The notes below the pieces were generated by a model. That model was given only the letters and a program-made list of their open reading frames with translations, had not been told where the DNA came from and did no database searches. From an uncultured Selenomonadaceae bacterium (GTDB lineage: Bacteria; Bacillota; Negativicutes; Selenomonadales; Selenomonadaceae), in contig CAJOHI010000010.1 in assembly GCA_905234365.1 (NCBI GenBank), forward strand, positions 1 to 47,500: 47,500 bases of DNA, written 5' to 3'. Position 1 is the stretch's first letter. Every line of letters starts with the position of its first letter. A program made the translations under genes and the position numbers. Shown in pieces: positions 1-47,500 of the stretch.

Positions 1-2
1 AT

Positions 3-92
3 CCGATGAGTCATGCTCCTTCTGAAGTCGATGATAAGCAGCTTAGAGAACTGCACATAAAATCTACTGTTAAAAAAGATACTAATAAATAA
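3..92 (+). CDS. C-terminal end of an unidentified gene (truncated by window edge)
   Basis: An open frame runs from the left edge to a TAA at 90-92. It encodes about 29 residues ending in a lysine-rich, hydrophilic tail (LHIKS, then VKKDTNK). The frame is the only one of the three plus-strand frames without an early stop. Nothing in so short a tail identifies the family. It could be a chance open frame, but a stop followed by an AT-rich gap and then a strong ribosome site for the next gene is what a gene end would look like. Confidence 0.4.
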   Translation, partial: PMSHAPSEVDDKQLRELHIKSTVKKDTNK

Positions 93-182
93 TTTTTATT
101 AAGTATTAAGTGTTGTTTAATTTTTTTCGATATGATTTAGAGGAATAGGAATGATTATATTTTTAAAAAAGGAGTGAGAAAT

Positions 183-3100
183 ATGGCGACTTATAACAAC
201 ATTACTGACGATCAAGTATTAGATTATTCTGCTGATACCGATACTGTCGTAGTATCTAATACTGGTCAAGACGTCACTATTAGAACCGGCACTTACGATG
301 ATACCATTACCAATAGCGGCTCTAAAGCGTCAATCAAATCTGCTTCCGGTAATGACAGTATAATAAACAGCGGTGTTAAAAGCACCATTGACGGCGGTTC
401 CGGCAATGATTATGTTAATAACAGCGCCGCAGAAGTTTACATTGATACTGGTGACGGTGACGATACCATTAACATTGCTTCCGGTACTTCCAGTTTAACT
501 ATTGATTCCGGTACAGGCAACGATTCAATTATTAATGCTGGCAGCCGCTCTGAAATTAATGCCGGTGCCGGTGAGGACACCATTATTGTCAAAAATACAG
601 ATAACACTGTTACAGGTGGTACCAGTAATGATGTCTTCGTTTATGCCGAATCCAATTCCGAATTGATTATAACTGACTACAATGATAATGACGCCATTAA
701 TGAAGATGATGTTTTTCAAATGGACGTAGGAAGTGTTTATATTTCCAGTTTTAATACCGTTGGCGATGATGTCATTATTACTACCAGCGGCTCTAAGACA
801 ATTACTTTAGCAGGTGCAGCAGATAAAGCTCGGTTGCATTTCAGAAACGGTATCAATGATACTGTTATCAGCAGTCTTAACAGCAAGGAAATTACTACAG
901 GCGATGGCAATGACAGCTTAATTATCAGCGGCAGCGGCAATACTCTTAAAGTTGGTGCCGGTAACAACACTGTCATTAGTAGCGCAAGTGATAATTCAAT
1001 AATTGGCGGCAGTGGTGACGATTATGTTTCTGTTGCAGCTGCTAATAATGATGTAAATCTTGGCAGCGGCAATAATACTTTAATCAGTTCTGGCGCCAGT
1101 TTGTCTGCAACATTAGGTGGTGGAAACGATTCTGTAAGCATTACCGGCGCTGAAACTGAAATTGATGTCGGCGACGGCGTTAATACGATTGTTTCAAGCG
1201 GCAGAGATTCTTTCATTAAGACCGGCAGCGGTAATGATTTTGTAACGGTTTCAGGTACCGGCACTGATGTTTCGACTGGCGACGGCAAGGATATTATTTC
1301 TGTTAGCGCTGCAACTGTTTCCGTTAATGCCGGAATTGGCGACGATGAAATTGTTGTCAGCAGTTATGAAGTAACTATCAGCGGCGGTAGCGGTAGTGAT
1401 AAGGTGACGCTTAATAGTTACGATGTCTATCAATATACTTCCGGCGAAGATGTTATCGTCAATTACGATGCGACTGATACAATTCAGGTACTTGGTGATA
1501 AGAACCTTGACGATATTATCAAAAAGGAAAATATTGAGGTCAGCGGTGACGATGTTAAAATCAGTGTTGACGGTTCCGGTAATGTCATCACTATCAAAGA
1601 AGGCAAAGACAAGCGCATCAATATTAAAGATAAAAATGGCAACATTTCCGGTTTTGAACTCGTTGGCACCGATAACACCGTCGTAACAACTACATACATT
1701 GCGGGACAAGGTGGAACATATACAGGTAACTCTGGAAGTGATTACTTTGTTGTTCAGGCAAGTGCCGATAAGAATACAATTAAACCGGGCGGCGGCAATG
1801 ACAAGGTTATTTTTGAACATGACAGCGTTACTGCTTATAGTGGAAACTATGTCATAGTTGACAGCGGCGATGACGTTATTGAAGGCATTGGAGAACTTGA
1901 TATTGTTGTATTTAGTGATACAAGTGTACCTGAAGCTACTCTCGGCGCTTCTATCAATAGCAGTGATTTAGTATTTAATTACGGCGACGGCACCGTTAAA
2001 GTTGTTAAGCCTGGTAAGACAGAAGTAACTGCAAGATTGTTAAATCATGGTGACAGCGCATTTTATAGCAGCGGCAAGGCTACACTTTATGGTCATGATA
2101 ATATTGCAGATACATTTGTTTTCGCCGGTGCTGATGCTTCTGTCAATGTCGAAGTTTCGGGTTACAATCAAGACAGTGACACCATTAGATTGGCAAGCAA
2201 TGTTACTAGTGTCAGTGCTGCTGTTAAAAATTCCACATTGACGCTGACAAATAATAAGACTACTTTTTCAGTTGACAATGTAAGCAGTCAAAAGGTAGAA
2301 ATTATCGACGCTACTGATCACTCTTACGGCAGACAAATTTACGGCGGTACTTCAATTAAGGTTGGCACTGATGATGGCGATACTGTCAATACTGCACTTA
2401 ATACCACAGTTGTTACAGTTGACGCTTCCGAAAGAACAACAGATGTAATGCTTCGCGGCAATGGCAAGTCAAATGTTATTTATGGTGCTGGATATAATTC
2501 TACCGATTCAGGCACTACAGCTCACAATACAATTTGGGGTGCCGGCGGTGCTGATACTCTCTATGGCGGCAAAAAATCTGACGTATTTATGTACAGTGCC
2601 GGCAAAGATGTCATTGCCAATTATTCTGGCTTTGCCGTTTGGGATACGGTATTTGCGGCTAATGGAAAAGGTGGCAGTGTACAGGCTTCAGACACCGATG
2701 TAATTTACATTTCAGATGGTTCAATCAGCACCTATGCAGTGACAGGCAATGATGTCAACTTCACGATTGGCAGCGATAAATCAAAGGTACTTACCGTTAA
2801 GAATGGCAAAAACAGATATATTGAATTTGTAACGTTGAACGGTTCCGGCGAATTTGCTTCCGATACTACTTGGTCGAAAATTTATCGCAGTGACACCGAA
2901 TTTGTTGTAACTAATAAAGATGTAGCGACTTTAACCGGTACGCCGCCGACAGTTACAGCAACTGCAAGCACTGTTAAGCTCATTGATGCAAGTCTTGAGT
3001 ATACAAATACTGATGTTTCCTTGTACCTGCTTGGCAATGCTGCTGCCAACTCAATTTATGCTTCAAATGGCAAAGGCGATACACTTTATGGCGGTGACGA

Positions 3101-6100
3101 TACTAAGGCTGATTACCTCAAAGGCGGAAGCGGTTCAGACACTTTCATTTATGGAGCAGGTAAAGGCAACGACGTTATCGTTAATTATGAGGAAGGTAAA
3201 GACGCTATTCAATTCCTTGATTCTGATATTTCGATTGCCTCAAGTTCGATAGTCACTTCAAACGGAAATGTCAGCTTTGTTATTACCAACTCAAAAGGCA
3301 AGCTGAAATACACACTTAAAGTGCAAGATGTCAAAGATAAGAGAATTACTTTTAAAAACCCAGACGGCTCAATTTTTACTTCGCAGGTCTTTGGCAATAC
3401 GCAGCTTACACTTCAAGACAGCGACTTAACGGTATTAGGAACGAGTTTTGATACACTCGATACGACATTTAATACTTCAGTTAAAAATATCGACGGTTCC
3501 AAATTGACGGTAGGCAAATATCTGATTGGCAATTCTAAAAATAATTCGATAATTGGCGGTAGCGGCAATGATACTTTACGCGGTGGCAGCGGCAATAAGG
3601 ATTCATTGACAGGCGGTAACGGTAATGACTTCTTCGCATTTGGTAAGAACGACGGCGATAATAACGTCATCACTGATTATACCAGCGGTCAAGATGTCAT
3701 TAAAGTTATTAACGGCGCTTTATCTTCAGTCACGACAATCAAAAACTCTAACGACTTGACATTGACAATCGGCAAAACTAAGGTGCGCCTCAAGAACAAG
3801 GATAATATTAAAGGCAAAGTTACCATTGAGGATTCTGTAGGTGCTCAAACTACGCAGGTTTACGGCGTTGATTCCATTGGCGTTTATAATGGCGACGGCG
3901 CTACTATCAATACAACGGCTAACTCAACTGTAGTAACTATCAATGCTGATGAACACGTCACCTTAAGTGGTGTTGCACATGATAATACTCGTACTGAATC
4001 TGTCCATATAGTTGGTAACAAAAAGGCAAATGTAATTGTCACCGGTAAAGGTAACGAAACTGTCGCAACTGCAGCAGGTGCCGATACTGTCAGAATTACC
4101 GGTTATAGTGGTAACAATCTTTTAATAACGGATTATACTGCCGGTTCAGACAAGATTGAATTGACCAGCGGTACTACGATTTTGGCAGCTTCAACGCTTT
4201 CAGGCGGTAATAAATTTACTTCCAACGCTTGGGATACACTTGCCGCAGATGCAGTATTATTAACATTGCAGTCAGCCGAAGGATTAAGTTCACTTGCCAT
4301 TGAAGGTTCAATCAAGACCAACAAGAAAGGCAACAAGGTTTATAATAAGCTGACAATTATCGACAGAACTACCGGTGCAGAATACAAGCAAGCATTTGGC
4401 GTTGACAGTATAGCGGTTGCAAATGGCGATGGCGATACGATTGATGTAACCGGCAACAGTAAAGTTAAAATTGTTAATGCCAAGAAGCGCACCAAGAAGG
4501 TAGTGATAGTTGGCAATGAACTCGCTAACGAGATAACCGGAAGCACAAAAGCGGATACAATTTATGCCGGAAGTACAACGAAAAACAACGGTACAAAGAT
4601 AAATGGTGCAGGTGGCGCAGACTTGCTGATTGGATACGACACGGATTATGCAGTAAGTTTGAGTGGCGGCGGCGGTGTTGATACATTGATTGCCGGAAAT
4701 GCTTCCAAAGGCGAAAATAACACCTTAACCGGTGGCGGCGGTGCAGATGTATTCTATCTCAGTGCAAAATATACCGGCTCAGATATTATCACGGACTACA
4801 AGGCAGGTACTGATAAACTTTATCTTGAGGCAGGCAGTTCTATAGTTGCAGCGGCAACTCAAAGCGGAGATACTTATTTGACATTGCAGGCATTTACAAG
4901 CAATGGAACTACAAAGACACTTGATACATCAAAAAGCAAAATAATAAGGATTCAGAATACTGCTAACAAGAAGTTGACAGTAATTGATGATAATGATACC
5001 GTGACGACTTCACAGGCTTACGGCACGGCTTCATTAGGTGTGGCTAATGCTGATGGCGCAACAATAAATGCAACTTCAGTGGTCAATAAAGACGTCGTAC
5101 AGATAATGAATGCCAATAAGCGCAGCAAGGCAGTGTATCTGATCGGCAACGATTTAAACAATACGATAGTCGGCGGCACTAAAGCAGATACGATAGTAAG
5201 CGGAAAAGGTAAAAACTCCTTAAAAGGCGGCAATGGCAACGACGTATTCGTTTATGGCGGCGGTGACGACACTATAGCGGACTATAAGAACACCAAAGGC
5301 AACATTGACAGCATTACATTGGCGTCAGGATTAAGTTTTGATACTTACGTAGTCAACGGCAAAGATGTAGTATTTCAAAAGACTGTAAGTGGTGGTGCTA
5401 ATAAGAACTTGTTTACTGTGCTGAACGGTAAAGACAAGAAGATAATTGTAAATAATTCCGAAAAGACCTATTACGATTATTACGAGAAAGTGTTCACTAA
5501 GTCAACGAGTGCTGGTTCCTATGACGCGGACGCAGACGTTGTATTGATTAATGCCGCGAAAAACACGACAGCCATAAGGATAACAGGCAATGCTAAGGAT
5601 AATTCGATATTAGGCGGTGCTAAGGCAGATACTTTGAGCGGTGAATCCGGCAACAATACGCTGACCGGTGGCAGTGGTAAAGACGTTTTCATTTACAAAG
5701 GCTTAGGCAACGACACTATAACGGACTTCACAACCGGAACTGATTCGATTAAACTTGAAGGTGCAGTTACATTGACTAATGCTGAATGGAGCGGTGCAGA
5801 CTTAATCTTTAAAGGTATAACGGCATTGGGCGGTGCTGAAAAGACATTGAGACTGTTGGATATTGGCAAAAAGAAACGTGTAAAAGTTTCAATAACTGAC
5901 CAACAAAACAATACGATAAATATGATCTACGGCGAAAGCGATGTAACCATAGGCAATACCGACGGTGACAAGATAGATGCAACGACTTCATTGATGGGCG
6001 GATTAAAGTCAGTCGATGCAAGCAAACGCACGGCTAAATATCCGATTTACATTATTGGCAATACCAATACTTCAGTGCTTAAAAGCGGCAAAGGTGATGA

Positions 6101-6773
6101 TACGTTGCAAGGTGCAGGCGGCACTTATACACCAGGTGCAGGCAATGACAAAATTATACTCGATAGCGGCACACGTACTGCTGCAGTGGTAGTTTACAGC
6201 AAAGGTAATGACGAGGTAACGAACTTCAAAAAGTCAGATACAATAGAGTTGACTACCAAGATGAAGGCAACGGCTACGCGGAGCAGTGCTAATGATTATA
6301 CATTGACCATAAAACAAAGTGGTAAGAATTTGGGCACCTTGCACATTAAAGGTATAACCGGAGAGTCATTTGACACGACAGCAGAAGTTAAGCGCTTGGA
6401 TAAGACGAAATCTACGGAGATAACAGGTACAGGCAGTTCAACAGTGCAAACGGTTTACTACGATTATCGCATTACAAGTTATGTAACAATAGGCGGACAA
6501 AAGGTGCAGTATTATACAGAAACCAAGACGCACCAAGCAACGCAGCCTGAAGCAATCGCTAAGACCTATGAGGAGCGTAACGACTTTGCTTCTTATGATG
6601 AATTGTTTGCCGATGATGTAGTGATGAATTCAAACGACTTGAGCACCATACTCGACAATGATGCAAGCAGTATAGCTTTGACGACGGATAAAAATTACAG
6701 CACTTCAACTGACATCAACGATTTGACTAAGTTGACGACGACATCAACATTGAAAAAACGTCAAGACGAATGA
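183..6773 (+). CDS. Giant RTX-like (hemolysin-type calcium-binding repeat) modular protein, 2,196 aa
   Basis: The frame opens with a GTG at 174, but ATG 183 sits about 9 bases after AAAAAAGGAG and is the better start. The first ~500 residues are back-to-back short repeats of the type GxGxDxI (for example GGSGNDYV, TGDGDDTI, TGDGNDSL), as in calcium-binding parallel beta-rolls. From about residue 700 onward there are roughly eight longer modules. Each has a DAS/NA-x-R strand, a L/I-x-GN..N-I-x-GG..aDTl turn, a GGxGxDxFxY...NDxIxDYxxGxDxI block, a beta-rich stretch, then QxYGxxSIxV.NxDGxxI. No signal peptide or membrane segment is visible, and I saw no cysteine. RTX proteins of this kind usually leave the cell by type I secretion; no transporter genes lie nearby, so secretion is inferred. 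A surface adhesin or matrix protein is the likeliest role. No enzymatic domain was recognised. Confidence 0.85.
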   Translation: MATYNNITDDQVLDYSADTDTVVVSNTGQDVTIRTGTYDDTITNSGSKASIKSASGNDSIINSGVKSTIDGGSGNDYVNNSAAEVYIDTGDGDDTINIASGTSSLTIDSGTGNDSIINAGSRSEINAGAGEDTIIVKNTDNTVTGGTSNDVFVYAESNSELIITDYNDNDAINEDDVFQMDVGSVYISSFNTVGDDVIITTSGSKTITLAGAADKARLHFRNGINDTVISSLNSKEITTGDGNDSLIISGSGNTLKVGAGNNTVISSASDNSIIGGSGDDYVSVAAANNDVNLGSGNNTLISSGASLSATLGGGNDSVSITGAETEIDVGDGVNTIVSSGRDSFIKTGSGNDFVTVSGTGTDVSTGDGKDIISVSAATVSVNAGIGDDEIVVSSYEVTISGGSGSDKVTLNSYDVYQYTSGEDVIVNYDATDTIQVLGDKNLDDIIKKENIEVSGDDVKISVDGSGNVITIKEGKDKRINIKDKNGNISGFELVGTDNTVVTTTYIAGQGGTYTGNSGSDYFVVQASADKNTIKPGGGNDKVIFEHDSVTAYSGNYVIVDSGDDVIEGIGELDIVVFSDTSVPEATLGASINSSDLVFNYGDGTVKVVKPGKTEVTARLLNHGDSAFYSSGKATLYGHDNIADTFVFAGADASVNVEVSGYNQDSDTIRLASNVTSVSAAVKNSTLTLTNNKTTFSVDNVSSQKVEIIDATDHSYGRQIYGGTSIKVGTDDGDTVNTALNTTVVTVDASERTTDVMLRGNGKSNVIYGAGYNSTDSGTTAHNTIWGAGGADTLYGGKKSDVFMYSAGKDVIANYSGFAVWDTVFAANGKGGSVQASDTDVIYISDGSISTYAVTGNDVNFTIGSDKSKVLTVKNGKNRYIEFVTLNGSGEFASDTTWSKIYRSDTEFVVTNKDVATLTGTPPTVTATASTVKLIDASLEYTNTDVSLYLLGNAAANSIYASNGKGDTLYGGDDTKADYLKGGSGSDTFIYGAGKGNDVIVNYEEGKDAIQFLDSDISIASSSIVTSNGNVSFVITNSKGKLKYTLKVQDVKDKRITFKNPDGSIFTSQVFGNTQLTLQDSDLTVLGTSFDTLDTTFNTSVKNIDGSKLTVGKYLIGNSKNNSIIGGSGNDTLRGGSGNKDSLTGGNGNDFFAFGKNDGDNNVITDYTSGQDVIKVINGALSSVTTIKNSNDLTLTIGKTKVRLKNKDNIKGKVTIEDSVGAQTTQVYGVDSIGVYNGDGATINTTANSTVVTINADEHVTLSGVAHDNTRTESVHIVGNKKANVIVTGKGNETVATAAGADTVRITGYSGNNLLITDYTAGSDKIELTSGTTILAASTLSGGNKFTSNAWDTLAADAVLLTLQSAEGLSSLAIEGSIKTNKKGNKVYNKLTIIDRTTGAEYKQAFGVDSIAVANGDGDTIDVTGNSKVKIVNAKKRTKKVVIVGNELANEITGSTKADTIYAGSTTKNNGTKINGAGGADLLIGYDTDYAVSLSGGGGVDTLIAGNASKGENNTLTGGGGADVFYLSAKYTGSDIITDYKAGTDKLYLEAGSSIVAAATQSGDTYLTLQAFTSNGTTKTLDTSKSKIIRIQNTANKKLTVIDDNDTVTTSQAYGTASLGVANADGATINATSVVNKDVVQIMNANKRSKAVYLIGNDLNNTIVGGTKADTIVSGKGKNSLKGGNGNDVFVYGGGDDTIADYKNTKGNIDSITLASGLSFDTYVVNGKDVVFQKTVSGGANKNLFTVLNGKDKKIIVNNSEKTYYDYYEKVFTKSTSAGSYDADADVVLINAAKNTTAIRITGNAKDNSILGGAKADTLSGESGNNTLTGGSGKDVFIYKGLGNDTITDFTTGTDSIKLEGAVTLTNAEWSGADLIFKGITALGGAEKTLRLLDIGKKKRVKVSITDQQNNTINMIYGESDVTIGNTDGDKIDATTSLMGGLKSVDASKRTAKYPIYIIGNTNTSVLKSGKGDDTLQGAGGTYTPGAGNDKIILDSGTRTAAVVVYSKGNDEVTNFKKSDTIELTTKMKATATRSSANDYTLTIKQSGKNLGTLHIKGITGESFDTTAEVKRLDKTKSTEITGTGSSTVQTVYYDYRITSYVTIGGQKVQYYTETKTHQATQPEAIAKTYEERNDFASYDELFADDVVMNSNDLSTILDNDASSIALTTDKNYSTSTDINDLTKLTTTSTLKKRQDE

Positions 6774-6837
6774 TTCACAACTTAATAAATAATGGACGGA
6801 ACCATATTAAATAAAGTTACAATCTAAAATAAAATAA

Positions 6838-6887
6838 AAGCAACTCCGAATAAGATGTAGTTCAAATTTCAGAGTTGCTTTTTTTAT
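6838..6887 (+). terminator. Intrinsic terminator after the RTX-like gene
   Basis: AAGCAACTC (6838-6846) pairs perfectly with GAGTTGCTT (6872-6880), followed by a run of seven or more T. The loop is about 25 bases. It ends transcription of the large repeat-protein gene 65 bases after its stop. Confidence 0.85.
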
Positions 6888-7178
6888 TTAAAAATAATTA
6901 AAGGAACTAAATAGGAGAACAGCACAAAATGCCATTCTCCATATTTAGCGAACAAAGCGGAAAGTAAAAATTCATGCTCCAAATCAAAATAAGGAACTTT
7001 CTATGCCTTAATTCAAATTTTGTAGAGTAGTGTGGCTTATGTTTTTTTGCTTTGACAAGCAGTAACTCCCAAACGAGAGTTCAACCATGCTCCTCACATT
7101 TTAATTTTAAATCCAATTAAATAATTTGTCAAGCAAACATTGATAACTATATCATTTTAAACAAGCTCCAAGAAAATC
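6888..7178. other. Intergenic gap of about 290 bp with no recognised gene
   Basis: AT-rich sequence between the RTX terminator and the end of the ubiD-family gene. I see a short AACTC...GAGTT hairpin near 7065-7082 but no convincing coding region, RNA family or repeat. Confidence 0.5.
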
Positions 7179-8636
7179 TCAATCAATATTTAACGATCTC
7201 CACATGTAATTTACACGTGCTTTTACGTCTTTATTCATCTCAATTTCTTCCGGCCATTCGCGGCTATGTCCTTCTTCCGGCCAGGTTTTTGTTGCATCAA
7301 TACCAAGTTTAGCACCCCATTTTGCCATTGGCGAAGAATGATCTAATACATCAAGTGGACCATGAACAATTTCCAAATCGTGTTCGGCGTCAATATTGTT
7401 GAAGACTCTCCAAGCAACCTCACTCAAATCCTGAACATCGACATGAGAATCGACGACAATAATCATTTTAACATTCATCATTTGACCCATACCCCAAAAT
7501 GCGTGCATGACTTTTCTTGCCTGCATAGGATACTGTTTTTTGATTGAAACTATAACGCAATCATGAAAGACGCCTTCAAGCGGCATATTTATATCAACAA
7601 CTTCAGGCAGCATTTGTTGGAGCAGCGGCAAAAAGATTCTTTCAGTTGCTTTTGCCATATAACAATCTTCCATTGGCGGTCGGCCAACAATTGTGGCAAA
7701 ATAGATTGGATTTTTGCGATGTGTCATACAAGTTACATGGAAAACCGGATAATCATCAGCAAGTGAATAATAACCAGTATGGTCGCCAAAAGGTCCTTCG
7801 CGTCTCAACTCATCAGTCAATACGTAACCTTCGAGAACAATTTCACTTGCTGCAGGAACTTCTAAATCAACAGTTATACATTTTGTCATTTCAACGCTCT
7901 TATGCCTCAAAAAACCAGCAAATACCATTTCATCAATATCGCGTGGCAAAGGTGCCGTTGCAGCATAAGTCAATACCGGATCCGTTCCAATCGCTACAGC
8001 AACTTCAATTTTATTTTCGCCTGATATCTTGGCATCTCGCCAATTTTCAGCACCATTTTTATGAATGTGCCAGTGCATACCCGTTGTCGTAGAATCATAT
8101 TTTTGTAGACGATACATGCCAACATTACGCTTGCCGGTTTTAGGATTTTTTGTTACGACTAAAGGCAGCGTTATAAATGGACCGCCGTCAAGTGGCCAAC
8201 ATTTTAAAATTGGCAGCTTGTCAAGATTAGGATTGTGATCTATGACTTCTTGACACGGTGCATTTTTTATATATTTTGGAAAGTTAATTGCTTTTCTTGC
8301 TGTTGAAATTAAACCCGGAAGGCTCATTTTATTTTTCAATGATAGGTAAGGCAGCTTCAACATTTCTCGTATTTCATCAGCAATATCATCAAGCTTTTCA
8401 ACACCTAAAGCCAAAGCCATTCGCTCATAACTGCCAAAAGCATTAGTCAATACAGGTATATCATAGCCTTTGACATTTTCAAACAGCAGCGCGACATTAC
8501 GATAATCTTTAAATTTTGATACTCTATCCGTTATCTCAGTGATTTCAAGATCAGCGCTGACGGGTGTTTTAATTCTTTTTAATAAATCACGATGTTCCAG
8601 ATCTTCAATAAATTCTCTTAAATCTTTGTAAGCCAA
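7179..8636 (-). CDS. ubiD: UbiD family prenylated-FMN-dependent decarboxylase (menaquinone/ubiquinone-type)
   Basis: 485 residues, close to the usual UbiD length. The N-terminus (MAYKDLREFIEDLE) and the central REGPFGDHTGYY segment match the family; the acidic residues of that segment sit where the catalytic Glu/Asp pair of UbiD enzymes lies, and GMYRLQ plus HWH are in the prFMN-binding half. UbiD enzymes remove the carboxylate of a polyprenylated aromatic acid, here most likely in menaquinone synthesis, using prenylated FMN made by UbiX. No UbiX or other quinone gene is in the window. The start is a TTG at 8636, supported by GGAGGA 7 bases upstream. Upstream lies a promoter and a structured segment on the same strand (8690-8924). 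The exact substrate is not readable from the sequence. Confidence 0.88.
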   Translation of the reverse strand: MAYKDLREFIEDLEHRDLLKRIKTPVSADLEITEITDRVSKFKDYRNVALLFENVKGYDIPVLTNAFGSYERMALALGVEKLDDIADEIREMLKLPYLSLKNKMSLPGLISTARKAINFPKYIKNAPCQEVIDHNPNLDKLPILKCWPLDGGPFITLPLVVTKNPKTGKRNVGMYRLQKYDSTTTGMHWHIHKNGAENWRDAKISGENKIEVAVAIGTDPVLTYAATAPLPRDIDEMVFAGFLRHKSVEMTKCITVDLEVPAASEIVLEGYVLTDELRREGPFGDHTGYYSLADDYPVFHVTCMTHRKNPIYFATIVGRPPMEDCYMAKATERIFLPLLQQMLPEVVDINMPLEGVFHDCVIVSIKKQYPMQARKVMHAFWGMGQMMNVKMIIVVDSHVDVQDLSEVAWRVFNNIDAEHDLEIVHGPLDVLDHSSPMAKWGAKLGIDATKTWPEEGHSREWPEEIEMNKDVKARVNYMWRSLNID

Positions 8637-8689
8637 AAAATTTCCTCCAATAAAAAATTTTTACCTCTATAACGATATATTGAGAGAGA

Positions 8690-8889
8690 TAAAAACTTTT
8701 TTCAATCTTATTTAATCAGTCAAATGCTTACGATTAAAATCACGAGCTTGTCCATACCATACACGTCTTTACGAGTTGCGAAGTTCAAACGTTAATACTC
8801 CTTCGTAGGTCAGACATCGTCGGGTGATCTGATAACCCAAGTCCGTTATTTAACGAGTGCCCACAGCCGAAGCCAACCGTTCTCTCGTT
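8690..8889 (-). ncRNA. Candidate structured small RNA or 5' leader upstream of ubiD
   Basis: A good promoter (8896-8924) would start transcription near 8889 on the minus strand. The first ~190 bases are non-coding and rich in pairings: TTTAACGAG/CTCGTTAAA around 8850-8893, with its 5' arm starting slightly before the predicted start site; GGTCAGA with TCTGA..ACC around 8810-8842; CGAAG/CTTCG around 8775-8805; and TTTAATC/GATTAAA near 8710-8738. ACGAG/CTCGT sequences recur, so alternative folds are possible. The size would suit a small RNA such as 6S or a riboswitch-type leader of ubiD, but I could not match it to FMN, TPP, SAM, cobalamin, lysine, glycine, T-box or SRP consensus sequences. No clean intrinsic terminator separates it from ubiD, which favours a leader. 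Confidence 0.4.
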
Positions 8890-8895
8890 AAATTT

Positions 8896-8924
8896 ATTTT
8901 AGCCTATTTAAAACTCAAAGTCAA
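8896..8924 (-). promoter_or_regulatory. Sigma-70 type promoter reading toward ubiD
   Basis: On the minus strand TTGACT (8924-8919) is followed after exactly 17 bases by TAAAAT (8901-8896), a near-consensus housekeeping promoter. It lies between the GC-rich palindrome and the structured leader. Confidence 0.75.
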
Positions 8925-8933
8925 GGGGTGAGG

Positions 8934-8973
8934 GCGCATTCCTCTCACGACTGAAGTCGCGAGTGGAATGCGC
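8934..8973. repeat. GC-rich imperfect palindrome (REP-like)
   Basis: GCGCATTCC (8934-8942) pairs with GGAATGCGC (8965-8973). The intervening arms CTC/GAG and CGAC/GTCG also pair, with two mismatches, giving about a 17-bp stem in otherwise AT-rich DNA. It lies 2 bases beyond the chemoreceptor stop codon. There is no T-run on either side, so it is not a standard intrinsic terminator. It resembles repetitive extragenic palindromes; no second copy was seen in this window. Confidence 0.65.
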
Positions 8974-8975
8974 GA

Positions 8976-9506
8976 TTAATGAAGGCTCGCCACATATTTT
9001 TTGAGTTCTTCAGCAGCACTTTTAACTTTTCCGAGATTTGCAGTTATTTCAGCAGTTGCCGTTTCTTGTTTTTCGCTGATTTCGCCTGTTGCGTCAATAG
9101 ATTTTGAAATTTCACCAACAGCCAGGTTCATTTCATTTAATGTTGATTGAATTTTTTCGGTTGCTTCACGTGATTGCTCTGCAAGTTTACGAACTTCTTC
9201 AGCAACAACGGCAAAACCTCTGCCTTGTTCACCGGCACGAGCTGCTTCAATAGCTGCATTTAAGCCTAACAAATTCGTTTGTCCTGCAATATTGGTTATA
9301 AAATCAATAACTCTTATCGTATCAGAATTTTTTTCCTGTAACATTTTTGCTTGTTTGATTGATTCATGTCCTGCCTTTGCAAGAGTGATTGCACCCTTTG
9401 CAACCTGTTCAACACTTTGAGACACGGTCTGAGTCGCCGCGACTATTTCATCTATCAACTGAGTAAGTTTTTTATGAGTTTCTGCTGTATGATTTAACTC
9501 TGCCAA
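8976..9506 (-). CDS. Sensor-less methyl-accepting chemotaxis signalling protein
   Basis: 176 residues consisting only of the cytoplasmic MCP signalling hairpin. The highly conserved tip, [20 protein letters not shown] followed by [17 protein letters not shown], is complete, so it should contact CheA/CheW. There is no transmembrane segment, HAMP domain or ligand-binding domain, and the two helices are short. The TTG start at 9506 has a perfect AGGAGG 7 bases upstream, which argues that this short form is really translated. The ribosome site overlaps the end of an upstream open frame (9508-10032) damaged by an IS110 remnant. It may therefore once have been coupled to that gene, or be the surviving C-terminal piece of a longer receptor. 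Confidence 0.8.
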
Positions 9507-9507
9507 A

Positions 9508-10032
9508 CTATATTCCTCCTTTGCTATGATGTGATTCCTCTTTAAGGCAATTTCGACATTTGTCGTTTATATCCTGCCGTACTAATAAAAATTTAGATTC
9601 ATGATAATTATAGGAAGTGATATAGCTAAACATCATCATGAAGCCGCTATCCTCGAAGAACCGGGTAAAGTTATCCTCAAGAAGTTGAAATTTGACAATT
9701 CTCATCCTGGTTACGATAAATTGATGAATCAAGTGCGTAAACTTAACTCTGAGGTAGTTTTTGCGATGAATGCCATGTGATAAAATCCCATTCAGTCTTA
9801 CGCCCTTCGTGGTATGTATATTCGTAAAACCAAAAATGACGCTGTTGATGCTCAAATTATTGCCGATGTTGTAAGATTCGGGCGTTATTGCCAAACTCAA
9901 GTACTCTAAAATTCCGTGCTGTCGAAATATATTCATTGCATTTCTAATTATTTTTGATGTAATGCTTTCATTTGCAAGTATAATTTTTGATTTCACCGGA
10001 ATGGAAATACCGGATTTTTTCATTTCCACCAC
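9508..10032 (-). pseudogene. Remnant of an unidentified gene, interrupted by an IS110 fragment
   Basis: A 174-codon frame is open on the minus strand, but its middle (9601-9909) is antisense to an IS110 transposase fragment and so is not original protein. The outer parts may be real: the beginning (MKKSGISIPVKSKIILANES, then an amphipathic ITSKIIRNAMNIFRQHG) and the end (a short segment with two cysteines, KCRNC). The beginning resembles a response-regulator-like start (KIILANES) only vaguely. The frame ends one base before the TTG start of the chemoreceptor gene. I do not recognise the original product. Confidence 0.35.
9601..9909 (+). mobile_element. Degenerate IS110-family transposase fragment (N-terminal DEDD domain)
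   Basis: The plus strand encodes GSDIAKHHHEAAI, the first catalytic-Asp motif of IS110 transposases, and later NPIQSYALRGMYIRKTKNDA followed by VDAQIIADVVRFGRY, the other hallmark of the DEDD domain. Between them are in-frame TGA and TAA stops (9778-9783), and about twenty family residues appear to be missing at that point. Everything after residue ~100 (the C-terminal transposase_20 domain) is absent. This is a dead fragment about one quarter of a full element. No terminal repeats were identified, which is normal for IS110. Confidence 0.82.
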
Positions 10033-10080
10033 TTTTATCTAATCTCACAGAAAAATCTGCAAGAAAATTTTGAAAAGTGC

Positions 10081-10109
10081 TTGACAGGCGTTTTTTAGAA
10101 TTTTATAAT
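10081..10109 (+). promoter_or_regulatory. Consensus sigma-70 promoter of the acetolactate decarboxylase gene
   Basis: TTGACA (10081-10086), a 17-base spacer and TATAAT (10104-10109): both hexamers match the consensus exactly. The start codon lies about 35 bases past the expected transcription start. Confidence 0.9.
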
Positions 10110-10149
10110 ATTTACGCTTTGTTTAGAAATTTTATATGAGGTGAAATAT

Positions 10150-10947
10150 ATGAAAAAAATTATTTCTGCAGCTTTGATGAGTTTAATTGTCGCAACGTCA
10201 ACTAGTTTTGCAGCTCCTGCTGACAAAGAAACAATAAATCAAGTTGCATTGCTACAATCGCTTACACTTGGTCATTTTGATGGAAGTATTTCAGCAAAGA
10301 ATTTAAAAGAACTTGGTGATACCGGAATTGGGACTTTTGACGGCTTGGACGGCGAAATGATTTTTCTTGACGGCGTAATTTATCGTGCTAATCAAGATTG
10401 TAAAATAAATGTCGTTGACGATGCAGTTACAATTCCATTTTCAAATGTAACTTTTTTTGAGAAAGATTTTTCTGTTAGACTTAAAAATATCTCCGGAAAA
10501 ATTGTGTTGGAAAGCAAATTGAATGAGCTTATCAAAAAAAATGGCGAAAATAATTTCTATATGGTCAAAATAACTGCCAATTATGATGAGATTTTAGTTC
10601 GCAGTGAAAAAGGTTCAAAAAAACCGTATCCGACACTGGTGAAGGCTCTTGAAACACAAAAGGAGATTACAAAGAAGAACATCAACGGCACGATTGTCGG
10701 CTTGTATTGTCCTGCATTTATGAGCAGTTTAAATTCAGTCGGCTGGCATTTCCATTTTATTTCTGCCGATAAAACTTTTGGCGGACACGTTTTAGAAATG
10801 AAAATTAAAAGTGGCGAGGCAGAATTTGATAAAACGGATAAATTTTCGATGATCCTGCCTGAAAATAAGGATTTCCAGAAATTAGATTTGGGAAAAGATT
10901 TGAGTGCAGACATTAAAAAGGCTGAAAATGATACTATTTCAAAATAA
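10150..10947 (+). CDS. budA: Exported alpha-acetolactate decarboxylase
   Basis: Converts acetolactate to acetoin with release of CO2. The family motifs are present: GTFDGLDGEMIFLDGVIYR in the N-terminal half and GLYCPAFMSSLNSVGWHFHF plus FGGHVLEMKI in the C-terminal half; the three histidines of WHFHF and GGH are the expected zinc ligands. The protein begins with a clear signal peptide (lysines, hydrophobic stretch, then TSFAAP), as also known for the Brevibacillus enzyme, so it is probably periplasmic or secreted. ATG 10150 is preferred over GTG 10141 because GAGGTG lies just before it. No acetolactate synthase gene is adjacent. A consensus promoter drives it as a single gene. Confidence 0.9.
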   Translation: MKKIISAALMSLIVATSTSFAAPADKETINQVALLQSLTLGHFDGSISAKNLKELGDTGIGTFDGLDGEMIFLDGVIYRANQDCKINVVDDAVTIPFSNVTFFEKDFSVRLKNISGKIVLESKLNELIKKNGENNFYMVKITANYDEILVRSEKGSKKPYPTLVKALETQKEITKKNINGTIVGLYCPAFMSSLNSVGWHFHFISADKTFGGHVLEMKIKSGEAEFDKTDKFSMILPENKDFQKLDLGKDLSADIKKAENDTISK

Positions 10948-11317
10948 AAAATGATGAGGTTAGAAATTTGGCAGCAAAAGAAGTAACTTGTCAAGTGCGT
11001 TATATGACTGACAACGTTTCCAACAGTTGACAAATGACGAAATAATCATGGCGTACAAAATCACAAAAGAAGAAATTCAAATAGCAGATTAAGAGATGAA
11101 AACAGTGGTAGATTTGAAATTAGTTCTGGTCAAAACAGATATAACGACACTCCAATAACAGTTCCAGACGCGAATGAAAATATCACGCGATCAGCGACTT
11201 TACGCCATATTATGGACATTACAGGCGGCTTTTAGTGATTTTGTAACGATTAAGAGCGCATATTACGAGATATCCAGCGCACACAGATAGAATAAAAAAT
11301 TGAGCGGAAAAAATAAG
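10948..11317 (+). other. 370-bp stretch with decayed coding traces
   Basis: Several short open pieces in changing frames follow the decarboxylase, each cut by stops. One piece ends ATLRHIMDITGGF at about 11235 and is in a frame open for about 60 codons without a start. The pattern suggests a decayed small gene or genes, but no family is recognised. Confidence 0.3.
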
Positions 11318-11343
11318 CGGTGAGATGTAAATCACCGTTTTTT
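11318..11343 (+). terminator. Intrinsic terminator
   Basis: CGGTGA (11318-11323) pairs with TCACCG (11332-11337), followed by six T. It would stop transcripts coming from the decarboxylase region. Confidence 0.75.
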
Positions 11344-11430
11344 AATGCAATCAAACTATTTCCGAATCGTCTGCATTAAATGCCTTGTTAGTATTCAATT
11401 TAAAACAAGTTTAAGAAAGTGGTGATTTTA

Positions 11431-11915
11431 ATGGCATTATTAGGATTTGATGTAGGTAGCAGCAGTGTAAAACATGCCGTTGTCGGTGAACATGGAACAA
11501 TTCTTGAGAAAGGCAAATTTGACACATCAGACACCTTAGAAAAATTTTACGAAAAAAATTGCAGAAACATATCAAAGTTACAAGAAACACCACGAAATTA
11601 TCGGTGCAGGGTTCCGTATGCCTGGCGTAGTTTATAATCAAAGTGTAATTATTGGCGGCTCAAGTGCCGTGCCTTATATCCACAACTTCAATATCAAAAG
11701 TTTCATATTCTTAGCGAAGTTGCAAATATCGGCGGAATGACTAAAAATATCGCTCGTACCAAAAATCTTCCAGAAAATGAAATTAATGGCGAAATTGCTT
11801 TTAAACTCATGGAACAGGGCGATTATATCCAGAAATTTTTGTTATCGGCAGTGCAATCAGCGTGCGAGAAGATTTTATCGAAAATATTGATCGACACATT
11901 CAAATTTTAATTTAA
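11431..11915 (+). pseudogene. Broken ROK-family sugar kinase (glucokinase-like)
   Basis: Starts with MALLGFDVGSSSVKHAVVGE, the ATP-binding start of ROK kinases (normally DIGGTxIK). An extra base in the A-run near 11550 shifts the frame: the original frame stops at 11637, while the shifted frame continues with KKIAETYQSYKKHHEIIGAG, MPGVVYNQS and IGGSSAVPYIHNFNIK, all typical ROK segments. The text then jumps to a C-terminal piece (GEIAFKLMEQGDY, VIGSAISVREDFIENI) ending at TAA 11913-11915. Only about half of a normal ~300-residue kinase is left; the zinc-binding and catalytic middle is gone. It is a pseudogene with a frameshift and a large internal deletion. Confidence 0.85.
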
Positions 11916-11918
11916 TTT

Positions 11919-12029
11919 AGAGCGGATCGAGAACTAAAAGACGAAGTTACGAATATTTTTGCTTCCATTGGCTTGGATATGTCAACAGCTTTAAGAATGT
12001 TTCTGATGAAACTGGTAAAAAAGAGTTGA
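11919..12029 (+). pseudogene. Fragment of a RelB/DinJ-family antitoxin
   Basis: Immediately after the broken kinase, a 36-codon frame without a start reads RADRELKDEVTNIFASIGLD, then MSTALRMFLMKLVKK. This is the ribbon-helix-helix core of RelB/DinJ antitoxins (consensus: D..LK..A..IF..LGL.MSTAI..FL). The N-terminal strand and the C-terminal toxin-binding half are missing, and no toxin gene follows. Confidence 0.75.
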
Positions 12030-12351
12030 AGTTTGTCATAATTACATCAGGCTCTATGTTAATGTCGACAATTATTATTACTTTATTTTACAGTGGTGTA
12101 TGTGGCTTGGAGAATTACTTACCCTTGAAGTAGGAGATTTTAATTTTGTGCAGAATATAACTAAAATACAAAAGTAAAATTTTATTGTTCATAAACGATT
12201 TGCGGCACATGGGAAATTAAATCTAAAAATAACATTTTAAATCTTTTAAAAAAACGCTTTCCTTATTTGTCAAAAACAAATATAAAATAAAAATTGACGC
12301 AAAAAAACAGCGTCGTAACAAAGAAAATGATACAATTTATAATGAAAGGAT
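12030..12351. other. 320-bp AT-rich gap upstream of efp
   Basis: No supported gene. Near its end are TTGACG (12294-12299), overlapped by a small inverted repeat GACGC/GCGTC (12296-12314), and TACAAT (12331-12336). They are too far apart for one normal promoter, so the efp promoter is not clear. Confidence 0.4.
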
Positions 12352-12360
12352 ATGATACCG

Positions 12361-12918
12361 ATGATTTCTAGTACCGATTTTAGAACAGGTCTTACGATTG
12401 AGATTGACGGTGGTGCTTGGCAGGTTGTTGAGTTTCAACACGTCAAACCCGGTAAAGGAGCAGCTTTCGTCCGCACAAAGATTAAAAATGTTGAGACAGG
12501 TGCTGTAGTTGAGCGTACTTTCAATCCAAATGAAAAAATGCCTCCGGCGCGTCTCGACACCCGTAGAATGCAGTATCTCTATGAAAACGATGGCCTTTAC
12601 ACCTTCATGGACACAGAAACTTACGAACAAACCGAACTCAGTAAAGAGCAGCTTGGCGACGCTCTCAACTACTTAATGGAAAATATGGAAGTCAATTTGC
12701 AAACCTTTAAGGACAGAATTATTGGCGTAACTCTCCCAAATTCCGTTGAGTTGAAGGTTATTGAATGTGAACCGGCAGTCAAAGGTAATACCGCTACCGG
12801 CGCTTCAAAAAATGCTACACTTGAGACCGGATTTGTCGTCCGCGTACCACTGTTCATTAATGAAGGCGACGTACTTAGGATTGACACTCGCACTGGAAAT
12901 TACATTGAGCGCGCTTAA
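12361..12918 (+). CDS. efp: Translation elongation factor P
   Basis: 185 residues with the full three-domain EF-P layout. It begins [17 protein letters not shown]; the KPGKG loop near residue 32 carries the lysine that is the usual modification site; the protein ends [20 protein letters not shown] binds next to the P-site tRNA and relieves stalling at proline runs. An alternative ATG at 12352 is only 2-3 bases from AAAGGA, so ATG 12361 is preferred, and it also matches the family start. No modification enzyme gene is nearby. Confidence 0.95.
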
Positions 12919-12925
12919 TTAAATC

Positions 12926-12964
12926 TTAATGCGTAATTGACGATTATTATATGTTACGCATTAA
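12926..12964. repeat. Inverted repeat of the AATGCGTAATT type
   Basis: TTAATGCGTAA (12926-12936) is exactly complementary to TTACGCATTAA (12954-12964). The same core recurs as an inverted pair at 31846-31910. Confidence 0.6.
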
Positions 12965-12968
12965 TTTT

Positions 12969-12991
12969 GCCTCTTTTGAGAGGCTTTTTTT
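12969..12991 (+). terminator. Intrinsic terminator of efp
   Basis: GCCTCT (12969-12974), loop TTTG, AGAGGC (12979-12984), then seven T. Confidence 0.9.
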
Positions 12992-13020
12992 GCGTTTGAA
13001 TTGTAAAGCGGTGATAAATT

Positions 13021-14226
13021 TTGCTATTAAAAATAAAATTATATATATTTCTTGAGCTTTTCACAACGGTGATTATAGGCGTCTGGCAATATTCTCAACG
13101 TGGTCTCGATGCAGCAATTTTAACAAGTTTAACTGTCATGATTGCTTTTTCGCCATTTTGTTTAGCACTGACTACGCCTATCGTCTTCAATCGTGCAAAA
13201 AAAATAGTGGCAGCGCTTGGCGTAAAAATGTATTCGCCGGAAGCACTCCTAACGTTAAGTAGTGTTGATAATGTTGCAATATCAATGAATAATATAATAA
13301 CTGACGGTAATTTTTATGTAACTGACTTAGTACCGGAAGGCCTCTCACAAAATTCGTTGCTTGCTTATGCTGCTTCGGCTGTCAGTGAGTCGAATCACTT
13401 CCTTGCCAAAAAAATTTACGAAACGGCAGAGCATAGACAGTTAAATCTCCAAAGAGTCGCTGCCTTCCGTGAAATTTCCGGTAGCGGTGTTGAGGTTTTA
13501 ATGAATAATACACCGGTTAAATTCGGTCGTCCAAAATGGATTACTTCCGAAAAAGTTGAGGTCAGTTCCGAACTTTTGACTAAAGTGGATCAACTTGCTG
13601 CAAAAGGAAAAACGCCGTTAATGCTTTTAATGGGTCGAATGGTCAGAGGCATTATTGCATTAAAAGATGAAATTGATTTAGATTCAAAAGATTTTCTCGA
13701 AAGGCTACAAAAAGTTGGATTTGAAACGACACTGCTTAGTGCTGAATCAAGAAAGACGGTCAATGCCATTGCAAAAAATATTTCAGTAAACAATGTAAAA
13801 TTTGCTTTAACTTCAGAAGGCAAGGCAAGAGAAATTCAAATTATGCGTGCTCATGGAAAGTATGTTGCAATGATTGGGAAAGATTCTACGGACTTGCCGG
13901 CGCTTTTAAGTGCTGATGTTTCAATGCTCCTTAACGGCACCACATTAAAACTTGTTGACGATCAAGTACACATTGATTTTGAAATTGAAAATTTACCACA
14001 ATTTATTGAGTTAAGTAAAATTTCTCAACGAGTCAAAAAAATAATCAAGCAAAACCAGCGACTTGCTTATCTTTCATGGCTTCTGCTAATTCCGCCGGCT
14101 TTAATGATGACGCTGGAAAATTCGCCAATACCGTTTAATCCGCTGTTTGCCGCAATCGGAGTTGCCATATTTGCGATCTTAATTGTTGCAAATTCGTTTT
14201 CAATGCGAATTAAGCCATTAAATTAA
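13021..14226 (+). CDS. P-type ATPase-like pseudoenzyme lacking all catalytic motifs
   Basis: 401 residues that align by eye with the C-terminal half of metal P-type ATPases. After two N-terminal membrane segments comes SPFCLALTTP (residues 44-53), in the place of the metal-site CPCxLxLATP. The next landmarks are present in position but destroyed. The phosphorylation motif DKTGTLT is replaced by SMNNIIT (88-94), the HP dipeptide by HF (126-127), the TGD motif by SAES, and GDGxND by GKDSTD (286-291). Two C-terminal membrane helices follow. It cannot form an aspartyl phosphate. The reading frame is intact, so it may be retained for binding or regulation. The start is a TTG at 13021 with a weak GGTGAT site; the actuator domain is absent. 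It stands alone between efp and the carboxyltransferase gene. Confidence 0.7.
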   Translation: MLLKIKLYIFLELFTTVIIGVWQYSQRGLDAAILTSLTVMIAFSPFCLALTTPIVFNRAKKIVAALGVKMYSPEALLTLSSVDNVAISMNNIITDGNFYVTDLVPEGLSQNSLLAYAASAVSESNHFLAKKIYETAEHRQLNLQRVAAFREISGSGVEVLMNNTPVKFGRPKWITSEKVEVSSELLTKVDQLAAKGKTPLMLLMGRMVRGIIALKDEIDLDSKDFLERLQKVGFETTLLSAESRKTVNAIAKNISVNNVKFALTSEGKAREIQIMRAHGKYVAMIGKDSTDLPALLSADVSMLLNGTTLKLVDDQVHIDFEIENLPQFIELSKISQRVKKIIKQNQRLAYLSWLLLIPPALMMTLENSPIPFNPLFAAIGVAIFAILIVANSFSMRIKPLN

Positions 14227-14227
14227 T

Positions 14228-14273
14228 AAAAAAGCCACTCTATGAGATTAAAACTCATTTAGCGGCTTTTTTT
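14228..14273. terminator. Bidirectional intrinsic terminator
   Basis: AAAAGCC (14230-14236) pairs with GGCTTTT (14264-14270), and ATGAG (14242-14246) with CTCAT (14254-14258). A-runs on the left and T-runs on the right let it serve both the plus-strand gene before it and the minus-strand gene after it. Confidence 0.85.
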
Positions 14274-14304
14274 GATTTAATAAATATTTTAAACGACGCA
14301 AATA

Positions 14305-15690
14305 TTATCTCTTGTAAGCTGTAATTTGACTGTAATGTTTCTTAAAGAATTCTTCTGCAACTTGCGGGAACAGTGCATAACTTAAAACATCTTCGTCAGT
14401 TGGATTCAAGAAACCTTTGCCAATAAGTTCATCTTTGAATTGTGCAAAAGTCTCAGCCTTAGCATCTTCAACAGAGCAGTCCTCAATAATTTCAGATTCA
14501 GGAATATGGAGAACATCAGTAATGAATTTTCTATCGACAGGAACAGGTGTACGTCCAAACTTGCCGCGAACCATATCTTTAAATTCGTTTGGAACCATTT
14601 TGTAACGCTCACCGCTCATAACGTTAAACGTTGCCATTGTACCGACGATTTGACTGGACGGCGTAACGAGCGGCGGATAACCGGCATCTGCACGTACACG
14701 CGGCATTTCGTCAAGTAAATCTTGATATTTGTCTTCCATACCGGCTTCTTTGAGTTGGTTGGCAAGGTTTGAAAGCATACCGCCAGGAATTTGGAAGTCA
14801 AGAACGTTGACATTGATATCAAAATAGCCTTTAAGTCCAAATTCTTTGATGAGTTCAGCTTTAACGCCTAAGAAATGTTTAGCAATCGGAGTCATTGCCT
14901 GACGGTCTAAACCGGTATCGCGATCAGTGTCCTTAAGCATGGCGACGATTGTTTCAGTGCAAGGTTGACTTGTATCGCTGGAGAATGGCGACAGAGCACA
15001 GTCAACAATATCAACGCCGGCTTCAATTGCTTTCAAATAAGTTGCATGACCAAATCCACTTGTGCAGTGAGTATGCAATTCAACCGGAATATCAAGACCG
15101 GACTTGAGTTTTCTTACGAGATCGTCAGCAGCATAAGGTGCAAGCAAACCGGACATATCCTTAATGCAAATTGAATGGCAGCCCATTTCCTGCAGCTCTT
15201 TTGCAAGTTCAACGAACATTTCATTAGTATGCACAGGACTGATCGTGTAAACTAAACAGCCTTGTACTTCCGGTTTTTCCGGACAGGCAAGCGCAGCTTT
15301 AATTGCAACCTTTAAATTGCGAACGTCATTGAGCGCGTCAAAAATTCTAAATACGCCAATGCCATGTGCGCTGGCATGTTGAACGAATTTTTCAACGACA
15401 TCATTAGAATAATGATTGTAACCTAAAAGATTTTGACCACGCAACAACATTTGAATTGGAGTATTTAATTTAGCCTTGAGTTTGTCAAGTCTCTCCCAAG
15501 GATCTTCATCGAGGAAACGAAGACAAGTATCAAAAGTTGCACCGCCCCAAGCTTCAAGTGCCTTGTAACCAATTTTATCAAGAGATTCGAGCATTGGTTC
15601 CATTTGACGGTAGCGCATACGAGTTGCACAAAGAGATTGATGACCATCACGAAGAACAGTTTCCATAATCTTCACAGGATTTTTCGCCAT
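14305..15690 (-). CDS. oadA: Biotin-dependent carboxyltransferase subunit (oxaloacetate decarboxylase alpha / PycB type)
   Basis: 461 residues of the DRE-TIM carboxyltransferase family. RDGHQSL near residue 15 supplies the metal-binding Asp. KDMSG carries the lysine that is carbamylated in this family, and ELHTHCTSG has the two metal-binding histidines. The conserved PGGMLSNL segment is in the C-terminal half. The protein stops at about residue 460 without the biotin-attachment domain (no MKM motif), so the biotin carrier must be a separate protein, as in transcarboxylase 5S subunits and many Negativicutes enzymes. It moves CO2 between biotin and pyruvate/oxaloacetate. No other subunit gene is adjacent, so the choice between decarboxylase, pyruvate carboxylase and transcarboxylase stays open. 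Confidence 0.88.
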   Translation of the reverse strand: MAKNPVKIMETVLRDGHQSLCATRMRYRQMEPMLESLDKIGYKALEAWGGATFDTCLRFLDEDPWERLDKLKAKLNTPIQMLLRGQNLLGYNHYSNDVVEKFVQHASAHGIGVFRIFDALNDVRNLKVAIKAALACPEKPEVQGCLVYTISPVHTNEMFVELAKELQEMGCHSICIKDMSGLLAPYAADDLVRKLKSGLDIPVELHTHCTSGFGHATYLKAIEAGVDIVDCALSPFSSDTSQPCTETIVAMLKDTDRDTGLDRQAMTPIAKHFLGVKAELIKEFGLKGYFDINVNVLDFQIPGGMLSNLANQLKEAGMEDKYQDLLDEMPRVRADAGYPPLVTPSSQIVGTMATFNVMSGERYKMVPNEFKDMVRGKFGRTPVPVDRKFITDVLHIPESEIIEDCSVEDAKAETFAQFKDELIGKGFLNPTDEDVLSYALFPQVAEEFFKKHYSQITAYKR

Positions 15691-15856
15691 TAAACAACAC
15701 TCTCCTTTTAAATTAATAAATTACGCTGTTTATGATATAAATTATAATTATAAATGGAGAACTTGTCAATCACTTTGCCACAAAAATATAAATTTGGATA
15801 TTTAATTAAATAAAAAAAGACTGCTCTTTACAGCCTAAAAATTTATTGATATCATA

Positions 15857-16069
15857 TTATTCGTCAACACCAACCATAACTGAAGTGGCTTTGATTATAG
15901 CGTAAGCTTCCTTGCCGACTTTAAGTCCGAGTCGCTTAACTGAGCCCATTGAAATAGTCGCCGTTACAACATCTCCACCGGCAATTTCAATTTCAACGAT
16001 TGCATTTACTGCGCCTTCTTCAATCGAAATGATTTTACCTTTAAGTTGATTTCTTGCACTGAGTTTCAT
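15857..16069 (-). CDS. mop: Single TOBE-domain molybdopterin-binding (Mop / molbindin) protein
   Basis: 70 residues: MKLSARNQLKGKIISIEEGA at the start, then AIVEIEIAGG, TISMGSVKRLGLKVG and YAIIKATSVMVGVDE. This is the complete Mop fold; such proteins assemble into hexamers that bind molybdate or tungstate and buffer it in the cytoplasm. AGGAGG is 8 bases before the ATG, and an extended -10 (TGGTATAAT, minus strand, at 16101-16109) lies upstream. It is divergent from the riboswitch-porin-modACB transcription unit that starts about 110 bases away, which supports the molybdate role. Confidence 0.9.
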   Translation of the reverse strand: MKLSARNQLKGKIISIEEGAVNAIVEIEIAGGDVVTATISMGSVKRLGLKVGKEAYAIIKATSVMVGVDE

Positions 16070-16180
16070 AAAAAAACCTCCTAGAATTTTGTATTTTATA
16101 ATTATACCAAAAAAATTTTAATTTGTATGTGAAAATTATCATGGTATTTTTTTAATTTTTGTGATAATATTTTAAAAATA

Positions 16181-16292
16181 TGTTCCGAGCAAAAATGTCT
16201 AAAGCATTTGTCATGACATTGCGCCTGAGTTTTTTTAAAAGCTCACAGGGTGAAGATGGAAACGTCAACGCCTTCCGTTTTGAAAAGGAACA
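16181..16292 (+). promoter_or_regulatory. Probable molybdenum-cofactor (Moco-type) riboswitch leader
   Basis: TGTTCC (16181-16186) closes on GGAACA (16287-16292), giving a multi-branched fold. Inside are a helix AATGTC/GACATT (16195-16220), a helix built on GCGCCTGAG...CTCACAGG, and GATG-GAAA-CGTC, a four-base-pair hairpin with a GAAA tetraloop (16255-16266). A small hairpin TTCCG...GGAA competes with the closing helix. The blocks CCGAGC, GCGCCT, AGGGTGAAGATGG and ACGCCTTCCG resemble the Moco RNA motif as I recall it. An extended -10 (TGTGATAAT, 16160-16168) would start transcription a few bases upstream. The genes downstream (porin, modA, modC, modB) and the divergent mop gene fit molybdenum control. 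The family match is from memory, so moderate confidence. Confidence 0.6.
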
Positions 16293-16307
16293 GCTAATAT
16301 TATTCGA

Positions 16308-16387
16308 AATTAATAATGCAATTTTTTTGCATTACGTATTAATTAAGGCTGTCTTTTTCGTATTCAAAAATGGAAAGGAACAGTCTT
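16308..16387 (+). promoter_or_regulatory. Two strong hairpins between the riboswitch and the porin start
   Basis: First hairpin: AATTAATAATGCAA (16308-16321) with TTGCAT..TATTAATT (16327-16344). Second: AAGGCTGTCTTTTTC (16345-16359) with GGAAAGGAACAGTCTT (16372-16387), about 15 pairs with one bulge, followed by an AT-rich, T-rich tract. The second contains another copy of GGAACAG (16377-16383), the same bases that close the riboswitch at 16287-16292, so the two could exchange partners. The second hairpin ends 11 bases before the ribosome site TTGGAGGC, and could act as an expression platform (terminator-like). Confidence 0.5.
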
Positions 16388-16410
16388 AATATATTTTTGG
16401 AGGCATTTTT

Positions 16411-17688
16411 ATGAAAAAATCAATCGTATCTGCATTGACGATCGCTCTCGTAGTTGGTGCAGTGTCAACTACCTTTGCGGCAGCAAATCCGTTTAGTGAC
16501 GTTCCTGCCGGTCATTGGGCGTATGATGCAGTAACTCAACTCGCCGCTGACGGCATTATCGAAGGTTATGGCGACGGCACTTATCTTGGTAACCGTAATA
16601 TCACTCGTTACGAAATGGCGCAGATGATTGCTAAGGCTATGGCTAAAAATCCGATTGGCACAGATAGATCAAGAGACTGGAATTTGAGAAGACTTGAAGC
16701 AGAGTTTGCTGAGGAACTCAATAATCTTGGCGTTCGTGTAAGCAACCTCGAAAAGTATGCTGACAAAGTTACTTGGCACGGCTTCTTGCGTTACACTTAT
16801 AACAGGACACGCATTGAACAGGCAGACGGTCACAAAGTCAATACAAATACTAAGCCTTTAAAATTCCGTTTTGAACCTGTTGCCGAAGTCAATAAACATT
16901 GGAAATTGAAGGCAAGAATTGATGCTGATGTCAATATGAGGACAGATGCAGGCAGCACCGGCAATTTCAACTTGATTCGCGGCTGGGCTGAAGGAAAATA
17001 TGATAATTTAACCATAGGCGTAGGTAAAATGCCGATTCTGCTTGACAGTCAATTACTTTTTGACGATGAACTTTCCGGTGCCGGCGTTATTTTCGGCAAA
17101 AAACTTAAAGTGACGCTGCAAGCTGGTCGCTATGATTTAAACAGCGGCAACAGTGCAATCAGAAATAAAGGTGATGATGTTTCAAATATGCAAAGTGCCG
17201 GACTTGCTTATAATTTAGGTAAATTCAATATCTTTGGCACTTATCATCACCTCAATTCCGATAATTTCAAAGTCGTCAACGCTTACAAAGATCATGGAGC
17301 AACTGACGATGCCAATATTTGGAGCGCCGGTGCAAGTTACAGATTTGATAAAAACTTCGCCTTAGGTGGTCAATACGCGGATAATACTAAGGCTGACAAT
17401 TATGCTCATGCTCATACGATTCAAATTGACTATAAAGGCACCAAAAGAACACAGGCAAAAACTTGGGGAATTTACGCCGCATATCGTTATCTCGGACAGA
17501 ATGTCGCATTAGATCCAACTTACGGAGCAAATGGCGGCGTCGATGCTGGAAACAAAGGCTGGGAAATTGGTGCAGGCTATACTCTTTTTAACAATGTACT
17601 GCTTCAAGCAAAATATGTAAATGCAAAAACTATCGCAACTGACAGAGATGCTGAAAAAATCTTCGGTCGAGTTGAATGGTTCTTCTAA
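16411..17688 (+). CDS. SLH-domain outer-membrane porin (OmpM family)
   Basis: 425 residues. A signal peptide (MKKSIVSALTIALVVGAVST, cleavage after TFA) is followed by one SLH domain (residues ~27-80: NPFSDVPAGHWAYDAVTQLA, then DGIIEGYGDGTY, NITRYEMAQMIAKAM), which in Negativicutes binds polyaminated peptidoglycan. A short coiled-coil (LRRLEAEFAEELNNLGVRV) leads to a ~300-residue beta-barrel with alternating strands ending in VEWFF, with the terminal Phe typical of outer-membrane barrels. OmpM proteins both tether the outer membrane and form diffusion channels. Its position is unusual: it follows a Moco-like riboswitch and runs into modA with a 36-base gap and no terminator, so it may be a porin specialised for molybdate. 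The ribosome site is GGAGGC. Confidence 0.88.
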   Translation: MKKSIVSALTIALVVGAVSTTFAAANPFSDVPAGHWAYDAVTQLAADGIIEGYGDGTYLGNRNITRYEMAQMIAKAMAKNPIGTDRSRDWNLRRLEAEFAEELNNLGVRVSNLEKYADKVTWHGFLRYTYNRTRIEQADGHKVNTNTKPLKFRFEPVAEVNKHWKLKARIDADVNMRTDAGSTGNFNLIRGWAEGKYDNLTIGVGKMPILLDSQLLFDDELSGAGVIFGKKLKVTLQAGRYDLNSGNSAIRNKGDDVSNMQSAGLAYNLGKFNIFGTYHHLNSDNFKVVNAYKDHGATDDANIWSAGASYRFDKNFALGGQYADNTKADNYAHAHTIQIDYKGTKRTQAKTWGIYAAYRYLGQNVALDPTYGANGGVDAGNKGWEIGAGYTLFNNVLLQAKYVNAKTIATDRDAEKIFGRVEWFF

Positions 17689-17724
17689 TTATAAGTAAAA
17701 TTAATATTGATTGGAGTGATAACA

Positions 17725-18546
17725 GTGAAAAAAATTTTGGCACTCATTATGACCTTAGCGATGTTCATTATGACAGGCTGCGGTGAAAAATCCGATGAAG
17801 GCGGTATGACATCTAAAGATTCATCAAAGGAACCGGTAGAACTTCATATTGCTGCGGCAGCTTCTCTTACCGACGTTATGAAAGAGTTGGCGGCTGACTA
17901 CGAGAAAGAACATTCAAATGTCAAAATAACTTTTAATTTCGGTTCGAGCGGTGCTTTACAACAGGCGATTGAAAATGGCGGACAAACTGATATTTTCTTC
18001 AGCGCTGCACAAAAACAGATGGACGCACTTGAAAAATCCGATAATCTTGCAAATGACACTCGAACTGATTTGCTCATTAACAAAATCGTGTTAATTGTTC
18101 CTGCTGACAGCACAAAAAACCTAAAAGATTTCAACGATTTGACACGTGACGATATTCAACATATTGCACTTGGTGAACCAAAAGGCGTTCCAGTCGGTCA
18201 ATACAGCGAGGAAATTTTAACTAAATTAAATATTTTGGACGCAGTTAAAGCTAAAGCGGTTTACGGTTCTGATGTTCGTCAAGTTTTGAGTTGGGTTGAA
18301 AGCGGCGAAGCTGATTGCGGCGTTGTTTATGCTACTGATGCGGCAGTTTCCGGAGATAAGATCAAAATCATTTGCGAAGCGCCTGAAGGTTCTCATAAGC
18401 CGGTAATTTATCCAGTTGCAATTATCAAAGACAGCAAGCACATGGACGAGGACAAAGACTTTTTAAAATTTGTAACTTCCGATAAAGGCAAGGCGGCTTT
18501 TGAAAAATACGGTTTTGAAATGTTTCCTGATATGCGTAAATTCTAA
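17725..18546 (+). CDS. modA: Molybdate ABC transporter substrate-binding lipoprotein ModA
   Basis: 273 residues. The GTG at 17725 is chosen because GGAGTGAT lies 8 bases upstream; the longer frame from 17707 would include that site. The start MKKILALIMTLAMFIMTGC is a lipoprotein signal with the lipobox cysteine, so the protein is anchored in the membrane facing the periplasm. ModA motifs follow: AAAASLTDVMKEL, FNFGSSGALQQ, DIFFSAAQKQMD, LGEPKGVPVGQYSEEIL and VVYATDAAVS, including the serines that hydrogen-bond the oxyanion. It captures molybdate or tungstate and delivers it to ModB. The stop codon overlaps the modC start (TAATG). Confidence 0.94.
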   Translation: MKKILALIMTLAMFIMTGCGEKSDEGGMTSKDSSKEPVELHIAAAASLTDVMKELAADYEKEHSNVKITFNFGSSGALQQAIENGGQTDIFFSAAQKQMDALEKSDNLANDTRTDLLINKIVLIVPADSTKNLKDFNDLTRDDIQHIALGEPKGVPVGQYSEEILTKLNILDAVKAKAVYGSDVRQVLSWVESGEADCGVVYATDAAVSGDKIKIICEAPEGSHKPVIYPVAIIKDSKHMDEDKDFLKFVTSDKGKAAFEKYGFEMFPDMRKF

Positions 18547-19571
18547 TGGAACTCAGCGTTAATATAAAAAAAGCTCTGCGCGACTTCATTCTCAACGTAA
18601 ATTTTACAATCAAGAATGAAGTTCTCGCATTGCTTGGCGCTTCCGGCTGCGGTAAATCAATGACACTTAAATGTATTGCCGGTATTCAAATGCCTGACGA
18701 AGGTGTTATAATTCTTAATGGTCGTACACTTTTCGACAGTGACAAAAAAATTAATCTGCGTCCTCAAGAGCGTCGTGTCGGTTATCTGTTTCAAAATTAT
18801 GCGTTATTCCCAAATATGACGGTTGCCGAAAATATTTCATTTGTTGCTGTCAATCAGAACAGCGTCGAAGATAATATCAAAAAATTTCAACTCAACGGTT
18901 TGGAAAATTCATATCCGGCACAACTCAGCGGTGGTCAACAACAGCGTGTTGCATTTGCTCGAATTTTATCATCAAACGCAGAAATTCTTTTGCTTGATGA
19001 GCCATTCAGCGCACTTGACAGTTATTTAAAATGGCAATTAGAACTTGAAATGTCAAAAATATTTCAAAACTATGACAACTCCGCTGTTTTGGTATCACAT
19101 GATCGTGGCGAAGCATTCAGATTATCTAATAAAGTTGCTGTAATGAGTCATGGACAAATTGAGGCAATCGACGCTAAACATGAGCTTTTTAAAAATCCAA
19201 AAACGTTGTCGGCAACTCTTTTAACCGGCTGCAAAAATGTTTCGTCAGCAAGAATTATTGACGATGAAAATATTTTCGCTGATGATTGGCAATTATCATT
19301 TCATATTGTTCATTGCCAGCCATTCATTAAATATGTTGGCTTTCGTGCAAAATTCATTGAATACAGTCAAAGTGCAGGCGAAAATACTTTTTTGTTTGAA
19401 GTAGTGCAAATTATTGAAGATACATTTTCATATTTGATAATGGTTCGCGCAAAAGGTTCAAACGGTAAATTAATTCGCTGGGAAGTTGACAAAAAAATTT
19501 GGCGGAATATACAAGCAGATGAAATTTACTTGCATTTTCCGTCTAAAAAATTAATACTTTGCAATAAGTAA
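18546..19571 (+). CDS. modC: Molybdate ABC transporter ATP-binding protein ModC
   Basis: 341 residues. Walker A GASGCGKS lies near residue 32, Q-loop FQNYALFPNMTV, signature LSGGQQQR, Walker B ILLLDEPFSALD and the H-loop SHD. After residue ~230 a regulatory C-terminal domain of TOBE/Mop type follows, which in ModC proteins binds molybdate and inhibits transport. The ATG overlaps the modA stop, so the two are translationally coupled. The first ~20 residues are short compared with many ATPases, as is usual for ModC. Confidence 0.93.
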   Translation: MELSVNIKKALRDFILNVNFTIKNEVLALLGASGCGKSMTLKCIAGIQMPDEGVIILNGRTLFDSDKKINLRPQERRVGYLFQNYALFPNMTVAENISFVAVNQNSVEDNIKKFQLNGLENSYPAQLSGGQQQRVAFARILSSNAEILLLDEPFSALDSYLKWQLELEMSKIFQNYDNSAVLVSHDRGEAFRLSNKVAVMSHGQIEAIDAKHELFKNPKTLSATLLTGCKNVSSARIIDDENIFADDWQLSFHIVHCQPFIKYVGFRAKFIEYSQSAGENTFLFEVVQIIEDTFSYLIMVRAKGSNGKLIRWEVDKKIWRNIQADEIYLHFPSKKLILCNK

Positions 19572-19598
19572 AATTAAATTTCTTTAGGATTAAAAATT

Positions 19599-20249
19599 AT
19601 GGAAATAAGTCCACTTATAATTACATTAAAAACCGCCGTCGTATCAACGGTGATAACATTTTTCATCGGCATAGGACTGGCTTATATTGTTGTAAATATG
19701 AAACGCGGTCAAGGATTAGCTGACGCCGTTATCACACTGCCTATGGTACTGCCTCCAACAGTCGTAGGCTTTTTTTTGCTGCTCATGTTTGGCAAGCGAA
19801 GTTTAATCGGTCAATTTCTGCTGCAATTTGACTTTTCGTTAGTCTTCACTTGGCAGGCAACGGTAATATCAGCGGTGATAGTCTCAATGCCATTGATGTA
19901 TCGAACAACTCGCGGAGCCTTTGAACAACTCGACAAAAATATAATTTATGCTGCTCAAACATTAGGTGTTAGTGATTGGAAAATCTTTTGGCGAATTTTG
20001 ATTCCAAATACTCGATATGGAATTTTAGCCGGTCTCGTCTTATCTTTTACACGAGCATTAGGCGAATTTGGCGCAACGATAATGTTTGCAGGCAACATTC
20101 CAGGCGTAACACAAACTATGTCAACCGCGATTTACGCAGCAGTTCAAGCAAATGATTACGATTTAGCTTTTCAATGGGCAATGGCACTGGTACTTTTTTC
20201 CTTGACGTTTGTTTTGATAATGAACAAATGGATTGACATGAAAAAATGA
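19599..20249 (+). CDS. modB: Molybdate ABC transporter permease ModB
   Basis: 216 residues with five or so membrane helices. TLPMVLPPTVVGFFLLL is the conserved ModB segment. The EAA loop that contacts ModC reads AAQTLGVSDWKIFWRILIP, followed by SFTRALGEFGATIMFAGN. It lies 27 bases after modC and completes the importer. The order A-C-B differs from the A-B-C order in Escherichia coli. Confidence 0.93.
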   Translation: MEISPLIITLKTAVVSTVITFFIGIGLAYIVVNMKRGQGLADAVITLPMVLPPTVVGFFLLLMFGKRSLIGQFLLQFDFSLVFTWQATVISAVIVSMPLMYRTTRGAFEQLDKNIIYAAQTLGVSDWKIFWRILIPNTRYGILAGLVLSFTRALGEFGATIMFAGNIPGVTQTMSTAIYAAVQANDYDLAFQWAMALVLFSLTFVLIMNKWIDMKK

Positions 20250-20261
20250 TATTATAACGTT

Positions 20262-20295
20262 AAAATTATAAAAGCCTCGAAAACATCTTCGAGGC
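20262..20295 (-). terminator. Intrinsic terminator after tRNA-Thr (also a hairpin at the end of modB)
   Basis: GCCTCGAA (20274-20281) pairs perfectly with TTCGAGGC (20288-20295). On the minus strand the hairpin is followed by TTTTATAATTTT, so it ends the tRNA transcript. On the plus strand only GTTAATTT follows, so it is a weak stop for modB. Confidence 0.75.
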
Positions 20296-20306
20296 GTTAA
20301 TTTCAA

Positions 20307-20382
20307 TGGAGCCGACTGCAGGACTTGAACCTGTGACCTGATCATTACGAATGACCTGCTCTACCAACTGAGCTAAGTCGGC
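20307..20382 (-). tRNA. tRNA-Thr (anticodon CGU)
   Basis: The minus strand reads acceptor GCCGACT, D-arm GCTC AGTTGGTA GAGC, anticodon arm GGTCA TTCGTAA TGATC, variable loop AGGTC, T-arm with TTCAAGT and acceptor AGTCGGC, then TCCA. The anticodon CGT (CGU) reads ACG threonine codons, and the discriminator U fits tRNA-Thr. CCA is encoded. One T-stem pair is an A-C mismatch. Confidence 0.95.
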
Positions 20383-20448
20383 GCTCATAACTAATACAAA
20401 CGTAGTATAACACAAATTTTTACATTGTCAACACTTAAATTAAAAATA

Positions 20449-21624
20449 TTATTGTAACTTATCATTCAAAATTTCAACAGCTTTGTCAAGTTGTGCATCA
20501 TCAGAAATATTAATATCTGCATTATTTAACATTCTTTGCAAAGGCTTTGAAGATTCAATTTCAACATCTGGCACAATACCAACGCCGTCGATACTGCGAC
20601 CATTTGGAGTATAATATTTTGCAATCGTGAGTTTTAAGCCGTCTTCATGAAACATCGGCATAACGGTTTGCACTGAGCCTTTACCATAAGACTTTGTGCC
20701 AACAATAGTTGCAGCTTTTGTATCCTGCAATGCGCCGGCTAAAAGTTCAGAAGCACTTGCGCTGCCGCCGTCAAGAAGAACAACTATCGGATATTTTACA
20801 TTTTCTAACTCGGAATCGTAAACCTCTTTAGAACCGTCGCGCTGAATTACAGAAACAATCGGACCTTTAGGCACAATCTCTTTAGCAACTTCAACACAAC
20901 TGGTTATAACGCCGCCTGGATTTTGTCTCAAGTCAAGCACAAAAGCCTTCATATTTTGCGCTTCCAAGTCATTCATTGCTGATTTGAATTCTTCGCCGGT
21001 TTTTTCGCTGAATGAGGAAATTCTGATATATCCGATCTTATCGTTGAGCATTTTATCCGCGACAGTTTTAACTTTGATTGTATTTCTTGTAATGGTATAA
21101 ATTTTGTCTTCTTGACCTTCACGATGAATTAATAATTCAACATTTGTACCAATTTCGCCGCGAATTTTCAGTGCCACTTCGTCAGGTTCAATTTCATTAA
21201 CAGATACACCGTCAACGGCAAGAATGGAATCACCTGCCTGTAAGCCTGCCTGTTCGCCTGGTGAATCTGGCATTACTGACATGACTTGCACACCGCCGTC
21301 TTTAAAACCCATATAAACGCCGATGCCGCCAAAACTACCGGAAGTGTCAGATTTAATTTGACTGTAAAGACGTTGATTAAGATAAATCGAATGAGGATCA
21401 CCAAGCGAATGAACCATTCCGCCGATAGCGCCGTCAATCATTTTAGTATAATCAACAGAATCGACATAATGACCTTCAATGAAGTGCATTGCACAAAATA
21501 ATCTTGCTAAATTTGCAGCACGTCCGGCATTTAATTCTAACAAAAAGCAAATTCCTGCAATCGTTACAACTGAAGATATAAACGCCGTCAACAGTATGTA
21601 AACGAGTAATTTTTTCTTACCCAT
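20449..21624 (-). CDS. ctpA: C-terminal processing protease CtpA/Prc (S41 family)
   Basis: 391 residues. One N-terminal membrane anchor (LLVYILLTAFISSVVTIAGI) is followed by a PDZ domain (FGGIGVYMGFKDGGVQVMSV, GEQAGLQAGDSILAVDG) and the S41 catalytic core. The nucleophile is the Ser in GGSASASELLAGAL and the general base is the Lys in GTKSYGKGSVQ. Such proteases act in the periplasm and trim envelope proteins, often cell-wall hydrolases and their activators. The EnvC-like factor gene lies 31 bases upstream on the same strand, a common pairing. Confidence 0.92.
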   Translation of the reverse strand: MGKKKLLVYILLTAFISSVVTIAGICFLLELNAGRAANLARLFCAMHFIEGHYVDSVDYTKMIDGAIGGMVHSLGDPHSIYLNQRLYSQIKSDTSGSFGGIGVYMGFKDGGVQVMSVMPDSPGEQAGLQAGDSILAVDGVSVNEIEPDEVALKIRGEIGTNVELLIHREGQEDKIYTITRNTIKVKTVADKMLNDKIGYIRISSFSEKTGEEFKSAMNDLEAQNMKAFVLDLRQNPGGVITSCVEVAKEIVPKGPIVSVIQRDGSKEVYDSELENVKYPIVVLLDGGSASASELLAGALQDTKAATIVGTKSYGKGSVQTVMPMFHEDGLKLTIAKYYTPNGRSIDGVGIVPDVEIESSKPLQRMLNNADINISDDAQLDKAVEILNDKLQ

Positions 21625-21655
21625 AAAATTTATATCACCTGCTAACCTTCAAAAA

Positions 21656-22840
21656 TTATAAATAGTTATATGGACTTACAGGCTCGCCGTTTAATCTGAC
21701 TTCAAAGTGACAATGCGGACCGGTTGAGTTGCCGGTTGAACCGCAAAAAGCGATAACTTGTCCTTGAGAAACTTGTTGTCCGACACTGACATTGAGCGAT
21801 TGATTATGTCCGTAAAGTGTAACAATGCCGCCGCCGTGATCAATCATAACGGTGTTGCCATAGCCACCAATCCAGCCGGCATGTGAGACAACACCGGCTT
21901 TTGCAGCGTGAATTGGCAAGCCGTAATCGCCGCCAATGTCAAGACCGCTGTGAAATCTTTGACTGCCAAAAATAGGATGCGTCCTCCAACCAAATGGCGA
22001 AGTTATTGGACCTGAAATTGGCCAAATCATACCACCAGAACTCGAAGGTGCCGGATTATAAACTTCAACATCATCTGGCGATGAATTTGACGGATTTGAG
22101 CCGGTAGAAACAGGCGGTGGTGGCGGTTTATATTTGCTCTGTTGAATTAATTTTGCAACCTGCTCAGAAGCCGCCATCATTTCGTCATATTGTCTATCGT
22201 AAACGGCTTTGTCATTCTGCATTTTGTCAATCAATGCCTGCTGTTTTGCGACTTTGGCGAGTTTAATTTCCTTAGCTTCTTCGGCTTTTGCAGCAAGTTC
22301 AGATTGAGTGATTTTATCAGCTTCCAACTGTTTGCGAACGGATTTTATATATTCTTGCTGTTTAAGAACTTCTTGCACTAATTTATAATCTCGTTTAATG
22401 ATTCGCTTTAAGAGGTCCATTCGAGTGAAAAAATCAGCGAAATCATTTGCGCCAAATAAAACATCAAGATAACTGATTTGACCGTTTACGTAAATATCGC
22501 GAACACGAATTAATAATGTCTCGTGTTTGTGCTCATAATCTTTCTCAACAGCCTGCAATTTTATTTCATTTTCGTCAATCCTTGCAAGCGTTTCATCAAG
22601 TGCCGCTTGTTTTTCGTTATAATCAGCAACAGCAACGTCAGCTTCTTCATCAAGATAACGTTTTGTCTCGGAAACGGATTCGATTTTTTCCCAAAGTTCA
22701 TCTGACTTTTGTTTAGCCTTTTCTGCCTTTGCATCGATTGAGGCTTTTTTATTTTCGAGTTCTTCAGTCTCGTCCGCTTCAGTTATCAAAGGCGCCCAAA
22801 ATATAATCAATGCTAACACTGCGGATATTAACTTTTTCAA
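21656..22840 (-). CDS. envC: EnvC-like murein hydrolase activator (coiled coil plus M23/LytM domain)
   Basis: 394 residues. A signal peptide is followed by ~200 residues of charged coiled coil (NKKASIDAKAEKAKQKSDEL onward), a proline-rich linker (KPPPPPVSTGSNPSNSSPDD) and a C-terminal M23 domain. RFHSGLDIGG and GPHCHFEVRLNG supply the metal-site pattern (H..xD, HxH), so the domain could still be active as an endopeptidase. Many EnvC proteins instead act only as activators of amidases during cell separation. The TTG start at 22840 has GAGGTGA 6 bases upstream. FtsEX, the usual partner, is not in the window. Confidence 0.88.
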   Translation of the reverse strand: MKKLISAVLALIIFWAPLITEADETEELENKKASIDAKAEKAKQKSDELWEKIESVSETKRYLDEEADVAVADYNEKQAALDETLARIDENEIKLQAVEKDYEHKHETLLIRVRDIYVNGQISYLDVLFGANDFADFFTRMDLLKRIIKRDYKLVQEVLKQQEYIKSVRKQLEADKITQSELAAKAEEAKEIKLAKVAKQQALIDKMQNDKAVYDRQYDEMMAASEQVAKLIQQSKYKPPPPPVSTGSNPSNSSPDDVEVYNPAPSSSGGMIWPISGPITSPFGWRTHPIFGSQRFHSGLDIGGDYGLPIHAAKAGVVSHAGWIGGYGNTVMIDHGGGIVTLYGHNQSLNVSVGQQVSQGQVIAFCGSTGNSTGPHCHFEVRLNGEPVSPYNYL

Positions 22841-22857
22841 AATTTCACCTCAGTATA

Positions 22858-23601
22858 TTACAATATGATATTGAGAATTAAATTTTTAGGATAATCTAAG
22901 TCATTGATTAAATCTATCGACAATGGAAATTTTCCTACTCTGCTACTGTAATGGGCATCGGAGCCTAAATAAATGTAACAATTTTTAGCTTTTGCGAGTT
23001 GAAGCCAAAATTTAACTTTTTGAATGTAATCAGCTTCGTCATTTCGCAGAGAAGATTCATTAACTTCAAGAAATACATTATGCTGTTTAGCTAATGTGAC
23101 AATCTCACTGAAAAATGATTTTAAATCCGTATCAAGTTCCAGACCGTAGCGTCTATTATCAATTTTATGCAGCTCTCTTTCAATATGTGCAAAAGCATTA
23201 TGGAGTTTCGCTGCACTCTCAAAACCTTTGTAAAGTTGCTCTAATGTGACTTCTTTTATATCTAAATTAAAACCATGAAGGCCTATTGGACGCCAAGTGA
23301 GTTTTTTTAACTTATTCCAATGATCTAACCTTTGAGCAATGTTAAATTCTGCACCACCGAAAATGTAAATTTTATGTTCATCAAAATTGCTGTTAATTTC
23401 CTTTTCAAAATATTTAAATCTGGTTGATTCGTTTTTAATTTCTAATTTTGTACCGTCATTGTAAACGTGATCAGTTATAGCCAAATATTTAAGATTCATA
23501 TTTCGAGCAGCAGTTATATTTTCTTGAACAGTAGAGTAAGCATGTTTTGAAAATATTGTATGCGTGTGCAAATCAGCTATAATGTCACTTTGACTAATCA
23601 T
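22858..23601 (-). CDS. PHP-domain phosphoesterase (YcdX-like)
   Basis: About 247 residues carrying the metal-ligand motifs of the PHP family in order: DLHTHT near the start, AITDH, GAEFNI, AHIERE, EVNESS and GSDAHY. These build a trinuclear metal site. Family members include histidinol-phosphate phosphatase and YcdX-type phosphatases; nothing here fixes the substrate, and no histidine-synthesis genes are near. ATG 23601 is preferred to TTG 23607 because GAGG lies 9 bases before it. It sits 12 bases after the VirK-family gene, probably in the same operon. Confidence 0.85.
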   Translation of the reverse strand: MISQSDIIADLHTHTIFSKHAYSTVQENITAARNMNLKYLAITDHVYNDGTKLEIKNESTRFKYFEKEINSNFDEHKIYIFGGAEFNIAQRLDHWNKLKKLTWRPIGLHGFNLDIKEVTLEQLYKGFESAAKLHNAFAHIERELHKIDNRRYGLELDTDLKSFFSEIVTLAKQHNVFLEVNESSLRNDEADYIQKVKFWLQLAKAKNCYIYLGSDAHYSSRVGKFPLSIDLINDLDYPKNLILNIIL

Positions 23602-23613
23602 AAACAATCGCCT

Positions 23614-24552
23614 CTATAAATTCTTCAACGGATTTAACAAAACGGCATTTAAATTTTTTACGATTGAGGAATCAATTTCGTCAAGTAAGGCAAAGCGCCG
23701 GCGATAAACAGCTCGTTTCCTGGTTGGAATTTCATCAATAGATTTTCTCGTCTCAAACAGAGGCAGCATATCAAAACGGCTATCCGCAGTATGGTTGCCA
23801 CCTGCTTCAATCCAAAAATCACTGAATGAAGTCTTCAATTTTCTATCACTTCTGACGTGATTGTTGGCATAATAGCCTTCATTTGTGACGGCATAAATTT
23901 TTCGGACATCAAGTACTCTGGCAACAGCTTGAGTAGCGTATAAAATTAAATTTTTCGTTCGATAAGCATGACATTTTTTAGTAATTTTTTTGACCACTTC
24001 TTTTGCATTTTCCATATTTGGACCTTGCATGGCGCCAATCCACATTGACCAATCACCGAGTTTATCGCGAGCAATCCAAAATATAATTTGATAAATCGGC
24101 TCGTTATTTGGCAAGAGTAACATTATTGCGTTTAAGCCTTCTTTACGTTGACCTGGCTCAATTCTCAAAACCAGTTCCATAGACTTAAATTCGTCGCCTA
24201 AATCCATTTGCCATAATTTTAATGACTTATCGCTATATAAATCAATAATTGTTTCCTGCTGCAAAGTTGCCTTCAAAAATTGCATATGATCTTCAATTAA
24301 TTTAATTCTTTCGTCAAATGTTGAGCGATGGTAAAAAAAAGCTCGCGTTGGTTGTTCAAAGACATATGGAAATGCAGTAGCGATTTTTTTTAAAAGTTCA
24401 TCGCTGTTAAAAAATTTAATTATGCTCCTCATTTTGCCGGCATTAAAACAGCAGCGTGTGACAAATACAGCAAATCGGTGAGCTTCACGCATGTTTTCAA
24501 GATTATAAATTTTTTTTCCAAGTTCGATAAAATTCTGCATATATTTTTCCAA
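23614..24552 (-). CDS. VirK/YbjX (DUF535) family protein
   Basis: 312 residues. The family's hallmark segments are present: EQPTRAFFYHRSTFDERIKL, then IYQIIFWIARD, WIGAMQGPNMENAKEVVKKI, KKCHAYRTKNLILYA, and DFWIEAGG near the end. In enteric bacteria VirK/YbjX belongs to the PhoP regulon and is linked to outer-membrane and lipid A properties; its chemistry is unknown. The TTG at 24552 has AAGGAG about 11 bases upstream and is the likely start; ATG 24540 is too far from it. It neighbours a YrbL-like protein, another PhoP-regulon family. Confidence 0.8.
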   Translation of the reverse strand: MEKYMQNFIELGKKIYNLENMREAHRFAVFVTRCCFNAGKMRSIIKFFNSDELLKKIATAFPYVFEQPTRAFFYHRSTFDERIKLIEDHMQFLKATLQQETIIDLYSDKSLKLWQMDLGDEFKSMELVLRIEPGQRKEGLNAIMLLLPNNEPIYQIIFWIARDKLGDWSMWIGAMQGPNMENAKEVVKKITKKCHAYRTKNLILYATQAVARVLDVRKIYAVTNEGYYANNHVRSDRKLKTSFSDFWIEAGGNHTADSRFDMLPLFETRKSIDEIPTRKRAVYRRRFALLDEIDSSIVKNLNAVLLNPLKNL

Positions 24553-24663
24553 AGGTCTAATACTCCTTCGATAAATTGAATTTGATTATAACATAAAAAA
24601 AAAATTACTTCAACCTTTCAAAAATGTTTAAAGATTAAAGAATGTTTTATTTTACTACCGAAT

Positions 24664-25278
24664 TTAATCATTTAACAAAATTTCGGCGATATTTTTTGTG
24701 ATAACTTGTGAATATTCAATTTGAATTTCCTTAATGAAGCGCCGCCAATACTTTCTTGCACGTTTCGCCATTAAAAAATCAGAATAATAGAGAATCGGAA
24801 TTTTAGCGGAGGTGCCTATATTGTCAATAATTCTAACCCTGCGCTCATTTGGTGAAATACGCTGCACTAAAAAATTATCTGGATCCATGCCGGCAGCAAC
24901 AAATTTTTCATTAATAAATACTTTTTTAAAATTTAAAAGTAAATCCGTTAAATCTTCAATGCTTTTCGGATTCTGGATATGCTCTAAAAGCGTTTTACTG
25001 TCGTTTTCGTCGAAATCAATGACACGTTCAAATAAATAACCTTTGCCTCTATTTGTCTCAATCTCGCCAAAATATTTAGTCAGCAGCGTCATTTTCTCAG
25101 CTTTAGCACCGAGAGCCTGGCGATACTTCATTTCACGATCAAAATCGGTATCCGGTGTTGAGTAGAGAATTTTAACACAAAGTTTTTTATCAGTAGGATG
25201 CGCGAAGACTTCTTTGTGATTGCCCTTGCCAAGCATAAGTTCATCAGTCAAAGTTAATAATTTATTATTTATTGCCAT
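24664..25278 (-). CDS. YrbL-family (PhoP-network) kinase-like protein
   Basis: 204 residues with a degenerate protein-kinase-like fold. GKGNHKEVFAHPTDKKLCVK resembles the YrbL nucleotide-loop region with its lysine, REMKYRQAL matches a conserved helix, and AGMDPDNFLVQ is the catalytic-loop equivalent (D..N) followed by IIDN, the DFG-like metal site. YrbL is a PhoP-regulated protein of unknown substrate; related proteins phosphorylate lipopolysaccharide sugars. It starts 28 bases after cbiD ends, with AAGAAGG as ribosome site. Assignment is by pattern recall. Confidence 0.75.
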   Translation of the reverse strand: MAINNKLLTLTDELMLGKGNHKEVFAHPTDKKLCVKILYSTPDTDFDREMKYRQALGAKAEKMTLLTKYFGEIETNRGKGYLFERVIDFDENDSKTLLEHIQNPKSIEDLTDLLLNFKKVFINEKFVAAGMDPDNFLVQRISPNERRVRIIDNIGTSAKIPILYYSDFLMAKRARKYWRRFIKEIQIEYSQVITKNIAEILLND

Positions 25279-25305
25279 AATTTTAACCTTCTTTTTAAAT
25301 GGCGG

Positions 25306-26406
25306 TTACTTAAACGAATTAAAATTTTTAATCATCATTTCAGCAGCAGAATCATATCCTAAAATCTCTCCGCTGCGATTGACAAGCACAGTACCAATAT
25401 CCATTTCGCCGAAAATATAGCGCTTTGCTCGAATACTGGCACGTTCGGCAATGATTTTATAAACATGCTCAAAATGATTTTCAGCGATTATTAACACCGC
25501 TTCATCAGTGGTATTAGCATTAAGAATTTTTTTCACAACATCACAGTTTAAGCCTTCAGCCGCTGAGTAAGCCGCAATCGCCTCAAGTCTTGCATCACCA
25601 ATTCGATTATGAGTATAAAAAACACCGGCAGCAACTTTCGACAATTTGCCAATATGTCCAAAAAACAAAATGCCTTTAATTTTACGTTCTACGGCAGCTT
25701 CCAACATGTAACCAACAAAATTACTCGTCTGAACAATCGCCGCTTTAGGTAAACCTTGTTTAATTGCAGCAACTTCGCCAATCTTGCCAGGAACAAAAAT
25801 CAATGTATCGAATCCTGCAGCACTTGCCACATCAATTTGAGGCACGAGAGATTTTTTATAGGCTTCTTCGGACATTGGGCGCAAAACGCCGGTAGTTCCA
25901 ATAATTGAAAGACCACCTTCAATTCCAAGAATAGGATTGAGTGTCTTTTTAGCAAGCTCAACACCGGCAGGAATTGAAATTGTAATTTCTAATCCTACGA
26001 CTTTGCCGAAAATTTCCTTGACGACATTTTTAATGAGTTGTCGAGGTCCAGGATTAATTGCAGGTTCGCCGACAGGTACGGACAAACCGGCTCTGGTAAC
26101 AATGCCAATACCTTTACCGCCTTTAAAAATTATTTCGTTGCCGTCAATCCGTTTAACCGTTGTGAAGACAGAAGCACCATTAGTAACGTCAGGATCATCA
26201 CCGGAAAATTTAACTACTTCAGAAGAAATTTCAGTGTTATCATGATTTTTAACTTGCTTAATTGGAATAAATAAAATCGTTCCGTCAAGTGCCGTAATTT
26301 CTACGCTTTCAACTATTTTATCGGTTGTCATTAAAATCAATGCTGCTTTGACTCCGGCTGCTGCACAAGCTCCGGTGGTATATCCGCTTTGTAAAATCTT
26401 TGACAA
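25306..26406 (-). CDS. cbiD: Cobalt-precorrin-5B C1-methyltransferase CbiD
   Basis: 366 residues. The N-terminal SGYTTGACAAAGVKAAL is diagnostic for CbiD, as are GDDPDVTNGASVFT, GKGIGIVTRAGLSVPVGEPA and the LGIEGGLSIIGTTGVLRPMS segment. It methylates C1 of the corrin ring in the anaerobic cobalamin pathway. No other cbi gene is in the window. It heads the run cbiD, yrbL-like, virK-like, PHP, envC, ctpA on the minus strand, with short gaps except ~110 bases between the yrbL-like and virK-like genes. Confidence 0.95.
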   Translation of the reverse strand: MSKILQSGYTTGACAAAGVKAALILMTTDKIVESVEITALDGTILFIPIKQVKNHDNTEISSEVVKFSGDDPDVTNGASVFTTVKRIDGNEIIFKGGKGIGIVTRAGLSVPVGEPAINPGPRQLIKNVVKEIFGKVVGLEITISIPAGVELAKKTLNPILGIEGGLSIIGTTGVLRPMSEEAYKKSLVPQIDVASAAGFDTLIFVPGKIGEVAAIKQGLPKAAIVQTSNFVGYMLEAAVERKIKGILFFGHIGKLSKVAAGVFYTHNRIGDARLEAIAAYSAAEGLNCDVVKKILNANTTDEAVLIIAENHFEHVYKIIAERASIRAKRYIFGEMDIGTVLVNRSGEILGYDSAAEMMIKNFNSFK

Positions 26407-26725
26407 GGTTTACACCTCAAAATTCGTCACATTAAATTTATCACTATATTTAAAGTATTTATTAATAATTTTCTTCTTTGCATTTGAAATTTCCTTCAAC
26501 GCAAAAAAATTTTGTCCTATTCTATTGTGGACTATTTTAAATGACTTTGCGGAAAAATTTTTGATTTTCTATTGCATTATATCAATAAAGTGATATTATT
26601 ATGTCATAAGGAATTGTTCTTAATGAATGTTTAGAAATTGACCTTGTAAATTCTTTAATATATTAATTTATTTTTATGATACTAAGTTATTTTTTTCACA
26701 ATGTTTTTTAGGAGGAACAAATGTT
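26407..26725. other. 319-bp divergent intergenic region between cbiD and ndh
   Basis: AT-rich with promoters expected in both directions. TTGACC (26638-26643) and TATTAA (26661-26666), 17 bases apart, could serve ndh. No RNA motif was recognised; in particular no cobalamin riboswitch box (GCCACTG) was seen ahead of cbiD. Confidence 0.4.
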
Positions 26726-28081
26726 ATGATAAATGGAAAACCTCATATTGTAGTTGTTGGCGGCGGATTCGGCGGAATCAAAATCTGCAAACTTTTTGCA
26801 AAGGAGAATGTTGAAGTTACTTTAGTTGATCGTCATAATTTTCATCTTTTCCAACCACTGCTCTATCAAGTTTCAACTTCAGTTTTGTCAACAGATGAAA
26901 TTGCCTACCCGACGCGCAGTTTTTTCCGCGAAAATAAAAATGTCAACTTTTTCATGGCAAAGGCAAGAGGCGTAGACCAGGCAAATAATGTTTTGCTTAC
27001 AAATCATGGAAAAATTCCTTATGATTATCTTGTGCTTGCCGCCGGTGCAACAACCAATTTTTTCGGCATGAAAGAAGTTGAAGATCATGCTTACGGAATG
27101 AAGACAATTCAAGAGGCACTTGCTATTCGTAACCATGTACTGCATGAATTTGAGCGTGCTGACAAACCTTATAGAACTGATGCTGAACGTAAAGAAAAAT
27201 TAACTTTTGTAATAGTCGGCGGCGGTCCTACAGGTGTTGAAGAAGCTGGCGCTATTGCAGAATTAAGAGACATTATGAAAAAAGAGTTTCACCACTTAGA
27301 CTTCAATAATGTAAGTATTAAGCTGATTGAAGCTACTGCTCATGTTTTGCCGATGATGAGCCAAGATTTGCAAGATGAGACTGTCAGAGTACTTCGCAGC
27401 AAAGGCGTTGAAGTTATGCTGGAAACGCAAGTTGTTGGCTATGATGGCAAGATTCTCAAACTTAAGAGTGGCGTTGAAATTCCAACGAGTACAGTAATTT
27501 GGGCAGCCGGTGTCAAAGCCGTTGAATTTATCAAAGATTGTGGCGGCGAATGTGCACGTGACGGTAGAATTTGGATTGATGAAGATTTAATGGTTAAAGG
27601 CGCTGTCAATAAAAATGTCTTCGCGATTGGTGACTGCGCTGCGTTCATGCACGGTGACATGAAACGTCCACTGCCTACAGTTGCGCCGGTTGCAACTCAA
27701 CAAGCTAAAGTTTGCTACGAAAATATTATGAAACTCATTAAAGGTGATAATAATCTTAATAAGTTTAAGTATAAGGATCTTGGCGCAATGGCGACAATCG
27801 GACGCGGTAAAGCAGTTGTTAATTCTCCGAAAATGACAGGATTTATGGCTTGGTGTGCTTGGATGCTCGTCCATTTGATTCGACTTGCCGGCGCTCATGC
27901 CAACTTTACCGTTGCCATTAAATGGGGATGGAATTTACTCAGCGGTATTCGTCTTGGTCGTATCATTACAAACATTAAACTTGACAGCGGCAAATTGACA
28001 TTGACAAAAGTTGAAGAAGATCATTCCAATGAGTCAAATTTCAATGAAGGTAAAATGATTGTCCTTGATAAGGAGGATTAA
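26726..28081 (+). CDS. ndh: Type II NADH dehydrogenase (NDH-2)
   Basis: 451 residues of the two-dinucleotide-binding-domain flavoprotein family. The FAD motif VVVGGGFGGIK is at residues 9-19, the NAD(P)H motif VIVGGGPTGVEEAGAIAEL is near residue 160, and FAIGDCAAF is the second FAD segment. LFQPLLYQVSTSVLS and PVATQQAKVCYENI are conserved in NDH-2. The C-terminus has a hydrophobic, amphipathic section (MAWCAWMLVHLIRLAGAHAN) for membrane attachment. It passes electrons from NADH to menaquinone without pumping protons. The ribosome site GGAGG is followed by an ATG at 26721 that gives only ATG-TTA-TGA; the real start ATG 26726 overlaps it. Confidence 0.9.
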   Translation: MINGKPHIVVVGGGFGGIKICKLFAKENVEVTLVDRHNFHLFQPLLYQVSTSVLSTDEIAYPTRSFFRENKNVNFFMAKARGVDQANNVLLTNHGKIPYDYLVLAAGATTNFFGMKEVEDHAYGMKTIQEALAIRNHVLHEFERADKPYRTDAERKEKLTFVIVGGGPTGVEEAGAIAELRDIMKKEFHHLDFNNVSIKLIEATAHVLPMMSQDLQDETVRVLRSKGVEVMLETQVVGYDGKILKLKSGVEIPTSTVIWAAGVKAVEFIKDCGGECARDGRIWIDEDLMVKGAVNKNVFAIGDCAAFMHGDMKRPLPTVAPVATQQAKVCYENIMKLIKGDNNLNKFKYKDLGAMATIGRGKAVVNSPKMTGFMAWCAWMLVHLIRLAGAHANFTVAIKWGWNLLSGIRLGRIITNIKLDSGKLTLTKVEEDHSNESNFNEGKMIVLDKED

Positions 28082-28085
28082 TTTA

Positions 28086-28764
28086 ATGAGGCTTCTGGTT
28101 GATGATATTTAAGTTGATAAGATTTATAGTTCTTATGAATTTTATCCGATTGACGGCGTAACTGCAACGCCTTCAAGTATTGCAAAGGTTGATGGAAATC
28201 CGTTTGACATATTTCGCAGTATCCGTGAAATCATTCCTGATGAAGAATGAAATTTTTGTTCCGACATTATCTCAAAAAGCCGATGATATTATTGATGAAG
28301 CGATTCACATTGTAAAAATTCTCGGCATTGAGACGACTTGCATTAAAATTCCGGCTATTCCTGAAGGTTTCAAGGCAATGGAAATGTTAAATGATGCAAC
28401 GGAAATTCATTTCAGTGCTACGGAAATTTATATGCCAATACAGGCAATTATTGCAGCACAATGCGGCGCTATGTATATTTCACTTTATATAAATCAGATT
28501 GACAAGATGGGTTTTAACGGTGTTGAGCTTGCTAAACAAATACAGGAAATTTTAGACAGACATAACATGGAAACTGAAGTTATTTGCGAAGATTTTAAAA
28601 ATGTCCAGCAGGTTGTTGATGTTTATAAGTTTGGCATTGAAACTATTTCGGCGACTCCTGCAATTTTAAAGACTTTTATTGAGAGTGAAAGCATTAATCC
28701 TGTATTTAAAAATTTAATCGGTGAATTTACTGGTAACGGCAAAACAATGTTAAACTTTGAATAA
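28086..28764 (+). pseudogene. Broken transaldolase-like (fructose-6-phosphate aldolase family) gene
   Basis: Reading from ATG 28086, five bases after the ndh stop, gives MRLLVDDI, a TAA at 28110-28112, then VDKIYSSYEFYPIDGVTATP, SSIAK and DIFRSIREIIPDEE up to a TGA at about 28246. This is the N-terminal third of a TalC/FSA-type enzyme (IDGVTTNPS motif). The rest continues in another frame: IETTCIKIPAIPEGFKAMEM holds the Schiff-base lysine (KIP), and IYMPIQAIIAAQCGAMYIS is the next conserved block. So the gene has one stop substitution and one frameshift. A shorter protein from an internal start is possible but would lack the first barrel strands. Confidence 0.8.
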
Positions 28765-28901
28765 GTTTTGTATATATAAGAACATAAATCAAACGGCATT
28801 TTTATGGTGTAAATGTAGTTACGCATTTGCACTTATTTTTTTAATATAATGTAACAATAAGTCTAAATGCTTTTTGATATTAATAGCTAAACGCTGAATT
28901 A

Positions 28902-28933
28902 TAAAAAAAATTGCCTGGCTGAATTTTCCAGGC
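28902..28933 (-). terminator. Intrinsic terminator of the P1B-ATPase cassette
   Basis: On the minus strand GCCTGG (28933-28928), a 9-base loop, CCAGGC (28918-28913), then AATTTTTTTT. Confidence 0.88.
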
Positions 28934-28961
28934 GTTTAAACAAAAATTATGATTACTTATT

Positions 28962-30947
28962 CTAAATTTTTTTGCGAGCCATTGCCTGCACAAAATTTTT
29001 ATCACGTTCAGGACGCAAAATTCGGCAACTATTTAAAACGACAGCTAACGTTGCGGTGTTATGAATTACTGCTGCCCAAAGTGGACTAATTTTGCCGATT
29101 GCACCAAGTATCATTGCTGAGGAATTAACCAAAATTGTTGCCGTGAAATTCTGTTGAACTAAATCCATTGTACGGCGTCCAAGTCGCAGCGCCTCAACTA
29201 ATTTTGCCGGTTCTTCGGCATGAATTGTAACTGCCGAAGATTCTGCCGCAATGTCCGTCTGTCTGCCGCCAAGAGTTATTCCGACATCAGAGAAAGCAAG
29301 CGCAGGTGCATCATTAATTCCGTCACCAACCATCATCACTGTTCCGTATTGTTTGAGCTTGTTTATATATCTAGCCTTATCTTCCGGCAAAATTTCAGCA
29401 AAATAGGCGTCTAAATCCATTGACTGAGCAACCTTTTCTGCTACGGCTTTTGAATCTCCGGTCAACATTACAATTTCGTCAACACCTAAGCGACGCATTT
29501 GGTTTAAGGCTTTTTTCATTTGAGGTCTTATAGGGTCTTCAATGCCGATGATTCCAATAAGTTTACTGTTACGCGCAACATAAAGCAAATTGCGACTCTC
29601 AATATTTGGCTCTGAATTGTCCAAAATATTTGAAATGCTTGCAGCATCAACTCCATTTTCCAGCATAAATTTTTTACTGCCAACTAAAACATTGCCGCCT
29701 TTAAACTTGTCAAAATCAGGAACAACTGCCGTCATGCCGCGTGCTACAACAGTTTCAGATTTTATATGCTGCGGTACTGTCCAATTATTTTTGTCAACAA
29801 AATTTTGAATTGCAACGGCAAGAGGATGAACGGAATGTTGTTCAGCAGAAGCGGCAAGTAGAATGACTTCTTCGCCGTCGACATTTTGGGCAGTTTTAAT
29901 AAAGGCGATTTGTGGAACACCCATAGTCAGCGTACCGGTCTTATCGAGTACAACCGTATCAGTATTTGCCAGCGCCTCAATATAATTACCGCCTTTAACT
30001 AAAATTCCACGTTTAGCCGCAGCGCCGATTGCCGCAGAAATAGCTGTTGCCGTTGAGAGTTTCAAACCGCAAGAAAAGTCAATGAACAATAAATTCAATA
30101 CGCGCTGCCAATCACGAGTTGCACCGTAAACAATCGCCGCACCAATAAACGATACCGGCACTAAGAAATTAGCCATTTGATCTGCAAAATTTTGAATTGG
30201 AGCTTTTCTTGTCTGCGCTTCTTCAACTAAATGTACAATGTTTGCAAGTGAAGTATCTTTACCGACCTTTTCGACTTTGATTAAAACTTCGCCTGCCTCA
30301 ACGACAGAACCGGCATAAACTTGAGCGCCTTCCGATTTCATTGCAGGACGCGATTCACCGGTAATTGACGCTTGATTTACCGCCGCTGTACCTTCAATAA
30401 CTTTGCCGTCAACAACGATTTTTTCACCGGTATGCGCTGCGATTATGTCACCTGTTTTGACTTCCTCAACGGGAATTTTTCTTTCGACTTCGCCTTCAAC
30501 TTTCCAAACAAAGCGTTGATCGAGTGAAAGTAAGCCTGATATATGAGTTCTTGCCTTTTCAGCAGCATAACTCGTCAACATTTCAGCACCATTTGACAAT
30601 GCAAGCAGCGTTAAACTTGACTCTGGCTTACCAGCTAAAACTGAAGCAATGACTGCCGTTGCCGTCAAAGTGTCCGCATTAGGTCGCTTGTCTTTAAAAA
30701 GGCACTCAACGCCACTTTTAATAAAATCGCGAGCAATTCCAATTACTAATGCCGTACGAACTATTTTTAGACCTGTAAAAGCCGCCGGCGATACATGTTC
30801 TAAAATCTTCATTGCGGCAAATCCGGCGATTGAGATTATTGCATCACGCTTGTATTTTTTGAGATTGTCAGTCAAGTTGTCATGTTTTAAATTGTGCTGA
30901 ATCATTCGCCTACGAATTGCTGTTAATGTACTTTGTCTAATCCTCAC
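28962..30947 (-). CDS. Heavy-metal P1B-type ATPase with an SCG metal-site motif
   Basis: About 661 residues from a GTG at 30947, which overlaps the stop of the upstream gene (GTGA) and has GAGAGG about 10 bases ahead; the longer frame to 30998 has no ribosome site. The core is complete: actuator TGES (~195), phosphorylation DKTGTLT (~335), TGD, and GDGINDAPAL (~558). The transmembrane metal motif is FSCGLKLSTATA instead of the usual CPC or SPC. No separate HMA domain is fused; an HMA_2-like protein is encoded two genes upstream, suggesting the metal-binding function is in a partner protein. Substrate unknown: Mn/Fe-type or other divalent export are possibilities. Confidence 0.88.
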   Translation of the reverse strand: MRIRQSTLTAIRRRMIQHNLKHDNLTDNLKKYKRDAIISIAGFAAMKILEHVSPAAFTGLKIVRTALVIGIARDFIKSGVECLFKDKRPNADTLTATAVIASVLAGKPESSLTLLALSNGAEMLTSYAAEKARTHISGLLSLDQRFVWKVEGEVERKIPVEEVKTGDIIAAHTGEKIVVDGKVIEGTAAVNQASITGESRPAMKSEGAQVYAGSVVEAGEVLIKVEKVGKDTSLANIVHLVEEAQTRKAPIQNFADQMANFLVPVSFIGAAIVYGATRDWQRVLNLLFIDFSCGLKLSTATAISAAIGAAAKRGILVKGGNYIEALANTDTVVLDKTGTLTMGVPQIAFIKTAQNVDGEEVILLAASAEQHSVHPLAVAIQNFVDKNNWTVPQHIKSETVVARGMTAVVPDFDKFKGGNVLVGSKKFMLENGVDAASISNILDNSEPNIESRNLLYVARNSKLIGIIGIEDPIRPQMKKALNQMRRLGVDEIVMLTGDSKAVAEKVAQSMDLDAYFAEILPEDKARYINKLKQYGTVMMVGDGINDAPALAFSDVGITLGGRQTDIAAESSAVTIHAEEPAKLVEALRLGRRTMDLVQQNFTATILVNSSAMILGAIGKISPLWAAVIHNTATLAVVLNSCRILRPERDKNFVQAMARKKI

Positions 30948-31510
30948 ATGAATCGCCAGCCTCTCAAAATTGACGTTGCCCACCAAATTAATTGCCATGC
31001 GTTCGGATATTGTTTTTCAAGGATTATCCTTCTAATTCCGCGAATGATAAAAAAAATCGCCATTGACATATTTAAGTCAAGTAAACCGCCGGTTTTTTGC
31101 TTAATCCAATCGTTGAAATCTTTAATACTGCCTCTGACACTGTTTAAAAGAATACCAGAAGCGTCGTCTTTAAATTCGTAGTTAAAGCCTTTGTCAAAAG
31201 CAATTTCTTCAGCCGTCGTAAAATTATTTCTTTGTCCTCTGCTACCGCGACGTTGTCCTGAAAAATTTTTGTTGTCGTTTGAGTCAGATAAAGCCGAAAC
31301 TAGAGTATCTGTAAAATTATTTATATTTGATGCGGCAAAATTTTTTTGAGATTCAGCGATTTGTCTTGCCTTCATTCGTTTGAATGCCGCCAACTTTGCC
31401 GATTGTAACCTTTGTTCTGCCGGTGACATTGGCACGCGAACTTTTGAAGCTTTTCCTGCGCCGACGATTTTCTGACCAAGTGCTACACCTGCCATGAATC
31501 CTGTTACCAT
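30944..31510 (-). CDS. Small membrane protein of the P1B-ATPase cassette
   Basis: 188 residues from ATG 31510, chosen because TTGGAG lies 8 bases upstream; ATG 31528 has no site. An N-terminal glycine-rich hydrophobic segment (MVTGFMAGVALGQKIVGAG) is followed by a basic, low-complexity region (RQIAES..., GQRRGSRGQRNN) and a C-terminal hydrophobic segment (MSMAIFFIIRGIRRIILE) with a tryptophan-rich tail. Its stop overlaps the ATPase GTG start by 4 bases, so the two are translationally coupled. I do not recognise the family; its place suggests an accessory subunit of the metal pump. Confidence 0.7.
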   Translation of the reverse strand: MVTGFMAGVALGQKIVGAGKASKVRVPMSPAEQRLQSAKLAAFKRMKARQIAESQKNFAASNINNFTDTLVSALSDSNDNKNFSGQRRGSRGQRNNFTTAEEIAFDKGFNYEFKDDASGILLNSVRGSIKDFNDWIKQKTGGLLDLNMSMAIFFIIRGIRRIILEKQYPNAWQLIWWATSILRGWRFM

Positions 31511-31551
31511 TAACATCACTCCAATCATTAAAATTATTAAACTTAAAAAAG

Positions 31552-31824
31552 TTACTTCTTCTTGACGTGAGAGGCAATATATTTTTCAGCCTTGAGCAAA
31601 TCTAAATTTTGACGTAATTTTTCCGGTAAATAAGTTATCAAAATTGAACCTGTAATTGTGCTCGTCTCAACGCCGTCAATTTCAGTAAATGCGCCAAGTT
31701 GATTTTTAATCTCCTGCTCAAGTTTGACATTGCCAATCAATTTTTTGCTGCGAAGCCTTATTCTACCCGGAATATAGGAAGCAACCTCAACCGATCTTAA
31801 AAGCAATTCTAATTTTATGTTCAA
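31552..31824 (-). CDS. HMA_2-like small metal-handling protein
   Basis: 90 residues. SYIPGRIRLRSKKLIGN is the typical start of the HMA-like domains found in P1B-ATPase clusters (PGRIRLR), followed by a beta-alpha-beta pattern ending TSTITGSILITYLP (TGSVLIxYDP in relatives). The CxxC of classical HMA domains is missing. It starts with a TTG after AAGGTGAT and lies 41 bases before the membrane protein gene. Likely acts with the ATPase as a detached N-terminal domain. Confidence 0.7.
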   Translation of the reverse strand: MNIKLELLLRSVEVASYIPGRIRLRSKKLIGNVKLEQEIKNQLGAFTEIDGVETSTITGSILITYLPEKLRQNLDLLKAEKYIASHVKKK

Positions 31825-31845
31825 ACTTTAATCACCTTCAAAAAT

Positions 31846-31910
31846 AATGCGTAATTCGTAATGCGTAAATCATCATTTAACTATTCTTTACACATTATTA
31901 ATTACGCATT
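31846..31910. repeat. Inverted repeat of the AATGCGTAATT type inside the cassette
   Basis: AATGCGTAATT (31846-31856) is exactly complementary to AATTACGCATT (31900-31910). A direct partial copy, GTAATGCGTAA, lies at 31858-31867. The element fills most of the gap between two genes of the cassette. The same core occurs at 12926-12964. Confidence 0.65.
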
Positions 31911-31931
31911 TAGCACTACACGGTATGCTTT

Positions 31932-32129
31932 TTATTTATTTTCTTTAGCTTGCTGTGCTGCAATGAGGTCTTCGAGTTCTTCTTTTTGACGCTGTAACTC
32001 TGCAAGTGGAATATCCGGCGTTGCAAGCATAGCCATTTGTTCGTCACGTTCTTTAAAGAATTTATAACCAAAAATACCTGCTACTGCGCCGACCGCCAAG
32101 CCAATCCAAAAATCAGTTTTTGAAAACAT
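31932..32129 (-). CDS. Small single-pass membrane protein (YtxH-like)
   Basis: 65 residues: one glycine-rich membrane segment (FWIGLAVGAVAGIFGYKFF) then a charged helix (LAELQRQKEELEDLIAAQQA). This layout is typical of YtxH-like or ATPase-associated small proteins. It begins the P1B-ATPase cassette. It has a GAGAGG-type ribosome site upstream. Confidence 0.65.
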   Translation of the reverse strand: MFSKTDFWIGLAVGAVAGIFGYKFFKERDEQMAMLATPDIPLAELQRQKEELEDLIAAQQAKENK

Positions 32130-32222
32130 AAATAATCAACCTCTCTTGAAAATGATTTTTATCATCAATTATGGATTTTAACAAAATATTTTTTAGTTGT
32201 CAAGATTTTTTGAGCTGCCATT

Positions 32223-33695
32223 TTACTTTAGATAAATTATCTCGTCTGCAAAGTCCATTACTTTTTGCCTGTGAGTTGCAATTATTATGGTGCGGTTAAA
32301 CCTATAAGCGTTGAGAAGTTGCAATATCAGCGCTTCTGTCTTTGAATCCAGAGACGCAGTTGGTTCATCTAGCAGAATCGTTGCCTTATTGTCCAGAATA
32401 ATACGCGCCAATCCAAGACGCTGCAACTGTCCTGTACTCATTGCTGTAACTTTTTCATCAAGTTTGAAATTTAATTCTACTGCTTTTAAAACTTCATTAA
32501 GTTTATCATCATCAGCCGACTGGAATAATGTCAAGTTGTCTCTGATTGTGGCTTTGAACAAATGCGGTCGTTGAGGCATATAAGAGACGGCAAAATTTGT
32601 AACGGTGCCTGTTGTCGGCTCATATAAATTTGCAAGCAATTTTAAAATTGTCGATTTTCCAGCGCCACTATCACCTGTTAAAGCAGTTACGGTGCTATTT
32701 TTGAATGTCAAGTTGACGTTTTTGAGTGTTGGAGTAAATTTGTTAGGATATGTAAAAGACACGTTGATTAATTTTAAATCGTCACATTCTGAAGGACTTT
32801 TCAGCGTTATTGCCGATTTTGTATTTTTAATCAGTTTATGTGCTTCCTTAGCCTTAATTGCGGCATGAAATGACGATCCAATTTGTCGAATTGGCGAATA
32901 AAATTCCGGTGCCAAAATGAGCAGCAATAGTGCCGTGTCAAAGGATATTTTATCGTCAATGAGCCGCAATCCAACTGTCACTGCAATCAGCGCGATTGAA
33001 AGAGTGGTTATTAATTCCAGTGCAAAAGCAGAAATAAAAACAAGTCTAAGTACATCAAGTGTCGCTTCTGCTGAATTTTCAGAAGCTGATTTTAATTTTG
33101 CAAGTGCCGCCTTACTTTGTTTGAAGATTTTAAGCGTCGTTACAGCGCTTAACAGTTCCTTAAAATCTCCGTTGAGTTTTGCAAGCGCCGTCCATGCTCG
33201 CTGATTTTTGTCGCTAACTGCCTGTCCAATTAAGTAGAGCAGGAAAGGTGCTATCGGCAACGTCAACAGAAATATCAGCGTCGTCATTGGGTCGATTATA
33301 GTCGTGACAATCAATATCATCGGCAGCAAAATTACTATTGTAAGCAGATTTGGCAGCACTTTTACAATAAACTCGTCAATGCTTTCAACCGTATCAAATA
33401 TTAATGTCAATAATTCGCCGCTGTCCGCTGTTGAAATTCCGCTGAAAAATGCTTTATGCAGTCTCGTCCGCAATGTCTCCTGCATTTTTAATGACAATTC
33501 GCTGAATCTTTTTGCTCTACGATTTTCGATTATTATTCTCAAGAACATCATGAGCAACAGCATTAAAATTATTGTATCTTGTACATTGAGAATTACGCAT
33601 TGCAATAACACGGCGATTGTAATGATAAGTAGTCCGCGCAGTAATTCTAATCGCAGCGGAAGCATTTTTTTTAACTTTAAATTAAGTCGTAACAA
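32223..33695 (-). CDS. cydD: CydD-like ABC exporter (permease fused to ATPase)
   Basis: 490 residues, somewhat shorter at the N-terminus than typical CydD (~550). Around five membrane helices are followed by LAPEFYSPIRQIGSSFHAA, the CydD hallmark. The ATPase part has Walker A GDSGAGKSTILK, signature STGQLQRLGLAR and Walker B ATILLDEPTASLD, with H-loop ATHR. CydDC exports cysteine/glutathione for cytochrome bd assembly. CydC and cydAB are absent here, so this copy may act as a homodimer or have another partner. The TTG start at 33695 has AAGGAT ahead of it. It lies 13 bases after the FtsW-family gene on the same strand. Confidence 0.82.
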   Translation of the reverse strand: MLRLNLKLKKMLPLRLELLRGLLIITIAVLLQCVILNVQDTIILMLLLMMFLRIIIENRRAKRFSELSLKMQETLRTRLHKAFFSGISTADSGELLTLIFDTVESIDEFIVKVLPNLLTIVILLPMILIVTTIIDPMTTLIFLLTLPIAPFLLYLIGQAVSDKNQRAWTALAKLNGDFKELLSAVTTLKIFKQSKAALAKLKSASENSAEATLDVLRLVFISAFALELITTLSIALIAVTVGLRLIDDKISFDTALLLLILAPEFYSPIRQIGSSFHAAIKAKEAHKLIKNTKSAITLKSPSECDDLKLINVSFTYPNKFTPTLKNVNLTFKNSTVTALTGDSGAGKSTILKLLANLYEPTTGTVTNFAVSYMPQRPHLFKATIRDNLTLFQSADDDKLNEVLKAVELNFKLDEKVTAMSTGQLQRLGLARIILDNKATILLDEPTASLDSKTEALILQLLNAYRFNRTIIIATHRQKVMDFADEIIYLK

Positions 33696-33708
33696 GTTGA
33701 AATCCTTA

Positions 33709-34944
33709 TTAATTTTTTGACGGATAATGTGATTCTAAGGAAAATTCACTTGGTGGCGGTGGTTGTTCACCTGCAAGAATTTTCTTTTTTATTTCTGCTT
33801 CGCCTTGTCTGCCAATATTAACCAATATTCCAACAGCCGCCATTGTCACGATTAACGAGGTGCCGCCATAGCTGATGAAAGGCAGCGGAACGCCGACAAC
33901 CGGAAACATACCGCCGACCATTAAAAGATTGGCTATAGCTTGACCGACAATCAGCAGCATTATTCCCATTGAAAGAACTTGTCCGTAAGTATCTTTAGCT
34001 TTATTGGCGACTCTGGCACTGTAAATTGCTAAGGCAGCAAAGAGCAAAAATACAAATATAGCGCCTAAAAATCCATTTTCTTGGCAGAATATAGCGAAAG
34101 CAAAATCCGTATGAGCTTCCGGAAGATAATCATATTTACTTACGCCGACGCCTAATCCCATACCGGTGAGTTCGCCGCTGCCGATAGCCGAAAGAGATTG
34201 CACAGTTTGATAGCCCATGTTCTGAGCGTCACTCCAAGGATCGAAAGTGACTTTAAGTCGCTCAATTCTATAAGGCTGCCTAAGAATCATACCAATAGCA
34301 CCGGCAACAACAATACCAATCATGGTGTACAGTTTACGTTTTTCTAATCCGACGACGATCAGCATAAATATAGGTACGCCGAGAATTATACAGGCAGTAC
34401 CCATATCCGGTTCCTGTTCGGTTAATGCGAACATAAGGAAGATGATACCCATTTGCGGAGTTATAATATCGAGCATGCGCTGTTTTTGAATTTGTACAGC
34501 AAGATAAGCTGAAATTAGCATAATTGAGACAAGTTTAGCCATTTCAGCAGGTTGAAACTGCGTTACACCAAGAGGAAGCCAGCGTTTAGCACCATTTACA
34601 GAAGGTCCGATAATTAAAACCAAAATTAAACATATGACAGTAAATGCAAGAACTAATGGAATATATTTGCGCCAAACGTGATAATCAAAACGGAAACAGA
34701 AACCGAAAGCAACAAAGCCTATTATGATGTTGATGATATGACGCTTCAGAAAAAAATAAGGTGTATCGAAATCTGCTTCAGCGATGATGAAACTTGAACT
34801 GAAGACGTTAATTGTGCCGAGAATCAGCAACACGAACATAATACCGATAATAGCTTCCATATCGTTATTCCAGAATTTCTTTTTTTCTTGATTTGCAAGG
34901 TGTTCGTTTGATTTTAAACGAGATTTTTTATTATTACTTGGCAA
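33709..34944 (-). CDS. ftsW: SEDS peptidoglycan polymerase, FtsW/RodA/SpoVE family
   Basis: 411 residues with about ten membrane helices. Family segments are GAKRWLPLGVTQFQPAEMAK, LTEQEPDMGTACI (with the catalytic Asp), DPWSDAQNMGYQTVQS, EAHTDFAFAIFCQENG and the C-terminal PLPFISYGGTSL. It polymerises lipid II together with a class B PBP. FISYGGTSL and a basic cytoplasmic N-tail favour FtsW over RodA, but neighbours give no help because no division or mur genes are adjacent. The TTG start at 34944 has GAGGTGAT upstream. The C-tail is proline-rich (EQPPPPSEF). Confidence 0.85.
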   Translation of the reverse strand: MPSNNKKSRLKSNEHLANQEKKKFWNNDMEAIIGIMFVLLILGTINVFSSSFIIAEADFDTPYFFLKRHIINIIIGFVAFGFCFRFDYHVWRKYIPLVLAFTVICLILVLIIGPSVNGAKRWLPLGVTQFQPAEMAKLVSIMLISAYLAVQIQKQRMLDIITPQMGIIFLMFALTEQEPDMGTACIILGVPIFMLIVVGLEKRKLYTMIGIVVAGAIGMILRQPYRIERLKVTFDPWSDAQNMGYQTVQSLSAIGSGELTGMGLGVGVSKYDYLPEAHTDFAFAIFCQENGFLGAIFVFLLFAALAIYSARVANKAKDTYGQVLSMGIMLLIVGQAIANLLMVGGMFPVVGVPLPFISYGGTSLIVTMAAVGILVNIGRQGEAEIKKKILAGEQPPPPSEFSLESHYPSKN

Positions 34945-35057
34945 AGTGTTATCACCTCAAATGCTTAAACATTTATTTTTTAACATTCTACCATTTATAT
35001 TTATTTATGTAAAGAATTTAGAACTTGTAAACATATAATTAAGTGATAATTTTTATT

Positions 35058-35097
35058 CAAAAAAATAGATTGGTTACAAAAACAAATTTAACCAATC
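35058..35097 (-). terminator. Intrinsic terminator of the flavodoxin-like gene
   Basis: GATTGGTTA (35068-35076) pairs perfectly with TAACCAATC (35089-35097). On the minus strand the hairpin is followed by TATTTTTTTG. Confidence 0.82.
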
Positions 35098-35133
35098 TTT
35101 TAACAAGGCAGTATTAATTTTTTTGCGAATTAT

Positions 35134-35751
35134 TTAGCGAATAAAATTCGTAGAAATCCATTCTTCTTTCTCCGGCAAGCCAAATTTTTCTTTGCCAAGT
35201 GCTATACTTTTCATCAAAAACGTCATATTTTTTGCAAGTGTCCTCATTGTCTGCAAACCTTCAGCGTCTTGTTGTGCCTCACCAGGTGTAAGCCCATAAA
35301 CCATATTCCAATATTGACTTGACGCAATAGGCATGCCACTTATTGTAAAATATTTATTCATCTCATCAAACGTTGAAGAAGAACCGCCGCGCCTTGAAAT
35401 CACGACAGCAGCGCCAACTTTCATTGTCTTATCAAACGGAGTGCTGAAAAATAATCTGTCGAGATATGCAATCGTCGTTGCATTGGCAGAGGCATAATAA
35501 ACCGGCGTTCCAATTACAATACCGTCTGCTTCTTCAAACATTTTGGCAGTCTCATTAACAACGTCGTCAAATACACATTTACCCTTATTCCTGCATTGAC
35601 CGCAAGCGATACAGCCGCGAATTGGTTTGTTGCCAATATGAACATAATCAACGTCAATATTTTCCGATTCAAAAATCTTTTTCATTTCGTCAAGTGCAAA
35701 ATAAGTATTTCCTTTTGCATGCGGTGAACCATTTACCATCATAACTTTCAT
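35134..35751 (-). CDS. Iron-sulfur flavodoxin-type NAD(P)H-dependent FMN reductase
   Basis: 205 residues from ATG 35751, which has TTGGAGAG upstream; the longer frame to 35805 adds residues without a site. MKVMMVNGSPHAKGNT is the FMN phosphate loop, CIACGQCRNKGKCVFDD is a cysteine cluster like that of iron-sulfur flavoproteins, and GIVIGTPVYYASANA is the second flavin loop. The substrate is unknown; relatives reduce quinones, nitro compounds or act in oxidative stress. Single gene with its own terminator. Confidence 0.85.
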   Translation of the reverse strand: MKVMMVNGSPHAKGNTYFALDEMKKIFESENIDVDYVHIGNKPIRGCIACGQCRNKGKCVFDDVVNETAKMFEEADGIVIGTPVYYASANATTIAYLDRLFFSTPFDKTMKVGAAVVISRRGGSSSTFDEMNKYFTISGMPIASSQYWNMVYGLTPGEAQQDAEGLQTMRTLAKNMTFLMKSIALGKEKFGLPEKEEWISTNFIR

Positions 35752-35980
35752 TAAAAATCTCTCCAATCTTATGCTTAAAATAACTTTATAATAATTATCA
35801 TACAATAGCTAAGAATTTAATACAAGTCATTTTTAAAATTTCGACAAAAAAACGACAGCCTGTTATATGGTTTAACTCATTTTCGATATTTTGACAAGGA
35901 AATGTAAGTTTAATGAAGAATTATGAATTAATTCAAAATTAATAAGTTTAGTCATTTATTAATAGGAGGAATATTTTTAA

Positions 35981-37312
35981 ATGGATATAGTGCCGATAAT
36001 ATTACAGTTTTTATTGGTGGCATTTTTAATTTCAATGAATGGATTTTTCGTTGCAGCGGAATTTTGTTGCGTCAAAATGCGTTCGTCAAGACTTGAAACA
36101 CTAATTCAAGAAGGCAACAAGCGTGCAAAATATGCAAAACAGTTGACAGACGAACTCGACGAGTCATTATCCGTTACACAGCTTGGAATAACTTTAGCAT
36201 CACTCGGACTCGGCTGGGTCGGTGAACCTTTCGTTTCGGAATTAATTTTGCCAATCACACGTTCGGCAGGTCTTAACGATACTTTAGGACATACAATCGC
36301 TCTTGCACTAGCATTTACAATTATAACTTCACTGCACATAATTTTAGGCGAATTGACACCTAAATCAATGGCAATCTCCAACACCGAAAAAATTTTACTT
36401 AATATCGCTCTGCCAATGCTGATATTTTGGAAAATTTTTTATCCGTTCGTTTGGCTGTTGAATACTACGGCTAATTTTGTAAGTCATCATTTAGGACTTG
36501 CACCGACCGGTGAAGGCGAAATCGCACACAATCCTGAAGAAATTCGGCTGCTAATGGAAGAAAGCCACAAGCAAGGTCTGGTTGATGATACGGAAGTCGA
36601 TTTTGTTGATAATGTCTTTGACTTCACTGAGTTAAGCGTCCGCGAAATTATGGTGCCGCGAACTGATATGGTCTGCATTTACCTTGATAAACCTTACGAG
36701 GAAAATTTAAAAGTTATAATTGAGGAACAGATGACACGCTATCCAATTTGCAAAGAAGATAAAGATCATATAATTGGATTTTTGCACGTTAAAGATTTAA
36801 TGAATACCATTGTTAGCGGCAAAAAAGTCAGTTTGAGACATCTTGCTAGAAAAGTTTTCGTTGTGCCGGAAAGTATGGACGTTAGCGTTTTGTTAAAGAC
36901 AATGCAAAAAAACCGTTCGCAGCTTGCAATCGTCGTTGACGAATACGGCGGAACGGCAGGAATGGTAACTATTGAGGACATTATCGAGGAAATTGTCGGC
37001 GAAATTCAAGACGAATTTGACGAAGAACGTCCAACGGCTGAAAAGCGCAGCGATAATATTTATTCGATTGACGCTAAAATGTTGCTGGAAGACCTTGAAG
37101 ATGAACTTGGAATTAAAATCGAAGATGATGACGTTGACACAATCGGCGGCTGGCTTTACGATCAACTTGGCGGTGAACCTCAAGTTGGTCAGCAAAGTTC
37201 GTACGATGGAAATATTTTCAGCGTTGAAGAAGTTGACGGCGTAAGAATTATTCGCGTACTTGTTCAGCTTGCAAGGAAGTCTTCTGAAGAAATTGTTGAT
37301 GACAAAAATTAA
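35981..37312 (+). CDS. CNNM/CorC-HlyC family membrane protein with CBS pair
   Basis: 443 residues. The N-terminal DUF21/CNNM domain has three to four membrane helices (ISMNGFFVAAEFCCVKMRSS motif, then SLGLGWVGEPFV). A CBS pair follows (REIMVPRTDMVCIYLD; QLAIVVDEYGGTAGMVTIED), and a C-terminal CorC_HlyC domain (DDVDTIGGWLYDQLG) ends the protein. These proteins are linked to magnesium or cobalt efflux; the old hemolysin label is misleading. ATG 35981 has AGGAGGA about 12 bases ahead. A small DUF5348-like gene follows on the same strand. Confidence 0.9.
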   Translation: MDIVPIILQFLLVAFLISMNGFFVAAEFCCVKMRSSRLETLIQEGNKRAKYAKQLTDELDESLSVTQLGITLASLGLGWVGEPFVSELILPITRSAGLNDTLGHTIALALAFTIITSLHIILGELTPKSMAISNTEKILLNIALPMLIFWKIFYPFVWLLNTTANFVSHHLGLAPTGEGEIAHNPEEIRLLMEESHKQGLVDDTEVDFVDNVFDFTELSVREIMVPRTDMVCIYLDKPYEENLKVIIEEQMTRYPICKEDKDHIIGFLHVKDLMNTIVSGKKVSLRHLARKVFVVPESMDVSVLLKTMQKNRSQLAIVVDEYGGTAGMVTIEDIIEEIVGEIQDEFDEERPTAEKRSDNIYSIDAKMLLEDLEDELGIKIEDDDVDTIGGWLYDQLGGEPQVGQQSSYDGNIFSVEEVDGVRIIRVLVQLARKSSEEIVDDKN

Positions 37313-37354
37313 AGTTTTTTATAAATTCAAAAAATGTCGAGGAGAGTGTTTGCA

Positions 37355-37576
37355 ATGATTGAAGGAATTTTATTTTTGCATGAAGACCAAATTACAATTA
37401 AGCATTTTTCACATGGCGAACTTGTCTACGAGAAATTACAGCCAGGTCAAAGCCTTGAAATTTTTCAGAATGGTTATTGGCACAATGTTACGATTAAATC
37501 GGTAACTGATGAACCTTTTATTTCTGATTGGAATTACGGCGACTGCATTGGCTGTGATGCAAGAATTTCTAAATAG
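37355..37576 (+). CDS. Small DUF5348-like protein
   Basis: 73 residues from ATG 37355, which has GAGGAGAG 8 bases upstream; the in-frame ATG 37334 lies before that site. The sequence is beta-rich (ILFLHEDQITIKHFSHGELV, then LQPGQSLEIFQNGYWHNVTI), ending with two cysteines (CIGC). It resembles DUF5348 proteins, of unknown function. Its stop overlaps the end of the convergent P1B-ATPase gene by 8 bases. Confidence 0.6.
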   Translation: MIEGILFLHEDQITIKHFSHGELVYEKLQPGQSLEIFQNGYWHNVTIKSVTDEPFISDWNYGDCIGCDARISK

Positions 37577-39506
37577 TTGTGGCAGTTTCGTCAATTTGTG
37601 TGCCGGAAATTTCTTTGGAATTGTCATCAAAATTCCTGTCGTAAAGCAAGGCGGCAATCATAATAACTAAAAATGAACCGCCATTATGAACCAAAGCACC
37701 GGTTACAGGCGTTAAGACACCTTTGATTGACAAAATTATTGCGACAAAATTAATGAAAAGTGAAAGACTGATACCAAATTTAATTGTATTGACAGTTGCA
37801 TTTGAAAGCCTTTTCAGATATGGTATTTTTGATATATCGTCACTCATCAAGGCAATGTCGGCGGCATCAATCGCAATGTCACTGCCCATTGAACCCATAG
37901 CAATTCCAACGTCGGCGGTTTTCAAAGCTGGTGCGTCATTAACACCGTCGCCAATCATGCAAACAGTTCGTCCTTGATCTTGAAGTTTGACGATACTGCT
38001 GACTTTTTCTTCCGGCAAGAGTTCGGCGTTGATGTTTTTAATTGCTGCTTGACTTGCAAAATATTCCGCTGTTCGTTGATTGTCGCCTGTCAATAATACA
38101 GGTTGAGTGTCCATATCTCTGAGACTTATAACCATTGACTTTGCCGCCGGTTTCAAAATATCAGACAGCGCAATAATTCCAACATGTTCGTTGTCAATCG
38201 CCGTTAGAATCGAAATTTTGCCTTGAATTCTGAGTTGCTCAATTAAATCTTTGGCTTTCGAGGATATATTAACGCCGTTTTCAATTAAATATTGCTCATT
38301 ACCACAAAGAATAATTTTTTGATTTTTATCATGAATTTCACATTGACCGCTAACACCTTTGCCGGACTTCATAACAAAATTTTTAACGTCGCTCAAGGTT
38401 AAATTTAATTTCTTTGCATGATTATTTATCGCTTTGCCGAGTGGATGTTCGCTCTTTGACTCAACGGAAGCAGTCAACGACAATATATCGTTGTCACTGA
38501 AATTATCGTTGAGCGAAATTACATTTGCAACGTCTAGTTTACCAAAAGTCAGCGTTCCAGTTTTATCAAATGCAATGGTATCGACTTTTCCCATTTTTTC
38601 CAATGCTTCACCGGATTTTATTATAACGCCGTGCTTAGTTGCCTGACCAATCGCCGCCATAATTGCAGTAGGCGTTGCAAGCACCAATGCACACGGACAA
38701 AAGACAATCAACACCGTTACGGCACGAATTATATCGCCTGTCGCAAAATAAGCGATGACGGCAATCAACATAGCAAGCGGCACTAAATAACTTGCACATT
38801 TGTCGGCAATGCGCTGCATAGGTGCTTTTTTATTTTCTGCGTCTTTAACCATACGAATTAATTTTTGCAAGGAACTTTCACTGCAAATTTTTGTTGCCCT
38901 AATGTCTATTGATCCGAATCTGTTAATTGTGCCGCTGAAAACATTATCGCCAACGCCTTTATCAATCGGAAGCGATTCGCCTGTAACGATTGACTGATCT
39001 ATCGAAGAATTGCCGTTAATAATTATTCCGTCAGTTGGAATTATTTCACCGGGCAAAACTCTCAAAACGTCATTGATTTTAATTTCGTCTAAAGCGATCA
39101 TTTCATCTGAATTATTGACAATCCGTCTACCTTGCTGCGGCGAAAGATTTACAAGTTTTTCAATTCCAATTTTTGCTCTATCCGTTGTTTTGTCTTCGAG
39201 CATTTCGCCAAGTGCCATTATAAATGCAACTTCACCGGCGGCAAAAATATCGCCAACCAAAAGCGCTGCAATTAACGCAATGGAAATTAACAAAGGCGAT
39301 GAAATTTTTTCGATACCTTTTCGGTTAATTAAGCGGCGAATTGCTGAAATTATAATCGGCGTACCGCTGATAATCACTGAAACCAATGCAGGATCAATCA
39401 GCACATTAACTTCAAGTGTTGACAAAATTAAACTCAAAAGTATCATTGAGCCGCTCAAAATTGTCATCTTAATGCTTTCAAACGCTTCACAAATCTCATT
39501 TAACAT
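37569..39506 (-). CDS. P1B-type heavy-metal ATPase with CPC motif
   Basis: About 645 residues from ATG 39506 (AAGGTG 6-7 bases ahead); the frame extends to 39554 without a better site. Motifs: actuator TGESLP, metal site FCPCALVLATP, phosphorylation DKTGTLTFGK, HP in SKSEHPLGKAI, TGDN and GDGVNDAPAL. No N-terminal HMA domain. The C-terminal helix pair has PVTGALVHNGGSFLVI. CPC is found in Cu(I) and Zn/Cd/Pb transporters; HNGGS in the last helix does not clearly decide. It exports a metal ion at ATP cost. It has no regulator beside it. Confidence 0.88.
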   Translation of the reverse strand: MLNEICEAFESIKMTILSGSMILLSLILSTLEVNVLIDPALVSVIISGTPIIISAIRRLINRKGIEKISSPLLISIALIAALLVGDIFAAGEVAFIMALGEMLEDKTTDRAKIGIEKLVNLSPQQGRRIVNNSDEMIALDEIKINDVLRVLPGEIIPTDGIIINGNSSIDQSIVTGESLPIDKGVGDNVFSGTINRFGSIDIRATKICSESSLQKLIRMVKDAENKKAPMQRIADKCASYLVPLAMLIAVIAYFATGDIIRAVTVLIVFCPCALVLATPTAIMAAIGQATKHGVIIKSGEALEKMGKVDTIAFDKTGTLTFGKLDVANVISLNDNFSDNDILSLTASVESKSEHPLGKAINNHAKKLNLTLSDVKNFVMKSGKGVSGQCEIHDKNQKIILCGNEQYLIENGVNISSKAKDLIEQLRIQGKISILTAIDNEHVGIIALSDILKPAAKSMVISLRDMDTQPVLLTGDNQRTAEYFASQAAIKNINAELLPEEKVSSIVKLQDQGRTVCMIGDGVNDAPALKTADVGIAMGSMGSDIAIDAADIALMSDDISKIPYLKRLSNATVNTIKFGISLSLFINFVAIILSIKGVLTPVTGALVHNGGSFLVIMIAALLYDRNFDDNSKEISGTQIDETATTI

Positions 39507-39680
39507 GATAAACACCTTGCCTTTCTGCTCAAACGAACTGAAATTGAAATACAAAACAATTTGTTCTGTTGTTTATTATAATTAAATGCAAATAATTTTC
39601 AATATACATTTGTTTCAAAAAGTTCGGTATTTATTAAAAAAATTTAATTGTATCATTTAAGTTTTTTATTTTTAGGCAGG

Positions 39681-39709
39681 TTGACAATTAAAAATTGCTT
39701 TGTTATATT
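39681..39709 (+). promoter_or_regulatory. Consensus sigma-70 promoter of the lipoprotein gene
   Basis: TTGACA (39681-39686), 17-base spacer, TATATT (39704-39709); the start codon lies about 23 bases past the expected transcription start. Confidence 0.85.
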
Positions 39710-39738
39710 ATAAATGTAAACTTAAAGAGGTGTTTTAA

Positions 39739-40374
39739 TTGAAAAAATTTTTATTGATATTTGCTGCTTTAACACTTGGAATTGTAGGCGGCGGCTGTGG
39801 CAAAGAAGATATGCCGGAAGATGCGCTCAAAGATATTCAATTAGCAATCGCCAATCAAGACCGTCAATTACTTGAAAGTCGAGTTGATTCTAAAAAATTC
39901 CTCAATGATCTTTACAGCAATGTTACAAATGAAATTGCCGACAATATTGATAAATTTCATGCAAGTTATCCTGACGATCCATATTTTTGGAATACGCCGC
40001 AATTTATCAGAAAATATAATGAAGATCACCGCTTATTCTACATGAGTTTTGTCGATGCTTCGGTAAATGCTTACTTTGATAAGGAGACGAAGGCGGATAA
40101 TTTTTTAAATATATTTGCAATTCAATGTGCTAAGGAATTTAAAAATATTTGTGCAGCAATTAATACTAAATCTGATGCCGCAATAATAACTGGAAATTAC
40201 GCAACTATTAATTTTAGAGTCACCGGTGATGATACACCATATGGTCAATTTATAGGTGATTTAAACTTCAAATTTGCTTTTGAAAAAGGCGAAGACAAGA
40301 ATCTCAACGAATTAATGCCGGCTCTCGTCGACAAAGCTGAACTTGTTTGGCCGGAAACCATGTTAAATAAATAA
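39739..40374 (+). CDS. Hypothetical lipoprotein
   Basis: 211 residues from a TTG at 39739 with AGAGGTG upstream. A short signal (KKFLLIFAALTLGIVGGGC) ends in a cysteine that fits a lipoprotein site, although the glycines before it are a loose lipobox. The mature part has a helix with DALKDIQLAIANQDRQLLES and aromatic, acidic segments ending in a beta-rich region (GNYATINFRV, GDLNFKFAFEKGED). The pattern (short lipoprotein with ELxx(L/V)xxR-type repeats of helix then sheet) resembles small DUF2939-like envelope proteins, but I cannot place it firmly. Confidence 0.75.
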   Translation: MKKFLLIFAALTLGIVGGGCGKEDMPEDALKDIQLAIANQDRQLLESRVDSKKFLNDLYSNVTNEIADNIDKFHASYPDDPYFWNTPQFIRKYNEDHRLFYMSFVDASVNAYFDKETKADNFLNIFAIQCAKEFKNICAAINTKSDAAIITGNYATINFRVTGDDTPYGQFIGDLNFKFAFEKGEDKNLNELMPALVDKAELVWPETMLNK

Positions 40375-40392
40375 GACGCAATTCTTAATTTT

Positions 40393-40422
40393 GAATCCTT
40401 TGAGTTATGGGATTCATTTTTT
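40393..40422 (+). terminator. Intrinsic terminator of the lipoprotein gene
   Basis: GAATCC (40393-40398) pairs with GGATTC (40410-40415), followed by six T. Confidence 0.75.
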
Positions 40423-40498
40423 ATTGTTGTGTTATCATGTTATTAATAGAAGATTTGAAAGTTTATTTTGTTCGTTTTGAGAGTGAGGAATATTAAAA

Positions 40499-41129
40499 AT
40501 GTACGCAACTGGCACGAAGAAGATGTTAAATTTAATGATACTTAAAATTCTTGAGAAACATTCCGACGAAGATCATCGTTTAATAAGCAGCCGCAAGAAG
40601 GTCAGTTTTATTTATAACAGCTACGACGCCAAATTAAAATTACAGCTTCGCCGTAAGGAACCGTATATAGTTAATCCGTATCAAATGGTGGCGACGAACG
40701 GAAGATATTATTTAATTGGCAATTATGACAAATATGATAACGTTTCACATTATCGAATTGACAGAATGACCGAAGTAAAAATCCTTAAAGAAAAGGTTAA
40801 ACCTAAAAAAGACATCAAAGAATTTGCCAATGGTTTTAATTTACCGCAGCATATGGCAGAACATATTTACATGTTCAGTGGTGAAAGCATTAGAGTAAAA
40901 TTTTGGACTACAACTGCAATGATTGATTCTCTTGTTGATTGGTTTGGCAAAGATTTTAAAATTTTGCAGCAAGACGGCGACAGATTTTTTTATCAGCGTG
41001 AAAGTCAATGAAATAGCCATGAAGTTTTGGGTTATGCAATATGGCGAATATGTCGAAGTCGTTGAGCCGCAAAGTTTTAGGCAAATAATCAAAAATACAG
41101 CGGAAACAATAGCTAAAGCGCATAATTAA
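40499..41129 (+). pseudogene. Broken WYL-domain transcriptional regulator
   Basis: The first residues (KKMLNLMILKILEKHSDEDH) are the start of the winged helix of WYL regulators. The text then jumps at HRL|ISSRKKVSFIYN straight into the WYL domain (KEPYIVNPYQMVATNGRYYL, IGNYDKYDNVSHYRIDRM), so the rest of the DNA-binding domain and linker, about 100 residues, are missing. Near 40985-40991 a run of seven T shifts the frame: the first frame stops at 41011 while the true C-terminus continues as ISVKVNEIAMKFWVMQYGEY to a TAA at 41129. It has therefore both an internal deletion and a frameshift. The protein could not bind DNA normally. Confidence 0.82.
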
Positions 41130-41148
41130 TAAAATTTAATAAACAATC

Positions 41149-41177
41149 TTGACGTTTTCTACTGATTGTAACATAAT
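41149..41177 (+). promoter_or_regulatory. Sigma-70 promoter of the chemoreceptor-macrodomain-fliB unit
   Basis: TTGACG (41149-41154), 17-base spacer, CATAAT (41172-41177). The receptor ATG lies about 25 bases past the expected start site. Confidence 0.75.
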
Positions 41178-41208
41178 ATTGTTATTAATAGTGGAAGGCG
41201 GTTTTTTT

Positions 41209-42894
41209 ATGAATTTGCAAACAAAAGCGGTTGTAAGCTTTAATTTCTTCATAGTTCTGGCTTGTATTTGTATGGGCGTTCTCGGTTATCGCAGTGCAGA
41301 TAACGGATTCGGAGTATCGCTGCAAAATAAGGCAAGCTCAAATGTTAAATCCATTCTTGAAATTTTAGAATTTCGTTATCCAGGTGATTGGCACCTTGAA
41401 AACGGTTTAATGTTCAAAGGCGAAACGAAAGTTGATAGAAATGACAATATAGTTGATTTTCTTGGCGAAATTTGTGAAGGGCATGTGACAATTTTTCAAA
41501 ATGATACACGAATTGCAACGACCGTTAAAGGTGCTGACGGCAAACGTTCAGTCGGCACAAAGGCTTCACAAAAAGTCATTGACGAAGTTTTAAAAGGTGG
41601 TAAATCTTATACCGGACGTGCTGAGGTTGTAGGTCAAGAATACCACAGCGCATACGCTCCAATTAAGGATAAGAACGGTCAAGTAATTGGAATGATTTTT
41701 GTCGGACTTCCGGCAAGTTCACTCGATCACATTCAAAATGATTTTATATTTTCAATCTTTTTAACTTTGGTGATAATTGTTGTAATACTTGGCATTGGTT
41801 CCTGGATAATAATCGGCCGTGAGATGAAAAAACTTGACGATGTTGCCGTAAATGTTGAAAAAATTGCAGGCGGCGATTTGAGAGTTGCTGACTTGCCAAT
41901 TACTTCACAAGACGAAATCGGAACTTTATCACATGGTGTCAATGAGATGAAGCACAAGTTAAGTACACTTTTAAAAGACGTTTCTGATGCTTCAGAGAGA
42001 GTAGCGGCATCTTCTGAAGAATTAATGGCGAGCGCTTCGGAAACTTCAAAATCAATTCAACAAGTCGCAACGAATACAAATGAATTGACTGCAGGCGCAG
42101 AAAGGCAGACGGATACTGTACATAATTTACAGGAAATTATTGATGACATGCGCGTTAAAATGCACGATCTTCACGAAAGCGCAAAAATCATGGACGAAGT
42201 TGCTCAAAATAGCGAAGAAAAAGCACGTGACGGTAGACAAAAAGTCAGTTTCGCCATTGAGCAAATTAAAAATATAGCAAGCCAAGTTAATAAATCCGCT
42301 GAAGTTGTCGGCGAACTCGGCAAACGTTCAGACGAAATTGGCAAAATTGTCGATACTATTTCAGCTATTGCAGATCAGACCAATTTATTAGCGCTAAATG
42401 CGGCGATTGAAGCCGCTAGAGCTGGTGATGCAGGTCGCGGTTTTGCTGTTGTCGCCGAAGAAGTTCGTAAACTTGCAGAGCAATCCAGCATTGCTGCAAA
42501 AAATATTTCGGAACTCATAGGAACTATTCAAGGTGAAACTACTTCAGCAGTTGATGCGATAAGTCACGGTAACGAGAGTGTCAACGAAGGCTCAACTTCT
42601 GTCATGGCAACCGGTGAGGCTTTCAAAGTCATTGAAACTGAAGTCAAAAAACTCAATGAAAATGTCCAACGCTCAATTCAACACATTGAAGCTGTTAACA
42701 CTTCCAGTCATGAAATTTTAAAAGCGATAGAGACGGTGCAAAATATCAGTGAAAAATCATCTCAAGAGGCACAAAATGTTTCTGCGGCAACTCAAGAACA
42801 AGCAGCAACTATTCATGAGATGTCAGATGCCAGTACGCAACTTGCTGAACTTGCACAAAGTTTGCAAAATGAAGTTCACAGATTTAAAATTTAG
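41209..42894 (+). CDS. Methyl-accepting chemotaxis protein with single-Cache sensor
   Basis: 561 residues from ATG 41209 (GGAAGGCGG ahead); the longer frame to 41149 overlaps the promoter. Layout: membrane helix 1 (residues ~8-27), a periplasmic sCache_3-type sensor domain ([40 protein letters not shown]), membrane helix 2 ([20 protein letters not shown]), HAMP, then the signalling hairpin with the tip [20 protein letters not shown] and [18 protein letters not shown]. sCache_3 domains often bind small organic acids; the ligand is not readable. It is followed 13 bases later by a macrodomain gene and then fliB. Confidence 0.93.
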
Positions 42895-42907
42895 ATAGAG
42901 GTAAATT

Positions 42908-43714
42908 ATGACAAGATTAGAGCAAATTAAATTTTTAATCGAAATTTTGCTGAATGAAATGCCGGAAGTTAAATCACAAGCAGCTGAAGTTCCAAATGAT
43001 TTATCATCGCAGCGCCAACTTCTTCGTGCGCTCATGAATATTCGTCCGCCAATGCCGTTGAAGTCCTCATTTTTAACTATTCAAGATGAACTATTAAAAG
43101 CTGAATCAATAGAAAAGGGCACATTAACTTTAGATGATACGCAAAAAATTTCTAAATATTTCAGATTGTTTCAAGGCGATATAACAAGACTTGAAGTCGA
43201 CGCGATTGTCAACGCAGCAAATTCAGCGCTTTTAGGCTGTTTTATGCCGCTGCACAACTGCATTGATAATGCCATTCACTCTGCTGCCGGTCTGCAACTT
43301 CGAGACGCCTGCAATAAAATTATGGAATCTCAAGGTCATGATGAGCCGACTGGTCAAGCTAAAATTACACCTGCATTTAATTTGCCGAGTAAATTTGTAA
43401 TTCATACTGTAGGTCCGATAATCCCTGTAAATCGTCAACCTACAACCAGCGAAGAAAATTTGCTTGCGAATTGTTATAAATCCTGTCTTGAATTGGCGTT
43501 GCAAAACAATCTTAAAAGCATTGCCTTTTGCTGCATTTCGACCGGTGAATTTCATTTTCCAAATCAACGTGCGGCGGAAATTGCAATTAAAACCGTCAAT
43601 CAATTTTTGAGCGTTAATGATTGTGATATAATAATTATTTTTAATACTTTTAAGGACATTGATATAAAAATTTATAACGAGGAATTAAAATTGCATGAAA
43701 AGTATCAGACCTAA
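42908..43714 (+). CDS. Zinc-containing macrodomain protein-ADP-ribose hydrolase
   Basis: 268 residues. An N-terminal helical extension of ~90 residues precedes the macrodomain, which begins RLFQGDITRLEVDAIVNAAN. The zinc-type signature follows: LLGCFMPLHNCIDNAIHSAA (Cys and His ligands), with FCCISTGEFHFPNQRAAEIA further on. The order and the extension match the SauMacro/SAV0325-type hydrolases that remove ADP-ribose from serine or lipoylated proteins, often paired with a SirTM sirtuin. No sirtuin or lipoate gene is present here; instead fliB overlaps its end by 20 bases. GAGGTAA is the ribosome site. Confidence 0.88.
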   Translation: MTRLEQIKFLIEILLNEMPEVKSQAAEVPNDLSSQRQLLRALMNIRPPMPLKSSFLTIQDELLKAESIEKGTLTLDDTQKISKYFRLFQGDITRLEVDAIVNAANSALLGCFMPLHNCIDNAIHSAAGLQLRDACNKIMESQGHDEPTGQAKITPAFNLPSKFVIHTVGPIIPVNRQPTTSEENLLANCYKSCLELALQNNLKSIAFCCISTGEFHFPNQRAAEIAIKTVNQFLSVNDCDIIIIFNTFKDIDIKIYNEELKLHEKYQT

Positions 43715-44756
43715 ATATTTTTCAAAATTTCAATGTGACGGAAAAGTTTGTGGAAGCCGTTGCTGCAAAGGCTGGCATGTCGTTGCTGACAGTGAAACTT
43801 ATCAAAAATATTGCAGCATTGAAAATGAATCACAGCGTCAAGAAATTTTGTCACAACTCGTAAAGTCAGATTTTGACAATAAAAAATTATTCGTCAAGAT
43901 GAAAGATGATTTTTCTTGTCCTTTTCTTGATAAAGATAGTTTATGTAAAATTCAAAAGCGGTACGGTGAAGGTTATTTGACAGATATTTGTAGTTCATAT
44001 CCGAGAGTTAATTATAAAATCGGTGAAGTTTTGGAACAATCGTTGACTTTGACTTGTCCTGTTGCAGCAAAATTAATTTTATTATCAGAAACTTCAATGG
44101 AATTTGAAGAAGTCGAAATTGACGAGCCGCGATCTGTATTTGATTGGAGCAACAAAATTAAAATGCCGATTGAAGATGCAATTTCAAAACAGGCGACGGC
44201 GATATCCATTCTTCAAAATCGTCAATTAACTTTCAATGAGCGGCTTTTGAGACTTTGCATTTTTCTGCAAGATGAACAATTTGTCGACAAAATAGATTTA
44301 AATTTCAATCTTGAAAAACATGCCGCGATAATGATTGATATTTTTAATGAAATGTACGAAGCAAACATGGACGAGTCAAAAAAAATTGACCTAAAACAGA
44401 TTTATATTACATATCACAAAATTATTTTACAGCGACTCATGGAAAATTACGCTCACATTTTTGAAAATTATATGGTCAACGAATTTTTCATGCGCTGTTA
44501 TCCATTTGCCTTTGACGGTGGCACTTGGAAAAATTGCAGAATTTTTATCACCGGCTACAAAGCGTTAGAATTTGCGATAACTTTAACGGCAATTTCTAAA
44601 AATGGTTTCGTTACTGTTGATGAATTTTTAACAATGATTGATGCTGTCAATGAAAAATTGGATCATAATCGCGGCGGAATGAAGGCAATTAGAAATTTTG
44701 CGGAAAATACATTTGATTTTAAAATTTTTATTAATGTCATGCTAGATTTTTTATAA
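43695..44756 (+). CDS. fliB: Flagellin lysine-N-methylase FliB family protein
   Basis: 353 residues. The N-terminus has the family's cysteine clusters: FQCDGKVCGSRCCKGWHV, then FSCPFLDKDSLCKIQKRYGE and LTDICSSYPRV. These cysteines are thought to hold an iron-sulfur cluster used with S-adenosylmethionine to methylate lysines on flagellin. The C-terminal two thirds are helical and variable, as usual. The ATG lies inside the macrodomain gene (20-base overlap), so expression is probably coupled. Flagellin itself is not in the window. Confidence 0.85.
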   Translation: MKSIRPKYFSKFQCDGKVCGSRCCKGWHVVADSETYQKYCSIENESQRQEILSQLVKSDFDNKKLFVKMKDDFSCPFLDKDSLCKIQKRYGEGYLTDICSSYPRVNYKIGEVLEQSLTLTCPVAAKLILLSETSMEFEEVEIDEPRSVFDWSNKIKMPIEDAISKQATAISILQNRQLTFNERLLRLCIFLQDEQFVDKIDLNFNLEKHAAIMIDIFNEMYEANMDESKKIDLKQIYITYHKIILQRLMENYAHIFENYMVNEFFMRCYPFAFDGGTWKNCRIFITGYKALEFAITLTAISKNGFVTVDEFLTMIDAVNEKLDHNRGGMKAIRNFAENTFDFKIFINVMLDFL

Positions 44757-44769
44757 ACCGTAAAATAAA

Positions 44770-44795
44770 AAGGCGCTTCAAACGCCTTATTTTTA
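44770..44795. terminator. Bidirectional intrinsic terminator between fliB and the DAHP synthase gene
   Basis: AAGGCG (44770-44775) pairs with CGCCTT (44783-44788). T-run follows on the plus strand, and TTTTTATTTT follows on the minus strand. Confidence 0.85.
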
Positions 44796-44820
44796 TATTC
44801 AAATTAATCTACAATTATTT

Positions 44821-45855
44821 TCAATTTTCAAGGAAAGATAAAATTTTTTCGTCCTTGATGAATTTTGCTAATCTCTTTACACCATTCATGACATCACGAT
44901 AATTCTCCGGTGTCAAAGATTGCGACCCGTCAGAAAGTGCCTTTGCAGGATTTGGGTGTACTTCCATCATTAAACCGTCAGCGCCTGCTGCAATAGCTGC
45001 AAGTGCCATAGGCTTAACCATGCGCCATTTGCCTGTTCCATGACTTGGATCGACTATAATCGGCAGATGTGACAAATGCTTAATTGCCGCAACTGCACTC
45101 ATGTCAAGAGTATTTCTTGTATAAGTTTCATAAGTTCTAATGCCGCGTTCGCAGAAAACAACATTAGGATTGCCTTCACTCATAATGTATTCAGCCGCAT
45201 TAAGCCATTCGTCGAGAGTTGCTGCCAAACCGCGTTTTAGAAGTACAGGCTTACCACATTTGCCAACTTCTTTAAGTAGACCGAAATTTTGCATATTTCT
45301 TGCGCCAATTTGCAACATATCAGCATAATTTGCAACTTTTTCGATTGCTTCAACAGTTGTGACTTCCGTTACAATTTTAAGACCTGTTTTGTCGCGTGCT
45401 TCAGCAAGATATTTTAAGCCTTCTTCCTCAAGACCTTGAAATGAATATGGACTTGTTCTCGGCTTATAAGCGCCACCACGTAAAAATTGTGCGCCGCCAG
45501 ATTTAATAATTTCCGCTGATTCCAATAGCTGTTCACGTGATTCAACAGCACAAGGACCTGCCATTATAATAGGTTCAGCACCGCCAATCTCAACGCCGCC
45601 TACATTAATTATGCTTGACTGCGGATGAAATTCACGACTTGCCAGCTTGTAACTTTTAGAAATTGCAACGCTATGTTCGACGCCAGGCATTGCGTCAATC
45701 GGTACAGAGATCATCTTAGTCTTGTCGCCAATGACTCCGACGATTTTCTGTTGAGAGCCTTCCATTACCTTTGCTTCCAGTCCAACACCTTTAATCACCT
45801 CAATAACATCATTAATATTTTGTAGAGTTGCCTCTGGACTCATAATAATAACCAT
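44821..45855 (-). CDS. aroF: 3-deoxy-7-phosphoheptulonate (DAHP) synthase
   Basis: 344 residues of the type I-beta class. A ferredoxin-like N-terminal domain (~85 residues), which carries feedback control in Thermotoga-type enzymes, precedes the barrel. Barrel motifs: IIMAGPCAVESREQ, GGAYKPRTSPYSFQGL, EVTTVEAIEKV, LQIGARNMQNF, LLKRGLAATLDEWL, FCERGIRTYETYTRNTLDMS and IIVDPSHGTGKW. It condenses PEP and erythrose-4-phosphate at the head of the shikimate pathway. Single gene; no other aro genes are near. AGGGGT is its ribosome site. Confidence 0.95.
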   Translation of the reverse strand: MVIIMSPEATLQNINDVIEVIKGVGLEAKVMEGSQQKIVGVIGDKTKMISVPIDAMPGVEHSVAISKSYKLASREFHPQSSIINVGGVEIGGAEPIIMAGPCAVESREQLLESAEIIKSGGAQFLRGGAYKPRTSPYSFQGLEEEGLKYLAEARDKTGLKIVTEVTTVEAIEKVANYADMLQIGARNMQNFGLLKEVGKCGKPVLLKRGLAATLDEWLNAAEYIMSEGNPNVVFCERGIRTYETYTRNTLDMSAVAAIKHLSHLPIIVDPSHGTGKWRMVKPMALAAIAAGADGLMMEVHPNPAKALSDGSQSLTPENYRDVMNGVKRLAKFIKDEKILSFLEN

Positions 45856-45980
45856 TAAATCTACTACCCCTTAAACATTAATGTAAAATATGAAACCACA
45901 GCAACATTTTAATATCAGAATGTATTTTAGTCAAGATTTACAAAATGTATTCATGTTTAAAGTTTAAAAATTTACATAAT

Positions 45981-46017
45981 AAAAAAGTCTCTTGAAACAG
46001 CTAACCGCAACAAGAGA
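45981..46017 (-). terminator. Intrinsic terminator of the ACT-protein gene
   Basis: On the minus strand TCTCTTG (46017-46011) pairs with CAAGAGA (45994-45988), followed by CTTTTTTATT. Confidence 0.82.
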
Positions 46018-46034
46018 TCGTAAAATTAAAATAT

Positions 46035-46460
46035 TTAAACTTGTGCTATTTCTTCTTGAGTTAATGACTTCAAACCTTTTGCAGCCAGTAAAGATTCAGC
46101 TTTCTTAACGTCAGTCACTTTGAAAATCATATAAGCACGTTCTTTTCCGGCGAAAGCATACATATATTCAATGTTGACATTTGCTTCAGTAAAAGACTGT
46201 AAGATTTTATCAAGACTGCCGGCTTCGTCTGAAATTGCATAAACTAAAACCGGTGTAAATCTTGCAATAAAATTTTCCTCTTTTAAAATGGTTGTAGCTT
46301 CGTAAACATCATTGACCAACATTCTTACAATGCCGAAGTCATTAGTATCGGCAAGTGAGAGTGCTCTAATGTTGACGCTATGATTTGATAAAACTCTTGT
46401 CATATTATTCAAAGTACCTGGTTTATTTTCTAAAAATACGGAAACTTGTTTAACACTCAT
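46035..46460 (-). CDS. Tandem ACT-domain amino-acid-binding protein
   Basis: 141 residues forming two ACT domains: VSVFLENKPGTLNNMTRVLS with NIRALSLADTNDFGIVRMLV, then VLVYAISDEAGSLDKILQSF with NIEYMYAFAGKERAYMIFKV. This small two-ACT family is commonly found next to phenylacetate-CoA ligase genes in anaerobes and probably binds an aromatic or branched amino acid as a regulator; here it stands alone, upstream of the DAHP synthase gene with a terminator between. GGGTGGTG is its ribosome site. Confidence 0.85.
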   Translation of the reverse strand: MSVKQVSVFLENKPGTLNNMTRVLSNHSVNIRALSLADTNDFGIVRMLVNDVYEATTILKEENFIARFTPVLVYAISDEAGSLDKILQSFTEANVNIEYMYAFAGKERAYMIFKVTDVKKAESLLAAKGLKSLTQEEIAQV

Positions 46461-46571
46461 GATTAAGCACCACCCTATAACTTTAACAAAAACTTTGTAA
46501 TTAACACATATCTTATAATAATTTTATATTGGTATTTTCAAATTGTCAATAAATTTTAATATTAATAAAGA

Positions 46572-47495
46572 CTATTTATGTTGACCGAGATAATTAGTTA
46601 CAAATTGTTGAGCTGTACGACCATTACGACCGGAATGAGTCATTTCCCAGCGCAAGCCTTCAATTCTAAGCTGCTCATCGTCTAATTCAATGCTTTGCTT
46701 TTTGAGCATATGCCTAATAATTTCAAGATATTCTGCTTGACTCGGTGCATAATAATAAACAATCAAACCGAATCTGTCAGAAAGCGAAATCGTCTCATTA
46801 ACGCCATCATCACGATATAATTCATCTTGTCCGTCAACGCGATCACGCCAAGTTTCACGAATCAAATGGCGTCGATTGGAAGTTGCATAAATTAATACAT
46901 TTTCCGGTCTTGACTCAACGCCGCCTTCAATCGCTGACTTTAAATATTTATACTCTGCGTCTGATTCTTCAAAAGACAAATCGTCCAAAAAGATAACAAA
47001 ATTTTTACTTGCATATTGCCTCAACGCTTCCATAATTTCAGGCAAATTTTTCAGTTGAGGTTTAGTCAGTTGTACAAGTCGAAGACCGCGATTATAATAT
47101 TCATTGGCAAGAGCCTTGACACTTGAGGATTTGCCAGTACCGCGTGCGCCAACAAGCAGTACATTATTAGCAGGCTTGCTTTTGACAAAAGCCTCAGTAT
47201 TGCCGATTAAAATTTCTTTTTGATGTTCGTAGCCAATCAAATCGTCAAGGTGAATATCTTCAAAATGCTTTATACCAATTAACTTGCCATTCCAGCGAAA
47301 TGCACGATAATTAGCAATATCGCCATAACCGTAGCGACGATAATGACTTATAAACACATCAGCCACATCATCAGCAGAATTGGTATTCTCAAGTTGTTTA
47401 TTAAGATTAATTTTAGACTCGGTAGCCATAATTTTTGTAGGCTTATAATCTTTAATGATATGATAATTATCAATTTCATTTTTTAATATTGACAT
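46572..47495 (-). CDS. DUF815-family AAA+ ATPase (possibly truncated at the window edge)
   Basis: 307 residues from ATG 47495. FEDIHLDDLIGYEHQKEILI leads into Walker A LLVGARGTGKSSSVKALANE, Walker B FVIFLDDLSFEE, and the arginine-rich YATSNRRHLIRETWRDR segment; LSDRFGLIVYYYAPSQAEYL is the DUF815 hallmark. Relatives are often ~400 residues, so the gene may continue past the right edge with this ATG internal; only five upstream bases are visible. The function of the family is unknown. Confidence 0.85.
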   Translation of the reverse strand: MSILKNEIDNYHIIKDYKPTKIMATESKINLNKQLENTNSADDVADVFISHYRRYGYGDIANYRAFRWNGKLIGIKHFEDIHLDDLIGYEHQKEILIGNTEAFVKSKPANNVLLVGARGTGKSSSVKALANEYYNRGLRLVQLTKPQLKNLPEIMEALRQYASKNFVIFLDDLSFEESDAEYKYLKSAIEGGVESRPENVLIYATSNRRHLIRETWRDRVDGQDELYRDDGVNETISLSDRFGLIVYYYAPSQAEYLEIIRHMLKKQSIELDDEQLRIEGLRWEMTHSGRNGRTAQQFVTNYLGQHK

Positions 47496-47500
47496 TAATA

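Follow-up and report, generated by a model that had tools for sequence, protein, structure and literature searches.

An OmpM-type porin gene between a Moco riboswitch leader and modACB in a Selenomonadaceae genome

Introduction

The passage of molybdate across the outer membrane is generally taken to be passive, by way of general porins, with PhoE and OprP as the comparison for a selective-porin role. A cofactor-sensing RNA that governs an outer-membrane entry protein is known from btuB, a gene controlled by a cobalamin riboswitch and encoding a TonB-dependent receptor that has the cofactor itself as its ligand.

Two described systems are closest to the locus reported here. In the Moco riboswitch systems (PMC2408646, Mol Microbiol 2008), the P3 stem separates the Moco type from the Tuco type, which is without P3, and a P3-containing aptamer precedes a molybdate transporter operon; in the main text of that paper, the words "porin" and "outer membrane" each occur zero times. 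The OmpM proteins of Veillonella (8bys, 8bym, 8byt; PMC10628300) comprise an SLH domain, a stalk and a 16-strand barrel and occur as several paralogues; OmpM1 is described as a trimeric, OmpF-like general diffusion channel for which peptidoglycan binding is reported. Among the matches listed in the open-licence literature, we found no report of a Moco riboswitch that controls a porin, or of OmpM within import operons.

The locus described here resembles the Moco systems in its P3 aptamer ahead of a molybdate transporter operon, but the first gene is that of an outer-membrane porin. It shares its architecture with Veillonella OmpM (the best structural alignment shows 22% identity) but lies within a nutrient operon behind a riboswitch. 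As in btuB, a cofactor-sensing RNA would govern an outer-membrane entry protein, although in this locus a porin takes that place, and what the RNA senses is the final product made from the imported ion. The transporter has ModA and ModB above their equivalog cut-offs, as expected of ModABC, but an A-C-B gene order behind the porin, a ModC below its cut-off and a separate Mop.

Results

Organization of the mod locus

The window, that is, the whole stretch of DNA analysed, is the complete contig C10 (47,500 bases) of a draft MAG of 2.3 Mb in 148 contigs, 89% complete and 0.77% contaminated. The following features were assigned.

15857-16069, minus strand: mop, divergent, molybdenum-pterin binding protein (TIGR00638, 93, cut-off 55; TOBE)
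16171-16305, plus strand: Moco riboswitch aptamer (RF01055; cmscan 72.6 bits, cut-off 36)
16181-16186 and 16287-16292, plus strand: P1 strands of the aptamer (P1 duplex, -7.1 kcal/mol)
16283-16295, plus strand: P1 3' strand with flanking bases, whose alternative partners are the P1 5' strand or the hairpin 5' arm (16347-16358)
16343-16389, plus strand: putative expression-platform switch hairpin, followed by UAUAUUUUU; terminator-like, -19.4 kcal/mol; a homologous hairpin precedes modA in genus relatives
16399-16403, plus strand: Shine-Dalgarno GGAGG of the leader, assigned from sequence; its counterpart precedes modA in relatives, and the porin gene here
16411-17688, plus strand: OmpM-type SLH porin gene (PF00395; PF13609, Porin_4)
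17689-17724, plus strand: porin-modA spacer of 36 nt, with its own SD-like GGAG
17725-18546, plus strand: modA, periplasmic molybdate-binding protein (TIGR01256 equivalog, 202.9 bits, cut-off 62.5; lipobox by eye)
18546-19571, plus strand: modC, ABC ATPase, named from position (PF00005; TIGR02142, 178.8 against a cut-off of 285.05)
19599-20249, plus strand: modB, molybdate permease (TIGR02141 equivalog, 235.9, cut-off 182.6)

The order riboswitch-porin-modA-modC-modB, the gaps and the divergent mop, as proposed in the initial annotation, were all recovered from the open reading frames and their Pfam and NCBIfam matches, with a one-base overlap of modA and modC and 27 nt between modC and modB. 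The gene names given there hold by family matches for the porin, modA, modB and mop, while that of modC rests on its position. The previously stated absence of a terminator between porin and modA agrees with our scan, which lists no terminator-like site in 17689-17724, and the layout suggests that the porin gene and modACB are co-transcribed. A weak promoter-like match (9 of 12; 17672-17701) runs across the 3' terminus of the porin gene. The region around it (15800-20500) contains 27 such matches against a mean of 13.6 (sd 3.8) in shuffles, and modA may have an internal promoter.

A need for molybdenum is suggested by three PF00384 oxidoreductase genes in this genome. Among 66 genomes of the genus, the source genome counted, such oxidoreductases occur in 29 and modA in 28, with 27 having both; the presence of modA thus goes with that of molybdopterin oxidoreductases across the genus.

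A Moco riboswitch aptamer with a candidate switch hairpin

The leader had been annotated as Moco-riboswitch-like, and the covariance check confirmed it as a Moco riboswitch: the RF01055 match (72.6 bits; E 1e-15 with the entire window as search space) covers model positions 1-135, the full length, and the P3 stem is present both in the family alignment and in an alignment of genus leaders. It is the sole RF01055 match in the 89%-complete genome. The molybdenum transport genes modACB sit downstream of it, with one porin gene between, and by folding the leader (16171-16425) is more stable than its own shuffles (z -4.3).

Together with its flanking bases (16283-16295), the P1 3' strand can instead form a duplex of -11.9 kcal/mol with the hairpin 5' arm, a value equalled by 1% of shuffled arms when the arm was chosen by hand. 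This alternative helix rivals both P1 (-7.1 kcal/mol) and the hairpin (-19.4 kcal/mol), and pairing of the arm with the P1 strand excludes P1 and the hairpin in silico. In folding of window leader transcripts of increasing length, the alternative helix prevails from 188 to 214 nt, and P1 together with the hairpin at 226 nt. The U tract after the hairpin is imperfect, and the hairpin is absent from the list of an ungapped terminator scan.

Twenty-three mod leaders with a riboswitch are available in the genus, the window included, and 19 were aligned; G037, G054 and G057 were left out because the hairpin does not fit into their short leaders, and G055 because of a long spacer. An automatic arm search found, for 16 of the 19, that at most 8% of shuffles were as good (at most 1% for 10 of these). 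Of the remaining three, one leader showed no hairpin in the search, which failed for G059 and for the window, where it had picked the inner stem. With arms chosen by hand, after the sequences had been inspected, 1% (window), 4% (G059) and 0.4% (G012) of shuffles were as good. The hairpin platform is not universal, given that 3/23 genus leaders (G037, G054, G057) have, by eye, no room for it.

These observations lead to a conditional model of the control logic. When Moco is scarce, P1 would not be held, its 3' strand would pair with the hairpin 5' arm, no hairpin would form and the porin-modACB unit would be made; when Moco is plentiful, P1 would be held, the hairpin would form and expression would be off. 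We infer from this that the switch is OFF on Moco and that the platform may act by attenuation rather than by translation control. Comparison of the leader with those of relatives gives good support to control of the porin unit by Moco.

The porin gene as an insertion into an older mod operon

In the other 27 genus genomes with modA, RF01055 lies directly before modA (within about 150 nt) in 22 and was not found ahead of it in five (G002, G003, G011, G050, G099). None of these 27 has an open reading frame matching the porin HMM near modA in the 894 to 7753 bases of upstream DNA examined, with an HMM that recovers the window porin, itself in the building set, and that was built from window-like porins, such that its reach into distant families may differ. 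The leader directly before modA in G048 reads GGAACAGTCTTAATTTATTTTTTGGAGG, and that before the porin gene in the window GGAACAGTCTTAATATATTTTTGGAGG; positions 16377-16410 are similar to the sequence immediately before modA in G048, a similarity also seen in the leader alignment. Since the switch hairpin and Shine-Dalgarno sequence are homologous to the modA leader of relatives, aptamer, hairpin and Shine-Dalgarno would be the older elements, and the porin gene would have entered between the Shine-Dalgarno and modA. The earlier view that an OmpM paralogue has been placed behind a Moco switch is upheld by this match, and the porin gene is, on these sequence comparisons, a derived insertion in the mod operon, new here. 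Repeats at the borders of the insertion went no further than 72-86% matches of 14-25 nt.

The wider distribution is in line with an isolated arrangement. RF01055 is present in 110/380 genomes of the class; at 109 other riboswitch loci, a subset of the class matches of which 19 overlap with the 27 genus modA loci, no open reading frame matched the porin HMM in the about 1.5 to 3 kb examined behind each. Outside the genus, the modA survey covered riboswitch-linked loci. Conversely, no modA, modB or mop match was found beside the 78 closest porin loci in a collection of species genomes, many of which have short flanks. For the loci examined, a conserved porin-mod unit was rejected on these three counts. 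The porin-modACB order, which the initial annotation suggested looking for in other Negativicutes, occurs in 1/28 genus modA genomes and is so far known from this one MAG.

The porin has the predicted fold of a general OmpM channel

The porin has 425 aa, with a signal peptide (by eye), an SLH domain at aa 27-70 (PF00395) and a terminal Phe. An AlphaFold2 model (pLDDT 80.8, pTM 0.69, 34 sequences) places a 16-strand barrel at aa 124-424 behind a helical stalk at about aa 86-117 (helices 86-98 and 100-117, in part at low confidence). In a phmmer search the porin matched Veillonella OmpM1 (8bys) with E 6e-37, and in Foldseek the top four PDB matches were all OmpM1 entries (TM by target 0.80). The model thus predicts that the porin has the OmpM1 fold. 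It falls below the cut-off of NF033921, an SLH "iron uptake porin" family, scoring 50.9 against 100; the two have in common that they are SLH porins, NF033921 being named for an inorganic ion.

Strand alternation gives an estimated net charge of +7 for the inward side of the pore; the mean is 3.0 (sd 3.3), and the value is reached or exceeded by 6/33 other porins, and the whole-barrel net charge is +7 against a mean of -4.3 (sd 9.4), with 3/33 at least as high. In loops 3 and 7 the protein is similar to its nearest counterparts from Selenomonas and Mitsuokella. The dedicated channel specific for molybdate that had been proposed goes beyond these data: the fold is that of OmpM1, described as a general diffusion porin (PMC10628300), and the pore charge is weakly shifted to the positive.

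In a similarity search, the nearest named relatives belonged to Selenomonas, Mitsuokella and Selenomonadaceae MAGs, many of rumen origin. The porin sits on a long branch in two trees (0.81 and 0.97), in both of which some rows were over-trimmed at the N-end (L039 down to 357 aa); in the tree of a 10-row set it joins the Selenomonas/Mitsuokella OmpM, and not C24, C96 or C18, with a bootstrap of 98. A recent local duplication was rejected on this placement and on the 57-59% identity of the nearest paralogue in its own genome. An origin as a foreign gene, judged by composition, was likewise set aside on a GC3 of 0.36, like that of modA and modB.

OmpM paralogues in other import operons

A profile search detected five OmpM porins in the genome. 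For three of them, the set of compared porins contains relatives at 85, 80 and 72% identity. The best relative of the window porin reaches 59% in the 66 genus genomes, and 58% among the matches listed in a wider search. The porin on contig C47, used as query against the 66 genomes, gave a best full-length match of 50% and one partial match of 53%; with this search from its own sequence, an explanation of its isolation as a sampling effect of the window-porin query was discarded. The two porins without close relatives are the two within import operons.

The C47 porin gene lies between the mannitol PTS gene mtlA (NF011663, above cut-off) and the mannitol-1-phosphate dehydrogenase gene mtlD (NF002652, above cut-off), 24 nt ahead of the latter. 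Among 29 mtlD loci examined from the 55 other genus genomes with mtlD, mtlA is upstream of mtlD in 28 and none has an open reading frame matching the porin HMM in its flanks. Beside the probable capture at the mod operon, the mtlA-porin-mtlD arrangement is a second insertion of a similar kind, in porins that are not sisters in the first tree (C47 is not in the 10-row tree). At locus L110, a porin gene has a PTS EIIA gene on one side and, on the other, an SDR gene with treC next to it. Porin open reading frames are present at 3/22 genus treC loci: in G054, which shares an identical treC with L110; in G053, where the contig ends; and in G037, as short pieces. The 22 loci are those at least 65% identical to the L110 treC, from 30, some of them cut by contig ends. 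In G059, a porin gene is found 37 nt ahead of a gene for a TAXI-type binding protein.

Porin genes also stand near genes unrelated to uptake: two paralogues, C24 and C96, adjoin trpE and hisF (genes identified by eye) and are preceded by spacers of 148 and 177 nt. An Rfam scan of 40 porin loci gave no sign that OmpM genes are generally under riboswitch control; its two hits were to a tRNA and to a NiCo riboswitch that lies 3' of the C24 porin gene.

Discussion

The reading we favour, with somewhat more confidence than doubt, is that an OmpM paralogue was captured by a Moco-controlled molybdate operon and, under Moco scarcity, increases the flow of molybdate across the outer membrane. The paralogue would have inserted between the riboswitch leader and modA and become the first gene of the unit, such that the porin at the outer membrane and ModABC at the inner membrane are probably switched together. 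The porin would raise outer-membrane permeability for molybdate as ModABC is produced, and its SLH domain would additionally tether the outer membrane. A benefit of the porin to molybdate uptake is likely, although the four remaining OmpM genes presumably already let molybdate in, which counts against this reading.

The same gene order could reflect a neutral or opportunistic landing, in which an extra general porin and tether is tolerated in the mod operon with no role for molybdate. The paralogues beside trpE and hisF, the lack of modA, modB or mop at the 78 closest porin loci and the restriction to 1/28 genus modA loci are all compatible with such an event. The trp and his copies, however, have spacers with room for a promoter, whereas the mod copy directly follows a riboswitch leader; the operon-embedded copies are those without close relatives (59 and 50%, against 72-85% for the other three), and porins are found in mtl and tre operons too. 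We regard a neutral landing as unlikely, albeit deserving serious consideration.

Captured in this manner, the porin could also have become selective for molybdate or other oxyanions, with a role like that of PhoE or OprP. Its long branch and the positive barrel, matched by 3/33 other porins, point in that direction, but the charge falls inside the family spread, the nearest Selenomonas/Mitsuokella porins have similar loops 3 and 7, and the lysine content may have been raised by AT-rich codon bias, making a selective porin derived from OmpM quite improbable. A chimera or mis-join in the assembly, conceivable for a draft genome in 148 pieces and of 89% completeness, with a porin gene at this place in no relative examined, is hardly credible given a leader that matches relatives through the Shine-Dalgarno sequence, an intact modA on the other side, a similar insertion on contig C47 and contamination of 0.77%.

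Beyond capture by the molybdate operon, a broader proposal can be put forward tentatively, as one that we would not yet expect to hold in full: OmpM paralogues may be portable outer-membrane modules in this rumen-associated genus, repeatedly captured (by molybdate ABC, mannitol PTS and trehalose PTS operons), fast-diverging and substrate-dedicated under operon regulation, with the pore of the window porin tuned to molybdate and, for the first time, an outer-membrane channel known to be governed by a Moco riboswitch.

A porin behind the riboswitch of a cofactor would make the crossing of the outer membrane by molybdate a regulated step of the pathway. OmpM, whose study has centred on its roles as tether and general porin, would prove to be recruitable operon by operon, and the control of nutrient entry in these diderm Firmicutes would become a directly testable question.

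OmpM porins in sugar operons and beside other genes

Porin genes of the OmpM type were also encountered in sugar operons. Among relatives of the window's organism, OmpM porin ORFs adjoin treC in the trehalose operon, and in one of these genomes (G037) the treC-side porin consists of short overlapping pieces only. The window's own genome carries a paralogue embedded in a mannitol operon on contig C47, and none of the 29 mtlD loci examined elsewhere in the genus had a porin in the available flanking DNA. On contig C24 of the same genome, a further paralogue lies beside a NiCo riboswitch.

L308 and L110 (G054), L325 (G053), L322 (G037): OmpM porin ORFs adjoining treC, trehalose operon
L110 4745-5470, opposite strand: GIY-YIG endonuclease-like ORF (by eye), between the N-terminal part of a PTS gene and an EIIA segment
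L160 4616-8989 (C47): OmpM paralogue flanked by mtlA and mtlD
L003 1387-1465 (C24): NiCo riboswitch RF02683, 52.3 bits, with the OmpM paralogue on one side and a CDF cation transporter gene on the other

Repeated elements and repetitive ORF

By eye, several members of the genus have AT-rich elements, repeated or inverted (TTAGGAATGA or GAATGCAGAATG, for example), in the spacers of their operons, and one such element is located within a mod leader.

L013 750-895; L278 1371-1498; L032 leader: AT-rich elements, repeated or inverted (by eye)
Window 174-6773: strongly repetitive ORF of 2199 aa, surface-protein-like by eye

Ligand type of the mod-leader riboswitches

In G077, a member of the class with a 2.7 Mb genome, matches to the Moco riboswitch family, RF01055, were numerous, with 11 at E <=0.001, three of them under the family cut-off and some less than 1 kb apart. 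In the alignment of 19 RF01055-bearing mod leaders of the genus, the aptamer stem P3 was present (Moco type) in those of the window, G048 and G059, and it was also judged by eye to be present in that of G037. The 16 other aligned leaders lack P3 and are of the Tuco type by the criterion in PMC2408646, which assigns riboswitches without P3 to that type. Judged from these sequences, the ligand type of the mod-leader riboswitch apparently changes within one genus.
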